A DNA stretch of 64,000 nt from Lacinutrix sp. Hel_I_90 (GTDB lineage Bacteria; Bacteroidota; Bacteroidia; Flavobacteriales; Flavobacteriaceae): positions 3,447,501 through 3,511,500 of the forward strand of contig NZ_JYNQ01000001.1 of NCBI RefSeq assembly GCF_000934685.1, in the 5' to 3' direction. Positions 1 through 64,000 of this stretch are shown in pieces. Under the pieces are notes generated by a model. The model saw only the letters and a program-made list of their open reading frames with translations, did no database searches and was not told the DNA's origin. Within the stretch, counting starts at the first letter, position 1, and each line of letters starts with the position of its first letter. The position numbers and the translations under genes were made by a program.

Positions 1-243
1 TTTTGCCACTCCGACCCCATCATTAATCTGATGAATCAACCCTTTATCCTCAAAAATCTTGAGATTGCGATAAAAGGTCGTTCTGTTTGCTGTTTTATTG
101 GTTTCGCTCTTTTGAACAAAGGCCTTTTTCAAATCGGAAAAGGACACGGCACTTTGTTTCCTTTTTAGGAACTTGTATATCTTCGACCTCATTTTAGTAG
201 GTCGAATCCCGTGATATGATAGTATCTTTTCCGTTTTGGTCAT
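1..243 (-). CDS. Fur-family metal-responsive repressor, partial (3' end outside window)
   Basis: The minus-strand frame is open from an ATG at 243 to the window edge (81 codons, no stop), so this is the N-terminal half of a protein of about 130-140 residues. It shows the Fur winged-helix start: a GIRPTKMR segment near residues 12-19, then NRTTFYRNLKIFEDKGLIHQI, which is the recognition helix and turn. It resembles the complete Fur homologue at 3195-3611 (GIRPTAMR and STLFRTMKAFEEKGIVHQI). The metal-binding C-terminal half is not in the window. It is the last gene visible downstream of the metal ATPase and probably a second metal-sensing repressor of the locus. The metal it senses cannot be told from this part. 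Confidence 0.85.
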   Translation of the reverse strand, partial: MTKTEKILSYHGIRPTKMRSKIYKFLKRKQSAVSFSDLKKAFVQKSETNKTANRTTFYRNLKIFEDKGLIHQINDGVGVAK

Positions 244-279
244 TTTAACCTTTTCAAAAGCAACCCTTTTTTATTAAAT

Positions 280-2787
280 TTATTTTTTATAAGCCAAAAG
301 CCTTAACGCATTAAAAACCACAAGTAACGTTGAGCCTTCGTGGATGACCACTGCAATACCGATATTGGCCCAACCCATAATGGTCGATGGTATGAGCAAT
401 GCCACAATACCGAGGCTTACCCAAAGGTTTTGCTTAATAATGGTTTTTGCCTTCCTGCTCAAACCTATGGCAAAGGGCAGGGTTTCCAGTTTATCGGCCA
501 TTAGGGCAATGTCAGCTGTTTCCAATGCTACATCACTGCCCGCAGCACCCATTGCGATTCCTACGGTGCTGTTTGCCATTGCAGGGGCATCGTTCACACC
601 GTCGCCTACCATTGCGACTTTGGATTCCTGTTCTTTTAATTTTTTAATGGCATCAACCTTTTCCTCTGGCAACAGGCTTCCCCAGGCATCGGTCAACCCA
701 ATTTCTTTAGCAACGGCATCGGCAACCTTTTGATTATCCCCGGTTAGCATTATCATCCGTTTGATGCCGATTTCCTTTAATTTTTTCAGTGTTTCCTTGG
801 CCGCTTCCCGTGGGGTATCCATCAGGGCGATGATACCGATATATTCTTTGTTCCTTCTTATGAGCATTGTGGTATTTCCACCACCTTCAAGTTCTTTTAC
901 TTTATTCGATATTTCTTCGGGTGGTTTTGCTTCATCGAGGTCTTCGTACAAGTCAAGGTTTCCAATATAGATTTTATCCTTGCCCAAAGAAGCTTTGATA
1001 CCTTTTCCAAGAACAGCTTCCAAATCGGTCGCATCGGGTATTGAAGTGCCTTCCAGACGTTCTTTTCCATCCCTTACAACGGCTTTTGCCAAAGGGTGGT
1101 CGCTCAAATTTTCAACAGCTACGGCTATTTTTATAAGTTCATTTTCTTCTATATCCCCAAGTGGAACAACTTGGGTAAGTTTAGGCTTTCCTTCGGTAAG
1201 CGTGCCTGTTTTGTCAAAAGCAAGGGCGGTCAATTCGCCCAAGTCTTCCAGAGGTCGCCCACCTTTAATAAGTACACCGCCCCGTGCTGCCCGTGCCACA
1301 CCGCTCAATACGGCGCTTGGTGTTGAAATGGCCAATGCACAGGGACTTGCTGCGACCAATACCGCCATCGCCCTATAAAAGCTGGCACTAAATGGCTCGT
1401 CGATGACCAAAAAGGCAAAGAGTAGGATACCCACCAATATCAGTACGGATGGTACAAAGTATTTTTCAAACTTGTCGGTCAACAGTTGGGTTGGGGATTT
1501 CTGGGTCTGTGCCTCGTTGACCAATTTGACCAGTCGGGACAGCGTAGAGTCTTTGGCTTCTTTGATTACCTTTATTTCCAGCGTGTTATTACCGTTGATA
1601 GTTCCGGCGAACACGCGGTTTTCATCATTTATATCATCATCTGCGGAATAGTCCCTGCTCGTATCTTCCACGGGAATTTTGTCCACGGGTACACTTTCCC
1701 CGGTAATAGGTGCCTGGTTGACGCTGCTTTTTCCATTGACCACGACGCCATCTGCGGATATTTTACTATTGGGCTTGACCACTATAATATCGCCAATACT
1801 CAATTCCTCAATTCCAACTTCTTCGGTCTTGCCATCTTTTTTGAGCAATGCCGTTTTTGGTGCTAAATCTGCCAGTGCCGCAATGGACTTTCGGGCCTTT
1901 TCCATTGCATAATGTTCAAGGGCGTGACCCAAACTAAACAGGAACAGCAACAAGGCACCTTCTGCCCATTCTCCCAAAATGGCTGCCCCAATGGCTGCAA
2001 CAAGCATTAAGAAGTCAATTTCAAAACCGCCTTTGGCGACGGTCTGTACTGCTTCCTTGGCCGTAAAGAAACCACCGAAAAAGTAAGCACCAATATATAA
2101 AGTAAGACTGACCCAATCTGGGATGGATTCTACATAGGAAAGTCCGAAACCTATTCCGAGAAGTGCCCCACAGATAATGGAAAAAATGAGCTCCGTATTT
2201 TTACCGAAAATACCACCGTGGGCGTGATCTTCTCCTTCATCGTGGGTCTCGCCCTCTGTGGAAGTTTGTTCTTTAGTATCTTCCTTCTTTGAACGCTCCT
2301 GTTTTTTGGATGCTTTGGTGTAATCATTTTCGTTTGAAGAACTCCGCTGAATCTGAAGCTCTTCTTTTTCAATTTGTTTACTTATTTCATCAAAATTCGT
2401 TTGCTTTTTATCAAATTCAAGTCGTACCATTCCAGAGCCTGAAACGGAAACTTCCAAAACTCCATTGATTGTCAAAAGGCTTTTCTCTATGGAACGAGCC
2501 TGCCTTGTGTGTCTGATTCCTTTAACTTCAATGAGCAAATGCCCGTATTTTTCGGTAATCTCGGCACCAGTACTTTCGGCGAGGGATTGAATGCGGTCAA
2601 TGGAAATGATATCTGGGTCATAATGAAAACAGAGCTGCGGCACATCATCTCCGTTTGCATCGGCAATGTGCACTTTTTCGATGCCCTCTTTAGCTTGTAG
2701 TTTTTGAATAAGCCTTTCAACACAAGAATCTTTTTCGTTAGGAACTTGCGGAAGGATGACCGGTATTTTTAGTTGTAGTTTTTCCAT
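280..2787 (-). CDS. P1B-4-type heavy-metal-translocating P-type ATPase
   Basis: 835-residue inner-membrane ATPase that exports divalent metal. Visible P-type motifs: TGES near 362, the membrane metal site SPC near 481-483, the phosphorylated Asp in DKTGTLTEGKP near 525, HP near 564, GDGVNDAPA in the hinge, and HEGST near 816 in the last membrane helix. SPC plus HEG(G/S)T is the family signature of P1B-4 pumps (Co, Zn, Fe or Cd) rather than CPC copper pumps. The first ~150 residues look like two degenerate HMA-type folds without a CxxC pair, followed by a charged, His-containing linker (HDEGEDHAHGG, about 182-192). It lies 9 bases after the SEC14/STAS gene and near Fur and PII genes, so it probably works with the CzcAB pump in zinc/cobalt/cadmium tolerance. 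Class is firm; metal is inferred. Confidence 0.93.
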   Translation of the reverse strand: MEKLQLKIPVILPQVPNEKDSCVERLIQKLQAKEGIEKVHIADANGDDVPQLCFHYDPDIISIDRIQSLAESTGAEITEKYGHLLIEVKGIRHTRQARSIEKSLLTINGVLEVSVSGSGMVRLEFDKKQTNFDEISKQIEKEELQIQRSSSNENDYTKASKKQERSKKEDTKEQTSTEGETHDEGEDHAHGGIFGKNTELIFSIICGALLGIGFGLSYVESIPDWVSLTLYIGAYFFGGFFTAKEAVQTVAKGGFEIDFLMLVAAIGAAILGEWAEGALLLFLFSLGHALEHYAMEKARKSIAALADLAPKTALLKKDGKTEEVGIEELSIGDIIVVKPNSKISADGVVVNGKSSVNQAPITGESVPVDKIPVEDTSRDYSADDDINDENRVFAGTINGNNTLEIKVIKEAKDSTLSRLVKLVNEAQTQKSPTQLLTDKFEKYFVPSVLILVGILLFAFLVIDEPFSASFYRAMAVLVAASPCALAISTPSAVLSGVARAARGGVLIKGGRPLEDLGELTALAFDKTGTLTEGKPKLTQVVPLGDIEENELIKIAVAVENLSDHPLAKAVVRDGKERLEGTSIPDATDLEAVLGKGIKASLGKDKIYIGNLDLYEDLDEAKPPEEISNKVKELEGGGNTTMLIRRNKEYIGIIALMDTPREAAKETLKKLKEIGIKRMIMLTGDNQKVADAVAKEIGLTDAWGSLLPEEKVDAIKKLKEQESKVAMVGDGVNDAPAMANSTVGIAMGAAGSDVALETADIALMADKLETLPFAIGLSRKAKTIIKQNLWVSLGIVALLIPSTIMGWANIGIAVVIHEGSTLLVVFNALRLLAYKK

Positions 2788-2796
2788 TTTTTATTT

Positions 2797-3144
2797 TTAT
2801 TTTATCCACTCTTTGGCATCGTCTTTTTCTTCGGTCTTATAAAATTTTATATGAGCTTCTGAAAAAGGAAGCAATACCTCGGTAAATTGCTCCTGCCATT
2901 TAACGCTACCCACCAAAGCAACACGCTTTAAATGCTTTTCATTCGGAAGGTCTAATTCAATTCCCTTCCAATGTGCCTCTGCTGTCCAACCTTCAAAATT
3001 TTCCATCTCGATGTACCAGAAAACTTCCGGATGGGCAGTTATATGTTCTGTTAAGACTGGTATCAAGTTTTCATAATCCTTGGCATCCAGCTTTTTCTCT
3101 GCCACCATATATACAGTAGCTTCTTTTTTATAGATTGACATCAT
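2797..3144 (-). CDS. STAS/SEC14 (SpoIIAA-like) domain protein
   Basis: 115-residue soluble protein with no signal peptide or membrane helix. The pattern of a short beta-strand start, an aspartate-rich DAKDYENLIPVL helix, a WYIEMENFEGW strand and a long amphipathic end (VALVGSVKWQEQF) matches the SpoIIAA-like STAS/SEC14 family of about 115-120 residues. Members are often found beside transporters and stress genes, but no biochemical role is established. It sits between the Fur-type regulator and the metal ATPase on the same strand, so it is probably co-transcribed with them. An alternative start is Met2. Confidence 0.75.
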   Translation of the reverse strand: MMSIYKKEATVYMVAEKKLDAKDYENLIPVLTEHITAHPEVFWYIEMENFEGWTAEAHWKGIELDLPNEKHLKRVALVGSVKWQEQFTEVLLPFSEAHIKFYKTEEKDDAKEWIK

Positions 3145-3194
3145 TACTCACTATTTATAAATGATAATTAAATTTAAAAACCAAACGTTTAATC

Positions 3195-3611
3195 CTAATT
3201 GCCACTGCATTTTTCGCAAATGCCCTTTACCACCAAGTTGATATCCTCGGTAATATAACCATCAGGTAAGTTGATGTGAGGGATTTTATGCTCTGTTAAA
3301 CAGACCGTTTCATTACAATTGTTGCAATGAAAGTGCAAATGAAGGTCGTTGCCGACCTCGCATTCACAATTTTCTTCGCAAAGGGCGTATTTTATAACTC
3401 CCGTACCATCCTCGATTTGATGCACAATACCTTTTTCTTCAAACGCTTTCATAGTCCTAAATAGGGTACTTCTTTCACTGACCTTAAAATCCTTTTCCAA
3501 GTCGCCAAGGCTGATGGCCACATTCAACTCTGCCAACCGCTTATATGTCATAAGGCGCATAGCTGTAGGTCGTATTCCTTTGCTTTCTAAAAATTGAACT
3601 ATTTTTTCCAT
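3195..3611 (-). CDS. Fur-family transcriptional regulator (Zur/Fur type)
   Basis: Complete 138-residue Fur-family repressor. The N-terminal winged helix includes GIRPTAMRLMTYKRL and the recognition part RSTLFRTMKAFEEKG. The C-terminal dimer and metal domain has DLHLHFHCNNCNETVCL and a final GICEKCSGN, that is two CxxC pairs forming the structural zinc site, plus the His-rich HLHFH regulatory site. An extra CEENCECE segment near residue 75 adds three cysteines. Placed between a PII-like gene and the STAS/ATPase genes, it is probably the metal-responsive repressor of this cassette. Whether it senses zinc or another divalent metal cannot be read from sequence alone. Confidence 0.9.
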   Translation of the reverse strand: MEKIVQFLESKGIRPTAMRLMTYKRLAELNVAISLGDLEKDFKVSERSTLFRTMKAFEEKGIVHQIEDGTGVIKYALCEENCECEVGNDLHLHFHCNNCNETVCLTEHKIPHINLPDGYITEDINLVVKGICEKCSGN

Positions 3612-3627
3612 TTGTTTAAAAAGAGAT

Positions 3628-3966
3628 TTACAGGTCGTGCCGTTTTAAGGAATCTCCTGTTTTAATCTGAAAGGCATCTTCAATATTTGCTATATAAATA
3701 ATACCATCTCCAGGCCCGTCGGTTTTGGCGTTGGCTATAATTGTTTCAATGGCCGCTTGGGCTTCCTCATTTTGACAGACCAATTCCAATTTTACCACAG
3801 GACTATCTGTTACGTGAAAATCTAGCGACGGTCTTGCACCTTTTGCCTTGAATGCGCCCGTGCCTTCTGCTTGTGAAAGGGTCATACTTTCAAATCCATT
3901 GTCAGAAAGTGCTTCAATGACTCTTTGGATTCGGTTTGGTTTTATAAATGCTTTTATTTCTTTCAT
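3628..3966 (-). CDS. PII-like signalling protein associated with metal efflux
   Basis: 112-residue protein of the GlnB/PII fold: MKEIKAFIKPNRIQRVIEAL at the start (usual PII: MK.I.AIIKPFKLDEV..AL), a T-loop region around residues 36-55 with TGAFKAKGARPSLDF, and GPGDGIIYIANIEDAFQIKTG matching the PII B-loop/C-terminal strand (T.. GDGKIFV). The uridylylated T-loop tyrosine of classical GlnB is not apparent. It lies 17 bases from the Fur-type gene and downstream of czcAB, not next to amtB or glnA. The PII-NG subgroup is known to sit beside metal-efflux genes, and this looks like one. Ligand and partner are unknown; the RND pump or the ATPase are natural candidates. Confidence 0.85.
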   Translation of the reverse strand: MKEIKAFIKPNRIQRVIEALSDNGFESMTLSQAEGTGAFKAKGARPSLDFHVTDSPVVKLELVCQNEEAQAAIETIIANAKTDGPGDGIIYIANIEDAFQIKTGDSLKRHDL

Positions 3967-3987
3967 CTGTTGATATTTATTTGTTTT

Positions 3988-4050
3988 TTAATGGTCATAT
4001 GTAATTCCCCAATCAACATTGTGGTTGGTATCCACATTGTTATAGCTCAT
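3988..4050 (-). other. Candidate 20-residue micro-ORF upstream of the PII gene
   Basis: A 20-codon frame (starts MSYNNVD, ends ITYDH) in the 195-base gap between czcB and the PII-like gene. It has two His residues but no clear ribosome-binding site and no recognised homologue. It may be chance; it is listed because the gap holds no other gene. Confidence 0.15.
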
Positions 4051-4162
4051 TTCATATTTTTAAATTTTTAATCGATTTTGAACCGAGCCTGTTTTTTAAT
4101 TTTTAACTAACTAATTAAGACGATAAACAAACTCGGAATCAAAATCTTTGATTGTTATTGAA

Positions 4163-5419
4163 TTAATGTCCGTGTTCCAGTTCGCCCTTGACCATTTCCG
4201 AAGACAGGTTATAAGCTCCGTTTATCACGACTTTGGCATCCTTTGAAACTTCGGCAGGCAGGTTGACTTCAACAAAGCCTAAATCAGTAATACCAACCGT
4301 TACGGGTATCATTTTAAATTTCATTTTGTCCGCTTCCATTTCTTCATCTTCATCCAAAATAAAAATAAAGGATTGCTCGCCTTCTTTTATAATGGCAGCT
4401 TCCGGTACGGCAAAACCCTTTTTCTCGCCTTGCACTATTCGCCCTTCCACATACATACCCGGCAATAGGTTTTTATCCTTGTTTTCAATATCTGCCAGAA
4501 CTTCCAAAGCTTTTGGGTCTGTATTGAAGGTTTTACCAACAGACCGAACGGTTGCTTTAAGCAGTTCATCTGGACGAGAGGCCGTGGAAAAATATATCTG
4601 TTGCCCTTGCTTGATTTGCTTTATGTCCTTCTCATATACTTTGAAGTTGACATAAATTTTTGAGTTGTCGCTTATCGAGAACATTTTGGATTGTTGTGCC
4701 ACGTAATCGCCAAGGCTAATCATTACTTCATCCACATACCCACTTATAGGCGAGGTAATGGGAACAGCGGAATATATCTGTCCTTCCGCCACTTTGTCCG
4801 GGTTAATGCTCAACAGTCTCAATTGGGACCGCAAACCATTGACGCTGGATGTTGTAGAACGAAATTTTGACTGTGCCATTTGAAATTCCTTGCCAGAAGA
4901 AACACCTTTATCATAAAGAGTCTGCTTGCGCTCAAAATCCTGTTTCAAAAAGACCAATTCATCATTTTTTTCCTGATAATCTTGTTGCATTGCAATGATA
5001 TCAGGGTGTTCTATATATGCCAACACCTGTCCTTTGCTTACGTTATCTCCGGGTATTACTTTTATGGAACTCACATTTCCACCAACAAAAGGACTTATGT
5101 TCGCCTTGTCCTGTGGGAAAAGTTCCAGCGTTCCTGTTACCTTAATGTTGTTCCCTAAATTGCGTTCCTCCAAAAGTTTCATTTCCAAACCTATGGTTTC
5201 GGCCTGTTGCTTTGTGAGTTCCACAACGCCTTCTTCCTCGCTGTGACCTTCTTCTTCTCCTTCACTGTGGCCTTCCTCGCCGTGTGCATCTTCTCCAGCT
5301 TCATTGGTTTTTGATACGCCTTCGGCTTCGTTATGCCCAAGTTCAGATTTTGGGGCATCATTACAACTCATAAACATAAGTGTAAATAATACGGTACTTA
5401 CTAATAGTATATTCTTCAT
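4163..5419 (-). CDS. czcB: CzcB-type RND periplasmic adaptor lipoprotein
   Basis: 418-residue membrane fusion protein linking the inner-membrane RND pump to the outer-membrane channel. The start at 5419 is chosen because it gives a lipoprotein signal (MKNILLVSTVLF...FMSC, Cys near 18) and falls 16 bases after the pump stop; a longer upstream frame would overlap the pump gene. After the signal comes an acidic His-rich linker with repeated GHSEGEEEGH-type units (about 25-62), probably metal-buffering. Then the usual adaptor parts follow: barrel-sandwich halves (VIPGDNVSKGQVLAYIEHPD and ITSPISGYVDEVMISLGDYV) flanking a coiled-coil hairpin, a beta-barrel, and LLPGMYVEGRI. It is co-transcribed with the CzcA-TolC fusion. 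Confidence 0.92.
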   Translation of the reverse strand: MKNILLVSTVLFTLMFMSCNDAPKSELGHNEAEGVSKTNEAGEDAHGEEGHSEGEEEGHSEEEGVVELTKQQAETIGLEMKLLEERNLGNNIKVTGTLELFPQDKANISPFVGGNVSSIKVIPGDNVSKGQVLAYIEHPDIIAMQQDYQEKNDELVFLKQDFERKQTLYDKGVSSGKEFQMAQSKFRSTTSSVNGLRSQLRLLSINPDKVAEGQIYSAVPITSPISGYVDEVMISLGDYVAQQSKMFSISDNSKIYVNFKVYEKDIKQIKQGQQIYFSTASRPDELLKATVRSVGKTFNTDPKALEVLADIENKDKNLLPGMYVEGRIVQGEKKGFAVPEAAIIKEGEQSFIFILDEDEEMEADKMKFKMIPVTVGITDLGFVEVNLPAEVSKDAKVVINGAYNLSSEMVKGELEHGH

Positions 5420-5435
5420 TTCTCTTTTTTTAAGG

Positions 5436-8400
5436 TTATAAATTGCCCAATTGATATTGCATATCAATGGTCTGCTGGTTAAACTGATTGATGTATTGTA
5501 AATGGTTTTGTTTAATGCGGATGGCACTATTGAGAATCGTGATGTAATTGACGTAATCTATTTCGCCTTCTTTAGATGCCAATTGTGCGGTGGTAATTTG
5601 TTCTTCTGCCAAGAGTAGTGCGCCTTCTTCGTAATATTGCAAAATCTTCTTTGTTTTTTCAAGGGATTTGGTCAATTGCGACACACGACTTTCCGTGACC
5701 GCCTTTTGTTCCAAATATTGATTCTCTGCTACCATTGCGTCTGCCTTGGCTGCCTTGACCCTCGACTTCTGGGGAAAAAACCATAACGGAATGCTAATAC
5801 CTGCCTGATAGGTGTTGAAGCCTGACACTTCATCCACAACCTGTCTGCCATACGATAAGCTGAATTTCGGTAGGAATTGTGATTTCTCAACGCCCACGTT
5901 TGCTTTACTTACTTCGGCATTTTGCAAGGCATATTGCAACATTGGGTTATTCGCTACCGAAGTGGAATCTAATGTCGCCATAAAATCCAATGTTTTGTAT
6001 GGTTCACTAATCGTTTCAATGGATTCATCCGTTCCCAAATATTGTTTTAAGGCACGTTTGGCTATTTCAATATCATCAAAGGCTTGTTGCCTTAATACTT
6101 GAATCTGTTGAAATTCGGAAGAGGCTGAAATAAATTCCAATTTGCCTGTTTCTCCCGTATCATACCGAAGTTGGGCAGCGGTCTTAAAATTGGCATAAAT
6201 ACTGTCCAGTTGGTCTGCAAAGCGCAACTGCGCCTTATAATAATTTATTTGGTCATACGCTTGCATCACATTACGCACCAATTGTTGTTCACTGGCCACA
6301 TAAAACTTTTCTCCCAAGGCAATACGCTCCTTATAAAACTTCGATTTTGAAAATCCGGATAGCAAATCAATATTGCCCTGTTGCACACCAACGGTTGTTT
6401 GTACTCCAGGAAGATTATTACCATATTCTTCTTTGCCTGTGAAAACTTGGGTGCTACCAAGGTCAAAACTCGTTCCCTTTAGTGCTTTTTCCCGTTCAAT
6501 AAAAGCTTGGCTCTCTTTAAGGGATGGATAATTCTGTTTTGCCAGAGCAATGGCCTCATCAATGGTCAATGTCTTTGGAATTGTACCATCTTGATTAATG
6601 TCTTGGGCAAACGCAGTTCCAGAAGCCATCAAACCTCCAACCATCAATAATACAGTTACAATGTTCGTTGATTTGTTGACATAACTTACATCTCCATCGT
6701 TATTGTTTCGTTTCTTTCTCGATTCGAGCCAATAATACAATACAGGAAGGACCACAAGCGTTAAAAATGTTGCGGTTATCAAACCGCCAATAACCACTGT
6801 TGCCAAAGGCCGTTGCACTTCCGCACCGCCAGAGGTAGAAATCGCCATCGGGATAAAGCCCATAATGGCCGCTGTTGCCGTCAGCAGAATTGGTCGTAAA
6901 CGTTCGTGCGTTGCTTCGTATATTCGTTTTTTTAAGTCTGTCATTCCACTTTCTTTTAGTTCATTGAATTTGTTTATCAGTACCAACCCGTTTAAAACCG
7001 CAACTCCAAAGAGCACAATAAAACCTACTCCGGCAGAAATACTAAAAGGCATTCCCCTTATCCAAAGGGCAAACACGCCACCAATAGCCGCCAAGGGCAC
7101 TGCCATATAAATCATTAGGGATTGTGAGAACGAACTCAATGCAAAATAGAGCAATATGAATATTAGGAAAAGTGCAATAGGCACTACAATCATCAATCGG
7201 TCTGAAGCACGTTGAAGGTTTTCAAACGAACCTCCGTAGGTTACAAAATAACCTGGCGGTAGTTTCACGTCCGTTTCCAATTTTTGCTGTATTTCCTCGA
7301 CCATCGATTTCACATCGCGCCCACGAACATTTACACCAACCGAAATACGACGAGAGGTATTGTCCCTTGAAATCTGCATTGGCCCGGGTTTGTAGCTGAT
7401 ATCTGCCACTTCCTTTAAAGGCACTTGCGCTCCGTTTGGCAAATCGATATAAAGATTTTTAAGGCTGTTGATGTCCTGTCTAAATTCCTTTGCCAAACGA
7501 ATGACCACATCGAATCGTTTTTCGCCCTCAAAAATCACACTTGCCTGTTCGCCTGCAAATGATGCACTTACATAATCGTTCAACTTGTCAACGGTTACAC
7601 CATATTGGGCCATTTTTGCACGGTTATATTCCACCGTCATTTGAGGTAAACCGCTTGTAGCTTCCACATTGAGGTCAGCCGCTCCGGGAACGGTTCTGAT
7701 GACCGCTGCGATTTCCTGTACCTTGTCGGCTAACACTTCTAAATCCTCGCCGTACAATTTAATTGCCACGTCCTCACGAACACCGGTAAGCAATTCATTA
7801 AAACGAAGTTCTACGGGTTGGGTAAATACGAAATTTACGCCGGGAACGACTGAAATTTTTTCCTGTATTTTTTCTATGAGTTCTTCTTTGCTATCTGCGG
7901 AAGTCCATTTACTCTTATCTTTTTCAAGAATAATGTAACTATCGGCAATGTCCATAGGCATTGGGTCTGTTGGTATTTCGGCCACACCAATCCTTGAAAC
8001 TACCGTTTTTACTTCTGGAAATTCATTAATTAGATTTTGAAGTTTTTTTGAAGCTTCAATGGACTCTGTTAGACTGCTCCCCGGTTTTATCAACGCTTGA
8101 AACGCAATATCGCCCTCATCAAATTTTGGAATAAATTCGCCACCCATATTGCTGAAAATAAATCCCGCAATCAATAGCAGGGCAACAGCGCCCATAACGA
8201 CTCCAGCCCTAAAGCGAAGTGCAAAATTGAGCAATGGTACATAACCTCTGTTTAAACCGGACATTATTCTATCACTAAACCTATCAATCTTGTTTTCAAA
8301 TTTGGCAAACCAACTATTCTGATTTTTAGCAGGTTTTAGGAACATTGCAGAAATCATTGGAACATACGTAAGACAAAGGATAATCGCTCCTAAAACTGCA

Positions 8401-9851
8401 AATCCAAAGGTAAATGCCATTGGACGGAACATTTTTCCTTCTACACCCGTTAAAAAGAGAATTGGTGTAAAGACGATAAGGATAATAAGCTGTCCGAAAA
8501 ATGCCGAATTCATCATCGTACTTGCCGATTCATAGGCTATTTCATCCATTTCAGACTGGTCTATGGCGGTTGTGGTTTTTTTCATCCGTTGATGAATGTG
8601 GAATACCATTCCTTCTACAATGATTACAGCACCATCCACGATGATTCCAAAATCGATTGCACCCAAGGACATTAAGTTTGCCCATACACCAAATTGTTTC
8701 ATCAAGATAAATGCAAAGAGTAATGATAAAGGGATTACCGAAGCGGTAATCAAGCCACCACGGAAACTTCCCAAAAGCAAGACAAGCACAAAAATCACAA
8801 TCAATGAACCTTCAATAAGGTTTTTTTCAACGGTGCTTGTGGTTCTTCCAATGAGTTCACTTCGGCTTAAAAATGTATCTATGTAAACGCCTTCGGGTAG
8901 GGATTTTTGTATTTCTACAATGCGCTTCTCCACATTTTCGACTACGTTGCCTGGGCTTTCGCCTTTCAGCATTAAAATTTGTCCACCAACAGTTTCGTGT
9001 CCATCTTGGGTAAACGCACCATAACGTACCTGATTACCAAAGCCTACTTTTTCGGCGACATCCCGGATTAAAACAGGACTTCCATTTTGAGTCGTCACAA
9101 CTGTGTTTTCCAAATCCTCGATACTTCGTGCCAATCCTTCGCCACGGATAAAATTGGCTTGGTGGTTTTTTTCAATGTAAGCACCACCAGTATTGGCATT
9201 GTTGACTTTCAAGGCTTCAAAGACCTGATTCATTGTAATACCGAAACTTTTCAGCTTATTAGGATTTATTGCAACTTCATACTGTTTTACATAACCTCCA
9301 AAAGCATTGACCTCGACCACTCCGGGGACTAATGCCATTTGACGTTTTACAATCCAATCTTGGATGGTACGAAGCTCCATTGCATCGTACTTATCTTCGT
9401 AGCCCTCTTTTAATTTTAAGGTGTATTGGTAGATTTCGCCAAGCCCTGTAGTTATTGGTGCCATAAATGGCGTGCCGAAGCCTTCGGGGATTTCTCCAGC
9501 AACTTCGGTTAATTTCTCTTGTACCAATTGCCGGGGAAGATATGTGCCTGCCTCGTCCTTAAATACAATGGTAACCACGGACAGCCCAAAACGGGATACT
9601 GAACGCAGCTCGATAACATCAGGAAGGTTTGCCATTGCCAATTCTACCGGATAGGTAACAAATTGCTCAATATCTTCAGTACCTAAATTTGGGGCAACTG
9701 TAATAACCTGTACTTGGTTGTTGGTAATATCGGGTACAGAACCCAGATTTATAGTGGCCATAGACCAAATGCCCGTACCTACAAGTGCCACTATAAAGAG
9801 CCCAATAATAAACTTGTTATTAATGGAAAATGAAATGATTTTGTTAATCAT
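5436..9851 (-). CDS. czcA: CzcA-family heavy-metal RND pump fused to a TolC-family outer-membrane channel
   Basis: 1471 residues, against about 1040 for a normal CzcA. Residues 1 to ~1040 are a complete heavy-metal-efflux RND pump: N-terminal helix, two large periplasmic loops, two six-helix bundles, and the proton-relay helix with LGAIDFGIIVDGAVI (D-F-G-x-x-x-D-G of the HME family). After ~1050 a charged linker (ESRKKRNNNDG) leads to a hydrophobic segment ending in ASGTAFAQD (around 1070-1085), which looks like an internal signal peptide. About 390 residues of TolC/OEP coiled-coil repeats follow (LTIDEAIALAKQNYP...). There is no stop between the parts. A chain spanning inner membrane and outer-membrane channel would need cleavage at the internal signal, or be a single tethered complex. 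Metal specificity (Zn/Co/Cd) is inferred. Confidence 0.93.
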   Translation of the reverse strand: MINKIISFSINNKFIIGLFIVALVGTGIWSMATINLGSVPDITNNQVQVITVAPNLGTEDIEQFVTYPVELAMANLPDVIELRSVSRFGLSVVTIVFKDEAGTYLPRQLVQEKLTEVAGEIPEGFGTPFMAPITTGLGEIYQYTLKLKEGYEDKYDAMELRTIQDWIVKRQMALVPGVVEVNAFGGYVKQYEVAINPNKLKSFGITMNQVFEALKVNNANTGGAYIEKNHQANFIRGEGLARSIEDLENTVVTTQNGSPVLIRDVAEKVGFGNQVRYGAFTQDGHETVGGQILMLKGESPGNVVENVEKRIVEIQKSLPEGVYIDTFLSRSELIGRTTSTVEKNLIEGSLIVIFVLVLLLGSFRGGLITASVIPLSLLFAFILMKQFGVWANLMSLGAIDFGIIVDGAVIIVEGMVFHIHQRMKKTTTAIDQSEMDEIAYESASTMMNSAFFGQLIILIVFTPILFLTGVEGKMFRPMAFTFGFAVLGAIILCLTYVPMISAMFLKPAKNQNSWFAKFENKIDRFSDRIMSGLNRGYVPLLNFALRFRAGVVMGAVALLLIAGFIFSNMGGEFIPKFDEGDIAFQALIKPGSSLTESIEASKKLQNLINEFPEVKTVVSRIGVAEIPTDPMPMDIADSYIILEKDKSKWTSADSKEELIEKIQEKISVVPGVNFVFTQPVELRFNELLTGVREDVAIKLYGEDLEVLADKVQEIAAVIRTVPGAADLNVEATSGLPQMTVEYNRAKMAQYGVTVDKLNDYVSASFAGEQASVIFEGEKRFDVVIRLAKEFRQDINSLKNLYIDLPNGAQVPLKEVADISYKPGPMQISRDNTSRRISVGVNVRGRDVKSMVEEIQQKLETDVKLPPGYFVTYGGSFENLQRASDRLMIVVPIALFLIFILLYFALSSFSQSLMIYMAVPLAAIGGVFALWIRGMPFSISAGVGFIVLFGVAVLNGLVLINKFNELKESGMTDLKKRIYEATHERLRPILLTATAAIMGFIPMAISTSGGAEVQRPLATVVIGGLITATFLTLVVLPVLYYWLESRKKRNNNDGDVSYVNKSTNIVTVLLMVGGLMASGTAFAQDINQDGTIPKTLTIDEAIALAKQNYPSLKESQAFIEREKALKGTSFDLGSTQVFTGKEEYGNNLPGVQTTVGVQQGNIDLLSGFSKSKFYKERIALGEKFYVASEQQLVRNVMQAYDQINYYKAQLRFADQLDSIYANFKTAAQLRYDTGETGKLEFISASSEFQQIQVLRQQAFDDIEIAKRALKQYLGTDESIETISEPYKTLDFMATLDSTSVANNPMLQYALQNAEVSKANVGVEKSQFLPKFSLSYGRQVVDEVSGFNTYQAGISIPLWFFPQKSRVKAAKADAMVAENQYLEQKAVTESRVSQLTKSLEKTKKILQYYEEGALLLAEEQITTAQLASKEGEIDYVNYITILNSAIRIKQNHLQYINQFNQQTIDMQYQLGNL

Positions 9852-9880
9852 AGAAAAAGTATTAATTCAGTTTAAACCTC

Positions 9881-9958
9881 GCAATGCAATTAGATGCAAT
9901 GCGTTTATAATGGGATGCTTACTTTGAAAAGCATCACGTAAGGATATAGCTATCCTTA
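9881..9958 (-). promoter_or_regulatory. Leader with direct repeat and two hairpins before czcA
   Basis: Between the small exported protein gene and the pump lie a direct repeat GCAATGC (9881-9887 and 9896-9902), an inverted repeat GATGCTT/AAGCATC (9914-9920 and 9929-9935), and a perfect hairpin TAAGGATA-TAGC-TATCCTTA (9939-9958). The hairpins could attenuate transcription between the two genes; the direct repeat could be a regulator site. No protein is assigned to it. Confidence 0.45.
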
Positions 9959-9968
9959 AAAAACTGAA

Positions 9969-10364
9969 TTATACTTTAGGGGGTTGGAAAAGCGATTCCA
10001 GATATCTGGAAGTGAAGTTTACTTTATGTAAGGTAAACTGTTTTTTCCCTTCAAACTTTAGTTGATTGGTTAAAGCCGAATTGTTGTTCGCAATAATTAA
10101 TACTAGAGGGTGACAACATTGATGATGGGAATGGACTGGTGTATTCTCCTTATCTGGGTTATTATGATGCCCTTCATTTTTTGCATCATTGTCAATGTAA
10201 TCTTCAACTACATATTCAAGGAAAGAGTCTCCATAAACTTTATGGTCTTGATAATGGGTAATAATGCTTGAAATTTCTTTAATTGGCCCACAAAAATCCA
10301 TATCAATGCTAATTCCTTGAAAAAAGGATAGAAACGACATTGATATGGAAAAGAATATTTTCAT
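9969..10364 (-). CDS. Small exported His/Cys-containing protein preceding czcA
   Basis: 131 residues. A short hydrophobic N-terminus (MKIFFSISMSFLSFF) suggests export or membrane anchoring. It then has DMDFCG, a hydrophilic His-rich middle (GHHNNPDKENTPVHSHHQCCH, with a CC pair) and a C-terminal FQPPKV. The order of aromatic-Cys near the signal, CC in the middle and PP near the end resembles the HYC_CC_PP family protein at 26210-26623, but distantly. Function is unknown; the His/Cys content suggests periplasmic metal binding. It sits 117 bases upstream of the czcA fusion on the same strand. Confidence 0.7.
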   Translation of the reverse strand: MKIFFSISMSFLSFFQGISIDMDFCGPIKEISSIITHYQDHKVYGDSFLEYVVEDYIDNDAKNEGHHNNPDKENTPVHSHHQCCHPLVLIIANNNSALTNQLKFEGKKQFTLHKVNFTSRYLESLFQPPKV

Positions 10365-10373
10365 AAAGTTTCA

Positions 10374-10381
10374 CAAAGATA
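10374..10381 (-). promoter_or_regulatory. TAnnTTTG-type -7 box (TATCTTTG)
   Basis: On the minus strand TATCTTTG matches the Bacteroidota -7 consensus TAnnTTTG and ends only 9 bases before the ATG at 10364. If used, the mRNA would be leaderless or nearly so. No convincing -33 TTG is seen at the usual distance. Confidence 0.45.
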
Positions 10382-10417
10382 CAAATTAATCGATGCACAG
10401 GTTGTGCAAAGATAGGT

Positions 10418-12208
10418 CTATTCAATTTCATCAGTTACACTCCCACAATCGAGCATTTCTTTTCCAAAATACGGATTGCGAATTTCCCTTTCTTTGCTCA
10501 ACCAATAAGCTCCTACATTATTGTTTGCCATTGGGCAGAAATTCACATACACTTTTTCGTTGATGCCAAAAGTTTTTAATGTGTTAATGAAATGTGCCGA
10601 AAGATGGACAAAATGTCCCCGTTGTTTTTTGATGTCAGAAGTGTTGGCCATTGCGTTTGTGGATGCTTTTAATTCCTTTTCAAGGGTCATCCAATGGTTG
10701 TGCGCATCGCCCTTTAATAACTTCATATCCATTTTTTCCAAACTTTTCTGCAACCCATTTGCAGATTTTTTCGCTTTTTCTGCATCATCATTTACAAGTG
10801 CTTGGTCAATTAAAACATAGTTTTCAAAAACAGTGTTGAGCTGTTCCTTGAATTTTTTGGAAACTTCCAGTCTTTTGTTCATTGAGGAATGGTCTTTTGA
10901 TGTACTGTCATTTGTATTTTCCATACCCAAATGCCCTTCGTGGCCTGTCATTGTCTTGCCACCACTGGCATTCATCATACTTTTTTTGCCCTGTAACTGT
11001 GCAGCTGCATCCACTGTAAATGTACCATTGGTCACTACTTCTTCGCCGTTGTTCAATCCTTCATCAATGGTGTAAACATTTCCGTTTTTTGTTCCCAAGG
11101 TTACTTCTCGCATTTCGAAAACGGGTTCGTTGGGATTGGTCTTTACGTACACCAATGAACGTTCGCCTGTCCACATAACCGCTGTGGCTGGAACTGTTAT
11201 CTGTGATTGGTTGGCATTGCCTTTTGACATCTGCACTTTCGCAGTAACGAACATTCCGGGTTTCAACAAATCTTCTTTGTTGTTCAATGTGGCACGAACC
11301 GCAACTGTTCTTGATTTTGTGTTTAAGGTTGGGTCTATAAACGATACCGTTGCCTCAAATTCTTTATTAAGGTAGGCATTGGTGGCCACTTTTATTTTTT
11401 GACCTTCCTTGAGTTGTGAAATTTGGTTTTCATAGGCATCGAACATTGCCCATACCGTTCCCAAATCGCTTACTTTTACGATGGGTTGTCCTTGCTTTAC
11501 GTAGTCACCTTCCTCTGCCATTTTTTGCGAAACCGTGCCCGAAACTGTGGCGTAAATGGGAAAATTTTCCCGCACTTTCCCAGAGCTTTCAATTTGGTTG
11601 ATTTGGCTTTCAGAGAGTTTCCATAGTTTCAACTTATTCCTAACAGCATTGTAAAGTGCAGGTTGGGATTCCTTCATTGAGGCTGCCGTCAATAATTCTT
11701 GTTGTGCAGCAACAAGTGTGGGTGCATAAATAGTTGCCAACAATTGCCCTTTGCGAACTTCTTCTCCCGTGAAATTGACATTCAGCTTTTCAATACGGCC
11801 TTCAAAATAACTTGCCTGTACTGCGTTGGCTTCTTCGTTTGCCATAATCTTTCCTGAAAGTTGCATTGTATTGTCATCTGTTCCGGAAACATTCCCAACG
11901 ATTGTTGTTTGGATATTTGCCAATGCCATTGCGTTTTCGGACATTTTTATTTCGTTCATTGCCAATCCGTCTGCGCCTGTTTCCGCAGGAATCAAATCCA
12001 TACCACAAATAGGGCAATCGCCTGGTTCGGGTTGCATAATCTGTGGATGCATTGAGCAGGTCCACATTTGTTTTTGGGTCGCTGAATTCTCGCTCATATC
12101 GGAAACGTTTTTGGTGTTTTCGAGACTATCAGTAGAACTGCCGAAAAACACGTAGCCCAAGATTAAGCCCAATACCAATATGGCGATATAGATGATATAT
12201 TTTTTCAT
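10418..12208 (-). CDS. cusB: CusB-type RND adaptor with metal-binding N-terminus and DUF3347 C-terminus
   Basis: 596-residue periplasmic adaptor of the copper efflux system. The start at 12208 gives a clean N-terminal membrane anchor (MKKYIIYIAILVLGLILGY); the open frame runs 22 codons further up but without one. Domains in order: anchor; heavy-metal-binding domain with CSMHPQI and CPICGMDL (about 50-80); adaptor core with barrel-sandwich and coiled coil (about 95-400, LKPGMFVTAKV near the end); a Met/His-rich linker (MTGHEGHLGMENTND); and a C-terminal DUF3347-like domain (about 450-596) ending FCPMANNNVGAYW...EIRNPYFGKEMLDCG. The last domain is the same family as the separate protein at 17355-17978. 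It is the last gene of the long copper operon. Confidence 0.92.
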   Translation of the reverse strand: MKKYIIYIAILVLGLILGYVFFGSSTDSLENTKNVSDMSENSATQKQMWTCSMHPQIMQPEPGDCPICGMDLIPAETGADGLAMNEIKMSENAMALANIQTTIVGNVSGTDDNTMQLSGKIMANEEANAVQASYFEGRIEKLNVNFTGEEVRKGQLLATIYAPTLVAAQQELLTAASMKESQPALYNAVRNKLKLWKLSESQINQIESSGKVRENFPIYATVSGTVSQKMAEEGDYVKQGQPIVKVSDLGTVWAMFDAYENQISQLKEGQKIKVATNAYLNKEFEATVSFIDPTLNTKSRTVAVRATLNNKEDLLKPGMFVTAKVQMSKGNANQSQITVPATAVMWTGERSLVYVKTNPNEPVFEMREVTLGTKNGNVYTIDEGLNNGEEVVTNGTFTVDAAAQLQGKKSMMNASGGKTMTGHEGHLGMENTNDSTSKDHSSMNKRLEVSKKFKEQLNTVFENYVLIDQALVNDDAEKAKKSANGLQKSLEKMDMKLLKGDAHNHWMTLEKELKASTNAMANTSDIKKQRGHFVHLSAHFINTLKTFGINEKVYVNFCPMANNNVGAYWLSKEREIRNPYFGKEMLDCGSVTDEIE

Positions 12209-12276
12209 AATTAACTTGTTTAAACCTACAAAGTGTCCGCTGCGGCGGAAACACCTTGCAGGATTGATTTTCAATA

Positions 12277-12759
12277 TTATTTAGCTGCTTCCAAACGCTT
12301 TATCATTTCTTTCATTTCGCCGATTTCTTTTCGTTGTGCTTCGATAATATCATCAGCTAATTTTCGTACTTCCGGGTCTTTTATATCGGCTCTTTCACTT
12401 GTTAGAATAGCAATAGAATGGTGTGGAATCATTGCTTTCATCCAAAGTATGTCGCCAATGATTGGGCTTTGCGCCCTAACCAAACCAAGTGCACTAACAA
12501 AAAGCACCAAACTTCCCAATAAAATGGCGATGTTCTTTTTCTTATTCTGATACATTTTTCGCATAAAAAACCACATTATTACTGCCATTGCTGCGATGCC
12601 CAAACAACTCATATAAAACCGTGTTAAACTGAAATATACGTGGTCGATTGAATATGTATTGAGGTACATCGTGATGTACATTGCAATAAATGATGCGGCG
12701 AGCATCAAAATAAATTTTGTGTAATTGCCTTTTCCTGTGTGTTGATTTGAATGTTCCAT
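12277..12759 (-). CDS. DUF305 membrane protein
   Basis: 160 residues with three predicted membrane helices in the first ~100 residues, then the DUF305 signature LWMKAMIPHHSIAILTSERA and an amphipathic helix ending in RKEIGEMKEMIKRLEAAK. DUF305 proteins have a conserved MIPHH motif and are frequent in copper-resistance loci, where they are thought to bind copper, though no mechanism is settled. Located between copA and cusB on the same strand, 19 bases from the ATPase stop region, clearly part of the operon. Confidence 0.88.
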   Translation of the reverse strand: MEHSNQHTGKGNYTKFILMLAASFIAMYITMYLNTYSIDHVYFSLTRFYMSCLGIAAMAVIMWFFMRKMYQNKKKNIAILLGSLVLFVSALGLVRAQSPIIGDILWMKAMIPHHSIAILTSERADIKDPEVRKLADDIIEAQRKEIGEMKEMIKRLEAAK

Positions 12760-12778
12760 TTTTTTTATTTTTTGTTGG

Positions 12779-15280
12779 TTAAATTTTTACATTTCTTAAT
12801 CTTAATGAGTTCATAATTACTGAAACGGAACTAAAACTCATTGCCAAGGCTGCAATCATTGGGGATAATAACAATCCGAAAACGGGAAATAATACTCCCG
12901 CAGCTATTGGTATTCCCAGAACATTGTATGCCAAAGCAAAAAATAAATTTTGCTTAATATTTTTCATTACGTCATCACTTAAATTTCGAGCTTTTACAAT
13001 ACCGTGCAAATCGCCTTTTACCAAGGTTATCATTGCACTTTCTATGGCGACATCAGTTCCTGTTCCCATTGCGATACCCACATCACTTTTTGCCAAAGCT
13101 GGTGCATCATTGATGCCATCGCCAGCCATTGCCACAACTTTTCCGCTGTTCTGTAATTTTTCTACTTCCTGAAGTTTGTTTTCGGGCAACATTCCTGCTT
13201 TGAAATCGGCAAGGTTAAGTTCCTTTGCTACCGCTTGGGCGGTGTCGTGATTATCGCCTGTAAGCATAATCACTGCGATACCTTTATCTTGAAGTTCTCT
13301 AATTGCTTTAGCACTTGTGGCTTTTATTTTATCGCCAATTACAACATAGCCTGCAACTTTTGAATCGATGGATAAATAGGAAACTGTTTTCCCTTGCTTT
13401 TGAAAAGCTTGTGCTTCAGTTTCCATTTCTGAAGTCAATTTAGCCTTGGCATATTCCATCATTTTGGCGTTACCCAAATCCACTTTTTTTCCGTTGATAG
13501 TTCCTTCAACGCCCTTTCCTGTTACGGCACTAAAATTTTTAGTATCCAAAAAATCTGCTTTTTGCTCTTTACCATATTTAACGGTCGCTTCGGCAAGTGG
13601 ATGCTCGCTTGATTTGTTTAGGGACACTATATATTGCAGAACCTCATTTTCAGAAAAATCAGTACCAAAAGCACCAACTTTTTCAACCGTTGGTTTTCCT
13701 TCGGTTATTGTACCTGTCTTATCAATAATAAGTGTGTCCACTTTATCCATTTTTTCCAAAGCCTCTGCATTTTTGATTAGCACACCATTTTGCGCGCCTT
13801 TGCCAACACCTACCATCACGGACATTGGCGTTGCCAATCCCAAGGCGCACGGACAGGCGATAATCAAGACTGCAATGGCGTTTACAAAGGCATATACATA
13901 AACGGGTTCTGGGCCAAAAATAGCCCATACAATAAATGTGATTACAGAAACAAGCACTACAATGGGAACGAAATAACCCGAAACAGTATCGGCCAACTTT
14001 TGAATTGGCGCACGACTGCGGCTCGCATTGTTGACCATTTGGATGATTTGCGACAGCAAGGTGTCTGAACCTACCTTTTCGGCTTTCATTAAAAAGGATT
14101 GATTGCCGTTGATTGTTCCGCTGCTTACTTTGTCATTCATACTTTTATTTACAGGAATGGGTTCTCCAGTAATCATCGATTCATCAACAGTAGTTTGGCC
14201 GTCGGTTATTATTCCATCGACGGGAATTTTATCGCCGGGTTTTACACGAAGTATATCGCCTTTTTGAATTGTATCAATCATTACTTCTTCCTCTTTGCCA
14301 TCCTTTACAAGAATTGCTTTATTGGGTGCGAGCTTCAACAATTCCTTAACTGCGGAATTTGTTTTGCTGTGGGCACGCGCTTCCAATACTTGTCCCAATA
14401 AAACCAAAGTTAGGATTACTGTGGCAGCTTCAAAATAAACGTGCACAGCACCTGATTCTGTTTTAAACTGCTGTGGAAAAAAATCAGGGAAAAACATTCC
14501 AAATACACTGAAAAGCCACGCTGCACCTGCACCTATTCCGATAAGTGTGAACATATTAAGGTTCCAAGTTTTGATGCTACGGTAGGCACGTTCAAAAAAC
14601 ATCCAAGTAGCATAAAAAACAACGGGAATTGAAAGTGCAAACTGTACCCAATTCCAATATTTTTGTTCCATCAAAGTGTACAACGGATTGTTCGGAATCA
14701 TCTCGCTCATTGCCATCAGGAAAATGGGCAAGGTAAAGGCAACCGCTATCCAAAACTTCTTTAATAGTTTTTTATATGTTTTTTCCTCTGCGGATAGGTC
14801 TGGTTGCATAGGCACCAAATCCATTCCGCAGATGGGACAGCTTCCAGCTTCATCGCGAACAATTTCTGGGTGCATTGGGCAAGTCCATTGGTGTGATGCT
14901 CCCGAAGAAATACTTTGTTCCTCAACCAAATCCATACCGCAAACTGGGCAATCGCCGGGTTTGTCGTAGGTCTTGTCGCCTTCACAGTGCATTGGGCAAT
15001 AGAAAGTGCCAGTTCCTTTCCCTTTAGGCTTTTCTTTTACTTTTACCTCTGAATCGTGATGATGTTCGCCCATATTGTGGATGCTATAATTTCCACCATC
15101 CTTTTTTAAGGCTTCTTGAAATTTTTCTATGGGAATATGGGTTTTCATCTCAATAGCTGCGTTGGCTTTTTCCAAATCTACAGATGCATTCTGTACACCT
15201 TCAACTTTAGAAAGTGTGGCTTCTACGTGACTGCGACATCCGTTGCAGGTCATTCCGTGAATATGATATGTGTGTTTCAT
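12779..15280 (-). CDS. copA: Copper-exporting P1B-1 ATPase CopA
   Basis: 833-residue Cu+ export ATPase of the inner membrane. Parts in order: an HMA domain with GMTCNGC (about 9-15); a His-rich spacer (GEHHHD, ~72); two consecutive short heavy-metal-binding modules with YCPMHCEG...CPVCGMDL (about 94-118) and WTCPMHPEI...CPICGMDL (about 132-156); membrane domain with TGEP near 371; CPC near 476-478; phosphorylation Asp in DKTGTITEGKP near 520; HP in SSEHPLAEA; GDGINDAPALA. CPC plus the N-terminal Cys sites identify a copper/silver pump. It probably delivers copper to periplasmic partners (CusB, multicopper oxidase) encoded in the same operon. Confidence 0.96.
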   Translation of the reverse strand: MKHTYHIHGMTCNGCRSHVEATLSKVEGVQNASVDLEKANAAIEMKTHIPIEKFQEALKKDGGNYSIHNMGEHHHDSEVKVKEKPKGKGTGTFYCPMHCEGDKTYDKPGDCPVCGMDLVEEQSISSGASHQWTCPMHPEIVRDEAGSCPICGMDLVPMQPDLSAEEKTYKKLLKKFWIAVAFTLPIFLMAMSEMIPNNPLYTLMEQKYWNWVQFALSIPVVFYATWMFFERAYRSIKTWNLNMFTLIGIGAGAAWLFSVFGMFFPDFFPQQFKTESGAVHVYFEAATVILTLVLLGQVLEARAHSKTNSAVKELLKLAPNKAILVKDGKEEEVMIDTIQKGDILRVKPGDKIPVDGIITDGQTTVDESMITGEPIPVNKSMNDKVSSGTINGNQSFLMKAEKVGSDTLLSQIIQMVNNASRSRAPIQKLADTVSGYFVPIVVLVSVITFIVWAIFGPEPVYVYAFVNAIAVLIIACPCALGLATPMSVMVGVGKGAQNGVLIKNAEALEKMDKVDTLIIDKTGTITEGKPTVEKVGAFGTDFSENEVLQYIVSLNKSSEHPLAEATVKYGKEQKADFLDTKNFSAVTGKGVEGTINGKKVDLGNAKMMEYAKAKLTSEMETEAQAFQKQGKTVSYLSIDSKVAGYVVIGDKIKATSAKAIRELQDKGIAVIMLTGDNHDTAQAVAKELNLADFKAGMLPENKLQEVEKLQNSGKVVAMAGDGINDAPALAKSDVGIAMGTGTDVAIESAMITLVKGDLHGIVKARNLSDDVMKNIKQNLFFALAYNVLGIPIAAGVLFPVFGLLLSPMIAALAMSFSSVSVIMNSLRLRNVKI

Positions 15281-15281
15281 T

Positions 15282-15575
15282 TTATCTTAATTTTTTTCGC
15301 ATTGCTTCAGAAATATTTTCGGCGTAAACTCCGTAAGCATCCACCAATAAACCTTTTATTCCGTTTTTGGAAGAAATGGCATATAGTACACTATTGTCAT
15401 CTGTGCTACTCATTCCTTCAAAACGAAACATACCATCGACCTCAAAATCTTCTGGATTCAATTCCAGCTTTAATGTTGCACATTCCAAACAATGCGATTT
15501 TAGGTTAAAATCGTAAACGTAGCCATCAGCCTGTAATCCTGTGATTGCTTCTGAAAGCGTATCATAATTTTTCAT
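15282..15575 (-). CDS. Conserved small protein (often labelled phosphoribosylpyrophosphate synthetase)
   Basis: 97 residues, cytoplasmic, beginning MKNYDTLSEAITGLQADGY and containing HCLECATLKLEL (CxxC), FRFEGMSSTDDNSVLYAISS and GIKGLLVDAYGVYAE. This is a small family common in Bacteroidota. It is sometimes annotated as phosphoribosylpyrophosphate synthetase but is far too short for that enzyme (about 310 residues) and has none of its motifs, so I do not adopt the name. It ends two bases from copA and lies inside the copper operon; a CxxC protein here may bind metal. Function unknown. Confidence 0.75.
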   Translation of the reverse strand: MKNYDTLSEAITGLQADGYVYDFNLKSHCLECATLKLELNPEDFEVDGMFRFEGMSSTDDNSVLYAISSKNGIKGLLVDAYGVYAENISEAMRKKLR

Positions 15576-15586
15576 TTTTTATGTTA

Positions 15587-16810
15587 TTAATTCACAAAAA
15601 ATTTAACAATCAATCCGCCAGCAAGCCAAACATAACACGTCAATGCAGCGTATTTTAAAATGTTTTCCAACAGTTGGCTTTTTGGTGCCATTTCCTTCAT
15701 TTGTTTTACATCCTTTCTTTTGAAAAATCCGAGGTAAATCAAAAACCCAGAAAGTGCTAAAAAGGCAATGTTCAAATAGAATGTATAGTCCAACTTAAAG
15801 TATTCGCTATCCTGAATTTTTACCTGTGATGGGTCTGGCAGAATGCTCAACAAATCAAAAGAATAATGCAAAATCAAGGATGCTCCTATAAGTGCCGTAA
15901 AAAGCAAAAAGAGGATAAATAGTGACATTTTCCAGCCGTAATATTTTGCATTGATACGTAGGATTGGAAAGACGACCAAATCGCTAAAGATAAATGCCAT
16001 TACACCTGCAAAACTTACGCCTTTCCCAAAAAGCAAAGCTGCCAACGGGATGTTACCCATTGAGCCAATAAAGGTCAAAAATGCTGCGATAGGTCCAACG
16101 ATTATATGTTCGAGGATTTCAAAAAAAGTGAAATCTGTATTGCCGTTACCGCTATTGATGAACAAGGTTTGAAAGAAGGAATCTGGCACAAACGCTGCCA
16201 CAATTCCGGCAATTGTAAAACCTACCGTTACGTCCTTCCACACCATTTTCCATTCCATACCGTATTGTTTGGAAACCTTTGCCCAGCCTTTTTCAGATTG
16301 GATTTTCTTTTTCCACGATTTGGAATCGTCCATTTCATCATCATCCTTGTCCTTTAAATTCTTTCTTGCTTTTTCTATGAGTTTTTTTGGATTTATCAAC
16401 CGTATCAATAGCCAAGAAAACAGTATCAACAAAATGCCACCAACGTATTCGCCAACCACAAACTGCCATCCGAGGAAAATTGAAATGATAATTCCGAGTT
16501 CGATGACCAAATTTGTTGACGCCAAAAGAAAGGCAATGGAAGATACAAAGCTTGCTCCTTTTTTAAATAGGGATTTTGTGGATGCCAGTGCAGCAAAACT
16601 GCACGAACTGCTTATAAAGCCAAAAAATGTACCGAGCAAAACACCCTTGCCTTCATTTTCTCCCATTGTTTCCTGCATCTTTTTTTCGATTACAAAAACC
16701 TGAATCATACTACTAATAATGTAACCAAGTGCAAATGCCCAAAGTGCCATCCAAAAAAAGCCTGTGGTGGTAAATGCAGCTTCTGCCCATTGTTTGAGAA
16801 AATTGTCCAT
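15587..16810 (-). CDS. Permease of the COG0701 / ArsP-like family
   Basis: About 407 residues with two groups of membrane helices separated by a basic and acidic cytoplasmic linker (KKLIEKARKNLKDKDDDEMDDSKSWKKK). The first group has GVLLGTFFGFISSSCSFAALASTKSLFKKGASF, the serine/cysteine-rich signature of COG0701 permeases. The second carries FIGSMGNIPLAALLFGKGVSFAGVMAFIFSDL, an internal repeat of the same kind. I prefer the start at 16810 (MDNFLKQWAEAAF) over an in-frame Met 27 codons upstream because family members start close to the first helix. Relatives export trivalent arsenicals or are uncharacterised; here the copper operon suggests a metal or metal-thiol substrate. Substrate unknown. 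Confidence 0.85.
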   Translation of the reverse strand: MDNFLKQWAEAAFTTTGFFWMALWAFALGYIISSMIQVFVIEKKMQETMGENEGKGVLLGTFFGFISSSCSFAALASTKSLFKKGASFVSSIAFLLASTNLVIELGIIISIFLGWQFVVGEYVGGILLILFSWLLIRLINPKKLIEKARKNLKDKDDDEMDDSKSWKKKIQSEKGWAKVSKQYGMEWKMVWKDVTVGFTIAGIVAAFVPDSFFQTLFINSGNGNTDFTFFEILEHIIVGPIAAFLTFIGSMGNIPLAALLFGKGVSFAGVMAFIFSDLVVFPILRINAKYYGWKMSLFILFLLFTALIGASLILHYSFDLLSILPDPSQVKIQDSEYFKLDYTFYLNIAFLALSGFLIYLGFFKRKDVKQMKEMAPKSQLLENILKYAALTCYVWLAGGLIVKFFVN

Positions 16811-16898
16811 ATCGTTATATTTATTTGTGCCTGACTTGGGAAGGGTTTTAACTAACCAATCAATGAAAAAAAAATCATTCCCTTCCCACATCAGGACT

Positions 16899-17354
16899 TT
16901 ATTGTAAACTGTCTTTTATTTGCTTCATATAGTTTATAACCAATTCTTTTTCAGATGTTGATAAAATGGCATCCCTGTGAATCAAAGTGTAAGAATACAA
17001 AGGCATTTCTCCGCTTTCTATCTGTTTGATAATTGAACGAAGTTTACTTGATTTTCTTCGGCTTGAAAGCGAGTCCCATTCGTTAAAATTAAGTTCGGCC
17101 TTGCCTTCTTTAATGTGGTCTTCCAAAAACCAAGCAACAGGTTGAATTTTATTGTACCAAGGATAATCTGTATTGTTACTGTGGCAATCATAACAGGATT
17201 CTTGCAATATCATACTGACATTTTTTGGTGGTTTGTTGACCATCACAAAATCTGATTTTGGTATGACATCACTTTGGTTACGCTCTGTGGTCACAAACTG
17301 TATGCCCACAAAGACCACCAATAAAACCAATGCTATGATTTTTACAATTTTCAT
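16899..17354 (-). CDS. Membrane-anchored haem-binding domain protein (CxxCH)
   Basis: 151 residues with an uncleaved N-terminal anchor (MKIVKIIALVLLVVFVGIQ) and the haem-binding motif SCYDCHSN near 57, followed by NTDYPWYNKIQPVAWFLEDHIKEGKAELNF and EMPLYSYTLIHRDAILS. This matches the Haem_bd family, a c-type-like domain of about 140 residues in Bacteroidota. It is expected to face the periplasm and carry one covalent haem. Its stop is one base from the start side of the DUF3347 lipoprotein gene, so the two are translated together. Its role in copper handling is not known; electron supply to copper or to the oxidase is a guess. Confidence 0.88.
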   Translation of the reverse strand: MKIVKIIALVLLVVFVGIQFVTTERNQSDVIPKSDFVMVNKPPKNVSMILQESCYDCHSNNTDYPWYNKIQPVAWFLEDHIKEGKAELNFNEWDSLSSRRKSSKLRSIIKQIESGEMPLYSYTLIHRDAILSTSEKELVINYMKQIKDSLQ

Positions 17355-17978
17355 TTAGTTGATTTCCTTTTGCACTTTTCCGCAAGCCATCATTTTGCTT
17401 CCATAATAGGGGTTTCTGATTTCTTTTTCCATACTTAACCACGCACTGCCTTTATCATACATTGGACAAAATTGTTGGTACAACGTATTTTCTGTTCCAG
17501 TAATGGCAACCATATCGGTTATATCCTTGCTCAATGTTTTGAAATGTTCGCGCTGGTGGTCCATTTCGCTTTTGCCTATGTGTTCTGCGTGTTCCTTTGC
17601 ATCTGCAATAATGTCTTTCAATTCTTTCTGTTCTTCGGAAGTATAGCTGCTCATATTAAAACCGTTCAAAGTGCTTTCCAATTTCGTTCCGGCTTTTGCG
17701 GCATCTTCTTTATTGGTTGCCACCAATGCATTTTTAAGTGCCATATAATCTGTCAATACTTGTTTTGCATCAGAAGTCTGTGCATTAGAATCCATCATAC
17801 CATCGGACGCACTCATTTTATCGTGGTCCATTGCCGAATCATCGTGATGTGCGTCTTCATTCATTTCCGAATGCATTGCATCTTGCGAATCTTCTTTTTT
17901 ACTGTCCTTACAGGACATTGCTGTTAGGCTTACAAAAGCCATTAGCATAATTACTGTTGTTACTCGTACTTTTTTCAT
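17355..17978 (-). CDS. DUF3347 lipoprotein
   Basis: 207 residues. Signal MKKVRVTTVIMLMAFVSLTAMSCKD with lipobox Cys near 23, then a Met/His/Asp-rich tract (HSEMNEDAHHDDSAMDHDKMSASDGMM) typical of periplasmic copper ligands. The DUF3347 domain follows (about 70-207): a helical bundle with HQREHFKTLSKDI and the end FCPMYDKGSAWLSMEKEIRNPYYGSKMMACG. The same C-terminal motif closes the CusB adaptor of this operon, so the domain occurs both free and fused. A free copy may act as a copper chaperone for the pump, like CusF in enterobacteria; that is inference. Confidence 0.88.
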   Translation of the reverse strand: MKKVRVTTVIMLMAFVSLTAMSCKDSKKEDSQDAMHSEMNEDAHHDDSAMDHDKMSASDGMMDSNAQTSDAKQVLTDYMALKNALVATNKEDAAKAGTKLESTLNGFNMSSYTSEEQKELKDIIADAKEHAEHIGKSEMDHQREHFKTLSKDITDMVAITGTENTLYQQFCPMYDKGSAWLSMEKEIRNPYYGSKMMACGKVQKEIN

Positions 17979-18020
17979 TTTGATTTACATTTAAGATTAA
18001 TATTTGTGTTTAACTTATTT

Positions 18021-20462
18021 TTAAAATCTCACAGAAAGCCCACCACCTGCACCAAAACGGTTGTCGTAGCTTGCCATCAATGAGAAGTTTCTTGATAAAA
18101 AATATTCGATTCCTGCGTTCCAAGTGACTTCCTTGCTGAAATTATCTCCCATTGGAAGGTCATCTACCCACCCGAAATCTGCTTGGTACTCGTACATCCC
18201 GAAAATTGCCGTTCTTGGGAAAATCATGATTTCACGGCTCAAACTTATTTGCGGCCGTAATTTGCTATCCATTCGCACATCGAGATTGAATAAATATGGG
18301 GTTAAGAATCGTACACCCGCAATGGCTGTGGTAGAAATTTCATCTAAACTATCTTCCATTTCATTTTCAATGTTCACACCACCAAAAACCCTTAAATAAT
18401 CGTGCAGGTAGCGTTCGTAGGTTACTTCGGCTTCCAGATTTTGGTTCCATCCGTATTCTGCCATCACATTAAATTGATTTCGAATATTCGAAGCCACAAA
18501 ATTAAATTCCGTCATATGCGAAGCGGCATCAACCATTGACCAAGCGTAAAATTTGTCGCCCTCATTAATTAACTTTGAAACGGGATAATTTGCCATTCTT
18601 GGGTCGCGTGGGGTATCGTAACTATAAATTCGGGCCATTCCGCTCATCATATGGTAAAGTATATGGCAGTGAAAGAACCAATCTCCAGATTCATCCCCTT
18701 CGTTACCGCTGAATTCTATGGTTACTTCTTTCATTGGTGGAACATTCACGGTGTGTTTTAAAGGCGAATACTCCCCATTCTTATTGATAACCCTAAAGAA
18801 ATGTCCGTGAAGGTGCATTGGATGGTGCATCATCGTGAGATTATTGAGGGTAATTCTTGTAATTTCTCCTTTTTTGATTTTTATTTTGTCTGCCTCATTT
18901 AATGGGACACCATTCATACTCCAAATATAACGTTGCATATTTCCGGTAAGATTGAGCAATATTTCCTTTACTGGAAGACTCTTATCATAACTTGTTTTCT
19001 CTGGCGATTTCAAATAATCGTAATTGTATTCCGCATTCATATCCATTCCATCCATTTGCATATCGTCCATTTTCATTCCTTCCATTTTTGAATGGTTCAT
19101 TTTCATATCATCATTCTTCATATTCATTTCATCCATAGTTGCAGTTGAATCCTTCTTCATTTCCATCTTTGAATGGTCCATTTTAGAGTGGGCCATTTTT
19201 TTGTTCATCATTGAATCCTTTGGCATATTCATCTTTTCATTGTTCATCTTCATTCCATTCATCCCATCCATTCCTGCCCGTCCAGCAGGCGGGTTCATTC
19301 CGTCCATCTGCATACCATATTCTTCCTTCATTTCAAATCGTTCATCTTTTTTGGGTTGAAATTTTAGGGCGTGTGCACCCATTTTCATATCCATTTTTGC
19401 CATTTGCTGCATCATCTTTATTTTATCTGGCCGTGGTACAATTTCAGCAGGAAGGATTTCTCCGTTACCAATGTAAGCCATCGCAGTTCCCGAACCATCC
19501 TGTGCCATTGCCCTAAACTCAATTTTACCGCTATCAGGAATTGTCACTATAAAATCATACGTTTCGGCGGTGGCAATGAAGGTTTTATTATGCTCTACTG
19601 GCACAACATCTTTTCCATCGGCAGAAACCAAGGTTGGTATTCCACCTCCAAATGTCATCCAAAATTGTGTGGAAGATGAGCCGTTAATTACACGTAGCCG
19701 GACTTTTTCGCCCGCCTTAAATTCTGGATATTCAGGCTTTTGCTTCCCGTTGACCAGAAATGCCGGATAATAGACATCCGCTATATCGGCACCTTCCATC
19801 CGTTGTCGCCAAAAATCGAGCTGTGCGCCAAATGCACCACGTCCAATCACTTGATTGAGCGGCGTAGATGTTCCTTTTTTTATGCCATACCATTCATTAC
19901 CTCGTTTTAGGTTACGCATTACATTTACTGGTTTCTCGTTCGTCCAATCGGATAACATCAAGACCAAATCCTTATCGTAATCCAAAGTTTTCTCTTTGGG
20001 GTTTATCAATAATGAACCGAAAACTCCACTTTGCTCCTGTAGCATCGTATGGGAATGATACCAATAGGTTCCGGATTGCTTGATGGGGAATTCATATTTG
20101 AAAGTGGTTCCTGGCTTAATGGGTGGCGTGGATAAATAAGGAACGCCATCTTGAATATTGGGCAATAAGATTCCGTGCCAATGGACGGAAGTCTCAACGC
20201 TCATTTCATTTTTTACGTAAATGACGGCATATTCGCCTTCGATAAATTCCAGAGTTGGTCCTGGAATCGTTCCGTTTACGGTCATTCCCTTAACCTCTTT
20301 ACCAGCCTTATTGACCATTTCTTCCTTGATGGTCAATGTGTATTCGTGAACTGGCAAATTATCTGTATTTCCTTCATTTTGTGTGAATGCCGTATTGACG
20401 TAAAAGAATACGAGCATAAAAGCATAACATATTTTCTTCATTGGATTATTCATTTTTTTCAA
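18021..20462 (-). CDS. CopA-type multicopper oxidase fused to a CopB-like outer-membrane barrel
   Basis: 813 residues, with a signal peptide (cleavage near TAFTQN). The first ~620 residues are a three-cupredoxin oxidase with all four copper-ligand motifs: VHWHGI, WYHSHTM, HPMHLHGHFF and the type-1 site FHCHILYHMMSGM. An insert of about 110 residues (about 375-480) is extremely rich in Met, His and Asp (DHSKMEMKKD-, MKMDDMQMDGMDM-type units), as in copper-binding CopA proteins. Beyond ~630, after YDTPRDPRMANYPVSKLI, the sequence turns into CopB: GDKFYAWSMVDAAS, alternating beta strands and a terminal GGGLSVRF with C-terminal Phe, typical of outer-membrane barrels. In other bacteria copA and copB are separate genes. 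The fusion would anchor the oxidase to the outer membrane. Confidence 0.93.
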   Translation of the reverse strand: MKKMNNPMKKICYAFMLVFFYVNTAFTQNEGNTDNLPVHEYTLTIKEEMVNKAGKEVKGMTVNGTIPGPTLEFIEGEYAVIYVKNEMSVETSVHWHGILLPNIQDGVPYLSTPPIKPGTTFKYEFPIKQSGTYWYHSHTMLQEQSGVFGSLLINPKEKTLDYDKDLVLMLSDWTNEKPVNVMRNLKRGNEWYGIKKGTSTPLNQVIGRGAFGAQLDFWRQRMEGADIADVYYPAFLVNGKQKPEYPEFKAGEKVRLRVINGSSSTQFWMTFGGGIPTLVSADGKDVVPVEHNKTFIATAETYDFIVTIPDSGKIEFRAMAQDGSGTAMAYIGNGEILPAEIVPRPDKIKMMQQMAKMDMKMGAHALKFQPKKDERFEMKEEYGMQMDGMNPPAGRAGMDGMNGMKMNNEKMNMPKDSMMNKKMAHSKMDHSKMEMKKDSTATMDEMNMKNDDMKMNHSKMEGMKMDDMQMDGMDMNAEYNYDYLKSPEKTSYDKSLPVKEILLNLTGNMQRYIWSMNGVPLNEADKIKIKKGEITRITLNNLTMMHHPMHLHGHFFRVINKNGEYSPLKHTVNVPPMKEVTIEFSGNEGDESGDWFFHCHILYHMMSGMARIYSYDTPRDPRMANYPVSKLINEGDKFYAWSMVDAASHMTEFNFVASNIRNQFNVMAEYGWNQNLEAEVTYERYLHDYLRVFGGVNIENEMEDSLDEISTTAIAGVRFLTPYLFNLDVRMDSKLRPQISLSREIMIFPRTAIFGMYEYQADFGWVDDLPMGDNFSKEVTWNAGIEYFLSRNFSLMASYDNRFGAGGGLSVRF
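19273..19293 (-). repeat. GC-rich 21-base interrupted palindrome inside the Met-rich insert
   Basis: A GC-rich in-frame stretch CCTGCCCG-TCCAG-CAGGCGGG stands out from its AT-rich surroundings and encodes PPAGRAG in the middle of the Met-rich segment. The arms CCTGCC... and ...GGCGGG are partly complementary. It looks like a short mobile palindromic repeat unit that landed in frame, tolerated because the insert is unstructured. Confidence 0.5.
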
Positions 20463-20509
20463 AATTAATATTGATATTCAGTAGCTTGTGTCATAATCTT
20501 GGTTCATAG

Positions 20510-21076
20510 TTATATAATTCGGTCTAACGATGTGCGGTCATTTATTTGTTGTGATTTATAAATGGTAAGGCTCATTCCTGTTTCGGTTTTAAATTGCCTG
20601 CTTAAATGGTTTATGTTGCTATATTTAAGAATCTGGCCAATTTCAGTGAAATTGAATTCTTGGTTTTGAATGAGCTCTTTTACTTTTTCGATTTTCAATT
20701 TGATAAAATATTTTTCTATTGTAATACCTTCCTTTATTGAGAACAATTTGCTCGTTTTGGAATATTCCCTGTTTAGTTTTTCTTCGAGATACGTGGAAAG
20801 TTTCCTGTTTATATCCAACGGTAAATTTTTCAATAGCTTAATCAACTCAATTTTTACTTGTTCCACCAATTGTTTTTCGGGGCTTTCTATCAAGGAAAAT
20901 CCGTTTTTCTCTAAAATCGAAACCAAGGTTTCTCGATATTTGGCATCTTTGATATTCAGTTTTATTCTTCCCAATTCAATTTCGAGCAAATCGATATTCT
21001 TATCTTTTAATTCGTCCGTCACTACTTTGATACACCTATCACAGACCATATTTTTTATGTAAAAAGTTTTTTCCAT
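20510..21076 (-). CDS. HMA-domain/AraC-type transcriptional regulator
   Basis: 188 residues combining two parts. Residues 1-65 look like a heavy-metal-associated domain: FYIKNMVCDRCIKVVTDEL with the MxCxxC metal site, then a strand-helix pattern ending KNGFSL. Residues ~85-188 are an AraC-type double helix-turn-helix: IEKYFIKLKIEKVKELI, FTEIGQILKYSNINHLSRQFKTETGMSLTIYK. The protein thus appears to bind Cu+ directly and DNA in one short chain. It lies between the TolC-like gene (2 bases away) and the multicopper oxidase in the copper operon, and is probably its activator. Metal identity is inferred. Confidence 0.88.
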   Translation of the reverse strand: MEKTFYIKNMVCDRCIKVVTDELKDKNIDLLEIELGRIKLNIKDAKYRETLVSILEKNGFSLIESPEKQLVEQVKIELIKLLKNLPLDINRKLSTYLEEKLNREYSKTSKLFSIKEGITIEKYFIKLKIEKVKELIQNQEFNFTEIGQILKYSNINHLSRQFKTETGMSLTIYKSQQINDRTSLDRII

Positions 21077-21078
21077 CG

Positions 21079-22314
21079 TTAATTGATTAGATAATTGATT
21101 AATGCCGATTGTACATAATAACTCTTGACCGATTCTATTTGGCTCATCTGGAATTTTAATTGCAGTTCCTGAATGTCCAGCACATCATTAAAATCAATCG
21201 TTCCCGTTTCGTAATTTTTTATCAGGATTTCCTCTGCATCCTCGGCCTGTTCAAGATTTTTCTGTTGGGTGTTGAATTTGATTCTTGCTTGGTTTCGTTG
21301 TGAAATAGCTTTTGCCAATTCTGATTCCAAAATATTCAAGCGTTCGTCTTTTTGGGATTTGATTTCCTGTTGACGCAAATCGTTCTGTTTGGTAATGGAC
21401 TTATAGCGGTTGTTGAAAATGGGAATTGTAATTGAAATCATCGGCATTATAATATCCTTTCCATTGTCAGAAAAATTCATTTCCGGGCGTTCCGAAACGG
21501 GAATGTAATCCAACCCAAAGCCAAACATTGGCTGGGCTTCTCGAAGATTGAGCAGTTCAGATTGCGTAACCGATTCGTATAGTCTGTCATATTTCAACAA
21601 TTCAGGGTTTAGTGAAAGTGCATCATAAGAAAACTGAATATCTTCAATGGGCATTTCCAATGTGTCAACCACTACAATGTCATTATCAAAATCACGATTC
21701 AATAAACTGTTCACAGCAGCTTGGAAACCCTTTGATTGTTGTGTCAACACCTCTTTTTCCTGTTGCAGTTCATTCTGTCTAATCTGCAACCGAAGCACAT
21801 CCACAGCCGATGCTTTACCAACTTCCACGGAAGTGAGGGCAAGGCGTTCGTAGGTTTTCAACAACTCAATGTTTTGGTCAAGTACAAGCTGTTTTGTGTT
21901 GATTTCATATAGTTGATAATAGAATTGGGATACTGAAAGTGCAAGTTTACGTTTGGCAATGGTAACTTCCACATAGTCCGCTTCCGCCATTGAACTTGCA
22001 TAATTTTCCCTTGCCGTGATGGTACCAAACCAAGGTAACATCTGTTTTAATGAGAATCGTGCTCGTTGTGCTCCTGTTCGTGTTTCGGGCTCACTTACAA
22101 AATATCCTGCGCTGATTTCTGTGTTGGGAATCCAGTTGGCTTCATTGACCTTTTCAGAAGAAATATCATATCGCAATTGAAATTTCTGGATTTCCGGACT
22201 GTTGGAAATGGCTTCGTCAATATAGGTCTGTAAATCCTGACCATAGCTGTTGACACTTAAGATGTAAATCCCAACAAACACGATATATTTTATAACTGAT
22301 TTCTTATTTTTCAT
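21079..22314 (-). CDS. TolC-family outer-membrane efflux protein (CusC-like)
   Basis: 411 residues. Signal peptide MKNKKSVIKYIVFVGIYILSVNSYGQ, then two OEP repeats of long coiled-coil helices and short beta strands (LQTYIDEAISNSPEIQKFQL at the start, TGTIDFNDVLDIQELQLKFQ near the end), the TolC-family architecture. Its start overlaps the stop of the CusA gene by four bases (ATGA), so it is translationally coupled to the pump. It therefore supplies a separate outer-membrane channel for the CusAB system, unlike the two Czc cassettes of this window where the channel is fused to the pump. Confidence 0.9.
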   Translation of the reverse strand: MKNKKSVIKYIVFVGIYILSVNSYGQDLQTYIDEAISNSPEIQKFQLRYDISSEKVNEANWIPNTEISAGYFVSEPETRTGAQRARFSLKQMLPWFGTITARENYASSMAEADYVEVTIAKRKLALSVSQFYYQLYEINTKQLVLDQNIELLKTYERLALTSVEVGKASAVDVLRLQIRQNELQQEKEVLTQQSKGFQAAVNSLLNRDFDNDIVVVDTLEMPIEDIQFSYDALSLNPELLKYDRLYESVTQSELLNLREAQPMFGFGLDYIPVSERPEMNFSDNGKDIIMPMISITIPIFNNRYKSITKQNDLRQQEIKSQKDERLNILESELAKAISQRNQARIKFNTQQKNLEQAEDAEEILIKNYETGTIDFNDVLDIQELQLKFQMSQIESVKSYYVQSALINYLIN

Positions 22315-25300
22315 TGCTCAATAGTTATGGTTTGTGATTCTTGCTTTAACCTTCTTTTTGCAAGTCGTTCTTTTCGCCAACTGTAAAGCACAGGAACGAG
22401 GAAATAAGATGTGGTATCGAGTAGCATTCCGCCAAAGATTGGAATGGACATTGGTATCATAATATCACTTCCTTTTCCAGTGGATGTCAATACTGGCAAT
22501 AATGCCAAAATAGTCGTAACCGTAGTCATCAAACAAGGGCGGATTCTTTTGGATGCAGCTTCTAAAGTTGATTTGCGGATTTCATTTTTATCCGTTGGGT
22601 CGTTTTTATCGAATGTTTGTGTGAGATAGGTTGCCATTACAACGCCATCGTCCGTTGCAATACCAAAGAGTGCAATAAAACCCACCCAAACTGCAACGCT
22701 CAAATTGACCGTCCGCATATTGAATAGGTCTCGCAGGTTTTCGCCAAAGAAATTGAAATTCAAGAACCAATCTTGGCCATACAGCCAAATCATTACAAAA
22801 CCACCTGCAAAGGCAACGGCAATTCCCGTAAATACCATAAACGTTGTGGACACAGAACGGAACTGGAAGTATAGAATCAGGAAAATAACCAACAAGGCCA
22901 AAGGCACGATAATAGACAGTGTTTTTTCGGCACGTAATTGATTCTCATAGGTTCCCGTGAATTTATAACTGATGCCTTTTGGAACGATTAATTCGCCACT
23001 GTCAATTTTTTGTTGAATGAGTGCCTGTGCGTTTTCCACCACATTCACTTCTGCAAAACCGTCAAGTTTATCGAACAATACATAGCCTACCAAAAAGGTG
23101 TCCTCGCTTTTTATCACTTGCGGACCTTGTTCGTAACGGATGGTTGCCAGCTCGCTCAATGGTACAGGACTGCCTTTTTCAACTGGAACATAAATATTCT
23201 GTAAATCGGATGGGTCGCCCCGCAATTCCCTTGGATAGCGTACCCGAACGCCATAACGTTCCCTACCTTCAACGGTTTGGGTCAACACCATTCCGCCCAC
23301 GGCCACTTTCAGTACATTTTGAACTTCCTCAATGGTCACGCCATAACGTGCCAATTTTTCCCTATTGATATCAATAAGCAAATAAGGTTTTCCCACAATT
23401 CGGTCAGCAAAAACGGCTTCCTGTTTTACGCCTTCCGCTTGTTTTAGAATGGTTTCCAATTCTACGCCAAACGCCTCAATCTGTTTTAAATCCTGACCTT
23501 TGACCTTGATGCCCATTGGTGCGCGCATTCCGGTTTGTAACATAACCAAACGGGTTTCAATGGGCTGCAATTTTGGGGCAGAGGTAACGCCAGGCAATTT
23601 GGTAACCTTTACGATTTCGTTCCAAATATCGTCGGGCGAATTGACTTCGGGTCGCCAGTTCCTAAAAAATTCGCCATCATCATTGGGAATTAATTTTTCG
23701 GAAGGAACATCCACGGTTTCTACAACTTTTTTACCATCTTCACGGTAGTTCTCGATGGTGCTTGAACTTATTTCTGTACTTGGATTAGCGATATACGTGC
23801 TATCCTTCCGAATAAAAAATCCATTGTCATCAACTTGAAAGCGTTGCCGTTTTCCATCGCTGTTCAACATATATTCAGATTTATACTGAATGACATTTTC
23901 ATACATTGAAAGTGGCGCTGGGTCCAAGGCAGATTCCGTTCTACCTGATTTTCCGACTACAGTTTCTATTTCGGGAATACTTGCCACGGCCATATCCAGC
24001 TGTTGCAACACTCTTTTGTTTTCCTCAATACCAGCGTGTGGCATTGAAGTGGGCATCAAGAGGAATGAGCCTTCATTCAACGAAGGCATAAATTCCTTGC
24101 CGGTATTTTTATAGATGATGAAACCTGAAATTAGCAAGGCTGTGGGAATGGTCAAAAACAGAAGTTTATTTGCCAATGCCCATTTTAATATTTGGGTGTA
24201 ATAGTTTTTGAAAAGAGAAAAACTTGCCAATAAGCCAAAACAGATTATGCCCACAAAAATAAGGTTCCAGATAACGCTTTTATCAACACCTAATGGTCGC
24301 CAATATTCTGCTAATAGAAAGACAATGGCAGCTGCGGAAAGATAAATATTGAATTTGTTTGACCTTTCTTTTGAAAGTTTTTCCTTAAGTACCGCCAAAG
24401 CCACAAAACCAAAGCCAATAAGGATAAGACCAATCCAATGGCCAAAAATGACTGCAATAAAACCAGCTAAAATCAACAAACTGCTGATACCATAATTTGT
24501 GGATTTTCGGATATTTCTGTTTTTAAAGAAAAATGCCGCAAACGGTGGAATTAAGAAAAGAGCTATAATTATGGATGCCGTCAATGCGAAGGTTTTTGTA
24601 AACGCCAAGGGTCTGAACAATTTGCCTTCTGCACCTATCATTGTAAATACAGGTATAAAGCTGATGATGGTGGTCATTACTGCGGTAACAATTGCCCCCG
24701 AAACTTCCGCAGTGGCATTGTACACTACGGTATTTATTGGTGTTTTTTTATCGTCTTCGTCCAAATGCCTGATGATGTTCTCGGCAAGTATGATACCCAC
24801 ATCTACCATAGTACCAATGGCAATTGCAATTCCCGAAAGTGCCACGATGTTGGCATCCACACCAAAAAATTTCATTGCAATAAAGACCATCAGCACCGCA
24901 ACTGGCAATAACCCAGATATAAGTATGGATGCCCGAAGATTAAATACCATTACGATAATGACCAAAATGGTAATAAGGATTTCCAAGGTTAACGCCTCGT
25001 TGAGCGTTCCCAAGGTTTCTTGTATCAGTTCTGTTCGGTCATAAAAAGGGACGATTGTCAATTGCGAAGTCCTGCCATCACTCAACACTTTGGAAGGTAG
25101 CCCTTTGCTCAACTCGGCAATTTTTTCCTTCACATTATTTATGACCTCTAATGGATTTGCGCCATATCGGGCGACCACAACTGCGCCCACTACTTCCGCA
25201 CCTTCCTTGTCCAAAATTCCCCTGCGTGTGGCTGGGCCCAAAGACACTTTTCCTATGTCCTTTAATCTAATGGATGTATAATTTTCGGAAGTAACTACGG

Positions 25301-26090
25301 CATTTTCAATATCTTCAATGGACTTTACGTAACCCAAGCCACGCACGAGATATTCCGCTTGGTTGATTTCCAAAGTCTGTGCACCAATATCCTTATTACT
25401 TTCCTTAACCGCCTTTACAACTTGATTGAGACCTATGTTGTACTGGCGCATCAATTCTGGATTTACATCTATTTGATATTCCTTTACATAACCACCGATC
25501 GATGCCACCTCGGAAACGCCACTCGCAGAAGCAAGGGCATATTTCACGTAATAATCCTGAATGCTTCGTAGTTCTTGCAAATCCCATCCGCCCGTGACGT
25601 TGCCGTCCTTATCGCGACCTTCAAGCGTGTACCAAAATATTTGACCCAATCCCGTAGCATCGGGACCCAAAGCTGGGTTAACACCTTCAGGTAAAAGACC
25701 ACTTGGCAAGGAATTGAGTTTTTCCAGAATCCGACTTCGGCTCCAGTAAAATTCAATATCCTCATCAAAAATGATGTAAATGCTCGAAAAGCCAAACATT
25801 GAAGAACTGCGGATAGTTTTAACTCCTGGAATACCTAATAAGGTCGTAGTTAGCGGATATGTTATTTGGTCCTCAATATCCTGTGGCGACCTACCGTCCC
25901 ATTTGGTAAAAACGATTTGTTGGTTCTCGCCAATATCGGGAATGGCATCAACTGCCACGGGGTCCGTCGGTAAAAATCCAGTGTCCCATTTAAAAGGTGC
26001 GTACACCGTTCCAAAACCCACAAATACGACGAGCAATATAACGGCAACGAGTTTGTTCTCTATAAGAAATTTGATGCTTTTATTTAGCAT
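22311..26090 (-). CDS. cusA: CusA-type copper/silver RND efflux pump, extended
   Basis: 1259 residues, about 200 more than CusA of enterobacteria (1047). The HME-RND core is intact: GFGTVYAPF start, proton-relay helix with SGIAIAIGTMVDVGIILAENI, and the final bundle with WVGFIALFGIATDDGVVMATYL. Two insertions explain the length. One after the first membrane bundle (about 530-630) adds hydrophobic segments (SSLLILAGFIAVIFGHWIGLILIGFGFVALAV and others), that is extra helices. The other (about 735-830) is a periplasmic loop insert starting NVIQYKSEYMLNSDGKRQRF. The methionine relay of CusA may be represented by MLQTGMRAPMGIKV. It is the first large gene of the copper operon, after the HYC_CC_PP gene. 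Confidence 0.92.
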   Translation of the reverse strand: MLNKSIKFLIENKLVAVILLVVFVGFGTVYAPFKWDTGFLPTDPVAVDAIPDIGENQQIVFTKWDGRSPQDIEDQITYPLTTTLLGIPGVKTIRSSSMFGFSSIYIIFDEDIEFYWSRSRILEKLNSLPSGLLPEGVNPALGPDATGLGQIFWYTLEGRDKDGNVTGGWDLQELRSIQDYYVKYALASASGVSEVASIGGYVKEYQIDVNPELMRQYNIGLNQVVKAVKESNKDIGAQTLEINQAEYLVRGLGYVKSIEDIENAVVTSENYTSIRLKDIGKVSLGPATRRGILDKEGAEVVGAVVVARYGANPLEVINNVKEKIAELSKGLPSKVLSDGRTSQLTIVPFYDRTELIQETLGTLNEALTLEILITILVIIVMVFNLRASILISGLLPVAVLMVFIAMKFFGVDANIVALSGIAIAIGTMVDVGIILAENIIRHLDEDDKKTPINTVVYNATAEVSGAIVTAVMTTIISFIPVFTMIGAEGKLFRPLAFTKTFALTASIIIALFLIPPFAAFFFKNRNIRKSTNYGISSLLILAGFIAVIFGHWIGLILIGFGFVALAVLKEKLSKERSNKFNIYLSAAAIVFLLAEYWRPLGVDKSVIWNLIFVGIICFGLLASFSLFKNYYTQILKWALANKLLFLTIPTALLISGFIIYKNTGKEFMPSLNEGSFLLMPTSMPHAGIEENKRVLQQLDMAVASIPEIETVVGKSGRTESALDPAPLSMYENVIQYKSEYMLNSDGKRQRFQVDDNGFFIRKDSTYIANPSTEISSSTIENYREDGKKVVETVDVPSEKLIPNDDGEFFRNWRPEVNSPDDIWNEIVKVTKLPGVTSAPKLQPIETRLVMLQTGMRAPMGIKVKGQDLKQIEAFGVELETILKQAEGVKQEAVFADRIVGKPYLLIDINREKLARYGVTIEEVQNVLKVAVGGMVLTQTVEGRERYGVRVRYPRELRGDPSDLQNIYVPVEKGSPVPLSELATIRYEQGPQVIKSEDTFLVGYVLFDKLDGFAEVNVVENAQALIQQKIDSGELIVPKGISYKFTGTYENQLRAEKTLSIIVPLALLVIFLILYFQFRSVSTTFMVFTGIAVAFAGGFVMIWLYGQDWFLNFNFFGENLRDLFNMRTVNLSVAVWVGFIALFGIATDDGVVMATYLTQTFDKNDPTDKNEIRKSTLEAASKRIRPCLMTTVTTILALLPVLTSTGKGSDIMIPMSIPIFGGMLLDTTSYFLVPVLYSWRKERLAKRRLKQESQTITIEQ

Positions 26091-26130
26091 AAACTATGAT
26101 AATTAAACAGTTATGAAAATGATTGTTTAG

Positions 26131-26142
26131 CTTGAATTCAAG
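26131..26142. promoter_or_regulatory. 12-base perfect palindrome in the leader before cusA
   Basis: CTTGAATTCAAG lies in the 119-base gap between the HYC_CC_PP gene and cusA. It could be an operator or part of an attenuator hairpin; no regulator can be assigned. Confidence 0.3.
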
Positions 26143-26209
26143 AAATTGAACACAACAAAACAAGCCCAACACGGAAGTACCGCAGGGCAAAAATTTTACT
26201 GTTTAAAAA

Positions 26210-26623
26210 TCAAATTAAATAACTCTCGTCAAGTTTGTAGATTTGCCTTATGACGAGTGGGGGGACGTAATCTCTGTATGAAGTTACATTTTCTTCTAAA
26301 CCTTCAAAAAGGTTAATATAAGTGTAAACAAATGATGCAACAAACAATTGTTGGTCAAACGTAAGTTTGTCAAAAGATAGTTTCAAATCGTCCTGACCTT
26401 GAACAACAAGCTGTTCATCCGAACAACAATCTTTTACCTTAACTGAACAATCTTCGGTGGAAGGGTTTTGCATTTCCATTCCACAACCTTTTGTTTTATG
26501 GAAAATTGAAGTATCAACTAAAGTGTCTCCACAATAATGCATATCAACAGTAAATGACAACGTAGAAAACAGGACTACAATCGCCATTAAAAAGGATGAT
26601 ATTTTATAAAATGCTTGTTTCAT
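26210..26623 (-). CDS. HYC_CC_PP family small exported protein
   Basis: 137 residues from the start at 26623 (MKQAFYKISSFLMAIVVLFSTLSF), chosen because it gives a clean signal peptide; an in-frame Met nine codons earlier would overlap the promoter-like box. It shows the three marks of the family: VDMHYCG just after the signal, KDCCSDEQ in the middle and YRDYVPPLV near the C-terminus, plus further cysteines (GCGMEM, DCSVK). These proteins are common in Bacteroidota beside copper genes and likely bind metal outside the cytoplasm, but no function is established. It is the first gene of the copper operon. Confidence 0.85.
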   Translation of the reverse strand: MKQAFYKISSFLMAIVVLFSTLSFTVDMHYCGDTLVDTSIFHKTKGCGMEMQNPSTEDCSVKVKDCCSDEQLVVQGQDDLKLSFDKLTFDQQLFVASFVYTYINLFEGLEENVTSYRDYVPPLVIRQIYKLDESYLI

Positions 26624-26631
26624 CAATTTTG

Positions 26632-26639
26632 CAAAGTTA
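26632..26639 (-). promoter_or_regulatory. TAnnTTTG-type -7 box (TAACTTTG)
   Basis: TAACTTTG on the minus strand fits the Bacteroidota -7 consensus and ends eight bases before the ATG at 26623, the same arrangement as before the small genes at 10364 and 41722. It would start the long copper operon on a leaderless transcript. Confidence 0.45.
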
Positions 26640-26684
26640 AATAAATTCAAATAATTTATGTTAAAAAATTTGTTAAATCGAAAT

Positions 26685-28130
26685 TTAGTTCAGTTTGAAA
26701 TGGGATTTAACTTCTCGATAGATTCTTTCAAAGTTCAGTTTCAATTCATTCTCTGTGTATTGTTGCTGTATTTTAGGAATCTCCCTTTTAATATACTGTA
26801 GTTTAAATTGAACTCTTTTATCCTTACCATCTGCAAAAGTGATAAATTCGCCCTGTTTTAAACGGAAAAATACATCTGCTCTACGTTTGGAAACCTCTTT
26901 TTCGCCTGTAGTAATCCTTGTATCAAAATTCAGGTTATGGCCACGGTTGATACTTGTTGTTTCCTTGCGGACAATCTCAAAAAATCGTTCATAGTATTTG
27001 GCGGTATCTGGGTCATTAACTTTACCAAAAAACTGATAGGAAAGATTGCTTAAAATAGCCTTACTCGCTTTATCGCCATATAGCATATCATTCTGGATTT
27101 TATCTTGCATCACGTAAATTGTGGCAATATCATAGCTTCGTAAAGTTGCTGGAATGCGATGCATATTGAGTAGTTTAATGGTTGGGGCTTCTTCCATCAT
27201 TAAAAATGACGACTGCTGATCTCTGACGCTCATTTGTTTGATGACTGTGTGCATAATTGCTGCGATTATAGGCGAATAAGCCGATTCATATTTGGGATGA
27301 TTTACAATCGAAATTACCGCTGAATTTTCCTGATTATTTATATTTAATGGTACTTCATCTTTTGACAACGCCATAAACAACTGCTGTGAACTTATTTTTT
27401 TAAAAGCATTGGCCAATGTGCTTTTTACACCTGCTGTTTGCTTGTCAGAGTCCATTCCATTGATAAAAGCACTTGCCATACTTTTGGATGTGATATTTGA
27501 GCTCAAAAAAGAAATCAATTGCTTGGTGGTCATCGATTGAAAAATAGCAATCAAATGGGGCAGAGTGCAATATTGAGGATAGGACGTTTTAAGTTTCCAA
27601 ATCATTCCACCCATCAAACCTTCAACAGCATCACTAAAGAATTTTGTGGTACTGTTTGTATCGGATTCGTTAAACTCCAAAAGATTTTCAATGAGTACCT
27701 TGGATAATTCATTCACACTTTCCTCATTGGGCAAATATCTTGGGGCAATTGGGTTTACACGATAATGGATTTGGTCAAAGGCAATGGTGTAGAATTTAAT
27801 ATCCTTTTCTTTAAATAATGGATAGGCAATTTCCGTAAGCTCAAAATCCTTGTAATCGTGTATGATACCACAAAATTGATGGGTACTAAAATGCTGTAAA
27901 AAATTATAGATAACACTTTCTGTTTTACCGCTTCCCGCAGAGCCAATAATCGATGCACCTCGCTTGATATTTTCGATTTGAAATTTTCCACGACGAAGTT
28001 TAAAGCGTACCTGATATTTCTTATCTCCGTTTTTGGGCTCTTCTTGATGAAGAAACACATATAAAACCGTACTGATAAACAATACCGGAACAACAATAAA
28101 AAGGATGATATGTGGTATTGACATACTCAT
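26685..28130 (-). CDS. Type IV coupling protein (VirD4/TraG-like)
   Basis: 481 residues. One N-terminal membrane helix (IPHIILFIVVPVLFISTVLYVFL), Walker A GSAGSGKTES near 63-72 and Walker B SSFLMMEEAPT near 307, with IIHDYKDFELTEIAYPLF between them. This is the AAA+ fold of coupling proteins that bring a relaxase-DNA complex to a conjugation channel. It is shorter than typical TraG/VirD4 (600-700) and its N-terminal membrane part has only one helix. The start overlaps the relaxase stop by four bases. No mating-pore genes are in the window, so the element probably borrows a channel from elsewhere or encodes it further left. Confidence 0.88.
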   Translation of the reverse strand: MSMSIPHIILFIVVPVLFISTVLYVFLHQEEPKNGDKKYQVRFKLRRGKFQIENIKRGASIIGSAGSGKTESVIYNFLQHFSTHQFCGIIHDYKDFELTEIAYPLFKEKDIKFYTIAFDQIHYRVNPIAPRYLPNEESVNELSKVLIENLLEFNESDTNSTTKFFSDAVEGLMGGMIWKLKTSYPQYCTLPHLIAIFQSMTTKQLISFLSSNITSKSMASAFINGMDSDKQTAGVKSTLANAFKKISSQQLFMALSKDEVPLNINNQENSAVISIVNHPKYESAYSPIIAAIMHTVIKQMSVRDQQSSFLMMEEAPTIKLLNMHRIPATLRSYDIATIYVMQDKIQNDMLYGDKASKAILSNLSYQFFGKVNDPDTAKYYERFFEIVRKETTSINRGHNLNFDTRITTGEKEVSKRRADVFFRLKQGEFITFADGKDKRVQFKLQYIKREIPKIQQQYTENELKLNFERIYREVKSHFKLN

Positions 28131-29155
28131 ATCCCAATAGAACCCGACTGTATGGCTCGGTCAATCCCTTTTTTAAACTTGTTAATTATCTTCAATGCTA
28201 ACTGTACTTTGTTCGTTGGAATATTCATTATGGGCACACCTGCTTTAGCAAGTATTTTATAGGCTGTAGCTTTTTCATTTGTTGGCAATCCCGAAAGAAT
28301 TGAGAAATACAATTTTGGATTTTTAAGGAATGTTTTGCGTGCCTTATAGGTTTCAACATAATTTCTTTTGTATTGAAATAAAGTGTCAAAGGTCTTTTCG
28401 GATGCCTTAAAGAATTTGTCCCTATCAAAACCACGTTTTACAGGTTTGCCATTAAAAACTGTTTCCGAAGCCTTGTACCTGCTTCCTGGGGATAAACTGT
28501 ATTTATTAGACATATCCTTTCTGCTCACAATAATATGAATATGGCTTTGAGAGCCATCTTTTGGCATCCCTCTAACAATGCGTTTTCCGTCTTGTTGATG
28601 TGGTGCTTCTTTCTCCAATCGGGACATCGTTTGCTGTAATTTTTTAATATTTCCCTCTAATTCGCCACTTTCAATTTTTCGGATATCGTTCTTAATTTGA
28701 AGTATCTTGGTGGCATAAGGTTGGTTCTCCTGAATTTTCTTGTCCGTTCCTTTATAGGTGCGTTGATGTTCAATCTTCGCGTAATATTTAATGTCATCTA
28801 CGGTTACAGCTCGTCCGTTTATTTCCCGATTAAAAGATTTAGCGTACTCTTTCATCAATTCTCGGGTGTACTGTTTTAGTTCTTCGGAATGATTTTGCAA
28901 TCGCTTCAATTCATAAGCACTTGGATTAACCGTGATGGAATAAAACTTGGGTTCGGTCTTTTTGAGTTTAGCGGTATTTCCGTCGATTTCTTTGACGACT
29001 TCCTTTCCTGATATTTCTTCGCCATATTGATTGAAAAAATGTTCCATTTCATCAATGGATTTTCCGTCATTCTCTTTTTCGAGATATGCGACAAAATCGG
29101 AAGCGCTCTGTGCATAATTACCGTCTAATGTCTGTTTGGTTACCGTGATATACAT
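28127..29155 (-). CDS. mobB: MobB-like relaxase (DUF5712 type)
   Basis: 342 residues from the start at 29155 (MYITVTKQTLDGNY); the frame runs 11 codons further up but into the previous gene. The HUH-type metal-binding motif is QSHIHIIVSRKD near residue 200, preceded by GKRIVRGMPKDG. The N-terminal part has YFYSITVNPSAYEL-like content (KFYSITVNPSAYELKRL) and KIEHQRTYKGTDKK, features of Bacteroidota MobB relaxases. It should nick one strand at oriT and stay bound to the 5' end. It is placed between the BfmA/BtgA-like gene (one-base gap) and the coupling protein, a compact mobilization operon. The catalytic tyrosine is not assigned with certainty. Confidence 0.85.
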   Translation of the reverse strand: MYITVTKQTLDGNYAQSASDFVAYLEKENDGKSIDEMEHFFNQYGEEISGKEVVKEIDGNTAKLKKTEPKFYSITVNPSAYELKRLQNHSEELKQYTRELMKEYAKSFNREINGRAVTVDDIKYYAKIEHQRTYKGTDKKIQENQPYATKILQIKNDIRKIESGELEGNIKKLQQTMSRLEKEAPHQQDGKRIVRGMPKDGSQSHIHIIVSRKDMSNKYSLSPGSRYKASETVFNGKPVKRGFDRDKFFKASEKTFDTLFQYKRNYVETYKARKTFLKNPKLYFSILSGLPTNEKATAYKILAKAGVPIMNIPTNKVQLALKIINKFKKGIDRAIQSGSIGI

Positions 29156-29156
29156 T

Positions 29157-29705
29157 TTATATTTTTTGTTTAATGTTTTCAAATTCATCTTTGCTCAAAT
29201 CCACTTTTAAATAGCCTCCTCCAAAACTGCCTTTTACATAAGTGGTCTTACTGATGATTTTTTCTAAATCATATTTTACCGAATGGAATTGTTGCCGAAC
29301 TTCTTCGTACCGATTTCGGTAATGGTTCAGTTCCTCGTTTTCCGTAATCAGTTCCTGTTGCTCAAATTCATATAGTTCTTCTTGGGGTTCTTCCTCATTT
29401 GGGTTTTCTTGGAAAAGCAATTCCAACATTGCATTGGTGGGCTTGGTCTGGTTTTTTTCAATATCCCTAATAATGGCTACAAGGGCATTGATTCGTTTTT
29501 TTAAGCTATTCTCCAAAGTTCTCATATTCGCACCCAAAGATTCATTTGGGGATAGCTCGTTCACATCAAAAAAGTTCATCATTGTTTCCAGCGTATCGGT
29601 ATGCGAACGTGAAATTCTTTTGGAAAATTTCCGAAAACGAGTTGCCACATTAGGTTTGATACTAATGGCAGAAAAACTGTATTTCTTTTGATGGTTTGAA
29701 CTCAT
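29157..29705 (-). CDS. BfmA/BtgA-family mobilization protein
   Basis: 182 residues, basic N-terminus (YSFSAISIKPNVATRFRKFSKRISRSHTDTLETMMNFF) resembling a ribbon-helix-helix DNA-binding start, then a long acidic coiled coil (about 65-150, rich in Glu and Gln: NEEEPQEELYEFEQQELITENEEL). This is the layout of BfmA/BtgA proteins of Bacteroides mobilizable elements, which bind oriT and help the relaxase. It is the first gene of the mob operon; the protein-free region upstream (29706-30236) is therefore the natural place for oriT. Confidence 0.8.
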   Translation of the reverse strand: MSSNHQKKYSFSAISIKPNVATRFRKFSKRISRSHTDTLETMMNFFDVNELSPNESLGANMRTLENSLKKRINALVAIIRDIEKNQTKPTNAMLELLFQENPNEEEPQEELYEFEQQELITENEELNHYRNRYEEVRQQFHSVKYDLEKIISKTTYVKGSFGGGYLKVDLSKDEFENIKQKI

Positions 29706-30236
29706 TTACTGTAAAAAATTGCCGTTTTATAGGGGTTTCAAAAGGATTTACTGTAAAACTTTATTGTTTCTCTATTTCATATAAACAGTAATTATTTGAA
29801 TATCAAATAATTACAACTAAAAACCAATCGTTAACACCGCCTTGGCGTGTTACCCTCTTGCTTCTCCAAATTCATCCCGCAGGGACAAAATTTTTCAAAC
29901 AACCTGACTAAAAAGTCAGTTGCTTTTTTTCGGAATAAAAAATTCCGATATGTTTAATTTTTGATGGGTATCATTATCTGCGAAAGTCAAATCAAAATGG
30001 GATAACGATACTTAAAATGGTACTGCTTAAAAGCCTTTTAAAGATATTCTATTTGCAAATAATATTCAAATACGGATTGTTTTCAAATGGTAGGTTTTGA
30101 TACCAAAAAATAGGATTTTTATGAAAATGTAAATTTAGGACGTCGAGTTTTGGAATATTGGCTCTTGAAATTTTGAAAAAATAAGGCACAAAAATAGACC
30201 TCTGAAAGTTCAAAGGTCCAATTTCTTGTTTTCAAT
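29706..30236. other. Gene-free region upstream of mob genes; candidate oriT
   Basis: No credible ORF in 531 bases. It holds a hairpin CTGACT-AAAA-AGTCAG (29904-29919, extendable to 29900-29922 with one bulge), followed by a T-run, and a second hairpin CGGAAT-AAAAA-ATTCCG (29931-29947). A GC-richer stretch (CCGCCTTGGCGTGTTACCC, about 29838-29856) lies between these and the BfmA/BtgA-like gene. Position and inverted repeats suit an origin of transfer; the nick site cannot be pointed out. Confidence 0.4.
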
Positions 30237-30434
30237 TTAGATATTAAAAACATAGGTATAAGTGTATAGGTTTTTTATCGCTTCTTCGTCCAATATTTTA
30301 TCATAATCTATGTGGTGTTTATTGGCGTAGGCTTTAAGGTCGTTCCCAAATTTACTTTCTATATCTTCTTTTGAAACGGAAAGTAGATGCTGTTGGGTTT
30401 CGTCATCGAGATTGTTATAATTTAGATAAATCAT
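30237..30434 (-). CDS. Small hypothetical protein of mobile elements
   Basis: 65 residues, no signal or membrane helix: MIYLNYNNLDDETQQHLL, then KEDIESKFGNDLKAYANKHH and an acidic end with a Tyr-rich tail (NLYTYTYVFNI). The composition suggests a small helical cytoplasmic protein. It lies 11 bases after the DUF6876 gene, in the same order in which such small genes accompany mobilization modules. Function unknown. Confidence 0.65.
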   Translation of the reverse strand: MIYLNYNNLDDETQQHLLSVSKEDIESKFGNDLKAYANKHHIDYDKILDEEAIKNLYTYTYVFNI

Positions 30435-30445
30435 CGCCTTTGTTT

Positions 30446-30826
30446 TTAGTATTCACTTGGTAACATCAGCGTATTATCCACAAAATATAAACGCAATTCA
30501 TCTAAAGGAAAATCAGTAAAGTTGTATTGATGCGTTTCAAAAACATTTCCATTTCCATCGCTGTAAATTATTTCAGCTTCATAGCCTGTATAATCTTGTT
30601 CATCTTCCGATAGCCTTTTAAAATCTATTGTGATAAAATGGCTTCGGTTCAGCAAACTTTTGGCAATTACAGAAGTATCGGTAATCAACCAAAAGCATTC
30701 CGCCACATTGGCTAAATATTTCAATCCGTTTGTAAATCGGGTGCGTATCAATGGGATTTGATATAACATTTCAGAACCTTGAAAATGTTGCAATCCTTCT
30801 TTTATTTCGTTAACTTGTGCTTTCAT
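30446..30826 (-). CDS. DUF6876-like protein
   Basis: 126 residues from the start at 30826 (MKAQVNEIKEGLQHFQGSEM); the in-frame extension above it is part of the ssb terminator hairpin, so it is left out. Segments such as YLANVAECFWLITDTSVIAKSLLNR, FITIDFKRLSEDE, AEIIYSDGNGNVFETHQYNFTDFPLDELRLYFVDNTLMLPSEY match a family I recognise as DUF6876, common on Bacteroidota plasmids and integrative elements. Role unknown; its place between ssb and mob genes suggests an accessory part in element maintenance. Confidence 0.75.
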   Translation of the reverse strand: MKAQVNEIKEGLQHFQGSEMLYQIPLIRTRFTNGLKYLANVAECFWLITDTSVIAKSLLNRSHFITIDFKRLSEDEQDYTGYEAEIIYSDGNGNVFETHQYNFTDFPLDELRLYFVDNTLMLPSEY

Positions 30827-30854
30827 TGTAATGTCTTTTTTAGATTTAATGATG

Positions 30855-30902
30855 AAAAGAAGAGGGCACAAACTAATTGAAAACTGGTATTAGTGCCCTC
30901 TT
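30855..30902 (-). terminator. Hairpin between ssb and the DUF6876 gene
   Basis: Inverted repeat AAGAGGGCAC (30860-30869) and GTGCCCTCTT (30893-30902), with further pairing inside, followed on the minus strand by CTTTTC. It fits an intrinsic terminator after ssb. Confidence 0.6.
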
Positions 30903-30908
30903 TACTTT

Positions 30909-31244
30909 TTACTTACTACCCATCAATAGGATTTCATCGGCTACCACTTCGGTAACATAGCGTTGGTTGCCATCGTCCGTGGTATAGGTTCGGGTCTTTA
31001 GTTTTCCAACAACTCCGATTTCTTTTCCCTTTTCGGCATACTTTTCGATAATTTCAGCAGTCTTTCCCCAAGCGACAACGGTGTGCCAATTGGTGTCCGT
31101 TTGCTTTTCGCCCTTGCCGTTTTTGTAGTATTCATTGGTTGCCAATGATAAACGTGCTACTTTCTTACCGCTTTCAAGGTTCGTAATAGTTGGTTCTTGC
31201 CCAACATTTCCGATTAACTGTACGTGATTTTTAATAGTACTCAT
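30909..31244 (-). CDS. ssb: Single-stranded DNA-binding protein
   Basis: 111 residues comprising one OB fold: MSTIKNHVQLIGNVGQEPTI, KKVARLSLATNEYYKNGKGEKQTDTNWHTVVAWGKTAEIIEKYAEKGKEIGVVGKLKTRTY and TEVVADEILLMGSK. It stops right after the fold and lacks the acidic tail ending in DDDIPF-like residues that chromosomal SSB uses to recruit replication partners. Short tail-less SSBs are usual on Bacteroidota mobile elements. It probably coats the transferred strand. Upstream on the same strand lies the hairpin-rich 31.3-32.2 kb block. Confidence 0.92.
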   Translation of the reverse strand: MSTIKNHVQLIGNVGQEPTITNLESGKKVARLSLATNEYYKNGKGEKQTDTNWHTVVAWGKTAEIIEKYAEKGKEIGVVGKLKTRTYTTDDGNQRYVTEVVADEILLMGSK

Positions 31245-31354
31245 AATAAAAGATTTAAAAGATTAATATTTCCCTTTTGGATTTAAACTTAATTAAATTT
31301 TAAGGGGTGTTTGTATGATTTCTTTCGTGCTCCGCACAATGGATGAAGTGGGTT

Positions 31355-31466
31355 TTGTCAAGACTTTTAGGGAATAAATCTGGTGTGTTTGCGACGTAGT
31401 AAAATCCTTGGATTTTCAAGGAAGTAGAAACCTTATTTTTGCCTAAAACTTGTACAGTCTTGACAA
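31355..31466. repeat. Long inverted repeat (outer arms TTGTCAAGACT / AGTCTTGACAA)
   Basis: Eleven perfectly complementary bases at 31355-31365 and 31456-31466. Nested inside are TTTTAGG (31365-31371) with CCTAAAA (31442-31448) and a small hairpin TCCTTG/CAAGGA (31405-31410 and 31417-31422), giving one rod-like foldback. Confidence 0.65.
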
Positions 31467-31492
31467 GTTCCATAATGGTATTAGCAATTCTT

Positions 31493-31552
31493 ATAAAGCC
31501 ATTTGTGGCGAGAGCGTACCGACAGTTAAGCGAACAGAGCAAATGGCTTTAT
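31493..31552. repeat. Inverted repeat with 13-base arms
   Basis: ATAAAGCCATTTG (31493-31505) pairs perfectly with CAAATGGCTTTAT (31540-31552) around a 34-base loop. Confidence 0.65.
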
Positions 31553-31736
31553 TTTAGAATTGGTTATGCCATACCTGTTTTTCGCTGTCCCGAAAAACAA
31601 TAAAGGCTTCATCTATTATAAACCCCTTAAAATGTGTAAGGCAAAGGTTCGGTTTTTAAGAATTATCGAGCAAAGACCAAAGTAGGCTTTGCCGTTAATT
31701 CTGTTAAGAAAATTGATGCTTTGACTTTCCGATTAC

Positions 31737-31912
31737 AAGCGGACTGGATTCACGGTTTTGGTTTGGGAATGTAGCGTTCCTTCCCAGCGAAGCGGGAAGG
31801 GGAAGCGGAATGAAAAACCAAAACCGTGGATTGGGTCCAAGATTTTTTATAGAGAAGCTCTTTGCCCGAAATGTAGCTTTTCGCGAAATGTAGCGGTAAA
31901 GTGCTGAACGGT
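31737..31912. repeat. Structured element, copy 1
   Basis: Starts AAGCGGAC. GGAC (31741-31744) pairs with GTCC (31835-31838), enclosing a 14-base perfect stem (31751-31764 with 31815-31828) and an inner hairpin CCTTCCC/GGGAAGG (31779-31785 and 31794-31800). The tail has GAGAAGCTC, then CCGAAATGTAGC and again CGAAATGTAGCGG flanking TTTTCG, ending GCTGAACGG. Copy 2 follows 36 bases later. Confidence 0.6.
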
Positions 31913-31948
31913 TTATAGAACCAAATTATTCTTTTGAAGTAGGATTTA

Positions 31949-32136
31949 AAGCGGACTTGACTTTAAAGATGTAGATTGGAATAGAGTTTGACCACTTCCC
32001 GAATTTTCTCGGGAATGAGTGGGCAAGTGGAATGGAAATCGGAATCTTTGAAGTTGTGTCCAAGACCTTTTTTGAGAGCAGCTCATTTTCCGAAATGAAG
32101 CTTTTTCGCGAAATGCAGGGGAATGGGCTGAATGGG
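31949..32136. repeat. Structured element, copy 2
   Basis: Starts AAGCGGAC like copy 1. GGAC (31953-31956) pairs with GTCC (32058-32061), enclosing GACTTTAAAGAT (31959-31970) with ATCTTTGAAGTT (32044-32055), and inner TTCCCGA/TCGGGAA (31996-32002 and 32009-32015). The tail repeats copy 1: GTCCAAGA, GAGCAGCTC, CCGAAATGAAGC, TTTCGCGAAATG, GGCTGAATGG. The main-stem sequence differs completely from copy 1 while pairing is kept. Confidence 0.6.
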
Positions 32137-32211
32137 TTTTTGAATTTGATAGCATAAAAAAAACCTCCCTACCAGAGTAAGAAGATGTTTTTGCTCCAGA
32201 ATTTAAACCGA

Positions 32212-32460
32212 TTATTTATTTAAAATATGCCTTTTAACTATTGTTCCTAAATCTTTCTCCGAAAACCATATATTCTCTGGATGAAGGTGCATAACGGGTG
32301 CTTGTTCGCACTTGTTGTTGCAGTCCATATCGTCAACCTCAATTTTATTTTTTAACTTGTATTTCTTTATATAATAATCTAAAAGCTTTCCTTTTTTCTT
32401 TCGGCAATTTACGCCGTCACATCGATATATGATGATTTTGTTATTTTTAGAATCTGCCAT
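32212..32460 (-). CDS. (2Fe-2S) ferredoxin-type small protein
   Basis: 82 residues, thioredoxin-like 2Fe-2S ferredoxin pattern: IIIYRCDGVNCRKKKG near the start (Cys pair spaced five apart) and MDCNNKCEQAPVMHLHPENIWF (second pair, Cys-x3-Cys), as in the (2Fe-2S) ferredoxin domain family where four such cysteines bind the cluster. Cytoplasmic. It starts four bases after the MFS transporter stop and is the last gene of the metal cassette. Its redox partner is unknown. Confidence 0.78.
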   Translation of the reverse strand: MADSKNNKIIIYRCDGVNCRKKKGKLLDYYIKKYKLKNKIEVDDMDCNNKCEQAPVMHLHPENIWFSEKDLGTIVKRHILNK

Positions 32461-32464
32461 AATT

Positions 32465-33697
32465 TTATTGTTTACGATGAATGTTTTTAGGTCTTAAAAA
32501 AATAACCACCAGCACTAATATTGCTAATGTAATTATACCACCATATAAAAAACTTTGATTGGGAAATGTAGTTCCTAAAAATCCTGCAAGTGGATATGCA
32601 AACGCCCACCATAGATGGGAAAATGCAAAATGAGAACCATAAACCTTGCCTTGTTCTTCAACTGGAACTGTTTCGCCTATAAGTGTTTCGGACGGTATTT
32701 CTGCGAGGCTTTGACCAAGTCCTGCGACAATCCACACTATGAAGAGCATTGAAAAATTCAAATAGTTGGCAGCACTAATAGCAACTCCTAATACAAGTGC
32801 GCCAATAATAAGTGAGATGCGTCTTGATTTGGATTTATCAATTGCTCCGGAAACAAATGCCGCTACGGTTGCACCTATTCCGAAAGCTGCCATAATGATT
32901 CCGTAATCCTTATCTGTTAGTTGCAAACCGCCTTTTACCAATACTATAGTGTTGACCAGAATAAGAGCACCTGCAACCGCAGAAACCAATTCTATAAATA
33001 GTGCGAAACGCACATATTGATTGGAAAATAATAACTTCATTCCCTTTAAAACATCTTGCCAAGTGGTTGGCTTTATCTTACCCTCGATTTCGTCTGGAAC
33101 AACATCCAACTTACTTTTTGGAAGGCTTAACAATAAAATACCTGCGATAACAAATGTGGCAGCATCAACAAAAAATATTTCCCTTGCACCTAACCAAATG
33201 GCTAAAATTCCTGCCAATCCGGGACCCAACACACCTAAAAGCTGATACGTGGCTGCCGACAAGCCTATGGCTTGTCTATAAATTGATTTATCAACGATTT
33301 GTGGAATGATAGACCTGTATGTGGGGCTAAAAAACGCATTGAAAATATTCATCAAAAAAATAAGCACATAAATTTGCCATTCTTCAGTTACAAAAGGCAA
33401 GCAGCCTACGATGGCCATTCTGATGAAGTGTGTAATGTAAAGAATTTTCTTTCGGCTTACCCTATCTGCCAATACACCTGCAAAAGGCGAAAATATAATG
33501 AATGCAGTAACTCGTAAAGTAAGAGCTGTTGCCAATATGACCGCAGCCCTTTCTTCGCCAAACTGATATGCCAAAAGAGCCAATCCGACCCACGTAAAGG
33601 CATCGCCCAATAAACTGATGGTCTGTGCCAAATAAAGTTTTGCGAATAAACGATTACTTAAAGCTTGGAATGGCTCTAATAGTTTTGACAGTTTCAT
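32465..33697 (-). CDS. MFS transporter (MFS_3 / EntS-like group)
   Basis: 410 residues with about twelve membrane helices. The first loop has FAGVLADRVSRKKILYITHFIRM, the MFS motif A, and the middle has a hydrophilic loop (LPKSKLDVVPDEIEGKIKPTTWQDVLKG). FFSPTYRSIIPQIVDKS and the ETVPVEEQGKVYGSHFAFSH stretch are typical of the MFS_3 group, which includes siderophore and macrolide exporters and many uncharacterised transporters. In this metal cassette it might export a metal chelate; substrate is not known. It is the next-to-last gene of the cassette, 106 bases after the anchor protein gene. Confidence 0.85.
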   Translation of the reverse strand: MKLSKLLEPFQALSNRLFAKLYLAQTISLLGDAFTWVGLALLAYQFGEERAAVILATALTLRVTAFIIFSPFAGVLADRVSRKKILYITHFIRMAIVGCLPFVTEEWQIYVLIFLMNIFNAFFSPTYRSIIPQIVDKSIYRQAIGLSAATYQLLGVLGPGLAGILAIWLGAREIFFVDAATFVIAGILLLSLPKSKLDVVPDEIEGKIKPTTWQDVLKGMKLLFSNQYVRFALFIELVSAVAGALILVNTIVLVKGGLQLTDKDYGIIMAAFGIGATVAAFVSGAIDKSKSRRISLIIGALVLGVAISAANYLNFSMLFIVWIVAGLGQSLAEIPSETLIGETVPVEEQGKVYGSHFAFSHLWWAFAYPLAGFLGTTFPNQSFLYGGIITLAILVLVVIFLRPKNIHRKQ

Positions 33698-33803
33698 TAA
33701 TTCTCTAAATATTAATTGAGTTCAAAAGTTTAATTTGTGCCTGCTGAATGGAAGGGTATTTCAATTGGGCGTAGAAATTGACCTTCCATTGCAGGACTTT
33801 AGG

Positions 33804-34436
33804 TTATAATGTATACTGACCTTTGAGCCTCAAGTTTACTGTTACATCTTCATTACTCGTATTTCTGAAAAACCAACCGTGTTTGCCTTCATAAGGGGCT
33901 AAAAAAGTGCCAACCATATTATGGGAATTTGAAATCGTATAACTTTCAAAATAAACTTCTTTAACCTCCTCTTTTTGTTTTACCTCGCCGTGAAAATCAA
34001 AGTAAAGAACTTCGTTATTGGTTGTTGTCCATTCATATTTCATTGTTCCGTATTTGAGCATATTTATTTTAAATTCAATGCCTTTTCCTGCCGGAACTAT
34101 CACTGTAGTTTCATCCTCGCGTGCAGCTAATTGCTCTTCGGGTGCTGGAAAATCTGCCTCAACGGGTCGAGCGACATCGGGTCCCGACCCAGCTTTTTCG
34201 AGTTTTATTAATGGAAGATTTGATGTTGAGACCATCATTCCCAAATCATCAGTTTGATTGCTTTCAGGCATATAGAGTTTGCTAAACCCTAAAACTTTAC
34301 CTGCTCCTGTTGGGTCTATACCATATTCCGCAGGTAATACTGCTACAACCAAAAGAAGTGCTCCAACAACTAATGCTATGACGGTTGCCTTTATAATTTT
34401 ACTTTTTTCCAAGATTGGATGTTTCATTTCTGACAT
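33804..34436 (-). CDS. Membrane-anchor protein of metal-efflux loci
   Basis: 210 residues. A single N-terminal helix (IIKATVIALVVGALLLVVAVLPAEYG) follows a short basic start; the rest is extracytoplasmic and beta-rich (FKINMLKYGTMKYEWTTTNNEVLYFDFHGEV, YTISNSHNMVGTFLAPYEGKHGWFFRNTSNEDVTVNLRLKGQY). It belongs to a family labelled transmembrane anchor protein, seen beside HupE-like and Czc/Cnr-type genes in Proteobacteria and Bacteroidota. GTFLAPYEGKHGWFFRN is the most typical part. It is 12 bases from the HupE-like gene. A role in periplasmic metal handling is likely but not proven. Confidence 0.75.
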   Translation of the reverse strand: MSEMKHPILEKSKIIKATVIALVVGALLLVVAVLPAEYGIDPTGAGKVLGFSKLYMPESNQTDDLGMMVSTSNLPLIKLEKAGSGPDVARPVEADFPAPEEQLAAREDETTVIVPAGKGIEFKINMLKYGTMKYEWTTTNNEVLYFDFHGEVKQKEEVKEVYFESYTISNSHNMVGTFLAPYEGKHGWFFRNTSNEDVTVNLRLKGQYTL

Positions 34437-34448
34437 AATAATTTTTTT

Positions 34449-35138
34449 TTAAGATGTAAAATAGCCTGTTAATTGGAAGCCGAGCAATAAAAACCCTGCT
34501 GCCATAAGTGCTGTATTTGTAATTGTTGAAAATTTCATAAAACTGGGTTGTCTTCTCCAAATTGTAATAAGGATTAACACAACTGCCAAAGCAATAAATT
34601 GTCCTATTTCTACACCTATATTGAAACCAATTAGATTAGTAAAAAGGCCGTCTTTATCAAATTTAAATTCTTGCAGTTTACTGGCAAGACCAAAACCGTG
34701 AAACAGACCGAATATCAAAACTGCTGCTTTCGTGTTAGGTTGTTTGCCAAAGAAACGTTTAAAGCCACCCAAATTGTCGAATCCTTTATAAACAATGGAT
34801 AGCGCAATGATAGCATCTATTAAATATGCATTAATATTTATATCGGCTAAAACACCTAACAGTAACGTTGTACTATGGCCAATGGTAAAAAAGCTAACAT
34901 ATAAAAGCACTTCTTTCGGTTTATACAGGAAGAAAATAACGCCGACCAAAAATAACAGATGGTCATAACCTGTAATCATATGTTTAGCTCCTATATAAAG
35001 AAAGGGGCCGAATGCCACGCCACTGTTTCCTAATAAAAATGTTTGTGTGTCTTCATCTACTCCGTGAGCATACGCCATTGAACCAAATGCTCCACATAGA
35101 AAAAGAATGAGAAAGGCATATATTTTTTTGATTTTCAT
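34449..35138 (-). CDS. HupE/UreJ-family permease
   Basis: 229 residues. Signal-like start (FLILFLCGAFGSMAYAHG), then six or so membrane helices with the family marks GAKHMITGYDHLLFLVGVIFFL, FFTIGHSTTLLLGVL and GLFHGFGLASKLQEF, where the His/Asp residues are the expected metal site. HupE/UreJ proteins are secondary nickel or cobalt permeases. Located in a Czc-type cassette with an anchor protein and a His-ended lipoprotein, it points to nickel or cobalt as substrate of this cassette. That assignment is inference from the family. Confidence 0.88.
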   Translation of the reverse strand: MKIKKIYAFLILFLCGAFGSMAYAHGVDEDTQTFLLGNSGVAFGPFLYIGAKHMITGYDHLLFLVGVIFFLYKPKEVLLYVSFFTIGHSTTLLLGVLADININAYLIDAIIALSIVYKGFDNLGGFKRFFGKQPNTKAAVLIFGLFHGFGLASKLQEFKFDKDGLFTNLIGFNIGVEIGQFIALAVVLILITIWRRQPSFMKFSTITNTALMAAGFLLLGFQLTGYFTS

Positions 35139-35191
35139 AGTTTACTTATTTAAATCCCATTGCACATTGCAGCACAATGGGACTTTGATTA

Positions 35192-35407
35192 TTAATGGGC
35201 GTGCCCGTGGGATTTGACTTGTTGGATGCTGTCCAATCTGCGATTTTCTTCCCTTACCATTTTCAAGCTATCTTCTCTTTGGCTCATTTCTTCTGGGCTT
35301 AAGGTTATTTCAGTATTTTGAGTTTCTACGTCCTTATTTTTATTGGTTTCTCTGCAAGATGCTAATAGCGTTAAGCTAATGATTGCGATAAAAAGTACTT
35401 TTTTCAT
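35192..35407 (-). CDS. Small lipoprotein with HGHAH tail
   Basis: 71 residues: lipoprotein signal MKKVLFIAIISLTLLASC (Cys18), a charged helical middle (LSPEEMSQREDSLKMVREENRRLDSIQQ) and a final KSHGHAH that could chelate a metal ion. It lies 33 bases after czcB and 53 before hupE. No named family is recognised. Likely a periplasmic metal-binding accessory. Confidence 0.7.
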   Translation of the reverse strand: MKKVLFIAIISLTLLASCRETNKNKDVETQNTEITLSPEEMSQREDSLKMVREENRRLDSIQQVKSHGHAH

Positions 35408-35440
35408 AATGTTTAATTTATATTGTTATTGATTTTTAAA

Positions 35441-36640
35441 TTATTCTTCCTCTTCAGAATTTCTTAATGCAGACAAGATGGAATATGCGTTTTTAACAAC
35501 AGGTTTAAAATTTTGAACAGTAGCACCATCAGCAAATGTTATAGCCGTGTACCCTTCCTGCTCAATTCCTTTTTTAACCTGTTCTAATTTGAATGTATAA
35601 CCACCTTCGGTTTCTTCGGTTTGAAGAACTACAAAATCTTTTCCTTCATATTGAACTAAAGCTTCTGAAGGGATTGCATTTTGCTTATTTGTGCCGCTTT
35701 CTACCCAAGCCTTTACGTACATTCCTGGTAATAATCCTTTTTTGTCTTCTTTGTTTAAATGGCTATAAACTGGCGTCATACGGTCATTACCAGTCGCTTT
35801 TCCAATTAAGAAAATCTCGGCAGTACGATTGAAGGTATTGTCATCAGAAAGCGAAAATTTAACGGTTTGGCCAATCTCTAACTTTTCTAAATCTCTCTCA
35901 AAGGCATTCAATGCCAAATGAATATCGTTTAAATCGACCAGTTCAAATAGCACATCCTGTGGGGAAACATAATCACCGATATTTACATTACTCGCTTTTA
36001 TAAAACCTGAAATTGGTGCATAAAGATTTGCGGTTCGTGTTATATTGCCATTTTGGACAGAACTTCTACTTATTCCCGCAAGCGCAAGCTGCTGTTCGTA
36101 TGCCTTCACTCTTCCTTGTGTTATTTTATAATCCGAAGAAACCTGCTGAAATGTTTTTGCAGAATTGATGTCCTCCTCTCTCAATTTTTTTTGTCGATTA
36201 AATTCCTCTTCAAGAAATTGAAGTCTGCTTAAACTTTCCAAATAGCCCTGTTGGATTTGGATAAATTCAGGATTCTCAATGGTTGCCAAGACTTGCCCTT
36301 TTTGAATTGCTTCACCGGGCAACCTGCCAGCCGTTTTTAAATAACCTCCTAAAGGTGCAGATACAGAAGCCATACTTTCAGGCTCAACATCTATGGTTCC
36401 ATTTAGTTTTATGATATTACTTAAATTCCGCATTTCAATCGCACCGGTTTCAATTCCGGCGAGATTGTATTGGTCTTTGGTAAAAGTGATTTGTTTGATT
36501 CCAGTTGAAACTGGTTGTTCTTCTTTCATCGAAGATTCTTCGGAAGATTCCATTTTTTCGGAATCCTTATTGCCACAAGCCACCATAAATAGGGTGGATA
36601 AAATGAGCAGCGAAATTTTTGTATTGAATTTAATTTTCAT
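35441..36640 (-). CDS. czcB: CzcB-type RND periplasmic adaptor lipoprotein
   Basis: 399 residues. Lipoprotein signal MKIKFNTKISLLILSTLFMVAC (Cys22), short acidic linker, then adaptor parts: GGYLKTAGRLPGEAIQKGQVLATIENPE (first half of the barrel-sandwich), a coiled-coil hairpin of about 75 residues, LYAPISGFIKASNVNIGDYVSPQDV (second half), a beta-barrel with VKFSLSDDNTFNRTAEIFLIG and LLPGMYVKAW. Unlike the first czcB of the window it lacks the long His/Glu linker. It follows the second CzcA-TolC fusion by 34 bases and should work with it. Confidence 0.92.
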   Translation of the reverse strand: MKIKFNTKISLLILSTLFMVACGNKDSEKMESSEESSMKEEQPVSTGIKQITFTKDQYNLAGIETGAIEMRNLSNIIKLNGTIDVEPESMASVSAPLGGYLKTAGRLPGEAIQKGQVLATIENPEFIQIQQGYLESLSRLQFLEEEFNRQKKLREEDINSAKTFQQVSSDYKITQGRVKAYEQQLALAGISRSSVQNGNITRTANLYAPISGFIKASNVNIGDYVSPQDVLFELVDLNDIHLALNAFERDLEKLEIGQTVKFSLSDDNTFNRTAEIFLIGKATGNDRMTPVYSHLNKEDKKGLLPGMYVKAWVESGTNKQNAIPSEALVQYEGKDFVVLQTEETEGGYTFKLEQVKKGIEQEGYTAITFADGATVQNFKPVVKNAYSILSALRNSEEEE

Positions 36641-36674
36641 CTTTTTTATGTTTTAATGTGATATCACAAGTTTT

Positions 36675-39600
36675 TTACAAGCCCAATAAGGCTTCGATTA
36701 CTATGATGGACTGGTTATATTGATATAGTGTGTTTAGATACTCTGTTTGAATACTGTTCGCCAAAGTGAGGTTTTGCAAGTATTGCGTATAGGAAACATC
36801 ACCGCTTTTAAAGCTCTTTTCTGAATTATCAATGATAAGTTCCGCTTGTGGCAGAGCTTCATTTTGATAGTAATCTAAAGTACCTTGAAGTTTGTAATAT
36901 TCTTGCAATAAATTTTGTAGTTCCCCTTGTAATTGCGTCTTATTTAACTCAATTTGAGATTGGACGATGTACTCTTCGATTTTGGCAGTTTGAATTTTGG
37001 CACGATGTCCACCAGGAAAAAGAGGAATTGAAATACCTAACTGAAAGAATGAAAATCGGTCATTGTCACTAAAATTTTGGTTTGCTATACCGCTATTTTG
37101 AGCCCCAATAAATGTTTGGCTATTATAACCGAACATAATATCGGGTAACACTTTATTCCTTTCTACATTGGTCTCCCTTTTCCTTAATTCCAACTGTTGT
37201 TTTAAATAAACGTAAAACGGACTTTGCTCCACAGACTGGTTTTCAATATCTAAATCTATCTCACGACGAACCAGTTCACTATCTGTAATGCGAATGTCAT
37301 CGTTTGTGTTCAAAACTACCTGAAGCCGCTTTTTAGCGATTCTCATATCGGCTTCGTTTTGTTGAAGCTTGTTTTTTATTTGCATCGATTGCGTTGCCGA
37401 GGTTACACTTTCCAATTTTGTGGATTCGCCAGATTCATAACGCATCGAACTTGAACGGTTGAGATTGCCATATAGACTATCTTGACGCTGCAACAATTGT
37501 TTATTCTGCATTAAAAACACAACTCTGAAATAGGCAGCTTTAACATCCGCAATCAGGTCATTTTCTTCTATAACCTTTAGTTGCTCACTGCTACTAACTC
37601 TTGCTTTTGCGAGTTTAAACTGACTGGTATAAACTGTTGGAAAATTGATTCGCTGTGTAACTCCGTATTGGTTATCCTTTACCGTAGGCGTATTAAATTC
37701 GCCATTTTGATATGTAAATTCAGTTCTCGGAATAGTTATAGCACCGTATTTCCCTTTTTCTTCAACCTCTATTTCATATTGAGCAATCTTAATACGGTTA
37801 TTGTTCTGAAGTGCCATTTCAATAGCCTGCTGCAAAGTAACTTCACGTTCTTGCACCATACTTGTTTCTTGTGCTTGTAGCTGCATTGCTGGAAAGAATA
37901 GACCGCCAATCACGATTAAAGTAGTAGCTATTTTTTTTCTTCCTAAATTCAATTTTACTTTTCCTTCAGTAAAATAGATATACAAGACTGGCAAGACAAT
38001 AAGTGTTAATGCAGTCGCCGTAATCAATCCTCCAATAACAACGGTAGCCAATGGTCGCTGTACCTCTGCACCTGATGAATTTGACAATGCCATAGGTAAA
38101 AAACCTAAAGCAGCTACGGTAGCTGTCATTAACACAGGTCTCAATCTCACACGAGTTCCTTTAATGACGCGTTCATAAATATCGCTTACACCTTCTTTAT
38201 CAAGCCTGTTGAATTCTGCCACCAGTACGATTCCATTTAGAACGGCCACACCAAATAGGGCAATAAATCCAATTCCAGCTGAAATACTGAAAGGTAAGTC
38301 TCTTATGATTAGTGCAAAAACACCACCAATGGCTGATAAAGGGATTGCCGTAAAAATGAGCAAACTTTGTTTCATTGAACCAAAAGTGAAATAAAGCAGC
38401 ACCAAAATCAGCAACAAAGCGACAGGTAAAGCAATCATTAAACGTTGATTAGCTTCTTGCAAGTTCTGAAATTGACCGCCATAAGTTACATAGTAACCTG
38501 CTGGCATATCGACCTTCGAATTCATAATTTGCTTAATGTCCTCAATAATACTTTGTACATCCCTGTCACGTACATTGAAGCCAACAATAATTCGACGCTT
38601 TGCATTGTCACGCTGAATTTGCACAGGACCTGGTTCAAATGAAATGTTCGCCACCTGACTTAATGGAATTTGATTTCCCTGTGGTGTACTCACATACAAA
38701 TTTTGTACATCGGTAATATCGGTTCGATAGTTCTTGTCCAACCGCACAACAAGGTCAAATCTACGTTCCCCTTCATAAACAAGTCCTGCCGAAGTACCCG
38801 CAAACGCAGTTTCGATAGCATTGTTTACATCCTCGATGTTCATTCCGTATTGAGAAATCTTATCACGGTTCATTTGGATATTAATCTGTGGTAGTCCAGT
38901 CACTTCTTCAACATATAAATCTTCAACTCCTTCTACCGATTTTATTTTGCTCCCAACATTACCAGCCAAATCTGAAAGTACATTGAGGTCTTCGCCATAA
39001 ATTTTTATTACAACATCTTGTTTTGCTCCTGTCAAAAGCTCGTTGAAACGCATTTGTATGGGTTGTTGAAAACTAAAAGTAGCATTCGGGATAATGGAAA
39101 GGGATTCTTTCATCACTGCTGCCAGTTCTTCTCTTCCGCTAGCTTTTGTCCATTCCGCTTTTGGACTTAAAATAACCATCATATCTCCTGCTTCAATAGG
39201 CATAGGGTCTGTTGGTATTTCCCCTGAACCAATCTTGTTTACAACTTGCTTCACTTCATCTGGATATTCACGTAATAATATGGTCTGCGCCTTTTGAGAA
39301 ACATCAATCATCTGGTCGATGGAACTTCCTACAGGGACTCGTGTTTCAACCGCAAAATCCCCTTCGTCTAATTGGGGAATAAACTCACCACCCATATTGG
39401 CAAAAACTATTAGTGTTATAACAAAAAATCCTATTGCCAATCCAAGTACCAATAGTTTTGTGCGCAAGGCAGCTTCTAAAATAGGTTGGTACATACGCTG
39501 AAAGAAATCCATCATTTTATCGGAAAAATTCCGTTTATGTTCCGTTTTGCGACCCAGTGCAAGGGCAGACATCATTGGAACATAGGTAAGCGATAATATC

Positions 39601-41075
39601 AATGCTCCAAGAATAGCGAACATTACCGTTTGTGCCATTGGATGGAACATTTTTCCTGCAACCCCGCTCAAAGCCAAAATAGGCACGTAAACAATTAATA
39701 TAATGATTTGTCCAAAAGCAGCGGAATTCATCATTTTCCCAGCAGATAATTTTACCTCGGAATCCATTTGTTTAGATGTTAGCTTTTCAACGCCTGCGTA
39801 CTTCTTTTTACTGGTATGAATTCCAAACATTACAGATTCAACAACTATTACCGCCCCATCTACAATAAGACCAAAATCTATGGCACCCAAACTCATTAGG
39901 TTTCCAGATACCCCAAAGAGGTTCATCATCGCGATTGCGAAAAGCATTGAGAGCGGAATGACCGAAGCCACTATCAAACCACCTCTTAAATTTCCAAGAA
40001 AGAGGATTAGTACAAAAATTACTATCAAAGCACCTTCCGTAAGATTAGTTGTTACAGTCCCTATTGCACGGTCCACCAAACCTTTCCTATCCAGATAGGG
40101 CTCAATGGTTACGCCTTCGGGTAAAGTTTCTTTAATCTGTTCAATTTTAGCTTTTACATCATTGATAACTGCGGAAGAGTTTGCTCCCTTTAGCATCATT
40201 ACAATTCCTGTAACAACTTCGCCTTCTCCATTTCGCGTAGCCGCTCCATAGCGCACGCCGTGACCAAATTGTACTTTGGCAACATCCCTTACAAGTACTG
40301 GTGTTCCGTTATTAACTTTAACAGCTATTTTTTCCAATTCTTGTAAATTGTTCACAAGTCCTTCGCTCCGAATAAAATAGGCATTAGGACCTTTATCTAT
40401 ATAAGCGCCACCCGTGTTTTGATTGTTTTTTTCCAGAGCGGTAAAAATATCTTCAATAGTAACATTCATACTTTGAAGTTTATCTGGGTCTATGGCAATT
40501 TCATATTGTTTGACCAAACCACCAAAACCACTCACTTCTGCAACACCTGGTGTTCCTAATAGTTGTCTTTTGATAATCCAATCCTGTATAGTTCTTAATT
40601 CGGTGGCATCATATTTATCTTCATATCCTTTTTCGGTGTGAATTACATATTGATAAATTTCACCCAATCCAGTAGTTACGGGTCCCATTTCTGGTTTTCC
40701 GATGCCTTCAGGAATATCTTTGGCAGCCTGCGTTAATCGCTCTTGAACTTGTTGCCTTGCCCAATATAAATCGACACTTTCCTCAAAAACAATAGTTACT
40801 ATAGAAAGCCCGAATCGAGAAAAGGAACGCATATCCTTAATACCAGGAATACTAACCATTGTTTGTTCTACTGGAAACGTAACTAATTGTTCTACTTCTT
40901 GTGCCGCTAAAGTGGGTGATATGGTAATAACCATAACTTGATTGTCTGTGATGTCTGGAACTGCATCAATGGGTAGCTGTGTTAGCGAATATGTGCCCCA
41001 TCCAATTAGAGCCAGCGTAAATAATCCGATAACAAGTTTATTGTTTATCGAAAATGCAATGATTTTGTCTAACAT
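36675..41075 (-). CDS. czcA: CzcA-family RND pump fused to a TolC-family channel (second copy)
   Basis: 1466 residues, same fused architecture as the gene at 5436-9851 but clearly diverged in sequence, so the two are paralogues, not a recent duplication. RND part 1 to ~1035 with LGAIDFGLIVDGAVIVVESV (proton-relay helix) and MKQSLLIFTAIPLSAIGGVFAL. A linker (FTEGKVKLNLGRKK) leads to a hydrophobic segment ending in AMQLQAQETS near 1055-1065, an internal signal-like sequence. OEP/TolC repeats start at VTLQQAIEMALQNNN and run to the end (YLNTLYQYNQSIIVIEALLGL). With HupE-like and anchor proteins downstream, Ni/Co export is plausible. Confidence 0.93.
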   Translation of the reverse strand: MLDKIIAFSINNKLVIGLFTLALIGWGTYSLTQLPIDAVPDITDNQVMVITISPTLAAQEVEQLVTFPVEQTMVSIPGIKDMRSFSRFGLSIVTIVFEESVDLYWARQQVQERLTQAAKDIPEGIGKPEMGPVTTGLGEIYQYVIHTEKGYEDKYDATELRTIQDWIIKRQLLGTPGVAEVSGFGGLVKQYEIAIDPDKLQSMNVTIEDIFTALEKNNQNTGGAYIDKGPNAYFIRSEGLVNNLQELEKIAVKVNNGTPVLVRDVAKVQFGHGVRYGAATRNGEGEVVTGIVMMLKGANSSAVINDVKAKIEQIKETLPEGVTIEPYLDRKGLVDRAIGTVTTNLTEGALIVIFVLILFLGNLRGGLIVASVIPLSMLFAIAMMNLFGVSGNLMSLGAIDFGLIVDGAVIVVESVMFGIHTSKKKYAGVEKLTSKQMDSEVKLSAGKMMNSAAFGQIIILIVYVPILALSGVAGKMFHPMAQTVMFAILGALILSLTYVPMMSALALGRKTEHKRNFSDKMMDFFQRMYQPILEAALRTKLLVLGLAIGFFVITLIVFANMGGEFIPQLDEGDFAVETRVPVGSSIDQMIDVSQKAQTILLREYPDEVKQVVNKIGSGEIPTDPMPIEAGDMMVILSPKAEWTKASGREELAAVMKESLSIIPNATFSFQQPIQMRFNELLTGAKQDVVIKIYGEDLNVLSDLAGNVGSKIKSVEGVEDLYVEEVTGLPQINIQMNRDKISQYGMNIEDVNNAIETAFAGTSAGLVYEGERRFDLVVRLDKNYRTDITDVQNLYVSTPQGNQIPLSQVANISFEPGPVQIQRDNAKRRIIVGFNVRDRDVQSIIEDIKQIMNSKVDMPAGYYVTYGGQFQNLQEANQRLMIALPVALLLILVLLYFTFGSMKQSLLIFTAIPLSAIGGVFALIIRDLPFSISAGIGFIALFGVAVLNGIVLVAEFNRLDKEGVSDIYERVIKGTRVRLRPVLMTATVAALGFLPMALSNSSGAEVQRPLATVVIGGLITATALTLIVLPVLYIYFTEGKVKLNLGRKKIATTLIVIGGLFFPAMQLQAQETSMVQEREVTLQQAIEMALQNNNRIKIAQYEIEVEEKGKYGAITIPRTEFTYQNGEFNTPTVKDNQYGVTQRINFPTVYTSQFKLAKARVSSSEQLKVIEENDLIADVKAAYFRVVFLMQNKQLLQRQDSLYGNLNRSSSMRYESGESTKLESVTSATQSMQIKNKLQQNEADMRIAKKRLQVVLNTNDDIRITDSELVRREIDLDIENQSVEQSPFYVYLKQQLELRKRETNVERNKVLPDIMFGYNSQTFIGAQNSGIANQNFSDNDRFSFFQLGISIPLFPGGHRAKIQTAKIEEYIVQSQIELNKTQLQGELQNLLQEYYKLQGTLDYYQNEALPQAELIIDNSEKSFKSGDVSYTQYLQNLTLANSIQTEYLNTLYQYNQSIIVIEALLGL

Positions 41076-41192
41076 TATGTTTAAAATATTTTTAAGTCGT
41101 AAATAATAAAAATGAAAATACCATACAGGTTATCTATGGATTTGAGCTATACAAACCAAGGATTAATTCTTAAAAAATAAATATGGTAAAAT

Positions 41193-41258
41193 GGTAATTA
41201 AAGCGAAGCTTACTATTACCAAAGCATAATAAATTTGCAGATACTATTAATGTATCTG
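41193..41258 (-). promoter_or_regulatory. Two hairpins in the leader before the second czcA fusion
   Basis: GGTAAT-AAGC-GAA-GCTT-ATTACC (41193-41220, with small internal loops) and CAGATAC/GTATCTG (41238-41244 and 41252-41258). The layout of small exported protein gene, two hairpins, czcA fusion repeats that at 9852-9968, though the bases differ. Confidence 0.45.
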
Positions 41259-41284
41259 TCTAATTTTATTAAACTAAAGTGGAG

Positions 41285-41722
41285 TTAACAGGTAGGTGGG
41301 CCTCGTGAGTCGAGGGATGAGAGATAAGAATTGAAATAATTACTGGGCGGATAATAAACAGGCTGTTTACTATTTTGCCTATATTCAACTGAAAAAAATC
41401 CTTTAGTTTCAACAACACTCTTTAGAACATCCTTGTCAACAACGGTCTTTTTCTCGATTGTATTTCTTTCAAGTAAGACTATATCGCTGGACACCGTGGA
41501 ATGGGTATGCATATCCATAACGAACCCAAAAAACCCGTAAGGTGAATCTTCTTTCTCTTGGGAACTATCATCGTGATGATTGTCCTCGCCAGTATGGGCA
41601 ATATCTAAATGTGAATGAGAATCCTCGTGCTGATGGTGTAAATGCGGAAAAACCTGATGCAGCATCATTAGGCTAAATAAGCCCAAAAAGAAAAATGCCG
41701 ATATTTTTTTTGATTTTTGCAT
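41285..41722 (-). CDS. Small exported His-rich protein preceding the second czcA
   Basis: 145 residues from the start at 41722 (MQKSKKISAFFFLGLFSLMMLHQVFPHLHHQ), chosen because the basic start and hydrophobic core form a signal peptide and the box TATCTTTG lies just upstream. Past the signal comes a His/Asp/Glu tract (HLHHQHEDSHSHLDIAHTGEDNHHDD) able to bind several metal ions, then MDMHTHS, and a C-terminal RGPPTC. No named family is recognised. Its position directly before the RND pump parallels the small proteins at 9969 and 26210. Confidence 0.7.
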   Translation of the reverse strand: MQKSKKISAFFFLGLFSLMMLHQVFPHLHHQHEDSHSHLDIAHTGEDNHHDDSSQEKEDSPYGFFGFVMDMHTHSTVSSDIVLLERNTIEKKTVVDKDVLKSVVETKGFFSVEYRQNSKQPVYYPPSNYFNSYLSSLDSRGPPTC

Positions 41723-41728
41723 CGCTGG

Positions 41729-41736
41729 CAAAGATA
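41729..41736 (-). promoter_or_regulatory. TAnnTTTG-type -7 box (TATCTTTG)
   Basis: On the minus strand TATCTTTG ends six bases before the ATG at 41722. It is the same octamer as at 10374-10381 and would begin the second czc cassette. Confidence 0.45.
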
Positions 41737-41836
41737 GCAATATTTCTTGTCTAGGAAAATTTATAATACTTCAATCTCTTTTAGTAAGTAAATAAATCCA
41801 GTTTGAGGTACTGGATAAACCTATTACAATGATTCT

Positions 41837-42673
41837 TTAAGCCATTGCATAAATTTCATCAAACAATACCTTGTCCAACTTTTCCTGTTGTGAAAAAGTT
41901 TTTTTCAAGGTATTGTGAAGCATCCAATTAAAGGCGTTATACCCATCCCATAATGTGGGCGTTGTATAATAATCGTGTCCTTCTTCGGCTATCATATCCA
42001 ATAATTCCCTGGATTTCTTTGAAGGATTATCGTTTTTGTCGCTACATTCATATCGGAACAGTTTCGTTTTTTCCAATATTTCCTTTACGAATGCTTTGGT
42101 ATCGATAAGTACGATTTCTTCCATTTCCCTGAATTTTCTTGTGATTTCGTAGTATTCGTTATCCAAGAACTTCTCGAATAGAAAATTCAATTTCGGCATT
42201 ATTAAATTTGTATTGTTTTTGCTGTGCTTTATTGAAAATGCTATTTCTGATTGAGCAACGTGCAAGCCATTGGTGCATACTTCTCTATAAAATCCAAAAT
42301 GCCCGGAAGTCTTTTCGCTTCCGTCATAGGAATTTTTGAAACGCAACATCGGTAATATCTTATCCTGTTCATTCTTCAACGAAAACTGATTATGGTCCTC
42401 GATTATAAAGTCGGTAATGAAAGACCTGTCATTTCTGTTAATCGTGCGTTTATGATATTTCAGATTGGCATCCAGTAATAGCTGTTCGGCTTTTTTGAAA
42501 AACAGTTCATTTGGAATATGGCCATAACTGTTCGAGACCACATTCACAATTTTTCCATTTGAAATAATAGCGTTTTCAAGTCCTCTTCGAGAATCCATTC
42601 CGGTAATGTTTTTTAACGATTTCATTTCGTTTGAAACGAAAATTTCATCTTGGTGTAAACGATTTAAATACAT
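41837..42673 (-). CDS. DUF932-family protein of mobile elements
   Basis: 278 residues, soluble. It shows the DUF932 pattern: an early segment on NAIISNGKIVNVVSNSYGHIPNELFFKKAEQLL, the middle NSYDGSEKTSGHFGFYREVCTNGLHV (the usual N.hDGS.a....ga.R.VCtNGl) and IAFSIKHSKN. A C-terminal helical part follows (YNAFNWMLHNTLKKTFSQQEKLDKVLFDEIY). DUF932 proteins are plasmid and prophage/ICE accessory proteins; some are known as plasmid-encoded or anti-restriction-related, but no function is fixed. It is the second gene inward from the inferred right end of the island. Confidence 0.8.
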   Translation of the reverse strand: MYLNRLHQDEIFVSNEMKSLKNITGMDSRRGLENAIISNGKIVNVVSNSYGHIPNELFFKKAEQLLLDANLKYHKRTINRNDRSFITDFIIEDHNQFSLKNEQDKILPMLRFKNSYDGSEKTSGHFGFYREVCTNGLHVAQSEIAFSIKHSKNNTNLIMPKLNFLFEKFLDNEYYEITRKFREMEEIVLIDTKAFVKEILEKTKLFRYECSDKNDNPSKKSRELLDMIAEEGHDYYTTPTLWDGYNAFNWMLHNTLKKTFSQQEKLDKVLFDEIYAMA

Positions 42674-42710
42674 AATATTTGATTTTAGACCTGTCGAATG
42701 ACAGATATGA

Positions 42711-42746
42711 TTAAAAAAAGAAAGCCTACTCTTGCGAGCAGGCTTT
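42711..42746 (-). terminator. Intrinsic terminator after the 42770-43177 gene
   Basis: On the minus strand AAAGCCTGCTC-GCAA-GAGTAGGCTTT (one wobble pair) is followed by CTTTTTTT, a strong intrinsic terminator. Confidence 0.8.
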
Positions 42747-42769
42747 CACATTTGAAGACATTGGCTTCT

Positions 42770-43177
42770 TTAAAGTTCAAATTGTACAATCTGTTCTTCA
42801 ATCTCTGATTTACGTTGTTCCAAAGTGGACTGTAAATGTGTAGTGACTAACTTGATTAAATTCGTATTGGTCGTCTTGAATTCCAGATTACGTGAGTCCC
42901 TAATTTGAAATGAACTCGAACCATCCTGATTATAATTGAACTTGGTAAGCTCGTTCAATGTTTCAGTCAGCCTTTCACGTTGATTGGCCAGACCTCTCAA
43001 TTTTTCAAACTTTTGAATTCTGTCATCCAAATTAATTGTAGGTTTCTCAACCGTTTTAGTCTTTTCAGGTACTACGGTCTTTCCGATAGCTTCTTCAGTT
43101 AACTTTTTTTGAACTTCCTTTTTAACGGTTGCATTTACTTTTTTTGCTGTTCCGTTCGATTTTACTTTTGTTTCCAT
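42770..43177 (-). CDS. Hypothetical basic/coiled-coil protein at the island end
   Basis: 135 residues. The first ~45 are Lys/Thr/Val-rich and low in complexity (NGTAKKVNATVKKEVQKKL), then a coiled-coil-like segment (DRIQKFEKLRGLANQRERLTETLNELTKF) and SSSFQIRDSRNLEFKTTNTNLIKLVTTHLQSTLEQRKSEIEEQIVQF. No membrane helix or signal. I know it only as a conserved hypothetical near DUF932 genes on Bacteroidota elements. It has its own terminator and is the last gene before the inferred attachment site. Confidence 0.65.
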   Translation of the reverse strand: METKVKSNGTAKKVNATVKKEVQKKLTEEAIGKTVVPEKTKTVEKPTINLDDRIQKFEKLRGLANQRERLTETLNELTKFNYNQDGSSSFQIRDSRNLEFKTTNTNLIKLVTTHLQSTLEQRKSEIEEQIVQFEL

Positions 43178-43533
43178 AATTAAATGATTTTAGATTAAAC
43201 AATATTTGAGCACAACCCAAACGGAAGACAAAATTTTAGAGTGGAAAGGAAACGGAATAAATGAGCCTGGGAAGAAGCGTTGGCTTTATGCCGTCCCTTT
43301 TCCGAAAAATATTTTGCGACGTTTATATTTCGGTAATATTGTATGAATACTCTCTTCCTCTAAATATGTATAGAAGTTAGCCGTGAAATAGACCTATGAT
43401 TAATAGTTAATTACTTGGTCTTTGGTGTATTACTAATGCAAATCTGAAAAGATATTATGAGGATAATAAGGTTAAAAAAAACGTAATTTGAAGAAGTATT
43501 TATTGTCATAAAATAAATGACTTTTTATATTGG

Positions 43534-43560
43534 TTTGAATTAATACAAATTATATATTTG
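43534..43560 (+). promoter_or_regulatory. Promoter-like pair TTTG (43534-43537) and TATATTTG (43553-43560)
   Basis: The downstream box fits TAnnTTTG; the upstream TTTG is 15 bases away, shorter than the usual 17-23. It would drive a transcript of about 170 bases ending at the terminator at 43707-43738. Confidence 0.4.
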
Positions 43561-43683
43561 CACCATCAGAAAGTAAAGCATTTTACTTTAAGTTCATTTA
43601 TAATATCGTCAACAAATCGGCTAACAGTAAAGTTTCGGAATCTGTAACTGGTTGATATATATAATATTATGGGGAAAGGGTAT

Positions 43684-43702
43684 AATCCTGCCACCCCGAC
43701 CA
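43684..43702 (+). other. Probable attachment-site remnant: 3' end of a tRNA-Pro-like gene
   Basis: AATCCTGCCACCCCGACCA reads as the last bases of a tRNA: the end of the T-loop, the 3' T-stem strand CCTGC, the 3' acceptor strand CACCCCG, discriminator A and CCA. The acceptor strand would pair with CGGGGTG, the usual start of bacterial tRNA-Pro. The rest of a tRNA is absent upstream. Integrases that use tRNA genes leave exactly such a 3' duplicate at one end of the element. Confidence 0.55.
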
Positions 43703-43706
43703 AAAA

Positions 43707-43738
43707 AATCCAATCACATTTTTGTGATTGGATTTTTT
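43707..43738 (+). terminator. Intrinsic terminator just after the tRNA-like 3' end
   Basis: Perfect 12-base stem AATCCAATCACA (43707-43718) with TGTGATTGGATT (43723-43734), TTTT loop and a T-run. It probably belonged to the original tRNA transcript. Confidence 0.8.
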
Positions 43739-43858
43739 CATTTGTAACCCAGTCTGATGGTGCTTGAGAGGGATCCTTTTTATATTATACTTGAATAATA
43801 TTCAGTGCTGCATAAGACATCATTAAGCTATATTATGGATCAAGCCTAATAGTTGTGT

Positions 43859-44851
43859 TTATGCAAAAATTGTGGTTAATCTATAAAGAAAAAATTCTAC
43901 ATTTTTTACACCTCTAAACTGCGCTCTGAAGGCTTTTATTTTAGCATTGAAAGATTCTGCAGAAGCGTTGGTGCTTCGATTGATAAAATAGTTTAAGATA
44001 GAGCGATAGTTTATATGTATTGTATTTGCAATTGTATTGAATGCTCTAAATCCAGATTCTTCTACCTCCCTGTACCAATGTGCAAGTTTGGTATACGCTA
44101 TCTTTATTGATTTTGCTGAGTAAAAGATATGCCTAAGTCCTTGAACTAAATCAAAAGCGGTTTTAATATCTGGATATTCACTAAACACTATTTTGCTTCT
44201 TAGGTACTGGCTTTCTGTCCAATTAGACGGTGCTTTGTAGAGTAAGTATCTACTTCTTGCTAGTAATTGTTTTCTTGTATCTCCCTTACTAAATACTTGT
44301 AAATTATAATTTTTATTTGTGAGCTTAGCCTGTTTTATTAGTTCGTTTTCTAAATCTATGGCGTCCCATCTGTGTTTAATTCTAATATCTTGCAATGCTT
44401 CAAGGGCTAGTTTCTGTACATGGAAACGGTCTGTAACTTGTATGGCTTTAGGGAAGCATTTCTTAGCTATCGTTTTCATTGAATTTGCCATATCCAGTGT
44501 AATCTCTTTAACTCTAGCTCTTTTCTTAGCAGAGATCTTCAATAGTTGTTCTATAATGGGCTCCACCTTGGTTCCTGCGAAGATGGCAACAATACTTCCT
44601 TTTTTACCTTTCGCTTTTTTGTTAGTAATGATTGTATAGAGTTCTCCCTTAGACAAAGCTGTTTCGTCAATAGATAAATAACTTCCTATATTCTCTGGAA
44701 AGATAAGCCACTCTTTAGCGTGGGACTTTTGCTTCCAGTCTTTGAAGTCGCTTAGATGGTCTTTATATTGTCGCCCAAGTTTCTTTCCATTAACACCATA
44801 AAAATGACCAATGGTATGACAATCTGAGGCTCTAGTATTGACTAATTTCTT
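43859..44851 (-). CDS. ISAon1-type transposase, catalytic region
   Basis: The minus-strand frame is open from just after a stop at 44852-44854 down to TAA at 43859 (331 codons) without an ATG near its start, so translation may depend on a frameshift from, or coupling to, the preceding N-terminal ORF, which it overlaps by 20 bases in another frame. The start given is the frame limit, not a proven start. DDE residues are visible: YLSIDETALS, VTDRFHVQKLALEAL and SAESFNAKIKAFR, the ISL3 pattern. A TTG at 44656 would give a shorter product lacking the first Asp, which argues against it. Confidence 0.8.
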   Translation of the reverse strand, partial: KKLVNTRASDCHTIGHFYGVNGKKLGRQYKDHLSDFKDWKQKSHAKEWLIFPENIGSYLSIDETALSKGELYTIITNKKAKGKKGSIVAIFAGTKVEPIIEQLLKISAKKRARVKEITLDMANSMKTIAKKCFPKAIQVTDRFHVQKLALEALQDIRIKHRWDAIDLENELIKQAKLTNKNYNLQVFSKGDTRKQLLARSRYLLYKAPSNWTESQYLRSKIVFSEYPDIKTAFDLVQGLRHIFYSAKSIKIAYTKLAHWYREVEESGFRAFNTIANTIHINYRSILNYFINRSTNASAESFNAKIKAFRAQFRGVKNVEFFLYRLTTIFA

Positions 44852-45185
44852 TTAAAAAAGCAGCGAACTCGTTGGTCATACGTGTTCCCTGTGCTACTAA
44901 ATTCCAGTCTCTCTGCACCACTTGCTTGGTGGTCTTGTCTAGCCATCTACGCCGTTTCACGTGCAGATACACTGTGTTTCCCCTAAGAGGAAAGTCTTGA
45001 ATAGTCACTTCTTTATGGAATCCATGAGCGATTAATATACGCTTAGCTTCTTCTTTAGGAGTTACATTTCGTTCTTCAAAATAAAGATGCATGACTTCGC
45101 CATTTTTAGTGTTGTTAACTAAATCGAAGTGATTAATCAGAAATTCTGGAAGGATAAGTTTAAGTAGTTCTCGATAATGGTCCAA
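44832..45185 (-). CDS. ISAon1-type transposase N-terminal region protein
   Basis: 117 residues: MDHYRELLKLILPEFLINHFDL, then HLYFEERNVTPKEEAKRILIAHGFHKEVTIQDFPLRGNTVYLHVKRRRWLDK and VVQRDWNLVAQGTRMTNEFAAFLKEI. FPLRGN.VYLH.KRRRW is the hallmark of the separately encoded N-terminal part of ISAon1-type transposases, probably the DNA-binding half. The end (GCTTTTTTAAAAG) holds a run of T and A just where the second frame opens, a plausible slip site. Confidence 0.85.
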   Translation of the reverse strand: MDHYRELLKLILPEFLINHFDLVNNTKNGEVMHLYFEERNVTPKEEAKRILIAHGFHKEVTIQDFPLRGNTVYLHVKRRRWLDKTTKQVVQRDWNLVAQGTRMTNEFAAFLKEISQY

Positions 45186-45214
45186 GAGTCTTTTTTTTTA
45201 CAAAAATCCGAAAA

Positions 45215-46168
45215 CTATATTAATTCACACACAACTTTTGAGATTGATCCTATATTAGTCCAAGAGAATTTTTCATTTATAATGCGATCCTTTTCTTTAG
45301 TTATAAAATTTAAATAAGCCAACGCCGTTGGTGACATCTTTTTTGATTTCAACCAGATTAAATTCCATACCGTATTTATTGGTAATCCTTTAACGGGGAT
45401 AATTTGTAAATCCTTTTTTTTGAGTTCATTACCAATACCTATAAGTGGCATGATAGAACACCCTAATCCGGATAGTACAGCCTGTTTAACAGCTTCATTG
45501 GAGGTTAGTTCAATTTTTTTCCGCACTGAAAATTTGTTTTTTGAGAGAAAAGACTCCATCGCGCTTCTGGTGGCAGATCCATGTTCTCTATAGATTAGCG
45601 GGTGTTCTTCAAAAAGTTTTCTCTTCGAAAGATTTTTTTTTACTTCCAATCCACCACTGGCAATAAAGAAAAGTTTGTTCTGCATTAGGGATACTTTATT
45701 GACTTTTAATTTCTTTGGTAAGACTGATACCAGCGCAAAATCGACTTCATTTAGTTCTAAACTTTCGACCACTTGGGACTTATTGGTTACATCCATAATG
45801 AGATCGACACCTTCGTTTTGTCTCATGAAATCTGACAAAAAATAGGGCATCACATATTTGCCAGTGGAAACTACTGAAAGTTTAAGCCGACCTGAAAGTT
45901 GCCCTTCGTAGGCTAATGTTTTATAATTAATCGCATGAACTTCATTCAGAATTTTTTCTGCGGCATGCGCAATTTCCATTCCGAAATCTGTAACATATAA
46001 CTGTCTTCCTACCACTTCAGTAAGTGGAATCGGGAACTGATTTTGAAAATTTTTAAGCTGTATCGATACCGCTGGTTGTGTTAAGTGTAATGCTTCTGAA
46101 GTCTTAGTAATGCTTTTTAATTCAGCTATTTTGAGAAATATATGTAGTTGGTGGAGTGTGTAATTCAT
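45215..46168 (-). CDS. LysR-type regulator with an IS-derived C-terminal tail
   Basis: 317 residues. N-terminal winged helix MNYTLHQLHIFLKIAELKSITKTSEALHLTQPAVSIQLKNFQ, then a co-inducer domain (LKLSVVSTGKYVMPYFLSDFM, IYREHGSATRSAMESFL, VLSGLGCSIMPL). Divergent from the dabB-dabA operon and of the CbbR-like type, it is the likely regulator of inorganic carbon uptake. The last 11 residues (GSISKVVCELI) are encoded inside the terminal repeat of the adjacent insertion sequence. Removing the IS would give the natural end SWTNIA followed by TAA. The change replaces one residue by eleven outside the folded domains, so the protein may still work. Confidence 0.9.
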   Translation of the reverse strand: MNYTLHQLHIFLKIAELKSITKTSEALHLTQPAVSIQLKNFQNQFPIPLTEVVGRQLYVTDFGMEIAHAAEKILNEVHAINYKTLAYEGQLSGRLKLSVVSTGKYVMPYFLSDFMRQNEGVDLIMDVTNKSQVVESLELNEVDFALVSVLPKKLKVNKVSLMQNKLFFIASGGLEVKKNLSKRKLFEEHPLIYREHGSATRSAMESFLSKNKFSVRKKIELTSNEAVKQAVLSGLGCSIMPLIGIGNELKKKDLQIIPVKGLPINTVWNLIWLKSKKMSPTALAYLNFITKEKDRIINEKFSWTNIGSISKVVCELI

Positions 46169-46177
46169 AAATATAAT

Positions 46178-46192
46178 TTATACGTAGTATAA
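46178..46192. promoter_or_regulatory. Likely LysR-type operator TTATAC-GTA-GTATAA
   Basis: Perfect inverted repeat in the 118-base divergent gap, 10 bases above the lysR start. It contains the T-N11-A core typical of LysR-type binding sites, so both autoregulation and control of the dab operon are plausible. Confidence 0.5.
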
Positions 46193-46286
46193 CAAATATA
46201 AATAAAAATTAATGAATAATATGTCTAATATTTGTCCCAGAAAATAACTACATAAACATTAATTACTAAAAAAAAAGTCAAGTAAA

Positions 46287-46595
46287 ATGGAAGCAAAAGC
46301 ATTAACAAAAACAGAAAATGAAATTCAAAACATCCAATTAGTTACGGGTGAATTTACACCTTCGGAAGCATCACACATCATTATGAATTTGATTGATGAG
46401 AAAATCAACTTTCATAAATTACAAAGGCTACAGTTATGGGAAGGCAACCATAAGTGCAACACAGATCAACTTAATGAACGTATAAAAGAGCTTCAAAAAG
46501 AAAAAGAGATTGCTCGTGAATTTATAAATAGTTCAAGAGGTCATGGACAAAACCTAAAAATTAATGGTACTCTAGAAATTACTGTTGCGAATTAA
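46287..46595 (+). CDS. Hypothetical protein, first gene of the dab operon
   Basis: 102 residues, soluble, mostly helical: VTGEFTPSEASHIIMNLIDEKINFHKLQRLQLWEGNHKCNTDQLNERIKELQKEKEIAREFI, then LKINGTLEITVAN. No family with known function is recognised, but its place before dabB, downstream of the divergent LysR gene, ties it to bicarbonate uptake. A preceding purine-rich AAAAAAAAAGTCAAGTAAA segment may help translation. Confidence 0.75.
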   Translation: MEAKALTKTENEIQNIQLVTGEFTPSEASHIIMNLIDEKINFHKLQRLQLWEGNHKCNTDQLNERIKELQKEKEIAREFINSSRGHGQNLKINGTLEITVAN

Positions 46596-46624
46596 CATCA
46601 ACATTAACAAAAAAAAATCAGAGC

Positions 46625-46822
46625 ATGCAATTTTCAAAATCTATACTTTCATCAGTTTTAGGACTAATCATTTTAGTCTTCTTTATCGGAATATCCTATT
46701 TAAATAATCATGTCTTCTTGGACAAAATCATCCTATGTAGTTTTATTTTGGGAATGGTCTTTTTCGCCAAAATGCGAAGTGAGAGCATTGGAAGAGGTTC
46801 TAATACCGACAGAACGAACTAA
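46625..46822 (+). CDS. Small two-helix membrane protein in the dab operon
   Basis: 65 residues with two membrane helices (ILSSVLGLIILVFFIGISYL and KIILCSFILGMVFFAKM) and a short basic hydrophilic end (RSESIGRGSNTDRTN). No named family is recognised. It lies between the first operon gene and dabB and may be an accessory subunit of the DAB complex. Confidence 0.65.
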   Translation: MQFSKSILSSVLGLIILVFFIGISYLNNHVFLDKIILCSFILGMVFFAKMRSESIGRGSNTDRTN

Positions 46823-46927
46823 AAAACTGTCGTTCAAAATGCGATTTTAATACCCCAATTCATGGGTAAATAGTAATCGTATGATTTTGTAATCCTATAA
46901 TATAAAAGCATCTAATAAAAATTTAAA

Positions 46928-48415
46928 ATGACTCTTAAAACTAATTTAGATTCAAACTCAGCCCAATGGGCCGCAGAAGACGTTGAAAACATTAGGAAGC
47001 CAATGGTTTGGCAGCTAGTGACTTCTTTGTTGTGGCTTTTGTTTGGCGCAAACTTGGTATTCCTTATTCTTAATTTTTCTACCCTACCAGAATGGGGTTG
47101 GGGCGGTCTTTTTCGAATCAATGGTTTTACTATTTTAATCTGGACGACCGTTACCTTTTTTAGTGCTATTGTAAGCAGTTACGCAGGCAACTATCTCATG
47201 GGGTTTAGGCTTCACTCTCGATTTATGATCCTTTGTTTGGGTTTTACCTTATCGGTAATGCTCTTGGTCATGTCTAATCATATCATTCTCTTGCTATTTA
47301 GCTGGTTGATTATGGGGGTTTTTATGTCAAGATTGATTGGTATCGATAAGACTTGGGGAGAAGCGCGGGAAGCTTCAAAATTTACTCAAAAATATTTTTT
47401 AACAGGGGCATTTTTTCTTACAGTTGGTCTATTACTACTGGCTTTTAATAGTAATGAATTTACAGTGAGCGGATTGACTTCTGTAGTTGATGAGTTGCCA
47501 CTTTACATTACTTTACCTTCGGCATTGTGTGTAATTGCGGCAGCTATAGTTCAATCGGCAATCTATCCGTTTCATCGCTGGTTGCTTTCTGCAATGACAG
47601 CACCAACACCTGCCTCTGCGCTCATGCATGCAGGTTTCGTTAATGGTGCCGGAATTTTGTTGGCTTTGTTTGCCACCTTATTGTTCGCTTCAAATACATT
47701 AACCATCTTATTTGTTATTGGAGGTCTTACAGCAATTATCGCGCAGTTTACTAAGTTACTTCAAGTGAATGTAAAGCAAAAACTGGCGTGCTCCACTATT
47801 GCCCAAATGGGTTTTATGATTATGCAATGTGGTTTGGGCTTTTTCAATGCAGCCGTTGTTCATTTAATCCTTCACGGATTTTATAAAGCCTATTTATTTT
47901 TATCCTCAGGAGAGGAAATAGCGCAAACGACACCTAAAAAAGCAATTCTACTAAAAATTAAGCCACTTCAGGCACTTGTTGTGTTACTTTTCGGTAGCCT
48001 TGGGGCAATACTCTTCGCCTTTTGGACCGGAAAAGAAATGCAGATGAATAGTGGTGTGTTTTTAACACTCATAGTAGCGATCACTGTAGGTCAAGCTACG
48101 TACAACATTGTTAAAGAGTACAGTCTATCTATTTTGCAAAAAATGATTGTTTTGCCGATACTTTTTACTTCAGGGATAGGCATCTATGCGCTGATGTATA
48201 ATGGTGTTACTATGTTGATGTCTGATATGCCCATGATTGCCAAACCACTGCCGTTATCTTGGCCACAAATTATCTTCGGAGTCATATTTTTGGTTGGATT
48301 TTTTATCATGAAATTAGGGGTTTATCAAAAACTTCCTTGGCTCTATGTCAAGTTGATGAACATTTCTCAACCTTATAAAAATTCAGTTTTAATGTATAAA
48401 TCAAAAGCGATATGA
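46928..48415 (+). CDS. dabB: DabB: proton-conducting membrane subunit of the inorganic carbon transporter
   Basis: 495 residues, about 13-14 membrane helices, homologous to NuoL/MrpA (proton-pumping subunit 5 of complex I). The core is visible in AIYPFHRWLLSAMTAPTPASALMHAGFVNGAGILL and KQKLACSTIAQMGFMIMQCGLGFFNAAVVHLILHGFYKAYLFLSSG, with the lysine/histidine path residues of the family. The stop overlaps the dabA start by four bases. Together DabA and DabB use the ion gradient to take up CO2 or bicarbonate, as shown for DAB in Halothiobacillus and Bacillus. Read directly: the NuoL-like family and gene pairing; carbon uptake is family knowledge. Confidence 0.92.
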   Translation: MTLKTNLDSNSAQWAAEDVENIRKPMVWQLVTSLLWLLFGANLVFLILNFSTLPEWGWGGLFRINGFTILIWTTVTFFSAIVSSYAGNYLMGFRLHSRFMILCLGFTLSVMLLVMSNHIILLLFSWLIMGVFMSRLIGIDKTWGEAREASKFTQKYFLTGAFFLTVGLLLLAFNSNEFTVSGLTSVVDELPLYITLPSALCVIAAAIVQSAIYPFHRWLLSAMTAPTPASALMHAGFVNGAGILLALFATLLFASNTLTILFVIGGLTAIIAQFTKLLQVNVKQKLACSTIAQMGFMIMQCGLGFFNAAVVHLILHGFYKAYLFLSSGEEIAQTTPKKAILLKIKPLQALVVLLFGSLGAILFAFWTGKEMQMNSGVFLTLIVAITVGQATYNIVKEYSLSILQKMIVLPILFTSGIGIYALMYNGVTMLMSDMPMIAKPLPLSWPQIIFGVIFLVGFFIMKLGVYQKLPWLYVKLMNISQPYKNSVLMYKSKAI

Positions 48416-50802
48416 ATCAGCATATTTTAAATAGTATTGCGCAAGCCTCTAAAGTTATTGGTAAAACTTGGCCCTTGTACACCTTTGTTGCATCCAATCC
48501 CTTATCTGGTTATGAAAACGCAACATTTCAAGAAGCAGCAGGTTTAGCTCAAAAGCATTTTAATGCCAATGCTTTTCCAGCAGCAAAACGCTATCGTGAA
48601 GCTTGGGAAAAGGGAAGTATTGACACGAATGTGTTGCTTGCGCTTCTAAAAGAAAACGGATTATCGGAATCACCAGAACACTATTTAGCACATATAGAAT
48701 TACAACAGCAATGGGAAGTATTGAACAAGAACCACGTTGTAGACCGTATCATGGCTAAATGGCTTTCTTCCTTTATGGATGAAGGACTTGCAGAATGGGA
48801 TATGCCCTATAAAACTGAAGGGTTTTATGCGGCTTGGAGACTTTTGGTTATTTACGATTCTGAAATAGGAAAGACAAGGCTGAAGGACATTCCAAAAACA
48901 AGTGCTTTAGCCTTAGAGTTGCTCTTGAAAGACTATTCAGAAGCTGATTATCTTACAATATTCACCCATCATTTAGCGGCACTACCGGGATGGACAGGCT
49001 ACATTAACCACCGGACAGAATCCAATTCGAACTGGCAAGAAGAGTATCCTATAAGCCTTATGGATTATCTGGCTGCACGGTTATGGACGGCACAAAAATT
49101 GAATAGTTCTATACTGCCAGAAGTGCATGAAGAGACTTCAGATGCCCTTACGTTCAAGGTACAATACATTTTGTTGAAAGCTTGGGAAGAAAGTTGGCAA
49201 AACCAATTGGTTAAAACTTTGGAAAAGGAATCGATTGCAACGCAAACTTCTAATACAACTGCAGCTCCAGAAGCTCAGATGGTATTTTGTATCGATACAC
49301 GATCAGAACTCATTCGAAGACATGCGGAAGCTGCAGGTAATTATGAAACTTATGGTTATGCTGGTTTTTTTGGGATTGCAATGGATTATAAGCGTTTCAA
49401 TGATGGTATTACACGCAAATCTTGTCCGCCAATTGTATCTTCTGCTTATCATGTTTCAGAAATAGCTCAAGAAAATAAAGATAAAAGTGTACGGCGTCAT
49501 AAAAGGAAAACTAACCAAATGAAATTCGGTGATTATTTTTTTAAGCGCATGAAGAATATGTTGCCGTCTGCTTTCGGTTATGTTGAAGGAGCAGGTTTTT
49601 TTTACGGATTGTCATTGATTGGAAGAACCTTAATACCAGGTTTAATCTATCGGAAGAATCAACGGAAGACTTCTCATGTGGAAGCCATTTGTCAACCAGA
49701 TATCAATAAGGTTAAACAGGAGGATGTTATTCCGCTTGGAATTCCATTAGCAGAAAAAGTAAGCATTGTAAAATCAGCTTTCGATCTTATGGGGTGGAAA
49801 CAATTTGCGCCTATAGTTCTTTTTGTAGGCCACGGAAGTCATTCTGCCAACAACCCTTTCAGTTCGAGTTTAGATTGTGGCGCTTGTGCGGCAAGTCATG
49901 GGCGACACAATGCAAGAATGCTGGCAAAGCTTGCCAATTTACCAGACGTTAGGCAGGCTTTAACCGAAATTCACGGTGTGGACATTCCAGAGTATACGGT
50001 GTTTATAGGCGCGGAACATAGTACCACGACAGATGACATCCTTTTGTTTGATTCGGAGGTGCCAGAAGCGCACGAACAGCTAATCAAAAATTTAAAACTA
50101 AATCTATTAAAAGCGCAGCAAACGGCTACTCAAGATAGACTAGGTGTTCTTAACGGAAGTGTTTCCGTGGCACAACAAAAAGCGAGCCACTGGGGAGAAA
50201 CAAGACCAGAATGGGGACTTGCAAAAAATGCAGGTTTCATTGTCGGGCCTCGAGACCTGACCAAAAATAAAAATCTTGATAGTCGTTGCTTCTTACATTC
50301 TTATGAATGGGAATTAGATACTACAGGCAAAGCTCTGGAAGGTATTATGCAAGGTCCAATGGTGGTGACACAATGGATTAATAACCATTACTACTTTTCT
50401 ACGGTGGATAATGACACCTTTGGAGGCGGCACTAAAATCACTCACAACATTACGGGTAAATTTGGAGTAGTACAAGGCAATGGTGGTGATCTTAAAATGG
50501 GTCTCCCGTTGCAATCTGTATTCGCTTCAGATGATACGATGTACCATCAACCCTTACGATTGTCGGTGCTCATTCAAGCACCAATTAATCGTGTGTCAGA
50601 AATTCTGTTGAAAAATAGTAATTTGAAGACCTTGCTCGATAATGAATGGATCTATTTAATGGTTATGGATCCTGAACAAAAGAATGAGGTCTTCCGCTAT
50701 AAAAAAGCATTACAATGGGTCTTGATTTCAAAGAAGGACAAGCGTGCAGCTGTTCAAAAAAGTAAAAAGAAAGAATTAGTCAGAACCGAACTAGCACTCT
50801 AA
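48412..50802 (+). CDS. dabA: DabA: zinc-dependent carbonic-anhydrase-like subunit (DUF2309/UPF0753)
   Basis: 796 residues, cytoplasmic/peripheral. The zinc ligands expected for the family are in place: CIDTRSE (Cys293, Asp295), GHGSHSANNPFSSSLDCGACAAS (His474, Cys489). WPLYTFVASNPLSGYE at residues 20-35 is the typical start. DabA is thought to hydrate CO2 one-way to bicarbonate, driven by DabB ion flow. It is the last gene of the operon; two hairpins follow, the second with a T-run. For a heterotroph this operon supports anaplerotic carboxylation at low CO2. Confidence 0.94.
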   Translation: MNQHILNSIAQASKVIGKTWPLYTFVASNPLSGYENATFQEAAGLAQKHFNANAFPAAKRYREAWEKGSIDTNVLLALLKENGLSESPEHYLAHIELQQQWEVLNKNHVVDRIMAKWLSSFMDEGLAEWDMPYKTEGFYAAWRLLVIYDSEIGKTRLKDIPKTSALALELLLKDYSEADYLTIFTHHLAALPGWTGYINHRTESNSNWQEEYPISLMDYLAARLWTAQKLNSSILPEVHEETSDALTFKVQYILLKAWEESWQNQLVKTLEKESIATQTSNTTAAPEAQMVFCIDTRSELIRRHAEAAGNYETYGYAGFFGIAMDYKRFNDGITRKSCPPIVSSAYHVSEIAQENKDKSVRRHKRKTNQMKFGDYFFKRMKNMLPSAFGYVEGAGFFYGLSLIGRTLIPGLIYRKNQRKTSHVEAICQPDINKVKQEDVIPLGIPLAEKVSIVKSAFDLMGWKQFAPIVLFVGHGSHSANNPFSSSLDCGACAASHGRHNARMLAKLANLPDVRQALTEIHGVDIPEYTVFIGAEHSTTTDDILLFDSEVPEAHEQLIKNLKLNLLKAQQTATQDRLGVLNGSVSVAQQKASHWGETRPEWGLAKNAGFIVGPRDLTKNKNLDSRCFLHSYEWELDTTGKALEGIMQGPMVVTQWINNHYYFSTVDNDTFGGGTKITHNITGKFGVVQGNGGDLKMGLPLQSVFASDDTMYHQPLRLSVLIQAPINRVSEILLKNSNLKTLLDNEWIYLMVMDPEQKNEVFRYKKALQWVLISKKDKRAAVQKSKKKELVRTELAL

Positions 50803-50824
50803 TTACTATGAAAGACAACTTTAA

Positions 50825-50848
50825 CGGCCATCAGCTATTTGATGGCCG
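50825..50848 (+). terminator. Hairpin after dabA
   Basis: CGGCCATCA (50825-50833) with TGATGGCCG (50840-50848). No T-run follows, so it may protect the message end or work with the next hairpin. Confidence 0.5.
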
Positions 50849-50916
50849 TACGCTTATCACGGGAAGGAAACTTTATGATTTTTGATGCAGGATAAGCGTC
50901 AATGTATTTATAGCAT

Positions 50917-50941
50917 AAAAGCCTCTATTGTAGAGGCTTTT
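50917..50941. terminator. Bidirectional intrinsic terminator between dabA and the convergent operon
   Basis: AAAAGCCTCTA-TTG-TAGAGGCTTTT: A-run before, T-run after, so it can end transcription from both directions. Confidence 0.8.
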
Positions 50942-50957
50942 CAATATCTGTTTTTAA

Positions 50958-51104
50958 TTAAAACCATTTAAATACAAAACCTGAAATCACTACTGCAGCA
51001 ACTAAAAGAATTAGTGCTACAATAACAAAGGTGGAGACACTTTTAGTGGTTTTGTCTTTCTGTAAAATATAGTCGTTTGTTTTTTCGTCTTCGTCTTTTA
51101 TCAT
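50958..51104 (-). CDS. 48-residue single-helix membrane protein
   Basis: An ATG at 51104 opens a 48-residue frame: acidic-basic start (MIKDEDEKTNDYILQKDKTTK), one strong membrane helix (TFVIVALILLVAAVVISGF) and a final VFKWF, the usual layout of small inner-membrane proteins. It lies 12 bases downstream of the aldehyde dehydrogenase stop and before a terminator, so it is probably in the same transcript. No family recognised. Confidence 0.6.
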   Translation of the reverse strand: MIKDEDEKTNDYILQKDKTTKSVSTFVIVALILLVAAVVISGFVFKWF

Positions 51105-51116
51105 AATGTATTGGTT

Positions 51117-52481
51117 TTATTTATTAATATATACTGTTTTTATATTTACAAACTCATGAATCCCTTCCTGAGACAGTTCTCTGCCGTAGCCTGATGCTTT
51201 GGTTCCACCAAAAGGTAATCTGGGATCAGATTTTACTAACTCATTAATAAAGAATGCGCCATCAGGAATATCTATAATCCGTTTTTTAGCTGCCTTGATG
51301 TCTTTTGTAAAAAGCATGGTTCCCAATCCGAATCTACTGTTTGCTGCTAATGCGAAGGCATGGTCACTGTTTTTTGCTTTTATAATTGGTGCAACAGGCC
51401 CAAAAGTTTCTTCGGTAAAAACGGCCATATCTTCAGTAATATCTGTTAAGATGGTAGGCGAAAAATAGGCCTCTTTTCTTTTGTTTCCTAAGAGTACTTT
51501 AGCGCCTTTTTTAATAGATGCATCTACCTGTTTCTGTAAGTCTTCTGCTAAATCTGGTCTTGCTAATGTTGAAGTTGTCGTGTCTTCCTCTAAAGGATTG
51601 TCAAAGTGCAACGCTTCAACTTTAGATTTAAATCGTTTTAAAAAAGAATCATAGATGCCTTCGGTTACAATAAAACGTTTTGCTGCGATACAACTTTGTC
51701 CTGTATTTTGAAAGCGTGCATTGACGATGGTGTCCATATGCTTTTTTAAATCTGCATCATCTAGAATAATACAAGCATTGTTTCCACCTAACTCTAAAAC
51801 AGATTTTTTTAAAACTTTACTGGCAGAAGACGCAATACTAATACCTGCTTTCTCGCTACCAGTTAAGGAGACTGCTTTTACGATATCATTTGAAATCACT
51901 TCTTCTATACTATTATGATCGGCTATAAGTGTTTGAAAACAACCAATAGGATAACCCGCCTGTTCAAATGCGTCTTGAATGGCTAAAGCGCACCCCGTAA
52001 CATTTGAGGCATGTTTTAGTAATCCTGTATTTCCTGCTGTTAATGTGGGTATAGCAAAACGAAACACTTGCCAAAAAGGGTAATTCCAAGGCATGATGGC
52101 TAAGATTGGACCTAAAGGATCATAGCTTATAAACGTTTCGTGAGCTTCAGTTTCTATGAGTTGATCTGATAAAAAGCGCTCAGCATTTGTTTCGTAAAAA
52201 TCACACAGTTTGATGCATTTTTTTATTTCAGCACGACTTTGTGTAATGGGTTTTCCCATTTCCTCTGTCATGAGCTTACTGTATTTTTCAATATTCTCAT
52301 TTAAAACATCTCCCAGATTTCTTAGTAATTTTGTTCGTTTTTTAACACTAACCTGTTTCCAATCATTGAAAGTTGTTTCAGAGACCTCTAATATAGAATT
52401 TATCTTTTCTTTAGAATGAATCAAATATTTTTCTAATAGAGCACCATTGTATGGATTTTTTGTTGTTATGGAATTATTCAT
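51117..52481 (-). CDS. NAD(P)-dependent succinate-semialdehyde-type aldehyde dehydrogenase
   Basis: 454 residues from the start at 52481 (MNNSITTKNPYNGALLEKY); an in-frame Met 16 codons upstream would add a tail absent from the family. Visible parts: ILAIMPWNYPFWQVFRFA (cofactor region), SLTGSEKAG (Rossmann), VLELGGNNACIILDDAD (general-base Glu), FQNTGQSCIAAKRFIV (nucleophile Cys), EETFGPVAPI and PFGGTKASGYGRELS near the end. It oxidises an aldehyde to acid with NAD(P)+. The nearest group is succinate-semialdehyde dehydrogenase (GabD/Sad), based on length and NPYNG start, but no GABA genes are nearby, so the substrate is uncertain. Confidence 0.88.
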   Translation of the reverse strand: MNNSITTKNPYNGALLEKYLIHSKEKINSILEVSETTFNDWKQVSVKKRTKLLRNLGDVLNENIEKYSKLMTEEMGKPITQSRAEIKKCIKLCDFYETNAERFLSDQLIETEAHETFISYDPLGPILAIMPWNYPFWQVFRFAIPTLTAGNTGLLKHASNVTGCALAIQDAFEQAGYPIGCFQTLIADHNSIEEVISNDIVKAVSLTGSEKAGISIASSASKVLKKSVLELGGNNACIILDDADLKKHMDTIVNARFQNTGQSCIAAKRFIVTEGIYDSFLKRFKSKVEALHFDNPLEEDTTTSTLARPDLAEDLQKQVDASIKKGAKVLLGNKRKEAYFSPTILTDITEDMAVFTEETFGPVAPIIKAKNSDHAFALAANSRFGLGTMLFTKDIKAAKKRIIDIPDGAFFINELVKSDPRLPFGGTKASGYGRELSQEGIHEFVNIKTVYINK

Positions 52482-52593
52482 AATATTTGCAATATGCTGA
52501 TAAATTTCTATAATTTTTCTTAAATTCAATACATATGTTATTGAATTAACAAAGATTTAATAATTCCTTTAAGCGTTTTCTTGAGACAAATCT

Positions 52594-52601
52594 TATCTTT
52601 G
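52594..52601 (+). promoter_or_regulatory. TAnnTTTG-type -7 box (TATCTTTG)
   Basis: It lies 61 bases before the YtxH-type gene and matches the Bacteroidota consensus; a TTG occurs 10 bases above, too near for a standard -33. It probably drives the three small genes that follow. Confidence 0.5.
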
Positions 52602-52662
52602 TAAGACAAGTATAAGGTAACAAACTTATATAAAATAATGTTTAATATAAAAAAATAAATTT

Positions 52663-53013
52663 ATGAGCAATACCAGCACAACCGCATTAGGATTATTACT
52701 AGGAACAGCAATAGGAGCAACCTTAGGAATTTTATTTGCACCAGATAAAGGTGCCAATACAAGAAAAAAATTAACAGAAGAAGCGATTCATGTAAAAGAT
52801 AGAGTAGCAACAGGAGCTGTCGATTTAAGAGATCAAGTAATGAGTTCAGTTGCCTCTGGAAAAGGAACGCTTGAAAGTCAATTAGAAAGTATAGCTAGTA
52901 ATGCAAGTTATAAAGCAGATGACGTTATTTCTACATTAGAAAAGAAATTGGCAGATTTAAAAGCTAAGAACAAAAAATTTCAGAAATCAGATTTAAGTAA
53001 TACAACAGTATAA
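52663..53013 (+). CDS. YtxH-domain protein
   Basis: 116 residues. A Gly/Ala-rich membrane segment (TALGLLLGTAIGATLGILFAPDKGANTRKKL), the YtxH signature, followed by a soluble amphipathic helical part (VKDRVATGAVDLRDQVMSSVASGKGTLESQLESIASNA). YtxH proteins are small stress-induced membrane-associated proteins in Firmicutes and Bacteroidota, without known biochemical role. First of three tightly packed genes (three bases to the next). Confidence 0.85.
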   Translation: MSNTSTTALGLLLGTAIGATLGILFAPDKGANTRKKLTEEAIHVKDRVATGAVDLRDQVMSSVASGKGTLESQLESIASNASYKADDVISTLEKKLADLKAKNKKFQKSDLSNTTV

Positions 53014-53016
53014 TAT

Positions 53017-53364
53017 ATGTCTGTATTCGATTCTTTGAATGACACATCAAGCCATGCCGTAGATGCCGGTGAGAGGTTGTTGAAAACGTCTTACGAGTAT
53101 TACAAACTTAAAATATTTAAGCAAGTATCTGTTTCCATTAGTATGGTTTTTAAAACTATGTTAATAGGTGGTCTAGCTTTAATTGGCATTACTTTTTTGG
53201 CTGTATCACTGGCTTTTTTTATTGGTACATTATTAAACGATAAGGTTCTTGGCTTTGTTATAGTGGGCGGACTGTTTGTTTTGTTAGCTGTATTGCTATT
53301 CTTCATGCGAGGCGTTATTAATAGGAGAGTCGTAAAGAAATTATCTAAAACTTTTTTTAAATAA
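53017..53364 (+). CDS. Phage-holin-family-like membrane protein (Act_holin type)
   Basis: 115 residues with two strong membrane helices (TMLIGGLALIGITFLAVSLAFFIGTLL and VLGFVIVGGLFVLLAVLLFFMRGVI) after a soluble helix (AVDAGERLLKTSYEYYKLKIFKQ), and a basic tail (NRRVVKKLSKTFFK). It resembles the Act_holin/holin superfamily III proteins found in YtxH operons, which are not lysis proteins. A role in membrane stress is likely. The stop abuts the next ATG. Confidence 0.75.
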   Translation: MSVFDSLNDTSSHAVDAGERLLKTSYEYYKLKIFKQVSVSISMVFKTMLIGGLALIGITFLAVSLAFFIGTLLNDKVLGFVIVGGLFVLLAVLLFFMRGVINRRVVKKLSKTFFK

Positions 53365-53565
53365 ATGAAGCAATATTCTAATTTTGATGAAATAGAGACA
53401 GACTTAAGACGGCTTAATCTTCAGCGGCAAATAGCCTTGGAAGAAATGAGAGGTATTAAAGGGGAATTTCAAGAAAGTTTCCGACTATCGCAATGGATAC
53501 AAACCGGTCTTAAATTTGCTGGTAGATTTGGTGTAATGTTATTAATTAAAAAGTTATTCCGGTAA
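53365..53565 (+). CDS. Small conserved protein of the YtxH operon
   Basis: 66 residues: a helical soluble part (NFDEIETDLRRLNLQRQIALEEMRGIKGEFQESF) and an amphipathic or weak membrane end (WIQTGLKFAGRFGVMLLIKKLFR). It begins right after the holin-like stop, so it is translationally coupled. It may belong to the DUF6327-like group, but I cannot confirm that by eye. Function unknown. Confidence 0.7.
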   Translation: MKQYSNFDEIETDLRRLNLQRQIALEEMRGIKGEFQESFRLSQWIQTGLKFAGRFGVMLLIKKLFR

Positions 53566-53589
53566 GGTCTAAAATCTAAAACAAGAAAA

Positions 53590-53612
53590 AATCAACTTAA
53601 TGTTGGTTTTTT
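53590..53612 (+). terminator. Terminator of the YtxH operon
   Basis: AATCAAC-TTAAT-GTTGGTT (one wobble pair) followed by a long T-run. Confidence 0.65.
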
Positions 53613-54123
53613 TTTGTTTTTTTTGTTAGCTATTTAAGCTAATATCTATTTTAATAGAGCACTACCTTTCTGTTTTTACGATATATCTTCAGTGGTGTAA
53701 AATGTAATACCCCAGTTTTAAATATTAAAATATAAGAAATGGCAGCCATGCTATTATAAGTCTAGTAAATAGGAGGTTTTAAATAGATTGAACTCAGGAA
53801 GCGGAGCTTCCTAGAGTAAATGTAAAACGGACGGAGCTATAACTTGGGCAATTACCATTTTTTGATTTCATTCAGGTCATGTTAATTGTGGGAAGAAAAA
53901 CAACCATAGTGAAAGTACGGTAATTCGCAACTGTTATGTAATAAACTGCAATTGGTGTGTTTCATGTTGATTTAGATAAGCCAAAAGAGTTTGCCAATAA
54001 AATTCGGCAAACATAGAAAATACTACCGTTATTTATTAATACTAATACCATTTGATAAAAACAATAAACAGCCTTAATCATTAATCTATTAAGGCTTTTT
54101 TTAACCCTAAAATATATATAACA
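53613..54123 (+). other. Gene-free region ending in a terminator; candidate noncoding RNA
   Basis: No credible ORF in about 510 bases. It contains hairpins AGGAAGC-GGA-GCTTCCT (53797-53812 region) and GTTTGCC/GGCAAAC (53989-53995 and 54006-54012), and closes with an intrinsic terminator just before the hemerythrin gene. A terminator with no gene before it suggests an untranslated transcript. Confidence 0.4.
54070..54102 (+). terminator. Intrinsic terminator upstream of the hemerythrin gene
   Basis: Perfect 9-base stem AGCCTTAAT (54070-54078) with ATTAAGGCT (54088-54096) and a run of T. Confidence 0.75.
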
Positions 54124-54564
54124 ATGACAATATTTGAAGCACTAAGAGCAGACCACGAGATCCAACGCACATTATTAAATAAATTAATTGCAACCTCTGG
54201 AGATACAACGCATAGAGATCATGTTTTTAAGGCAATTAAACATGAGCTTCAGATACATGAAGATGCTGAAGAGCGATTTTTTTATGTGCCATTAATTGAG
54301 AAAGATTTAACGCAAGATAAAGCTAGGCATGGTATAGCAGAACATCATGAAATAGATGAAATTATAGTCAAATTAGAAGAAACAGCTTATGATTCTTCGG
54401 GCTGGTTAAAGTTTGCAAAACAGTTAAAAGAAAAAGTAGAACATCATTTAAAGGAAGAAGAGCATACCATATTTCAAATGGCAGGTAAAGTTTTAAAAGA
54501 AACGGAAAAAATAGCTTTAGCTAAAAAGTACATAAATTATATAGAAGAGCAGCGTAATTTATAA
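54124..54564 (+). CDS. Hemerythrin-like HHE-domain protein
   Basis: 146 residues, four-helix bundle with the HHE ligand pattern: ADHEIQRTLL, HELQIHEDAEERFFYVPLIE, HGIAEHHEIDEIIVKLEE and EHHLKEEEHTIFQMAG. These His and Glu residues should bind a di-iron centre that reacts with oxygen, NO or peroxide. Seven bases separate it from the topoisomerase gene, so they form an operon. Such pairing with DNA-protection functions is common in stress islands. Confidence 0.88.
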   Translation: MTIFEALRADHEIQRTLLNKLIATSGDTTHRDHVFKAIKHELQIHEDAEERFFYVPLIEKDLTQDKARHGIAEHHEIDEIIVKLEETAYDSSGWLKFAKQLKEKVEHHLKEEEHTIFQMAGKVLKETEKIALAKKYINYIEEQRNL

Positions 54565-54571
54565 GTAGCAA

Positions 54572-55660
54572 ATGAAAGTAAAACTTACTAAGGAAGAAAA
54601 GTTTTTAAGACAACTCTGGTATGAGCCAGAAATTGCTATAGAAGAATTGAACTTAGTTTATGCCAATGAAGCAGTTTTAAAAATAAAAAGGGAGAAGCAA
54701 AAAAATGATTTTTTATACACTTGCGATGGTGCTATTATTAAAGATGAAGTACTAATTAATCGTATCCTCAACTTGGTTATTCCTCCCGCTTGGGAAAATG
54801 TAAATATTTCGCATTTAGAGAACACACATTTACAAGCTACAGGTCGCGATAATAAATACAGAAAGCAATACAAATACCATCCCATATGGAATAAGATTAG
54901 GAATCAAACCAAATTCTATAGAATGCGTTTTTTTGGTAAGTTTTTACCATTAATCAGAGAACAAATAGATTGTGATTTAAACCAAAAGGGTTGGCCTAAA
55001 AATAAAACCTTGGCACTTGTTATTAAATTAATGGAAGAAACTCACATAAGAATTGGCAGTGAACAATATGCTAAACGTAACAAAACCTATGGGTTATCAA
55101 CACTAAGAACCAAACATCTGCACGTTGAAAAAGATAAAATAAAATTTGAGTTTATAGGTAAAAAGGGGAAAAAGTACTCCATTGGAGTTCGTAATAAATC
55201 TTTACGTCATTTAGTAAATAAATGTCAGGAACTACCAGGCTGGGAATTGTTTCAATTTTATGATGAAAAAGGCAATAAGCGTAGTATTGATAGTACAATG
55301 GTAAACGATTATTTATATGCAATATGTAACGAGCATTTTACTGCGAAAGATTTTAGAACATGGGCGGCTTCAGTGGTGTTTTTAGATACCTTATATGATT
55401 TGGATCCAACTGAAGATGTGAAAACGAAGGATAAAAATATTATACATTGCTATGCTGCTTCAGCAAAAGCCTTAGGTAACACTAGAAAGGTCTGTAGGAA
55501 ATTTTATGTGCATCCTGTTATTCCGGAAAGCTATAAAAACGGAACGATTGAAGACGCCTTTCAAATCATAAATAACTCTGAAAAAGAGGGCAGTAACTTT
55601 TCAAGTACAGAGCGCGCTTTGTTGTTTCTCCTAAAGCAATTCAAACCAGATTTTGTTTAA
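54572..55660 (+). CDS. Type IB DNA topoisomerase (poxvirus-like)
   Basis: 362 residues, within the range of bacterial topoisomerase IB. N-terminal domain YEPEIAIEELNLVYANEAV and IPPAWENVNIS, then HLQATGRDNKYRKQYKYHPIWNKIR with the conserved Arg/Lys, HIRIGSEQYAKRNKTYGLSTLRTKH, KAKDFRTWAASVVF-type block (FTAKDFRTWAASVVFLDTL), and the active-site tyrosine in VCRKFYVHPVIPESY near 312. It relaxes supercoils through a 3'-phosphotyrosyl intermediate. Confidence 0.93.
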   Translation: MKVKLTKEEKFLRQLWYEPEIAIEELNLVYANEAVLKIKREKQKNDFLYTCDGAIIKDEVLINRILNLVIPPAWENVNISHLENTHLQATGRDNKYRKQYKYHPIWNKIRNQTKFYRMRFFGKFLPLIREQIDCDLNQKGWPKNKTLALVIKLMEETHIRIGSEQYAKRNKTYGLSTLRTKHLHVEKDKIKFEFIGKKGKKYSIGVRNKSLRHLVNKCQELPGWELFQFYDEKGNKRSIDSTMVNDYLYAICNEHFTAKDFRTWAASVVFLDTLYDLDPTEDVKTKDKNIIHCYAASAKALGNTRKVCRKFYVHPVIPESYKNGTIEDAFQIINNSEKEGSNFSSTERALLFLLKQFKPDFV

Positions 55661-55843
55661 AGATAACCACTGGTAATTTGCTTTATATCTTAAAATCATT
55701 AACACTTTTTAGAGATACAATTGCTTTTGTTTGAGCAAAATAATTTTATGTTTTAAATGTAAATTAGTGTTGTAGATGTTAAACATGTAAGCATCTTAAA
55801 AAAAAAAGTTACAGAATCACAAAACAAACACACACACAAAATT

Positions 55844-56296
55844 ATGAGCACTTACACAGAAGAAGTTGGAAAAAAACTTAACGAATTATTAGAAAGAACA
55901 TACGATGCTGAAAAAGGATATAAGAAAGCAGCAGAGAATGTTGACCACGCCGGACTAAAAAAATATTTTAGTAAGCAGGCGCAACAACGTTATGACTTTG
56001 GTCATGAATTAAAAGAAGAAATAAAATCTTTTGGACAAGAGGTAGATAAAGGCGGAAGTTTAACAGGGTCAGCGCATAGGGCTTGGATGGATATTAAGGC
56101 AATGTTTTCTAATGAAAACGAGGAAAGCATGTTGGAAGAGTCTATAAGAGGCGAAAAAGCAGCTATAGATGATTATGGTGATGTTTTGGAGGACGCAAGT
56201 CTACCAATGTCTACTAAAAATGTATTAGTAAAGCAAAAAGGTAAAATCGAGACAAGTTTGTCTAGAATTAAAAGATTAGAAGATTTAGTCGATTAA
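55844..56296 (+). CDS. PA2169-family four-helix-bundle protein (DUF2383)
   Basis: 150 residues: TYTEEVGKKLNELLERTYDAEKGYKKAAENVDHAGLKKYFSKQAQQRYDFGHELKEEIKSFG, GSLTGSAHRAWMDIKAMF, ESMLEESIRGEKAAIDDYGDVLED. This is the ferritin-like DUF2383 pattern with GS..G..HR.W, typical of stress-induced proteins. It has its own start region and a good terminator after it, so it is a monocistronic gene. Metal binding is possible but the ligand set is incomplete. Confidence 0.85.
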   Translation: MSTYTEEVGKKLNELLERTYDAEKGYKKAAENVDHAGLKKYFSKQAQQRYDFGHELKEEIKSFGQEVDKGGSLTGSAHRAWMDIKAMFSNENEESMLEESIRGEKAAIDDYGDVLEDASLPMSTKNVLVKQKGKIETSLSRIKRLEDLVD

Positions 56297-56335
56297 TTAT
56301 CATTTTCATTGGTTGATTGATAATTAGCGCTAATT

Positions 56336-56366
56336 AAAAAGGATGCCATTTGGCATCCTTTTTTTT
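56336..56366 (+). terminator. Intrinsic terminator
   Basis: GGATGCCA-TT-TGGCATCC with A-run before and T-run after; it can serve the PA2169-type gene and the convergent AraC gene. Confidence 0.85.
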
Positions 56367-56386
56367 ATTATAATTTACATAATGCT

Positions 56387-57421
56387 TTAAGCTAATGCTT
56401 TATTACGAATAAGTTTTCTGTAACGTTTAGGACTGCAATCGTATTTTTTCTTGAAGATCTTACAAAAATAGCTCCTACTGGTTAATCCTATGGTATAAAC
56501 AATTTCAGAGATATTTAAATCGGTTTCATTCAAAAGTTCTTCTGCTTTTTCTATTCGAACATTTCTTATAAAGTCGGCAACAGTAGTATCATGCATTTCT
56601 TTAAAACCTTCTTGCAATTTAGCAGGTGACATACAAATTCTCCCACACAGACTACTAATTGAATGTTGAATTTCTGGACTTTCCATGATGTATTCAGTAA
56701 GTTGTATGATTTTCTGTAATTCAGTTTTATTTAATGTGGTCGTTGTTCGTTCTTGGTGTATTTCTTTATATAGCTCTTCAATATGCAATGCGAGTATTAA
56801 CAGGTGCTGACTTTCAAAACGCATGACTTCTGTAAGCGCATTAGAAATACCAGAGTCTTTAGTGCAACGTAATTGCTCTGCTATTTTTAGGTTATAAGCA
56901 CATTGGTATACATAAGAATTAAAACCATCGAAAGATTTAAACAATTCTTGAAGTTTGATTGTATTGCTAAAGGTGTTGTTATTAAATCGTTCAAAGTACA
57001 ATGCCTTATCGACGCTAATAATATTAATCGCAAATGGCACTTCTTTTTTTATATTTATTTTATTTTCAGAATTATGATCACAGGATAATACACCAGATTT
57101 AAGCTCTTCAATTTTTTGATATTTGTCGTTGTTATTAGATTTAAATTGTGCTATGCCTTCTGCGCAATATATAAAATAAAGTAAATGAGCATCGCGATCT
57201 CCTAATCTAAACGTAAAATCATTAGTAAGGAGAACCTCAATATCTAAAACTGAAATTCCATAATTAAAATTGGCGTACTGAATGATTCCAGAACCAAGAT
57301 TAGTATTGAAAGTCAATTTGAAGAGGCCATAATCTTCTGTTATTTTGCCACCAAGTTCTTCTTGAAACTTAATGAGTTGTAATGGGGGGAGAGTGCACTG
57401 TGTTTTAGAGGGATCATTCAT
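56387..57421 (-). CDS. AraC-family transcriptional regulator
   Basis: 344 residues. The C-terminal ~100 are a classical double helix-turn-helix: SISSLCGRICMSPAKLQEGFKEMHDTTVADFIRNVRIEKAEELL and LNISEIVYTIGLTSRSYFCKIFKKKYDCSPKRYRKL. The N-terminal ~230 residues have no recognised ligand domain; FNYGISVLDIEVLLTNDFTFRLGDRDAHLLYFIYCAEG suggests a cupin-like strand region. It is a single gene between convergent and divergent neighbours; its target is unknown. Confidence 0.87.
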   Translation of the reverse strand: MNDPSKTQCTLPPLQLIKFQEELGGKITEDYGLFKLTFNTNLGSGIIQYANFNYGISVLDIEVLLTNDFTFRLGDRDAHLLYFIYCAEGIAQFKSNNNDKYQKIEELKSGVLSCDHNSENKINIKKEVPFAINIISVDKALYFERFNNNTFSNTIKLQELFKSFDGFNSYVYQCAYNLKIAEQLRCTKDSGISNALTEVMRFESQHLLILALHIEELYKEIHQERTTTTLNKTELQKIIQLTEYIMESPEIQHSISSLCGRICMSPAKLQEGFKEMHDTTVADFIRNVRIEKAEELLNETDLNISEIVYTIGLTSRSYFCKIFKKKYDCSPKRYRKLIRNKALA

Positions 57422-57629
57422 GTTTTTTTTTCTTTGTTAGTAAAAATACATTTAACAGTTTTATAAAGTTAACGGTTTTGGGATTAAGTGTGTCTCTAAT
57501 GATATTAAATTAATAATAATTTTGTTTTTTTGAAAGAAAATTAACATTATAATAGCGAAAGAGTTATTAATAAAAGGGATTTTAATACTATTATTAATTG
57601 ATTTTTACGTAATTGCACTTGTGTAAATT

Positions 57630-58331
57630 ATGTACTATAAACTTTCAAATACGGCTGAAATAGATACGGTAGAAAATGAATTAAAGCGTCATTTTAAATA
57701 CCCGAAAATCTATGAGACTGAGAAGATTATTAACGGTTTTAAGGAAAACACGGTTAGTGTCATTACCTCAGACAACCCACATATTATTGAATATGGAATT
57801 TGGGGCATTCTACCGATGCCTTTTAAGGATGACTGGGAAACGTTTCAGCAGGTGAGTAATACCCTTAATATTAATAGGTCAGACTTAAGAAAAAACAAAT
57901 GGTGTAAGGATGCGTTCTTAAAAAGAAGATGCCTTATCATTATTACAGGTTTTTTTACCTCTTATTTAAAAAATGGGTCAGTATATCCTTATTTGGTGTA
58001 TTCGCCTCTAAAATCTACAATTACATTAGGGGGAATATATAATATTCTTGAAGACGGTTTTATTACATGTTCACCAATTCTCACAAGTGCAAACAGTTTT
58101 ATTCGTACGATTCATAATATAAATTCAAAAATGCCACTCATTATTAATGAAGAGCAGCGTGAAGAATGGCTAGATGATAAAAAATTAAAAAACTTAGACT
58201 ATTTTATTTACTGTTCGCAACAGACAGCTTTAAAAGGGCGTCCGATAGCTAAAGAGTTTTATAAAAATGATATTATTTATGATTCTATTTTAGAACCTGT
58301 GAGTGATCAAGATATACCATTAGTTAGTTAG
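57630..58331 (+). CDS. SRAP-family (YedK/HMCES-like) protein lacking the catalytic cysteine
   Basis: 233 residues. Fold marks of the SOS-response-associated peptidase family are visible: an N-terminal start MYYKLSN, YGIWGILPMPF (family: W G L . P), TLNINRSDLRKN, KRRCLIIITGFFTSY (usually RCL.PA.GFYEW) and IHNINSKMPLIINEE (usually IH.RMP.il). The family's essential Cys2 after Met1 is Tyr here, the Glu of GFYEW is Thr, and the catalytic-site surroundings are altered. So it cannot form the normal thiazolidine crosslink with abasic DNA. It may still bind DNA or do something else. Confidence 0.75.
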   Translation: MYYKLSNTAEIDTVENELKRHFKYPKIYETEKIINGFKENTVSVITSDNPHIIEYGIWGILPMPFKDDWETFQQVSNTLNINRSDLRKNKWCKDAFLKRRCLIIITGFFTSYLKNGSVYPYLVYSPLKSTITLGGIYNILEDGFITCSPILTSANSFIRTIHNINSKMPLIINEEQREEWLDDKKLKNLDYFIYCSQQTALKGRPIAKEFYKNDIIYDSILEPVSDQDIPLVS

Positions 58332-58496
58332 TATTATTGTTCATCTTATCTTTGTAAACTATATATAGGCAAAGTGTTATAGCCTCTCAGTAAATTTTTA
58401 GAAATAAGTTTTGCAGTTATAACTAATTTTATAATCGGCTTTAGGGAAGTATAAATTGGTGTTTTGTTACAAGCTCTAGCTAATTTATGTTATATA

Positions 58497-58907
58497 TTAA
58501 TCAGAGTTCCTGGCATCAAAGGCTTCGCTTTTACCTTTTATAATATTTTCTACCTCTGAAGGTGTGTTAATAAGATAGTAAGTGTTTTGGAAAATCAATA
58601 TAGGAGCTTTTAAGCATTTGGGCTTAGTGTTTAATACTTTTATCCAATCGTTGTCACTTAAAGTCGCAGTATTGTCATATTCAGAATTGAAATCTGGATG
58701 TTTAGTATTGATCAAGTTAGAAATAGGCATTTCAAGTCCTTCGGCTATGGTAGCCCATTGGGTGCCCGTAACTTTCGTTTTAGAAAGGTCTATGGCTTGA
58801 AGATTTTCATCTAAACCGTAGACATAGGAATACGTCTGTTTTCCCAATGAGTTTTCAGAGTTATAAAACAAGGTTGTTTTCCGTTCATCTGTAGCTATAG
58901 TTCCCAT
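58497..58907 (-). CDS. ArsC/Spx-like thioredoxin-fold protein without catalytic cysteine
   Basis: 136 residues from the start at 58907 (MGTIATDERKTTLFYNSENSLGKQTYSYV); the frame above it has no coding look. The pattern YNSENSLGKQ (where ArsC has a Cys-x-x-S/T loop), then VTGTQWATIAEGLEMPISNLINTKHPDFNSEY, NDWIKVLNTKPKCLKAPIL and INTPSEVENII resembles the arsenate-reductase-like (ArsC) family with the late NP..L..PI block. The cysteine in the first loop is missing, so redox catalysis is unlikely. Role unknown. Confidence 0.6.
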   Translation of the reverse strand: MGTIATDERKTTLFYNSENSLGKQTYSYVYGLDENLQAIDLSKTKVTGTQWATIAEGLEMPISNLINTKHPDFNSEYDNTATLSDNDWIKVLNTKPKCLKAPILIFQNTYYLINTPSEVENIIKGKSEAFDARNSD

Positions 58908-59158
58908 AATAATGCGTGTCTTTGATTTATTTAAGTAAAAATAAATAGAAAGAAATATTTTACATAGCACAATCCCTATTATTTATAGCTCATTTCACTT
59001 TTGAGAGTTGTAATTATCCTGACTTTACCCTATGTTAAGAAAACCCCTTATGTTTTAAAACATAAGCTTACTGTCGTCTTGTTGGCTTATAATAAATAAT
59101 CACTATCGTTTAATACTATCTGTTGATAACTTAACTGTAAGTTTTCTGTCAAAAATCC

Positions 59159-59166
59159 TACTTTTG
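59159..59166 (+). promoter_or_regulatory. TAnnTTTG-type -7 box (TACTTTTG) of trxB
   Basis: The box ends 19 bases before the ATG of trxB and fits the Bacteroidota consensus. Confidence 0.5.
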
Positions 59167-59185
59167 CTGTATTAAATAATGAAAC

Positions 59186-60169
59186 ATGTCTGATACAATA
59201 GAAAAAGTAAAATGCTTAATAATAGGGTCTGGACCTGCAGGTTATACCGCAGCGATTTATGCAGCCAGAGCGAATATGAAACCGGTGTTATACCAAGGAA
59301 CACAACCTGGTGGGCAGTTAACAACTACTAATGATGTTGAAAATTTTCCAGGTTACCCAACAGGTATTACTGGTCCAGAAATGATGATGGAATTACAAAG
59401 CCAGGCAGAGCGTTTTGAAACAGATGTGAGAAACGGCTGGATTACTAAAGTTGATTTTTCTGGTGATATCCATAAGGTTTGGGTAAATGATGAAAAAGAA
59501 ATACACTGTGATACCATTATAATATCTACTGGTGCGAGTGCTAAATATTTAGGTTTGGATTCTGAACAAAAATATTTAAAATTAGGTGGAGGTGTTTCTG
59601 CTTGTGCCGTTTGTGATGGTTTCTTTTACAGAAATCAAGAAGTTGTTATTGTTGGAGCAGGAGATAGCGCTTGTGAAGAAGCACACTACTTGTCTAAACT
59701 ATGTAAGAAAGTAACCATGTTAGTGCGGCGTGATGAATTTAGAGCATCTAAAATTATGGCGACTCGCGTAAAAAACACACCAAATATCGAAATTTTATTT
59801 AATACAGAAACGGAGGAGGTTTTAGGTGATGGGCAAGTGGTTACTGGCGTACGAGTTGTTAATAATCAAACGAATGAAAAGCATGAAATACCTGCAACAG
59901 GGTTTTTTGTAGCTATTGGTCACAAACCGAACACCGATATTTTTAAAGAGTATTTGGACTTGGACGAAACGGGTTACATTATAAATGCTAAACCAGGGAC
60001 TTCTAAAACAAATGTAGCAGGAGTATTTGTGAGTGGAGATGCAGCAGATCATGTGTACAGACAGGCTATTACTGCTGCAGGAACAGGTTGTATGGCGGCA
60101 TTAGATGCAGAACGCTACTTAGCTGCAAAAGACTCTACTTTTGAGGTAAGTACTTCGACCTATAACTAA
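59186..60169 (+). CDS. trxB: Thioredoxin reductase
   Basis: 327 residues, normal length. FAD-binding GSGPAGYTAAIYAARA near 15-30, the redox-active CAVCDG (Cys140/Cys143), NADPH-binding GAGDSACEEAHYL and the second FAD motif VFVSGDAADHVYRQAITAAGTGCMAALDAERYL. It uses NADPH to reduce thioredoxin in the cytoplasm. Single gene with its own promoter-like box and terminator. Confidence 0.96.
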   Translation: MSDTIEKVKCLIIGSGPAGYTAAIYAARANMKPVLYQGTQPGGQLTTTNDVENFPGYPTGITGPEMMMELQSQAERFETDVRNGWITKVDFSGDIHKVWVNDEKEIHCDTIIISTGASAKYLGLDSEQKYLKLGGGVSACAVCDGFFYRNQEVVIVGAGDSACEEAHYLSKLCKKVTMLVRRDEFRASKIMATRVKNTPNIEILFNTETEEVLGDGQVVTGVRVVNNQTNEKHEIPATGFFVAIGHKPNTDIFKEYLDLDETGYIINAKPGTSKTNVAGVFVSGDAADHVYRQAITAAGTGCMAALDAERYLAAKDSTFEVSTSTYN

Positions 60170-60194
60170 GCTAACTACCATTTTTATAAAAGTT

Positions 60195-60228
60195 AAAAGC
60201 CAAAACTCTGTTTCGGCTTTTTTTTTAT
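60195..60228 (+). terminator. Terminator of trxB
   Basis: AAAAGCC-AAAAC-TCT-GTTTCGGCTTTT with a long T-run. Confidence 0.8.
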
Positions 60229-60277
60229 TTTAAGCTTCTGATTTAAAAACAATTAACTATTAATAGAATAATTTCTC

Positions 60278-60285
60278 TATTTTTG
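60278..60285 (+). promoter_or_regulatory. TAnnTTTG-type -7 box (TATTTTTG)
   Basis: It precedes the histidine kinase start by 46 bases. Confidence 0.4.
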
Positions 60286-60331
60286 CAAAATTAAAAATAA
60301 GTCCCAAAACTAAGAGAATACTGAGAAATTA

Positions 60332-62554
60332 ATGGCTTTTACTAATCAACCTCAAATTGAACAGGTCAATTCGCTTTTGGAGAAAGCTTATTTAGGTCGT
60401 ACAATAGACTTGCCTAAGAGTATTGAATTAGCAGAAGAAGCTTTGAAATTAAGTAGATCTTTAGGCGATAAACTATTAATTGGTAATAGCTTAAACAAGC
60501 TGGGTCTTTTTTATATGATCATTAGTGATTTTGAAAAGTCTAATGCAGCCTCAAATGAGGCTATACTATGTTTTACAGCTATTAAATATCAAATAGGAAT
60601 TGCAGATGCGAAGTATACGTTAGGAAGTGTGCTCTACAAGTCTGATAATTATCACAAGGGCTTATCCTATTTGATAGAAGCATTAAGTATTTATAAATCG
60701 CATAATGATTTAACAAACCTTTCTAAAGTTGAAAAAGCGATTGGAACAACCTATGAATATCTAGGAGATACCGTAAATGCATTTAAAACTTATAAAAGTG
60801 CCATACAGAATGCAAGAAAAACCAACAATATTAATCTAGAGTCCAATGCTCTTAATAATTTATCGGGTTTAGTTTTAAAAAAAGGCAAGCCCACTATTGC
60901 TATGAGAATGATTACACATTCTATTGACTTAAAGCAAAAAAGTGGAGATATAAGAGGGTATGGTTTTGCACTTTATGGTCGCGCAAAAGTATATTTACGA
61001 ACAGGTGAATACGAAAAAGCAGAACGTGATTTTATTGAGGCTATCCGTATTCATGAAGACGCAGTGGAAAATATGGGAGCCTCTATGTCTCTCAGTAAAT
61101 TAGGGCAGTTATACTTCGAATTAGGGGACTATACAAAAGCAGAAAGAACCGTTAAGAAGAGTTTGGCTATTACGTTAAGCTATAACATATCGGTTATAAA
61201 AATTAAAAATTTTCATTTGCTATACCAAGTCTATAAAGGCGCTAATAATATAATAGCATCTCTGCAGTTTCTAGAGCTTTATATTAGGGAAAAGGAAAGT
61301 ATAATGAATAATCAAACCTTGAGAATTATTGAGAATTACGACTTGATAAATAGGATGAATACCTTAGAGAGCGAGGCTAAGATTCAAAAAGAAAAGCAAA
61401 AAGCTATAGATAAAAAAAACAAAGACCAAAAGAATATTTTAAAACAGAAACAGGATTTTTTATCCATCATGAGTCATGAAATTAGAACGCCCTTAAATGC
61501 GATAACCACTATTGTGTCCTTGCTGGAAAATAAGATTAAGGGAGAAGATAAAAAATTGTTTGATAGCTTACAGTTTGCTTCTAATAACCTAATTATTATT
61601 GTTAATGATATTCTGGATTTTACAAAATTAGATTCTAATAAATCGGTTATAGAAGAGAATAATATAAATTTTGATGTGTTATGTTCAAATGTCTTAAACC
61701 TATATCTTAATGCAGCAAATAATAAAGGCATCAAGCTTATTCTAAGAAACGACATACAAAAACAGCAGCATTATTTAATAGATCAGCCTAAAATGGCTCA
61801 AATATTAGGTAATTTAATTAGCAATGCTATAAAGTTTACAAGGGATGGAGAAGTTGTGTTTACAACGCAATTAATGGCCCAAGATGCTGTACACGATAAG
61901 ATTAGATTTGGTATAAAAGATACTGGTGAAGGCATTTCTAAACAAGATCTTGAGGTCATTTTTGATAGCTTTTCACAAATTAAACCCATAACAACCAGAG
62001 AGCAAGGCGGTACTGGTTTAGGCCTGGCCATAGTAAAAAAATTAGTGTCTTTATATGCTGGAAAAATTGAAGTAGAGAGTTACCTGGATGAAGGATCAGA
62101 ATTCTATTTTACCATTAAATTAAAGCGTGTTGCTAAAAAAGAAGCCATTGAGATTACTGATTTTGAATCGCTAAAGGGTAAAAGCGCTTTAATCGCAGAA
62201 GATACGCCTTTAAATGCCATGTTAATGAAAAAGGTATTGACCAATTGGGGGGTTCATACAGATCATGCAAAGGATGGTAAAGCTGCTCTCGAAGCTGCTA
62301 AAAAGAATACCTACGATTTTATACTCATGGATGTGCATATGCCAGTAATGAATGGGTTTGAAGCCACACGACTGATTAAAACACTAGCTAATAAAAACAA
62401 AAAAACACCTGTGTTTGCCGTAACTGCCGATGTTTTAACTAATGAGGATAACAATAGTACACATCTTTTTGATGCGATACTTTGGAAACCCTTAGAACTT
62501 GATAAACTTTTTGAAGCATTATCGAATCATAAATTAAACAAAAAGGGAGTTTAA
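60332..62554 (+). CDS. TPR hybrid sensor histidine kinase
   Basis: 740 residues without a signal peptide or a convincing membrane helix, so probably cytoplasmic. Parts in order: six or seven TPR repeats (about 10-310; AEEALKLSRSLGDKLLIGNSLNKLGLFYM and repeats), a coiled coil (about 340-375), HisKA with SHEIRTPLNAI (His near 381), HATPase_c with GNLISNAIKFT, DTGEGISKQ and GGTGLGLAIVKKL, then a receiver with AEDTPLNAMLMKK and the phospho-acceptor Asp in LMDVHMPVMNG near 667 and the conserved Lys in LWKPLELDKL. Input probably comes by protein binding to the TPRs. No cognate regulator is adjacent. Confidence 0.93.
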   Translation: MAFTNQPQIEQVNSLLEKAYLGRTIDLPKSIELAEEALKLSRSLGDKLLIGNSLNKLGLFYMIISDFEKSNAASNEAILCFTAIKYQIGIADAKYTLGSVLYKSDNYHKGLSYLIEALSIYKSHNDLTNLSKVEKAIGTTYEYLGDTVNAFKTYKSAIQNARKTNNINLESNALNNLSGLVLKKGKPTIAMRMITHSIDLKQKSGDIRGYGFALYGRAKVYLRTGEYEKAERDFIEAIRIHEDAVENMGASMSLSKLGQLYFELGDYTKAERTVKKSLAITLSYNISVIKIKNFHLLYQVYKGANNIIASLQFLELYIREKESIMNNQTLRIIENYDLINRMNTLESEAKIQKEKQKAIDKKNKDQKNILKQKQDFLSIMSHEIRTPLNAITTIVSLLENKIKGEDKKLFDSLQFASNNLIIIVNDILDFTKLDSNKSVIEENNINFDVLCSNVLNLYLNAANNKGIKLILRNDIQKQQHYLIDQPKMAQILGNLISNAIKFTRDGEVVFTTQLMAQDAVHDKIRFGIKDTGEGISKQDLEVIFDSFSQIKPITTREQGGTGLGLAIVKKLVSLYAGKIEVESYLDEGSEFYFTIKLKRVAKKEAIEITDFESLKGKSALIAEDTPLNAMLMKKVLTNWGVHTDHAKDGKAALEAAKKNTYDFILMDVHMPVMNGFEATRLIKTLANKNKKTPVFAVTADVLTNEDNNSTHLFDAILWKPLELDKLFEALSNHKLNKKGV

Positions 62555-62561
62555 TAGGCGT

Positions 62562-63395
62562 CTATTTCTTTCTTAATACGGCATCACCTTCAAATTTTTT
62601 CAAATCAATTGTCGGTCGCGCATAAATATAAGTTTCAGTATCACCCAAAGCTTCAATAGTTAGATTTTTTGTTGCTTGAATGTAAATTTCAGAACGGCCT
62701 TCAGTTAATAGATTACAGTTTTTTGCCTCAAGCTTATCCGCTTCTAAAGTGATTGAATTATCAGCTTTAATAGTTAGATCATCCACATCTCCTTCAATTT
62801 TTGCATCGCTATCTTGCAACATGTTTATTTCTATTGTTGAAGCATTAAATAGAGCTTCCAAATTACTATTATCATTCATTTCTAATGTAATAGTGTTAGC
62901 AGTAACATTTAATTCAGCTTTACTTCTACCAGCAGTGATATAGGTAAAATTATCGGCTTCCAACGTCATATAGGCTTTGGACGATTCTTTTGTTTTCAAG
63001 ATAAAATCTTTTAATTTTAAATCGACAGTAGCAGTAATTTCAGCATCTTCCTTTAATTCAATAATTTTGAGAGAATCTTTATAGATTACAGTAATATCCA
63101 TTATTTTACTAGACCTGATTTTTTTATTAGTTCTAAAAGACAAAGTGCCAGTATCATCAACCGCAAAATCGATAACTTCATGTAAATTGTCATCAGTATC
63201 TATTTGTACTGCAGCCTGATCGCCATATTTTATTTTTAACTTAAAATCGTCGCCAACAATTAGTCTGTTAAAATTTAATATTTCAGTGATTTGTGTGGTG
63301 ACATTTCTATTGCCTTTTACTTTTTCACTACTCTGTGAAAAACCTGAAATAGTTATAAAAATTGCAAAAATAAATAGGTGTAGTCTTGATTTCAT
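62562..63395 (-). CDS. GIN-domain (DUF2807) exported adhesin-like protein
   Basis: 277 residues. Signal peptide MKSRLHLFIFAIFITISGFSQ, then repeated short beta strands of the GIN domain (FNRLIVGDDFKLKIKYGDQAAVQIDTDDNL, ITVIYKDSLKIIELKEDAEI, ITAGRSKAELNVTANTITLEMNDNSNLEALFNAS). The pattern fits a right-handed beta-helix-like auto-transporter head, secreted or on the cell envelope. It is convergent with the kinase gene (7 bases between ends). Function of the family is unknown. Confidence 0.87.
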   Translation of the reverse strand: MKSRLHLFIFAIFITISGFSQSSEKVKGNRNVTTQITEILNFNRLIVGDDFKLKIKYGDQAAVQIDTDDNLHEVIDFAVDDTGTLSFRTNKKIRSSKIMDITVIYKDSLKIIELKEDAEITATVDLKLKDFILKTKESSKAYMTLEADNFTYITAGRSKAELNVTANTITLEMNDNSNLEALFNASTIEINMLQDSDAKIEGDVDDLTIKADNSITLEADKLEAKNCNLLTEGRSEIYIQATKNLTIEALGDTETYIYARPTIDLKKFEGDAVLRKK

Positions 63396-63416
63396 TGGTA
63401 TCGTTTATTGTTATTA

Positions 63417-63424
63417 CAAAGATA
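63417..63424 (-). promoter_or_regulatory. TAnnTTTG-type -7 box (TATCTTTG)
   Basis: On the minus strand the box ends 21 bases before the ATG at 63395 of the GIN-domain gene, a normal leader length in contrast to the three metal genes. Confidence 0.5.
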
Positions 63425-63592
63425 GAACAAAAACCATCCCAAACTTTTAAAAAGCCTGAAATGGTTTTAGTATTGGTTATTTCTAAGTGGTTTTAGAGGT
63501 TAATCACAAGAAAATAGCAATTAATATACTCGTAATAAATTTAGCGATTGTTATCATTTTGATTGGTTTTTTTGATTGATTGATGATTTTTT

Positions 63593-64000
63593 TTAGTCTA
63601 CAGGCATTCTATGGTCATAACTTAACACGCGTTTTATCTGCCAGTTATTATCTGTTTTTAGCCATAGATGCATAAACTTTGCGAGACTTCTTTTTTGTTC
63701 CGACTGCCCTTCTTGTGTTTCAAAAAACTGGTGTTCTCCCTTTTGAATGGCTCCATAAAGAATTCCCTTATTATATAAGGGGTAGACAGAAAGGCTGCCA
63801 CTCACAAGTTCACGCCTTGATTTGGATGAATTCATAGAACTACACAATCCTTTTTTCGTGCCATTAATAAATATTTCCTTAGATGGTATTATACCAGATT
63901 GATCGTGATAAAATTCAAAATCTTCAGCAATTAATATTTCAAACTGTTTGATAGCACAAGTATTAAATCCGACATTAAAAAGTAAGCTGTCTTTTTGTTT
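63593..64000 (-). CDS. NTF2-like (DUF4440-type) protein, partial (5' end outside window)
   Basis: The minus frame is open from the window edge to the stop at 63593 (135 codons), so the N-terminus is missing. NTF2-like marks: FNTCAIKQFEILIAEDFEFYHDQSG near the start, and near the end HLWLKTDNNWQIKRVLSYDHRMP, the typical W.i.rv.s.dH of DUF4440/SnoaL-like proteins. A Met inside the frame would give a much shorter protein and is not the true start. Ligand or enzymatic role unknown. Confidence 0.75.
   Translation of the reverse strand, partial: KQKDSLLFNVGFNTCAIKQFEILIAEDFEFYHDQSGIIPSKEIFINGTKKGLCSSMNSSKSRRELVSGSLSVYPLYNKGILYGAIQKGEHQFFETQEGQSEQKRSLAKFMHLWLKTDNNWQIKRVLSYDHRMPVD

Follow-up and report, generated by a model that had tools for sequence, protein, structure and literature searches.

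A repeated, folded non-coding block beside ssb in mobile elements of Flavobacteriaceae, a candidate single-stranded DNA signal

Layout of the block and its surroundings

We analysed a window of 64,000 nucleotides from Lacinutrix sp. Hel_I_90 (contig NZ_JYNQ01000001.1), in which a non-coding block of 967 nt (31245-32211) separates the single-strand DNA-binding protein gene ssb from the next open reading frame (ORF). The block is made up of a part A and two copies of a unit B, each about 180 nt long. To its left, all genes from a MobC-like protein through ssb lie on the minus strand. The features of this region are:

26685-28130, minus strand: coupling protein (MobC-like / TraG-TrwB type); Pfam TrwB_AAD_bind and TraG-D_C; NCBIfam Bacteroid_MobC at 166 bits, under its cut-off of 900
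28127-29188, minus strand: MobB family relaxase (DUF5712); NCBIfam NF041495 at 408 bits against a cut-off of 200; Pfam PF18976
29157-29705, minus strand: BfmA/BtgA family mobilization protein; NCBIfam NF041200 at 109 bits against a cut-off of 24
29847-29862, plus strand: oriT-like core GTGTTACCCTCTTGCT, a putative oriT; one match in the window at up to 1 mismatch, 0 expected
30237-30434, minus strand: 65-aa ORF of the ssb group; tblastn matches in several relatives
30446-30871, minus strand: DUF6876 protein; Pfam PF21781
30909-31244, minus strand: ssb, single-strand DNA-binding protein; Pfam SSB, 1.9e-33
31245-31734, plus strand: part A, type 1, about 490 nt, directly adjoining the start codon of ssb; multi-helix fold (inverted repeat I7, alignment A3, covariation, plus strand favoured)
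31735-31911, plus strand: unit B, copy 1; covariance model R1 at 178.9 bits, the copy being one of the 32 sequences from which the model was built
31912-31946, plus strand: linker of 35 nt between the B copies
31947-32135, plus strand: unit B, copy 2; covariance model R1 at 156.0 bits, the copy itself being in the model
32212-32460, minus strand: 82-aa ORF

An earlier note on this DNA had described nearly 1 kb without a credible ORF, and the block is indeed intergenic, with ssb on one side and the 82-aa ORF on the other; the only mechanical ORFs of at least 60 aa within it measure 80 and 69 aa and are both on the minus strand. The two diverged copies of one element that the note had recognized are the two B units, with boundaries shifted by 1-2 nt. 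Part A was under-read there: these roughly 490 upstream nucleotides are a larger conserved fold of their own, closed by arms at 31297-31308 and 31622-31633. Tandem B copies in relatives are spaced by 34-36 nt. The window genome contains two B matches at E below 1e-30 and a third at E 6.3, and thus no further strong copy. The 82-aa ORF that follows the block has a weak 2Fe-2S ferredoxin match, far under the cut-off; at one other locus (L037), both it and the MFS gene after it are conserved.

The oriT-like core GTGTTACCCTCTTGCT has the BfmA/BtgA gene on one side and the ssb group on the other, with repeats around it, in a region that is conserved across 24 aligned sequences; given this position and conservation, we take it as the probable oriT. 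In 80 loci collected through their relaxase, it gave a single match on the A/B strand in 73, none in the other 7, and never a match on the opposite strand. In 60/60 loci where both could be read, the core and the relaxase were on the same side of the ssb start. The whole non-coding stretch 29706-30236 is conserved and oriT-like; inverted repeats surround the core, and relatives also have a direct repeat of the TTTGTCGCAAA type. The three proteins scanned to the left of the mobilization genes (280-2787, 5436-9851 and 12779-15280) comprise heavy-metal P-type ATPases and a CusA/CzcA-type RND pump; on the right side, the ORF at 36675-41075 resembles another RND pump by eye.

Distribution and orientation of A and B

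The 80 named loci were collected through the relaxase alone, and 64 were testable for part A in that both ssb and its upstream DNA were present (of the rest, 14 lacked ssb within the stretch and 2 lacked DNA upstream of it). Part A preceded ssb on the expected strand in 63 of the 64. These comprised 47 loci with a second version, type 2, and 16 with the type 1 of the window; the remaining locus, L177, had neither type by blastn. The two types are unrelated in sequence and occupy the same place. Type 2 folds into a long rod and has the same strand preference as type 1. Among the first 20 larger loci, 18 had ssb, of which 8 carried type 1, 9 carried type 2 and one (L042) had ORFs inserted. The distance from the ssb start to the first B was 408-513 nt in 46/47 rows, some places being entered twice and L042 having its inserted ORFs. 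We also considered that some relaxase loci might have no block: of 12 such loci checked, 10 had ssb, and 6 of these proved to carry B, while the remaining 4 lacked B but had an A resembling type 2, as called by eye and fold. Two loci (L043:11185-11949 and L045:7613-8374) have a tandem pair of diverged ssb genes beside part A, with 62-65% and 79-90% identity to the window SSB.

Unit B was found in 112/397 sampled genomes of the window's family and in 87/237 genera, the window genome being counted. Relatives of the relaxase at E 1e-20 occurred in 107/397 of these genomes (window genome counted), and the two co-occurred in 91 of the 397, with an odds ratio of 73. In a sample of the whole phylum, B was present in 10/395 genomes: 8 of the same family, including the window's own, one of the same class and one weak match in the same phylum. 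Among the named relatives, many of them marine, Flavobacteriaceae predominate, for example Arenibacter, Olleya and Maribacter; the best of them is an Arenibacter with a relaxase identity of 100%. Two other genomes of the window's genus had no B match, as would be expected of a mobile element. Of the 80 relaxase-seeded loci, 48 carried B matches.

The polarity of B was constant among the copies counted. In the relaxase-seeded set, all 79 B matches (E up to 1e-4) lay on the strand opposite the relaxase and on its ssb side. The same was true, among the matches listed, of 118/118 B copies with a relaxase within 40 kb; this structure-seeded count covered 150 B rows and the first 106 relaxase rows of longer lists, and 32/150 had no listed relaxase within 40 kb. 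Within each locus, B copies of at least 40 bits were on one strand in 77 of 77 cases. That count excluded the near-duplicate loci L040 and L051 and five matches, namely four under 40 bits and a 22.7-bit echo inside the L067 copy; those on the other strand were L064:16471 (28.0 bits) and the L067 echo.

B copies recur among the cargo genes with unchanged orientation, and many of the 40 larger loci have them as dividers between cargo groups; on one contig two copies lie about 31 kb apart on the same strand. As judged by eye, similarity between dispersed copies often ends just before their 5' end, and some copies retain the linker. The gene on the oriT side of the 21 non-first B clusters pointed leftward in 15 and rightward in 6. 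We therefore rejected B as a promoter of the adjoining gene, given these mixed directions. Since neighbouring genes point both ways, the polarity of B appears to track transfer, although direct duplication would equally preserve it. Between the B copies of L042, L043, L045 and L047, another common non-coding stretch with GCCGTAGTCTTTTGATG precedes the next B unit (for example at L047:8966-9399) and could represent one more element of the B array. One genome (G125, L063-L067) has seven B matches that lie far apart on the chromosome, and for several of them the stretch fetched contains no relaxase gene; these matches are perhaps remnants of old elements.

Fold, covariation and strand preference

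The block had been described as hairpin-dense, and it folds far better than chance. The predicted energy of the whole 967 nt was -323.1 kcal/mol, compared with -242.0 +/- 10.1 in 20 dinucleotide shuffles (z -8.06). B copy 1 alone gave a z of -5.7 against shuffles and B copy 2 a z of -3.7, with 1/200 shuffles as good. Across 32 B copies, 92.7% of the cells of a 45-pair structure were paired. The GGAC...GTCC outer pairing pointed out by the earlier note consists of four pairs, all invariant in 32/32 sequences, and its observation that the main stem changes bases while staying paired is borne out by the double-change cells of the whole unit: 56, compared with 17.8 +/- 3.2 in 500 shuffles and 3-23 when the partner column was slid. 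For type 1 A+B, 24 sequences and 197 pairs gave 96.7% of cells paired and 131 double-change cells, compared with 39.6 in shuffles and 11-35 when slid. This alignment was built from the best blastn matches to the window and is therefore biased towards close relatives, and all covariation counts are somewhat favoured because the structures counted derive from the same alignments. Fold and covariation of the block exceed chance, and neither of the outcomes that the note had named as counting against a structured element, a lack of covariation or a decayed coding region or stack of unrelated repeats, occurred.

The plus strand is the favoured one. The consensus energy of type 1 A+B was -292.7 on the plus strand and -212.8 on the minus strand, with an average of -180.1 in 8 column shuffles; the corresponding values for type 2 (19 sequences) were -238.6, -171.3 and -109.7. 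With DNA energies, plus and minus strands gave -61.4 and -29.5 for type 1, and -24.5 and -8.7 for type 2. The plus-strand fold of part A is stable under both RNA and DNA energies. The B consensus behaved differently, reaching -68.2 kcal/mol and 45 pairs with RNA energies versus -1.1 kcal/mol and 13 pairs with DNA energies. Single B copies were lower in energy on the plus strand in 32/32 cases with RNA energies and in 30/32 with DNA energies; as DNA, their z-scores were modest and near-equal on both strands (medians -2.47 and -2.20), so the strand preference of B rests on energies and pair types, not on single-sequence z-scores. In the B-less type 2 loci L098 and L099, the minus-strand z was stronger (-8.7 and -4.9) than the plus-strand z (-6.5 and -3.4), and the plus-strand value of L099 falls inside the range of control windows.

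Wobble pairs carry the same bias: the A/B elements contained 512 G.T versus 32 A.C cells, the G.U share of standard pairs was 11-16%, and in type 1 A+B, G.U pairs were invariant at four positions in 24/24 sequences. As a control, the 479 nt upstream of ssb of plasmid F, which hold the single-stranded promoter Frpo2, were run with ten homologues (11 sequences) through the same script. The control gave -361.3 on the T-strand and -327.6 on the other strand, a milder preference of about 10% in energy versus 38% for A/B, and 160 G.T versus 8 A.C cells. Under DNA energies, the z-score of Frpo2 was stronger on the other strand (few shuffles). The z-values of the type 1, type 2 and Frpo2 strand comparisons are rough because the column-shuffle means come from 4-30 shuffles. 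Since the control shows the same bias, strand-biased wobble pairs do not by themselves indicate RNA; the G.U argument for RNA is weakened, not removed.

Database searches agreed with the view that no named feature matches the block. Rfam gave 0 matches in the window at the gathering threshold and, at a permissive one, three block matches far under the gathering score, none of them credible. Against 72,556 plasmid records, of which at least 5000 match Frpo2, blastn returned one short Borrelia match at chance level and no similarity to Frpo; against phages it returned one short chance-level match. The canonical promoter pair of Bacteroidota is TTG-N17-23-TAnnTTTG. This pair was not conserved, being present on the minus strand in 0/47 sequences and on the plus strand in 3/47, namely the window and two near relatives, where it lies inside A. 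At up to 2 mismatches, 20/24 type 1 sequences had a promoter candidate within the 3' arm of A, a weak signal counted without a chance control, and none in type 2 or B reached 40% of sequences.

Possible functions and known systems

Our preferred reading, which we regard as evenly balanced between right and wrong, is that A and B belong to the transferred strand of a mobile element of the MobA/B/C type and do their work there as folded single-stranded DNA. The relaxase would nick at the oriT-like core near 29.85 kb, presumably on the plus strand, and the 5' end would lead the way into the recipient, with the ssb group, A, B and the cargo coming after it in that order. Still single-stranded, A would fold and allow the recipient RNA polymerase (or a primase) to start, and RNA made from the A strand would run back towards oriT through ssb, the DUF6876 gene and the 65-aa ORF, yielding early SSB. 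The same RNA may also prime the second strand, and conversion to double strand would make the A signal vanish. That A is specifically a promoter is a tentative and less probable part of this proposal. B would be another signal on the A strand, one that can be repeated, more likely a second-strand start or a loading site than a means of neighbour expression, because the genes beside it face either way.

The earlier note had left the choice between a large structured RNA and a DNA signal of a single-strand or conjugation-related kind. The DNA signal fits somewhat better because orientation to relaxase and ssb is fixed, the place is constant, an oriT-like core lies on the same strand, and Frpo2 behaves similarly though less strongly. 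The milder preference of the control, its stronger DNA z-score on the other strand and the near-unfolded DNA consensus of B weigh against this reading and towards the RNA alternative. Also counting against single-stranded DNA are the lack of convincing promoter boxes, the lack of sequence likeness to Frpo, the invariant G.U pairs, the stronger minus-strand z of L098 and L099, the mixed gene directions beside B, and the conjugation efficiency of plasmid F, which PMC9849209 describes as undiminished by loss of Frpo2 or ssb.

The RNA alternative, on which A and B form one large structured non-coding RNA on the plus strand, divergent from ssb and active in element transfer or maintenance, with B as a domain that can recur, is a possibility we consider real but rather doubtful. 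It would account for the complex fold and its extensive covariation, for the share of G.U pairs and their retention at the four positions, for a B consensus whose good fold under RNA energies is almost lost under DNA energies, and for the canonical plus-strand promoter pair inside A in the window and two near relatives. Yet a like G.U bias exists in Frpo2, a known single-stranded DNA promoter family, and the promoter pair is confined to those three sequences. Many dispersed B copies diverge just before their 5' end by eye, though some keep the linker, and 15 of the 21 dispersed clusters follow a gene pointing away from them. Moreover, an RNA gene need not hold one orientation to the relaxase, whereas the counted B copies do. 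Should the RNA reading be right, this would be a large RNA absent from Rfam 15.

It is unlikely that B is a recombination or docking unit, with cargo modules entering between B units by homologous or site-specific recombination, although such entry would explain why B copies flank cargo and share one orientation. In its favour, many of the 40 larger loci have B copies standing between groups of cargo genes, similarity of the flanks often breaks off close to the ends of the unit, and exchange of this kind should leave direct repeats. This account leaves part A and the covarying fold unexplained, and the junctions do not, by eye, fall at a single fixed base. A more speculative combination, which we likewise consider improbable, would make B units single-strand docking sites that fold on the incoming strand and set cargo joining sites, always with the polarity of transfer, in an integron-like manner but without attC sequences, beside a single-strand promoter A in two unrelated versions. 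The position directly upstream of ssb in 63/64 testable loci would suit a minus-strand leader RNA of the ssb mRNA that controls ssb, but the minus strand folds worse and B is found far from ssb, on one contig about 31 kb from another same-strand copy, so that we hold a leader to be very improbable. Repeated short motifs are present, as a decayed coding sequence or a stack of unrelated repeats would have them; covariation, constant architecture and the occurrence of B in 87/237 sampled family genera refute this explanation almost completely.

On the single-stranded DNA reading, A and B are a defined, widespread candidate for post-entry expression or second-strand start in Bacteroidota elements. 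A limited, title-level literature search found no Frpo-like signals linked with Bacteroidota, no structured RNA of the A/B kind and no account of early post-entry expression or second-strand start in Bacteroidota conjugative or mobilizable elements. The Bacteroides MobB and BfmA-BtgA regions share the relaxase and accessory protein families present here (NCBIfam), and the same title-level search found no description of a folded A/B block in them. Single-strand origins (sso) offer a second model for the function of the block. PMC4595007 describes sso1 of the mobile element ICEBs1 as folded, orientation-specific and active only as single-stranded DNA; A and B are like sso1 and plasmid sso stretches in having a fold and a fixed orientation on a mobile element, and differ in size, the plasmid sso stretches listed in the same paper being about 200 nt and A alone over twice that.

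The closest parallel is with Frpo1/Frpo2 (ssi) of plasmid F. According to PMC9849209, the non-coding stretch before ssb of F holds Frpo2, and without it the early rise of Ssb-F or YfjA reporters is absent in recipients. PMC11541004, treating the 300 most prevalent leading-region families, reports that SSBs and anti-defence genes are T-strand-encoded and that Frpo-like sequences precede ssb. Part A shares with these signals a non-coding stretch of about 480 nt directly upstream of ssb or leading genes, as found in 63/64 testable loci, and the orientation to ssb; A and B share with them a strand-biased fold, on the T-strand in F and presumably so here, with a G.T bias and more than one copy on the same strand, plasmid F having two Frpo2 copies on one strand about 5 kb apart. 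The two differ in phylum, in sequence, where no similarity was found, and in that A/B are without convincing host promoter boxes. Unlike Frpo, A comes in two unrelated versions and is joined by a separate tandem unit B, the DNA consensus of which folds poorly. Matching in sequence no described family among those searched, A and B look, by place and strand, like the signals that start plasmid DNA function on cell entry.
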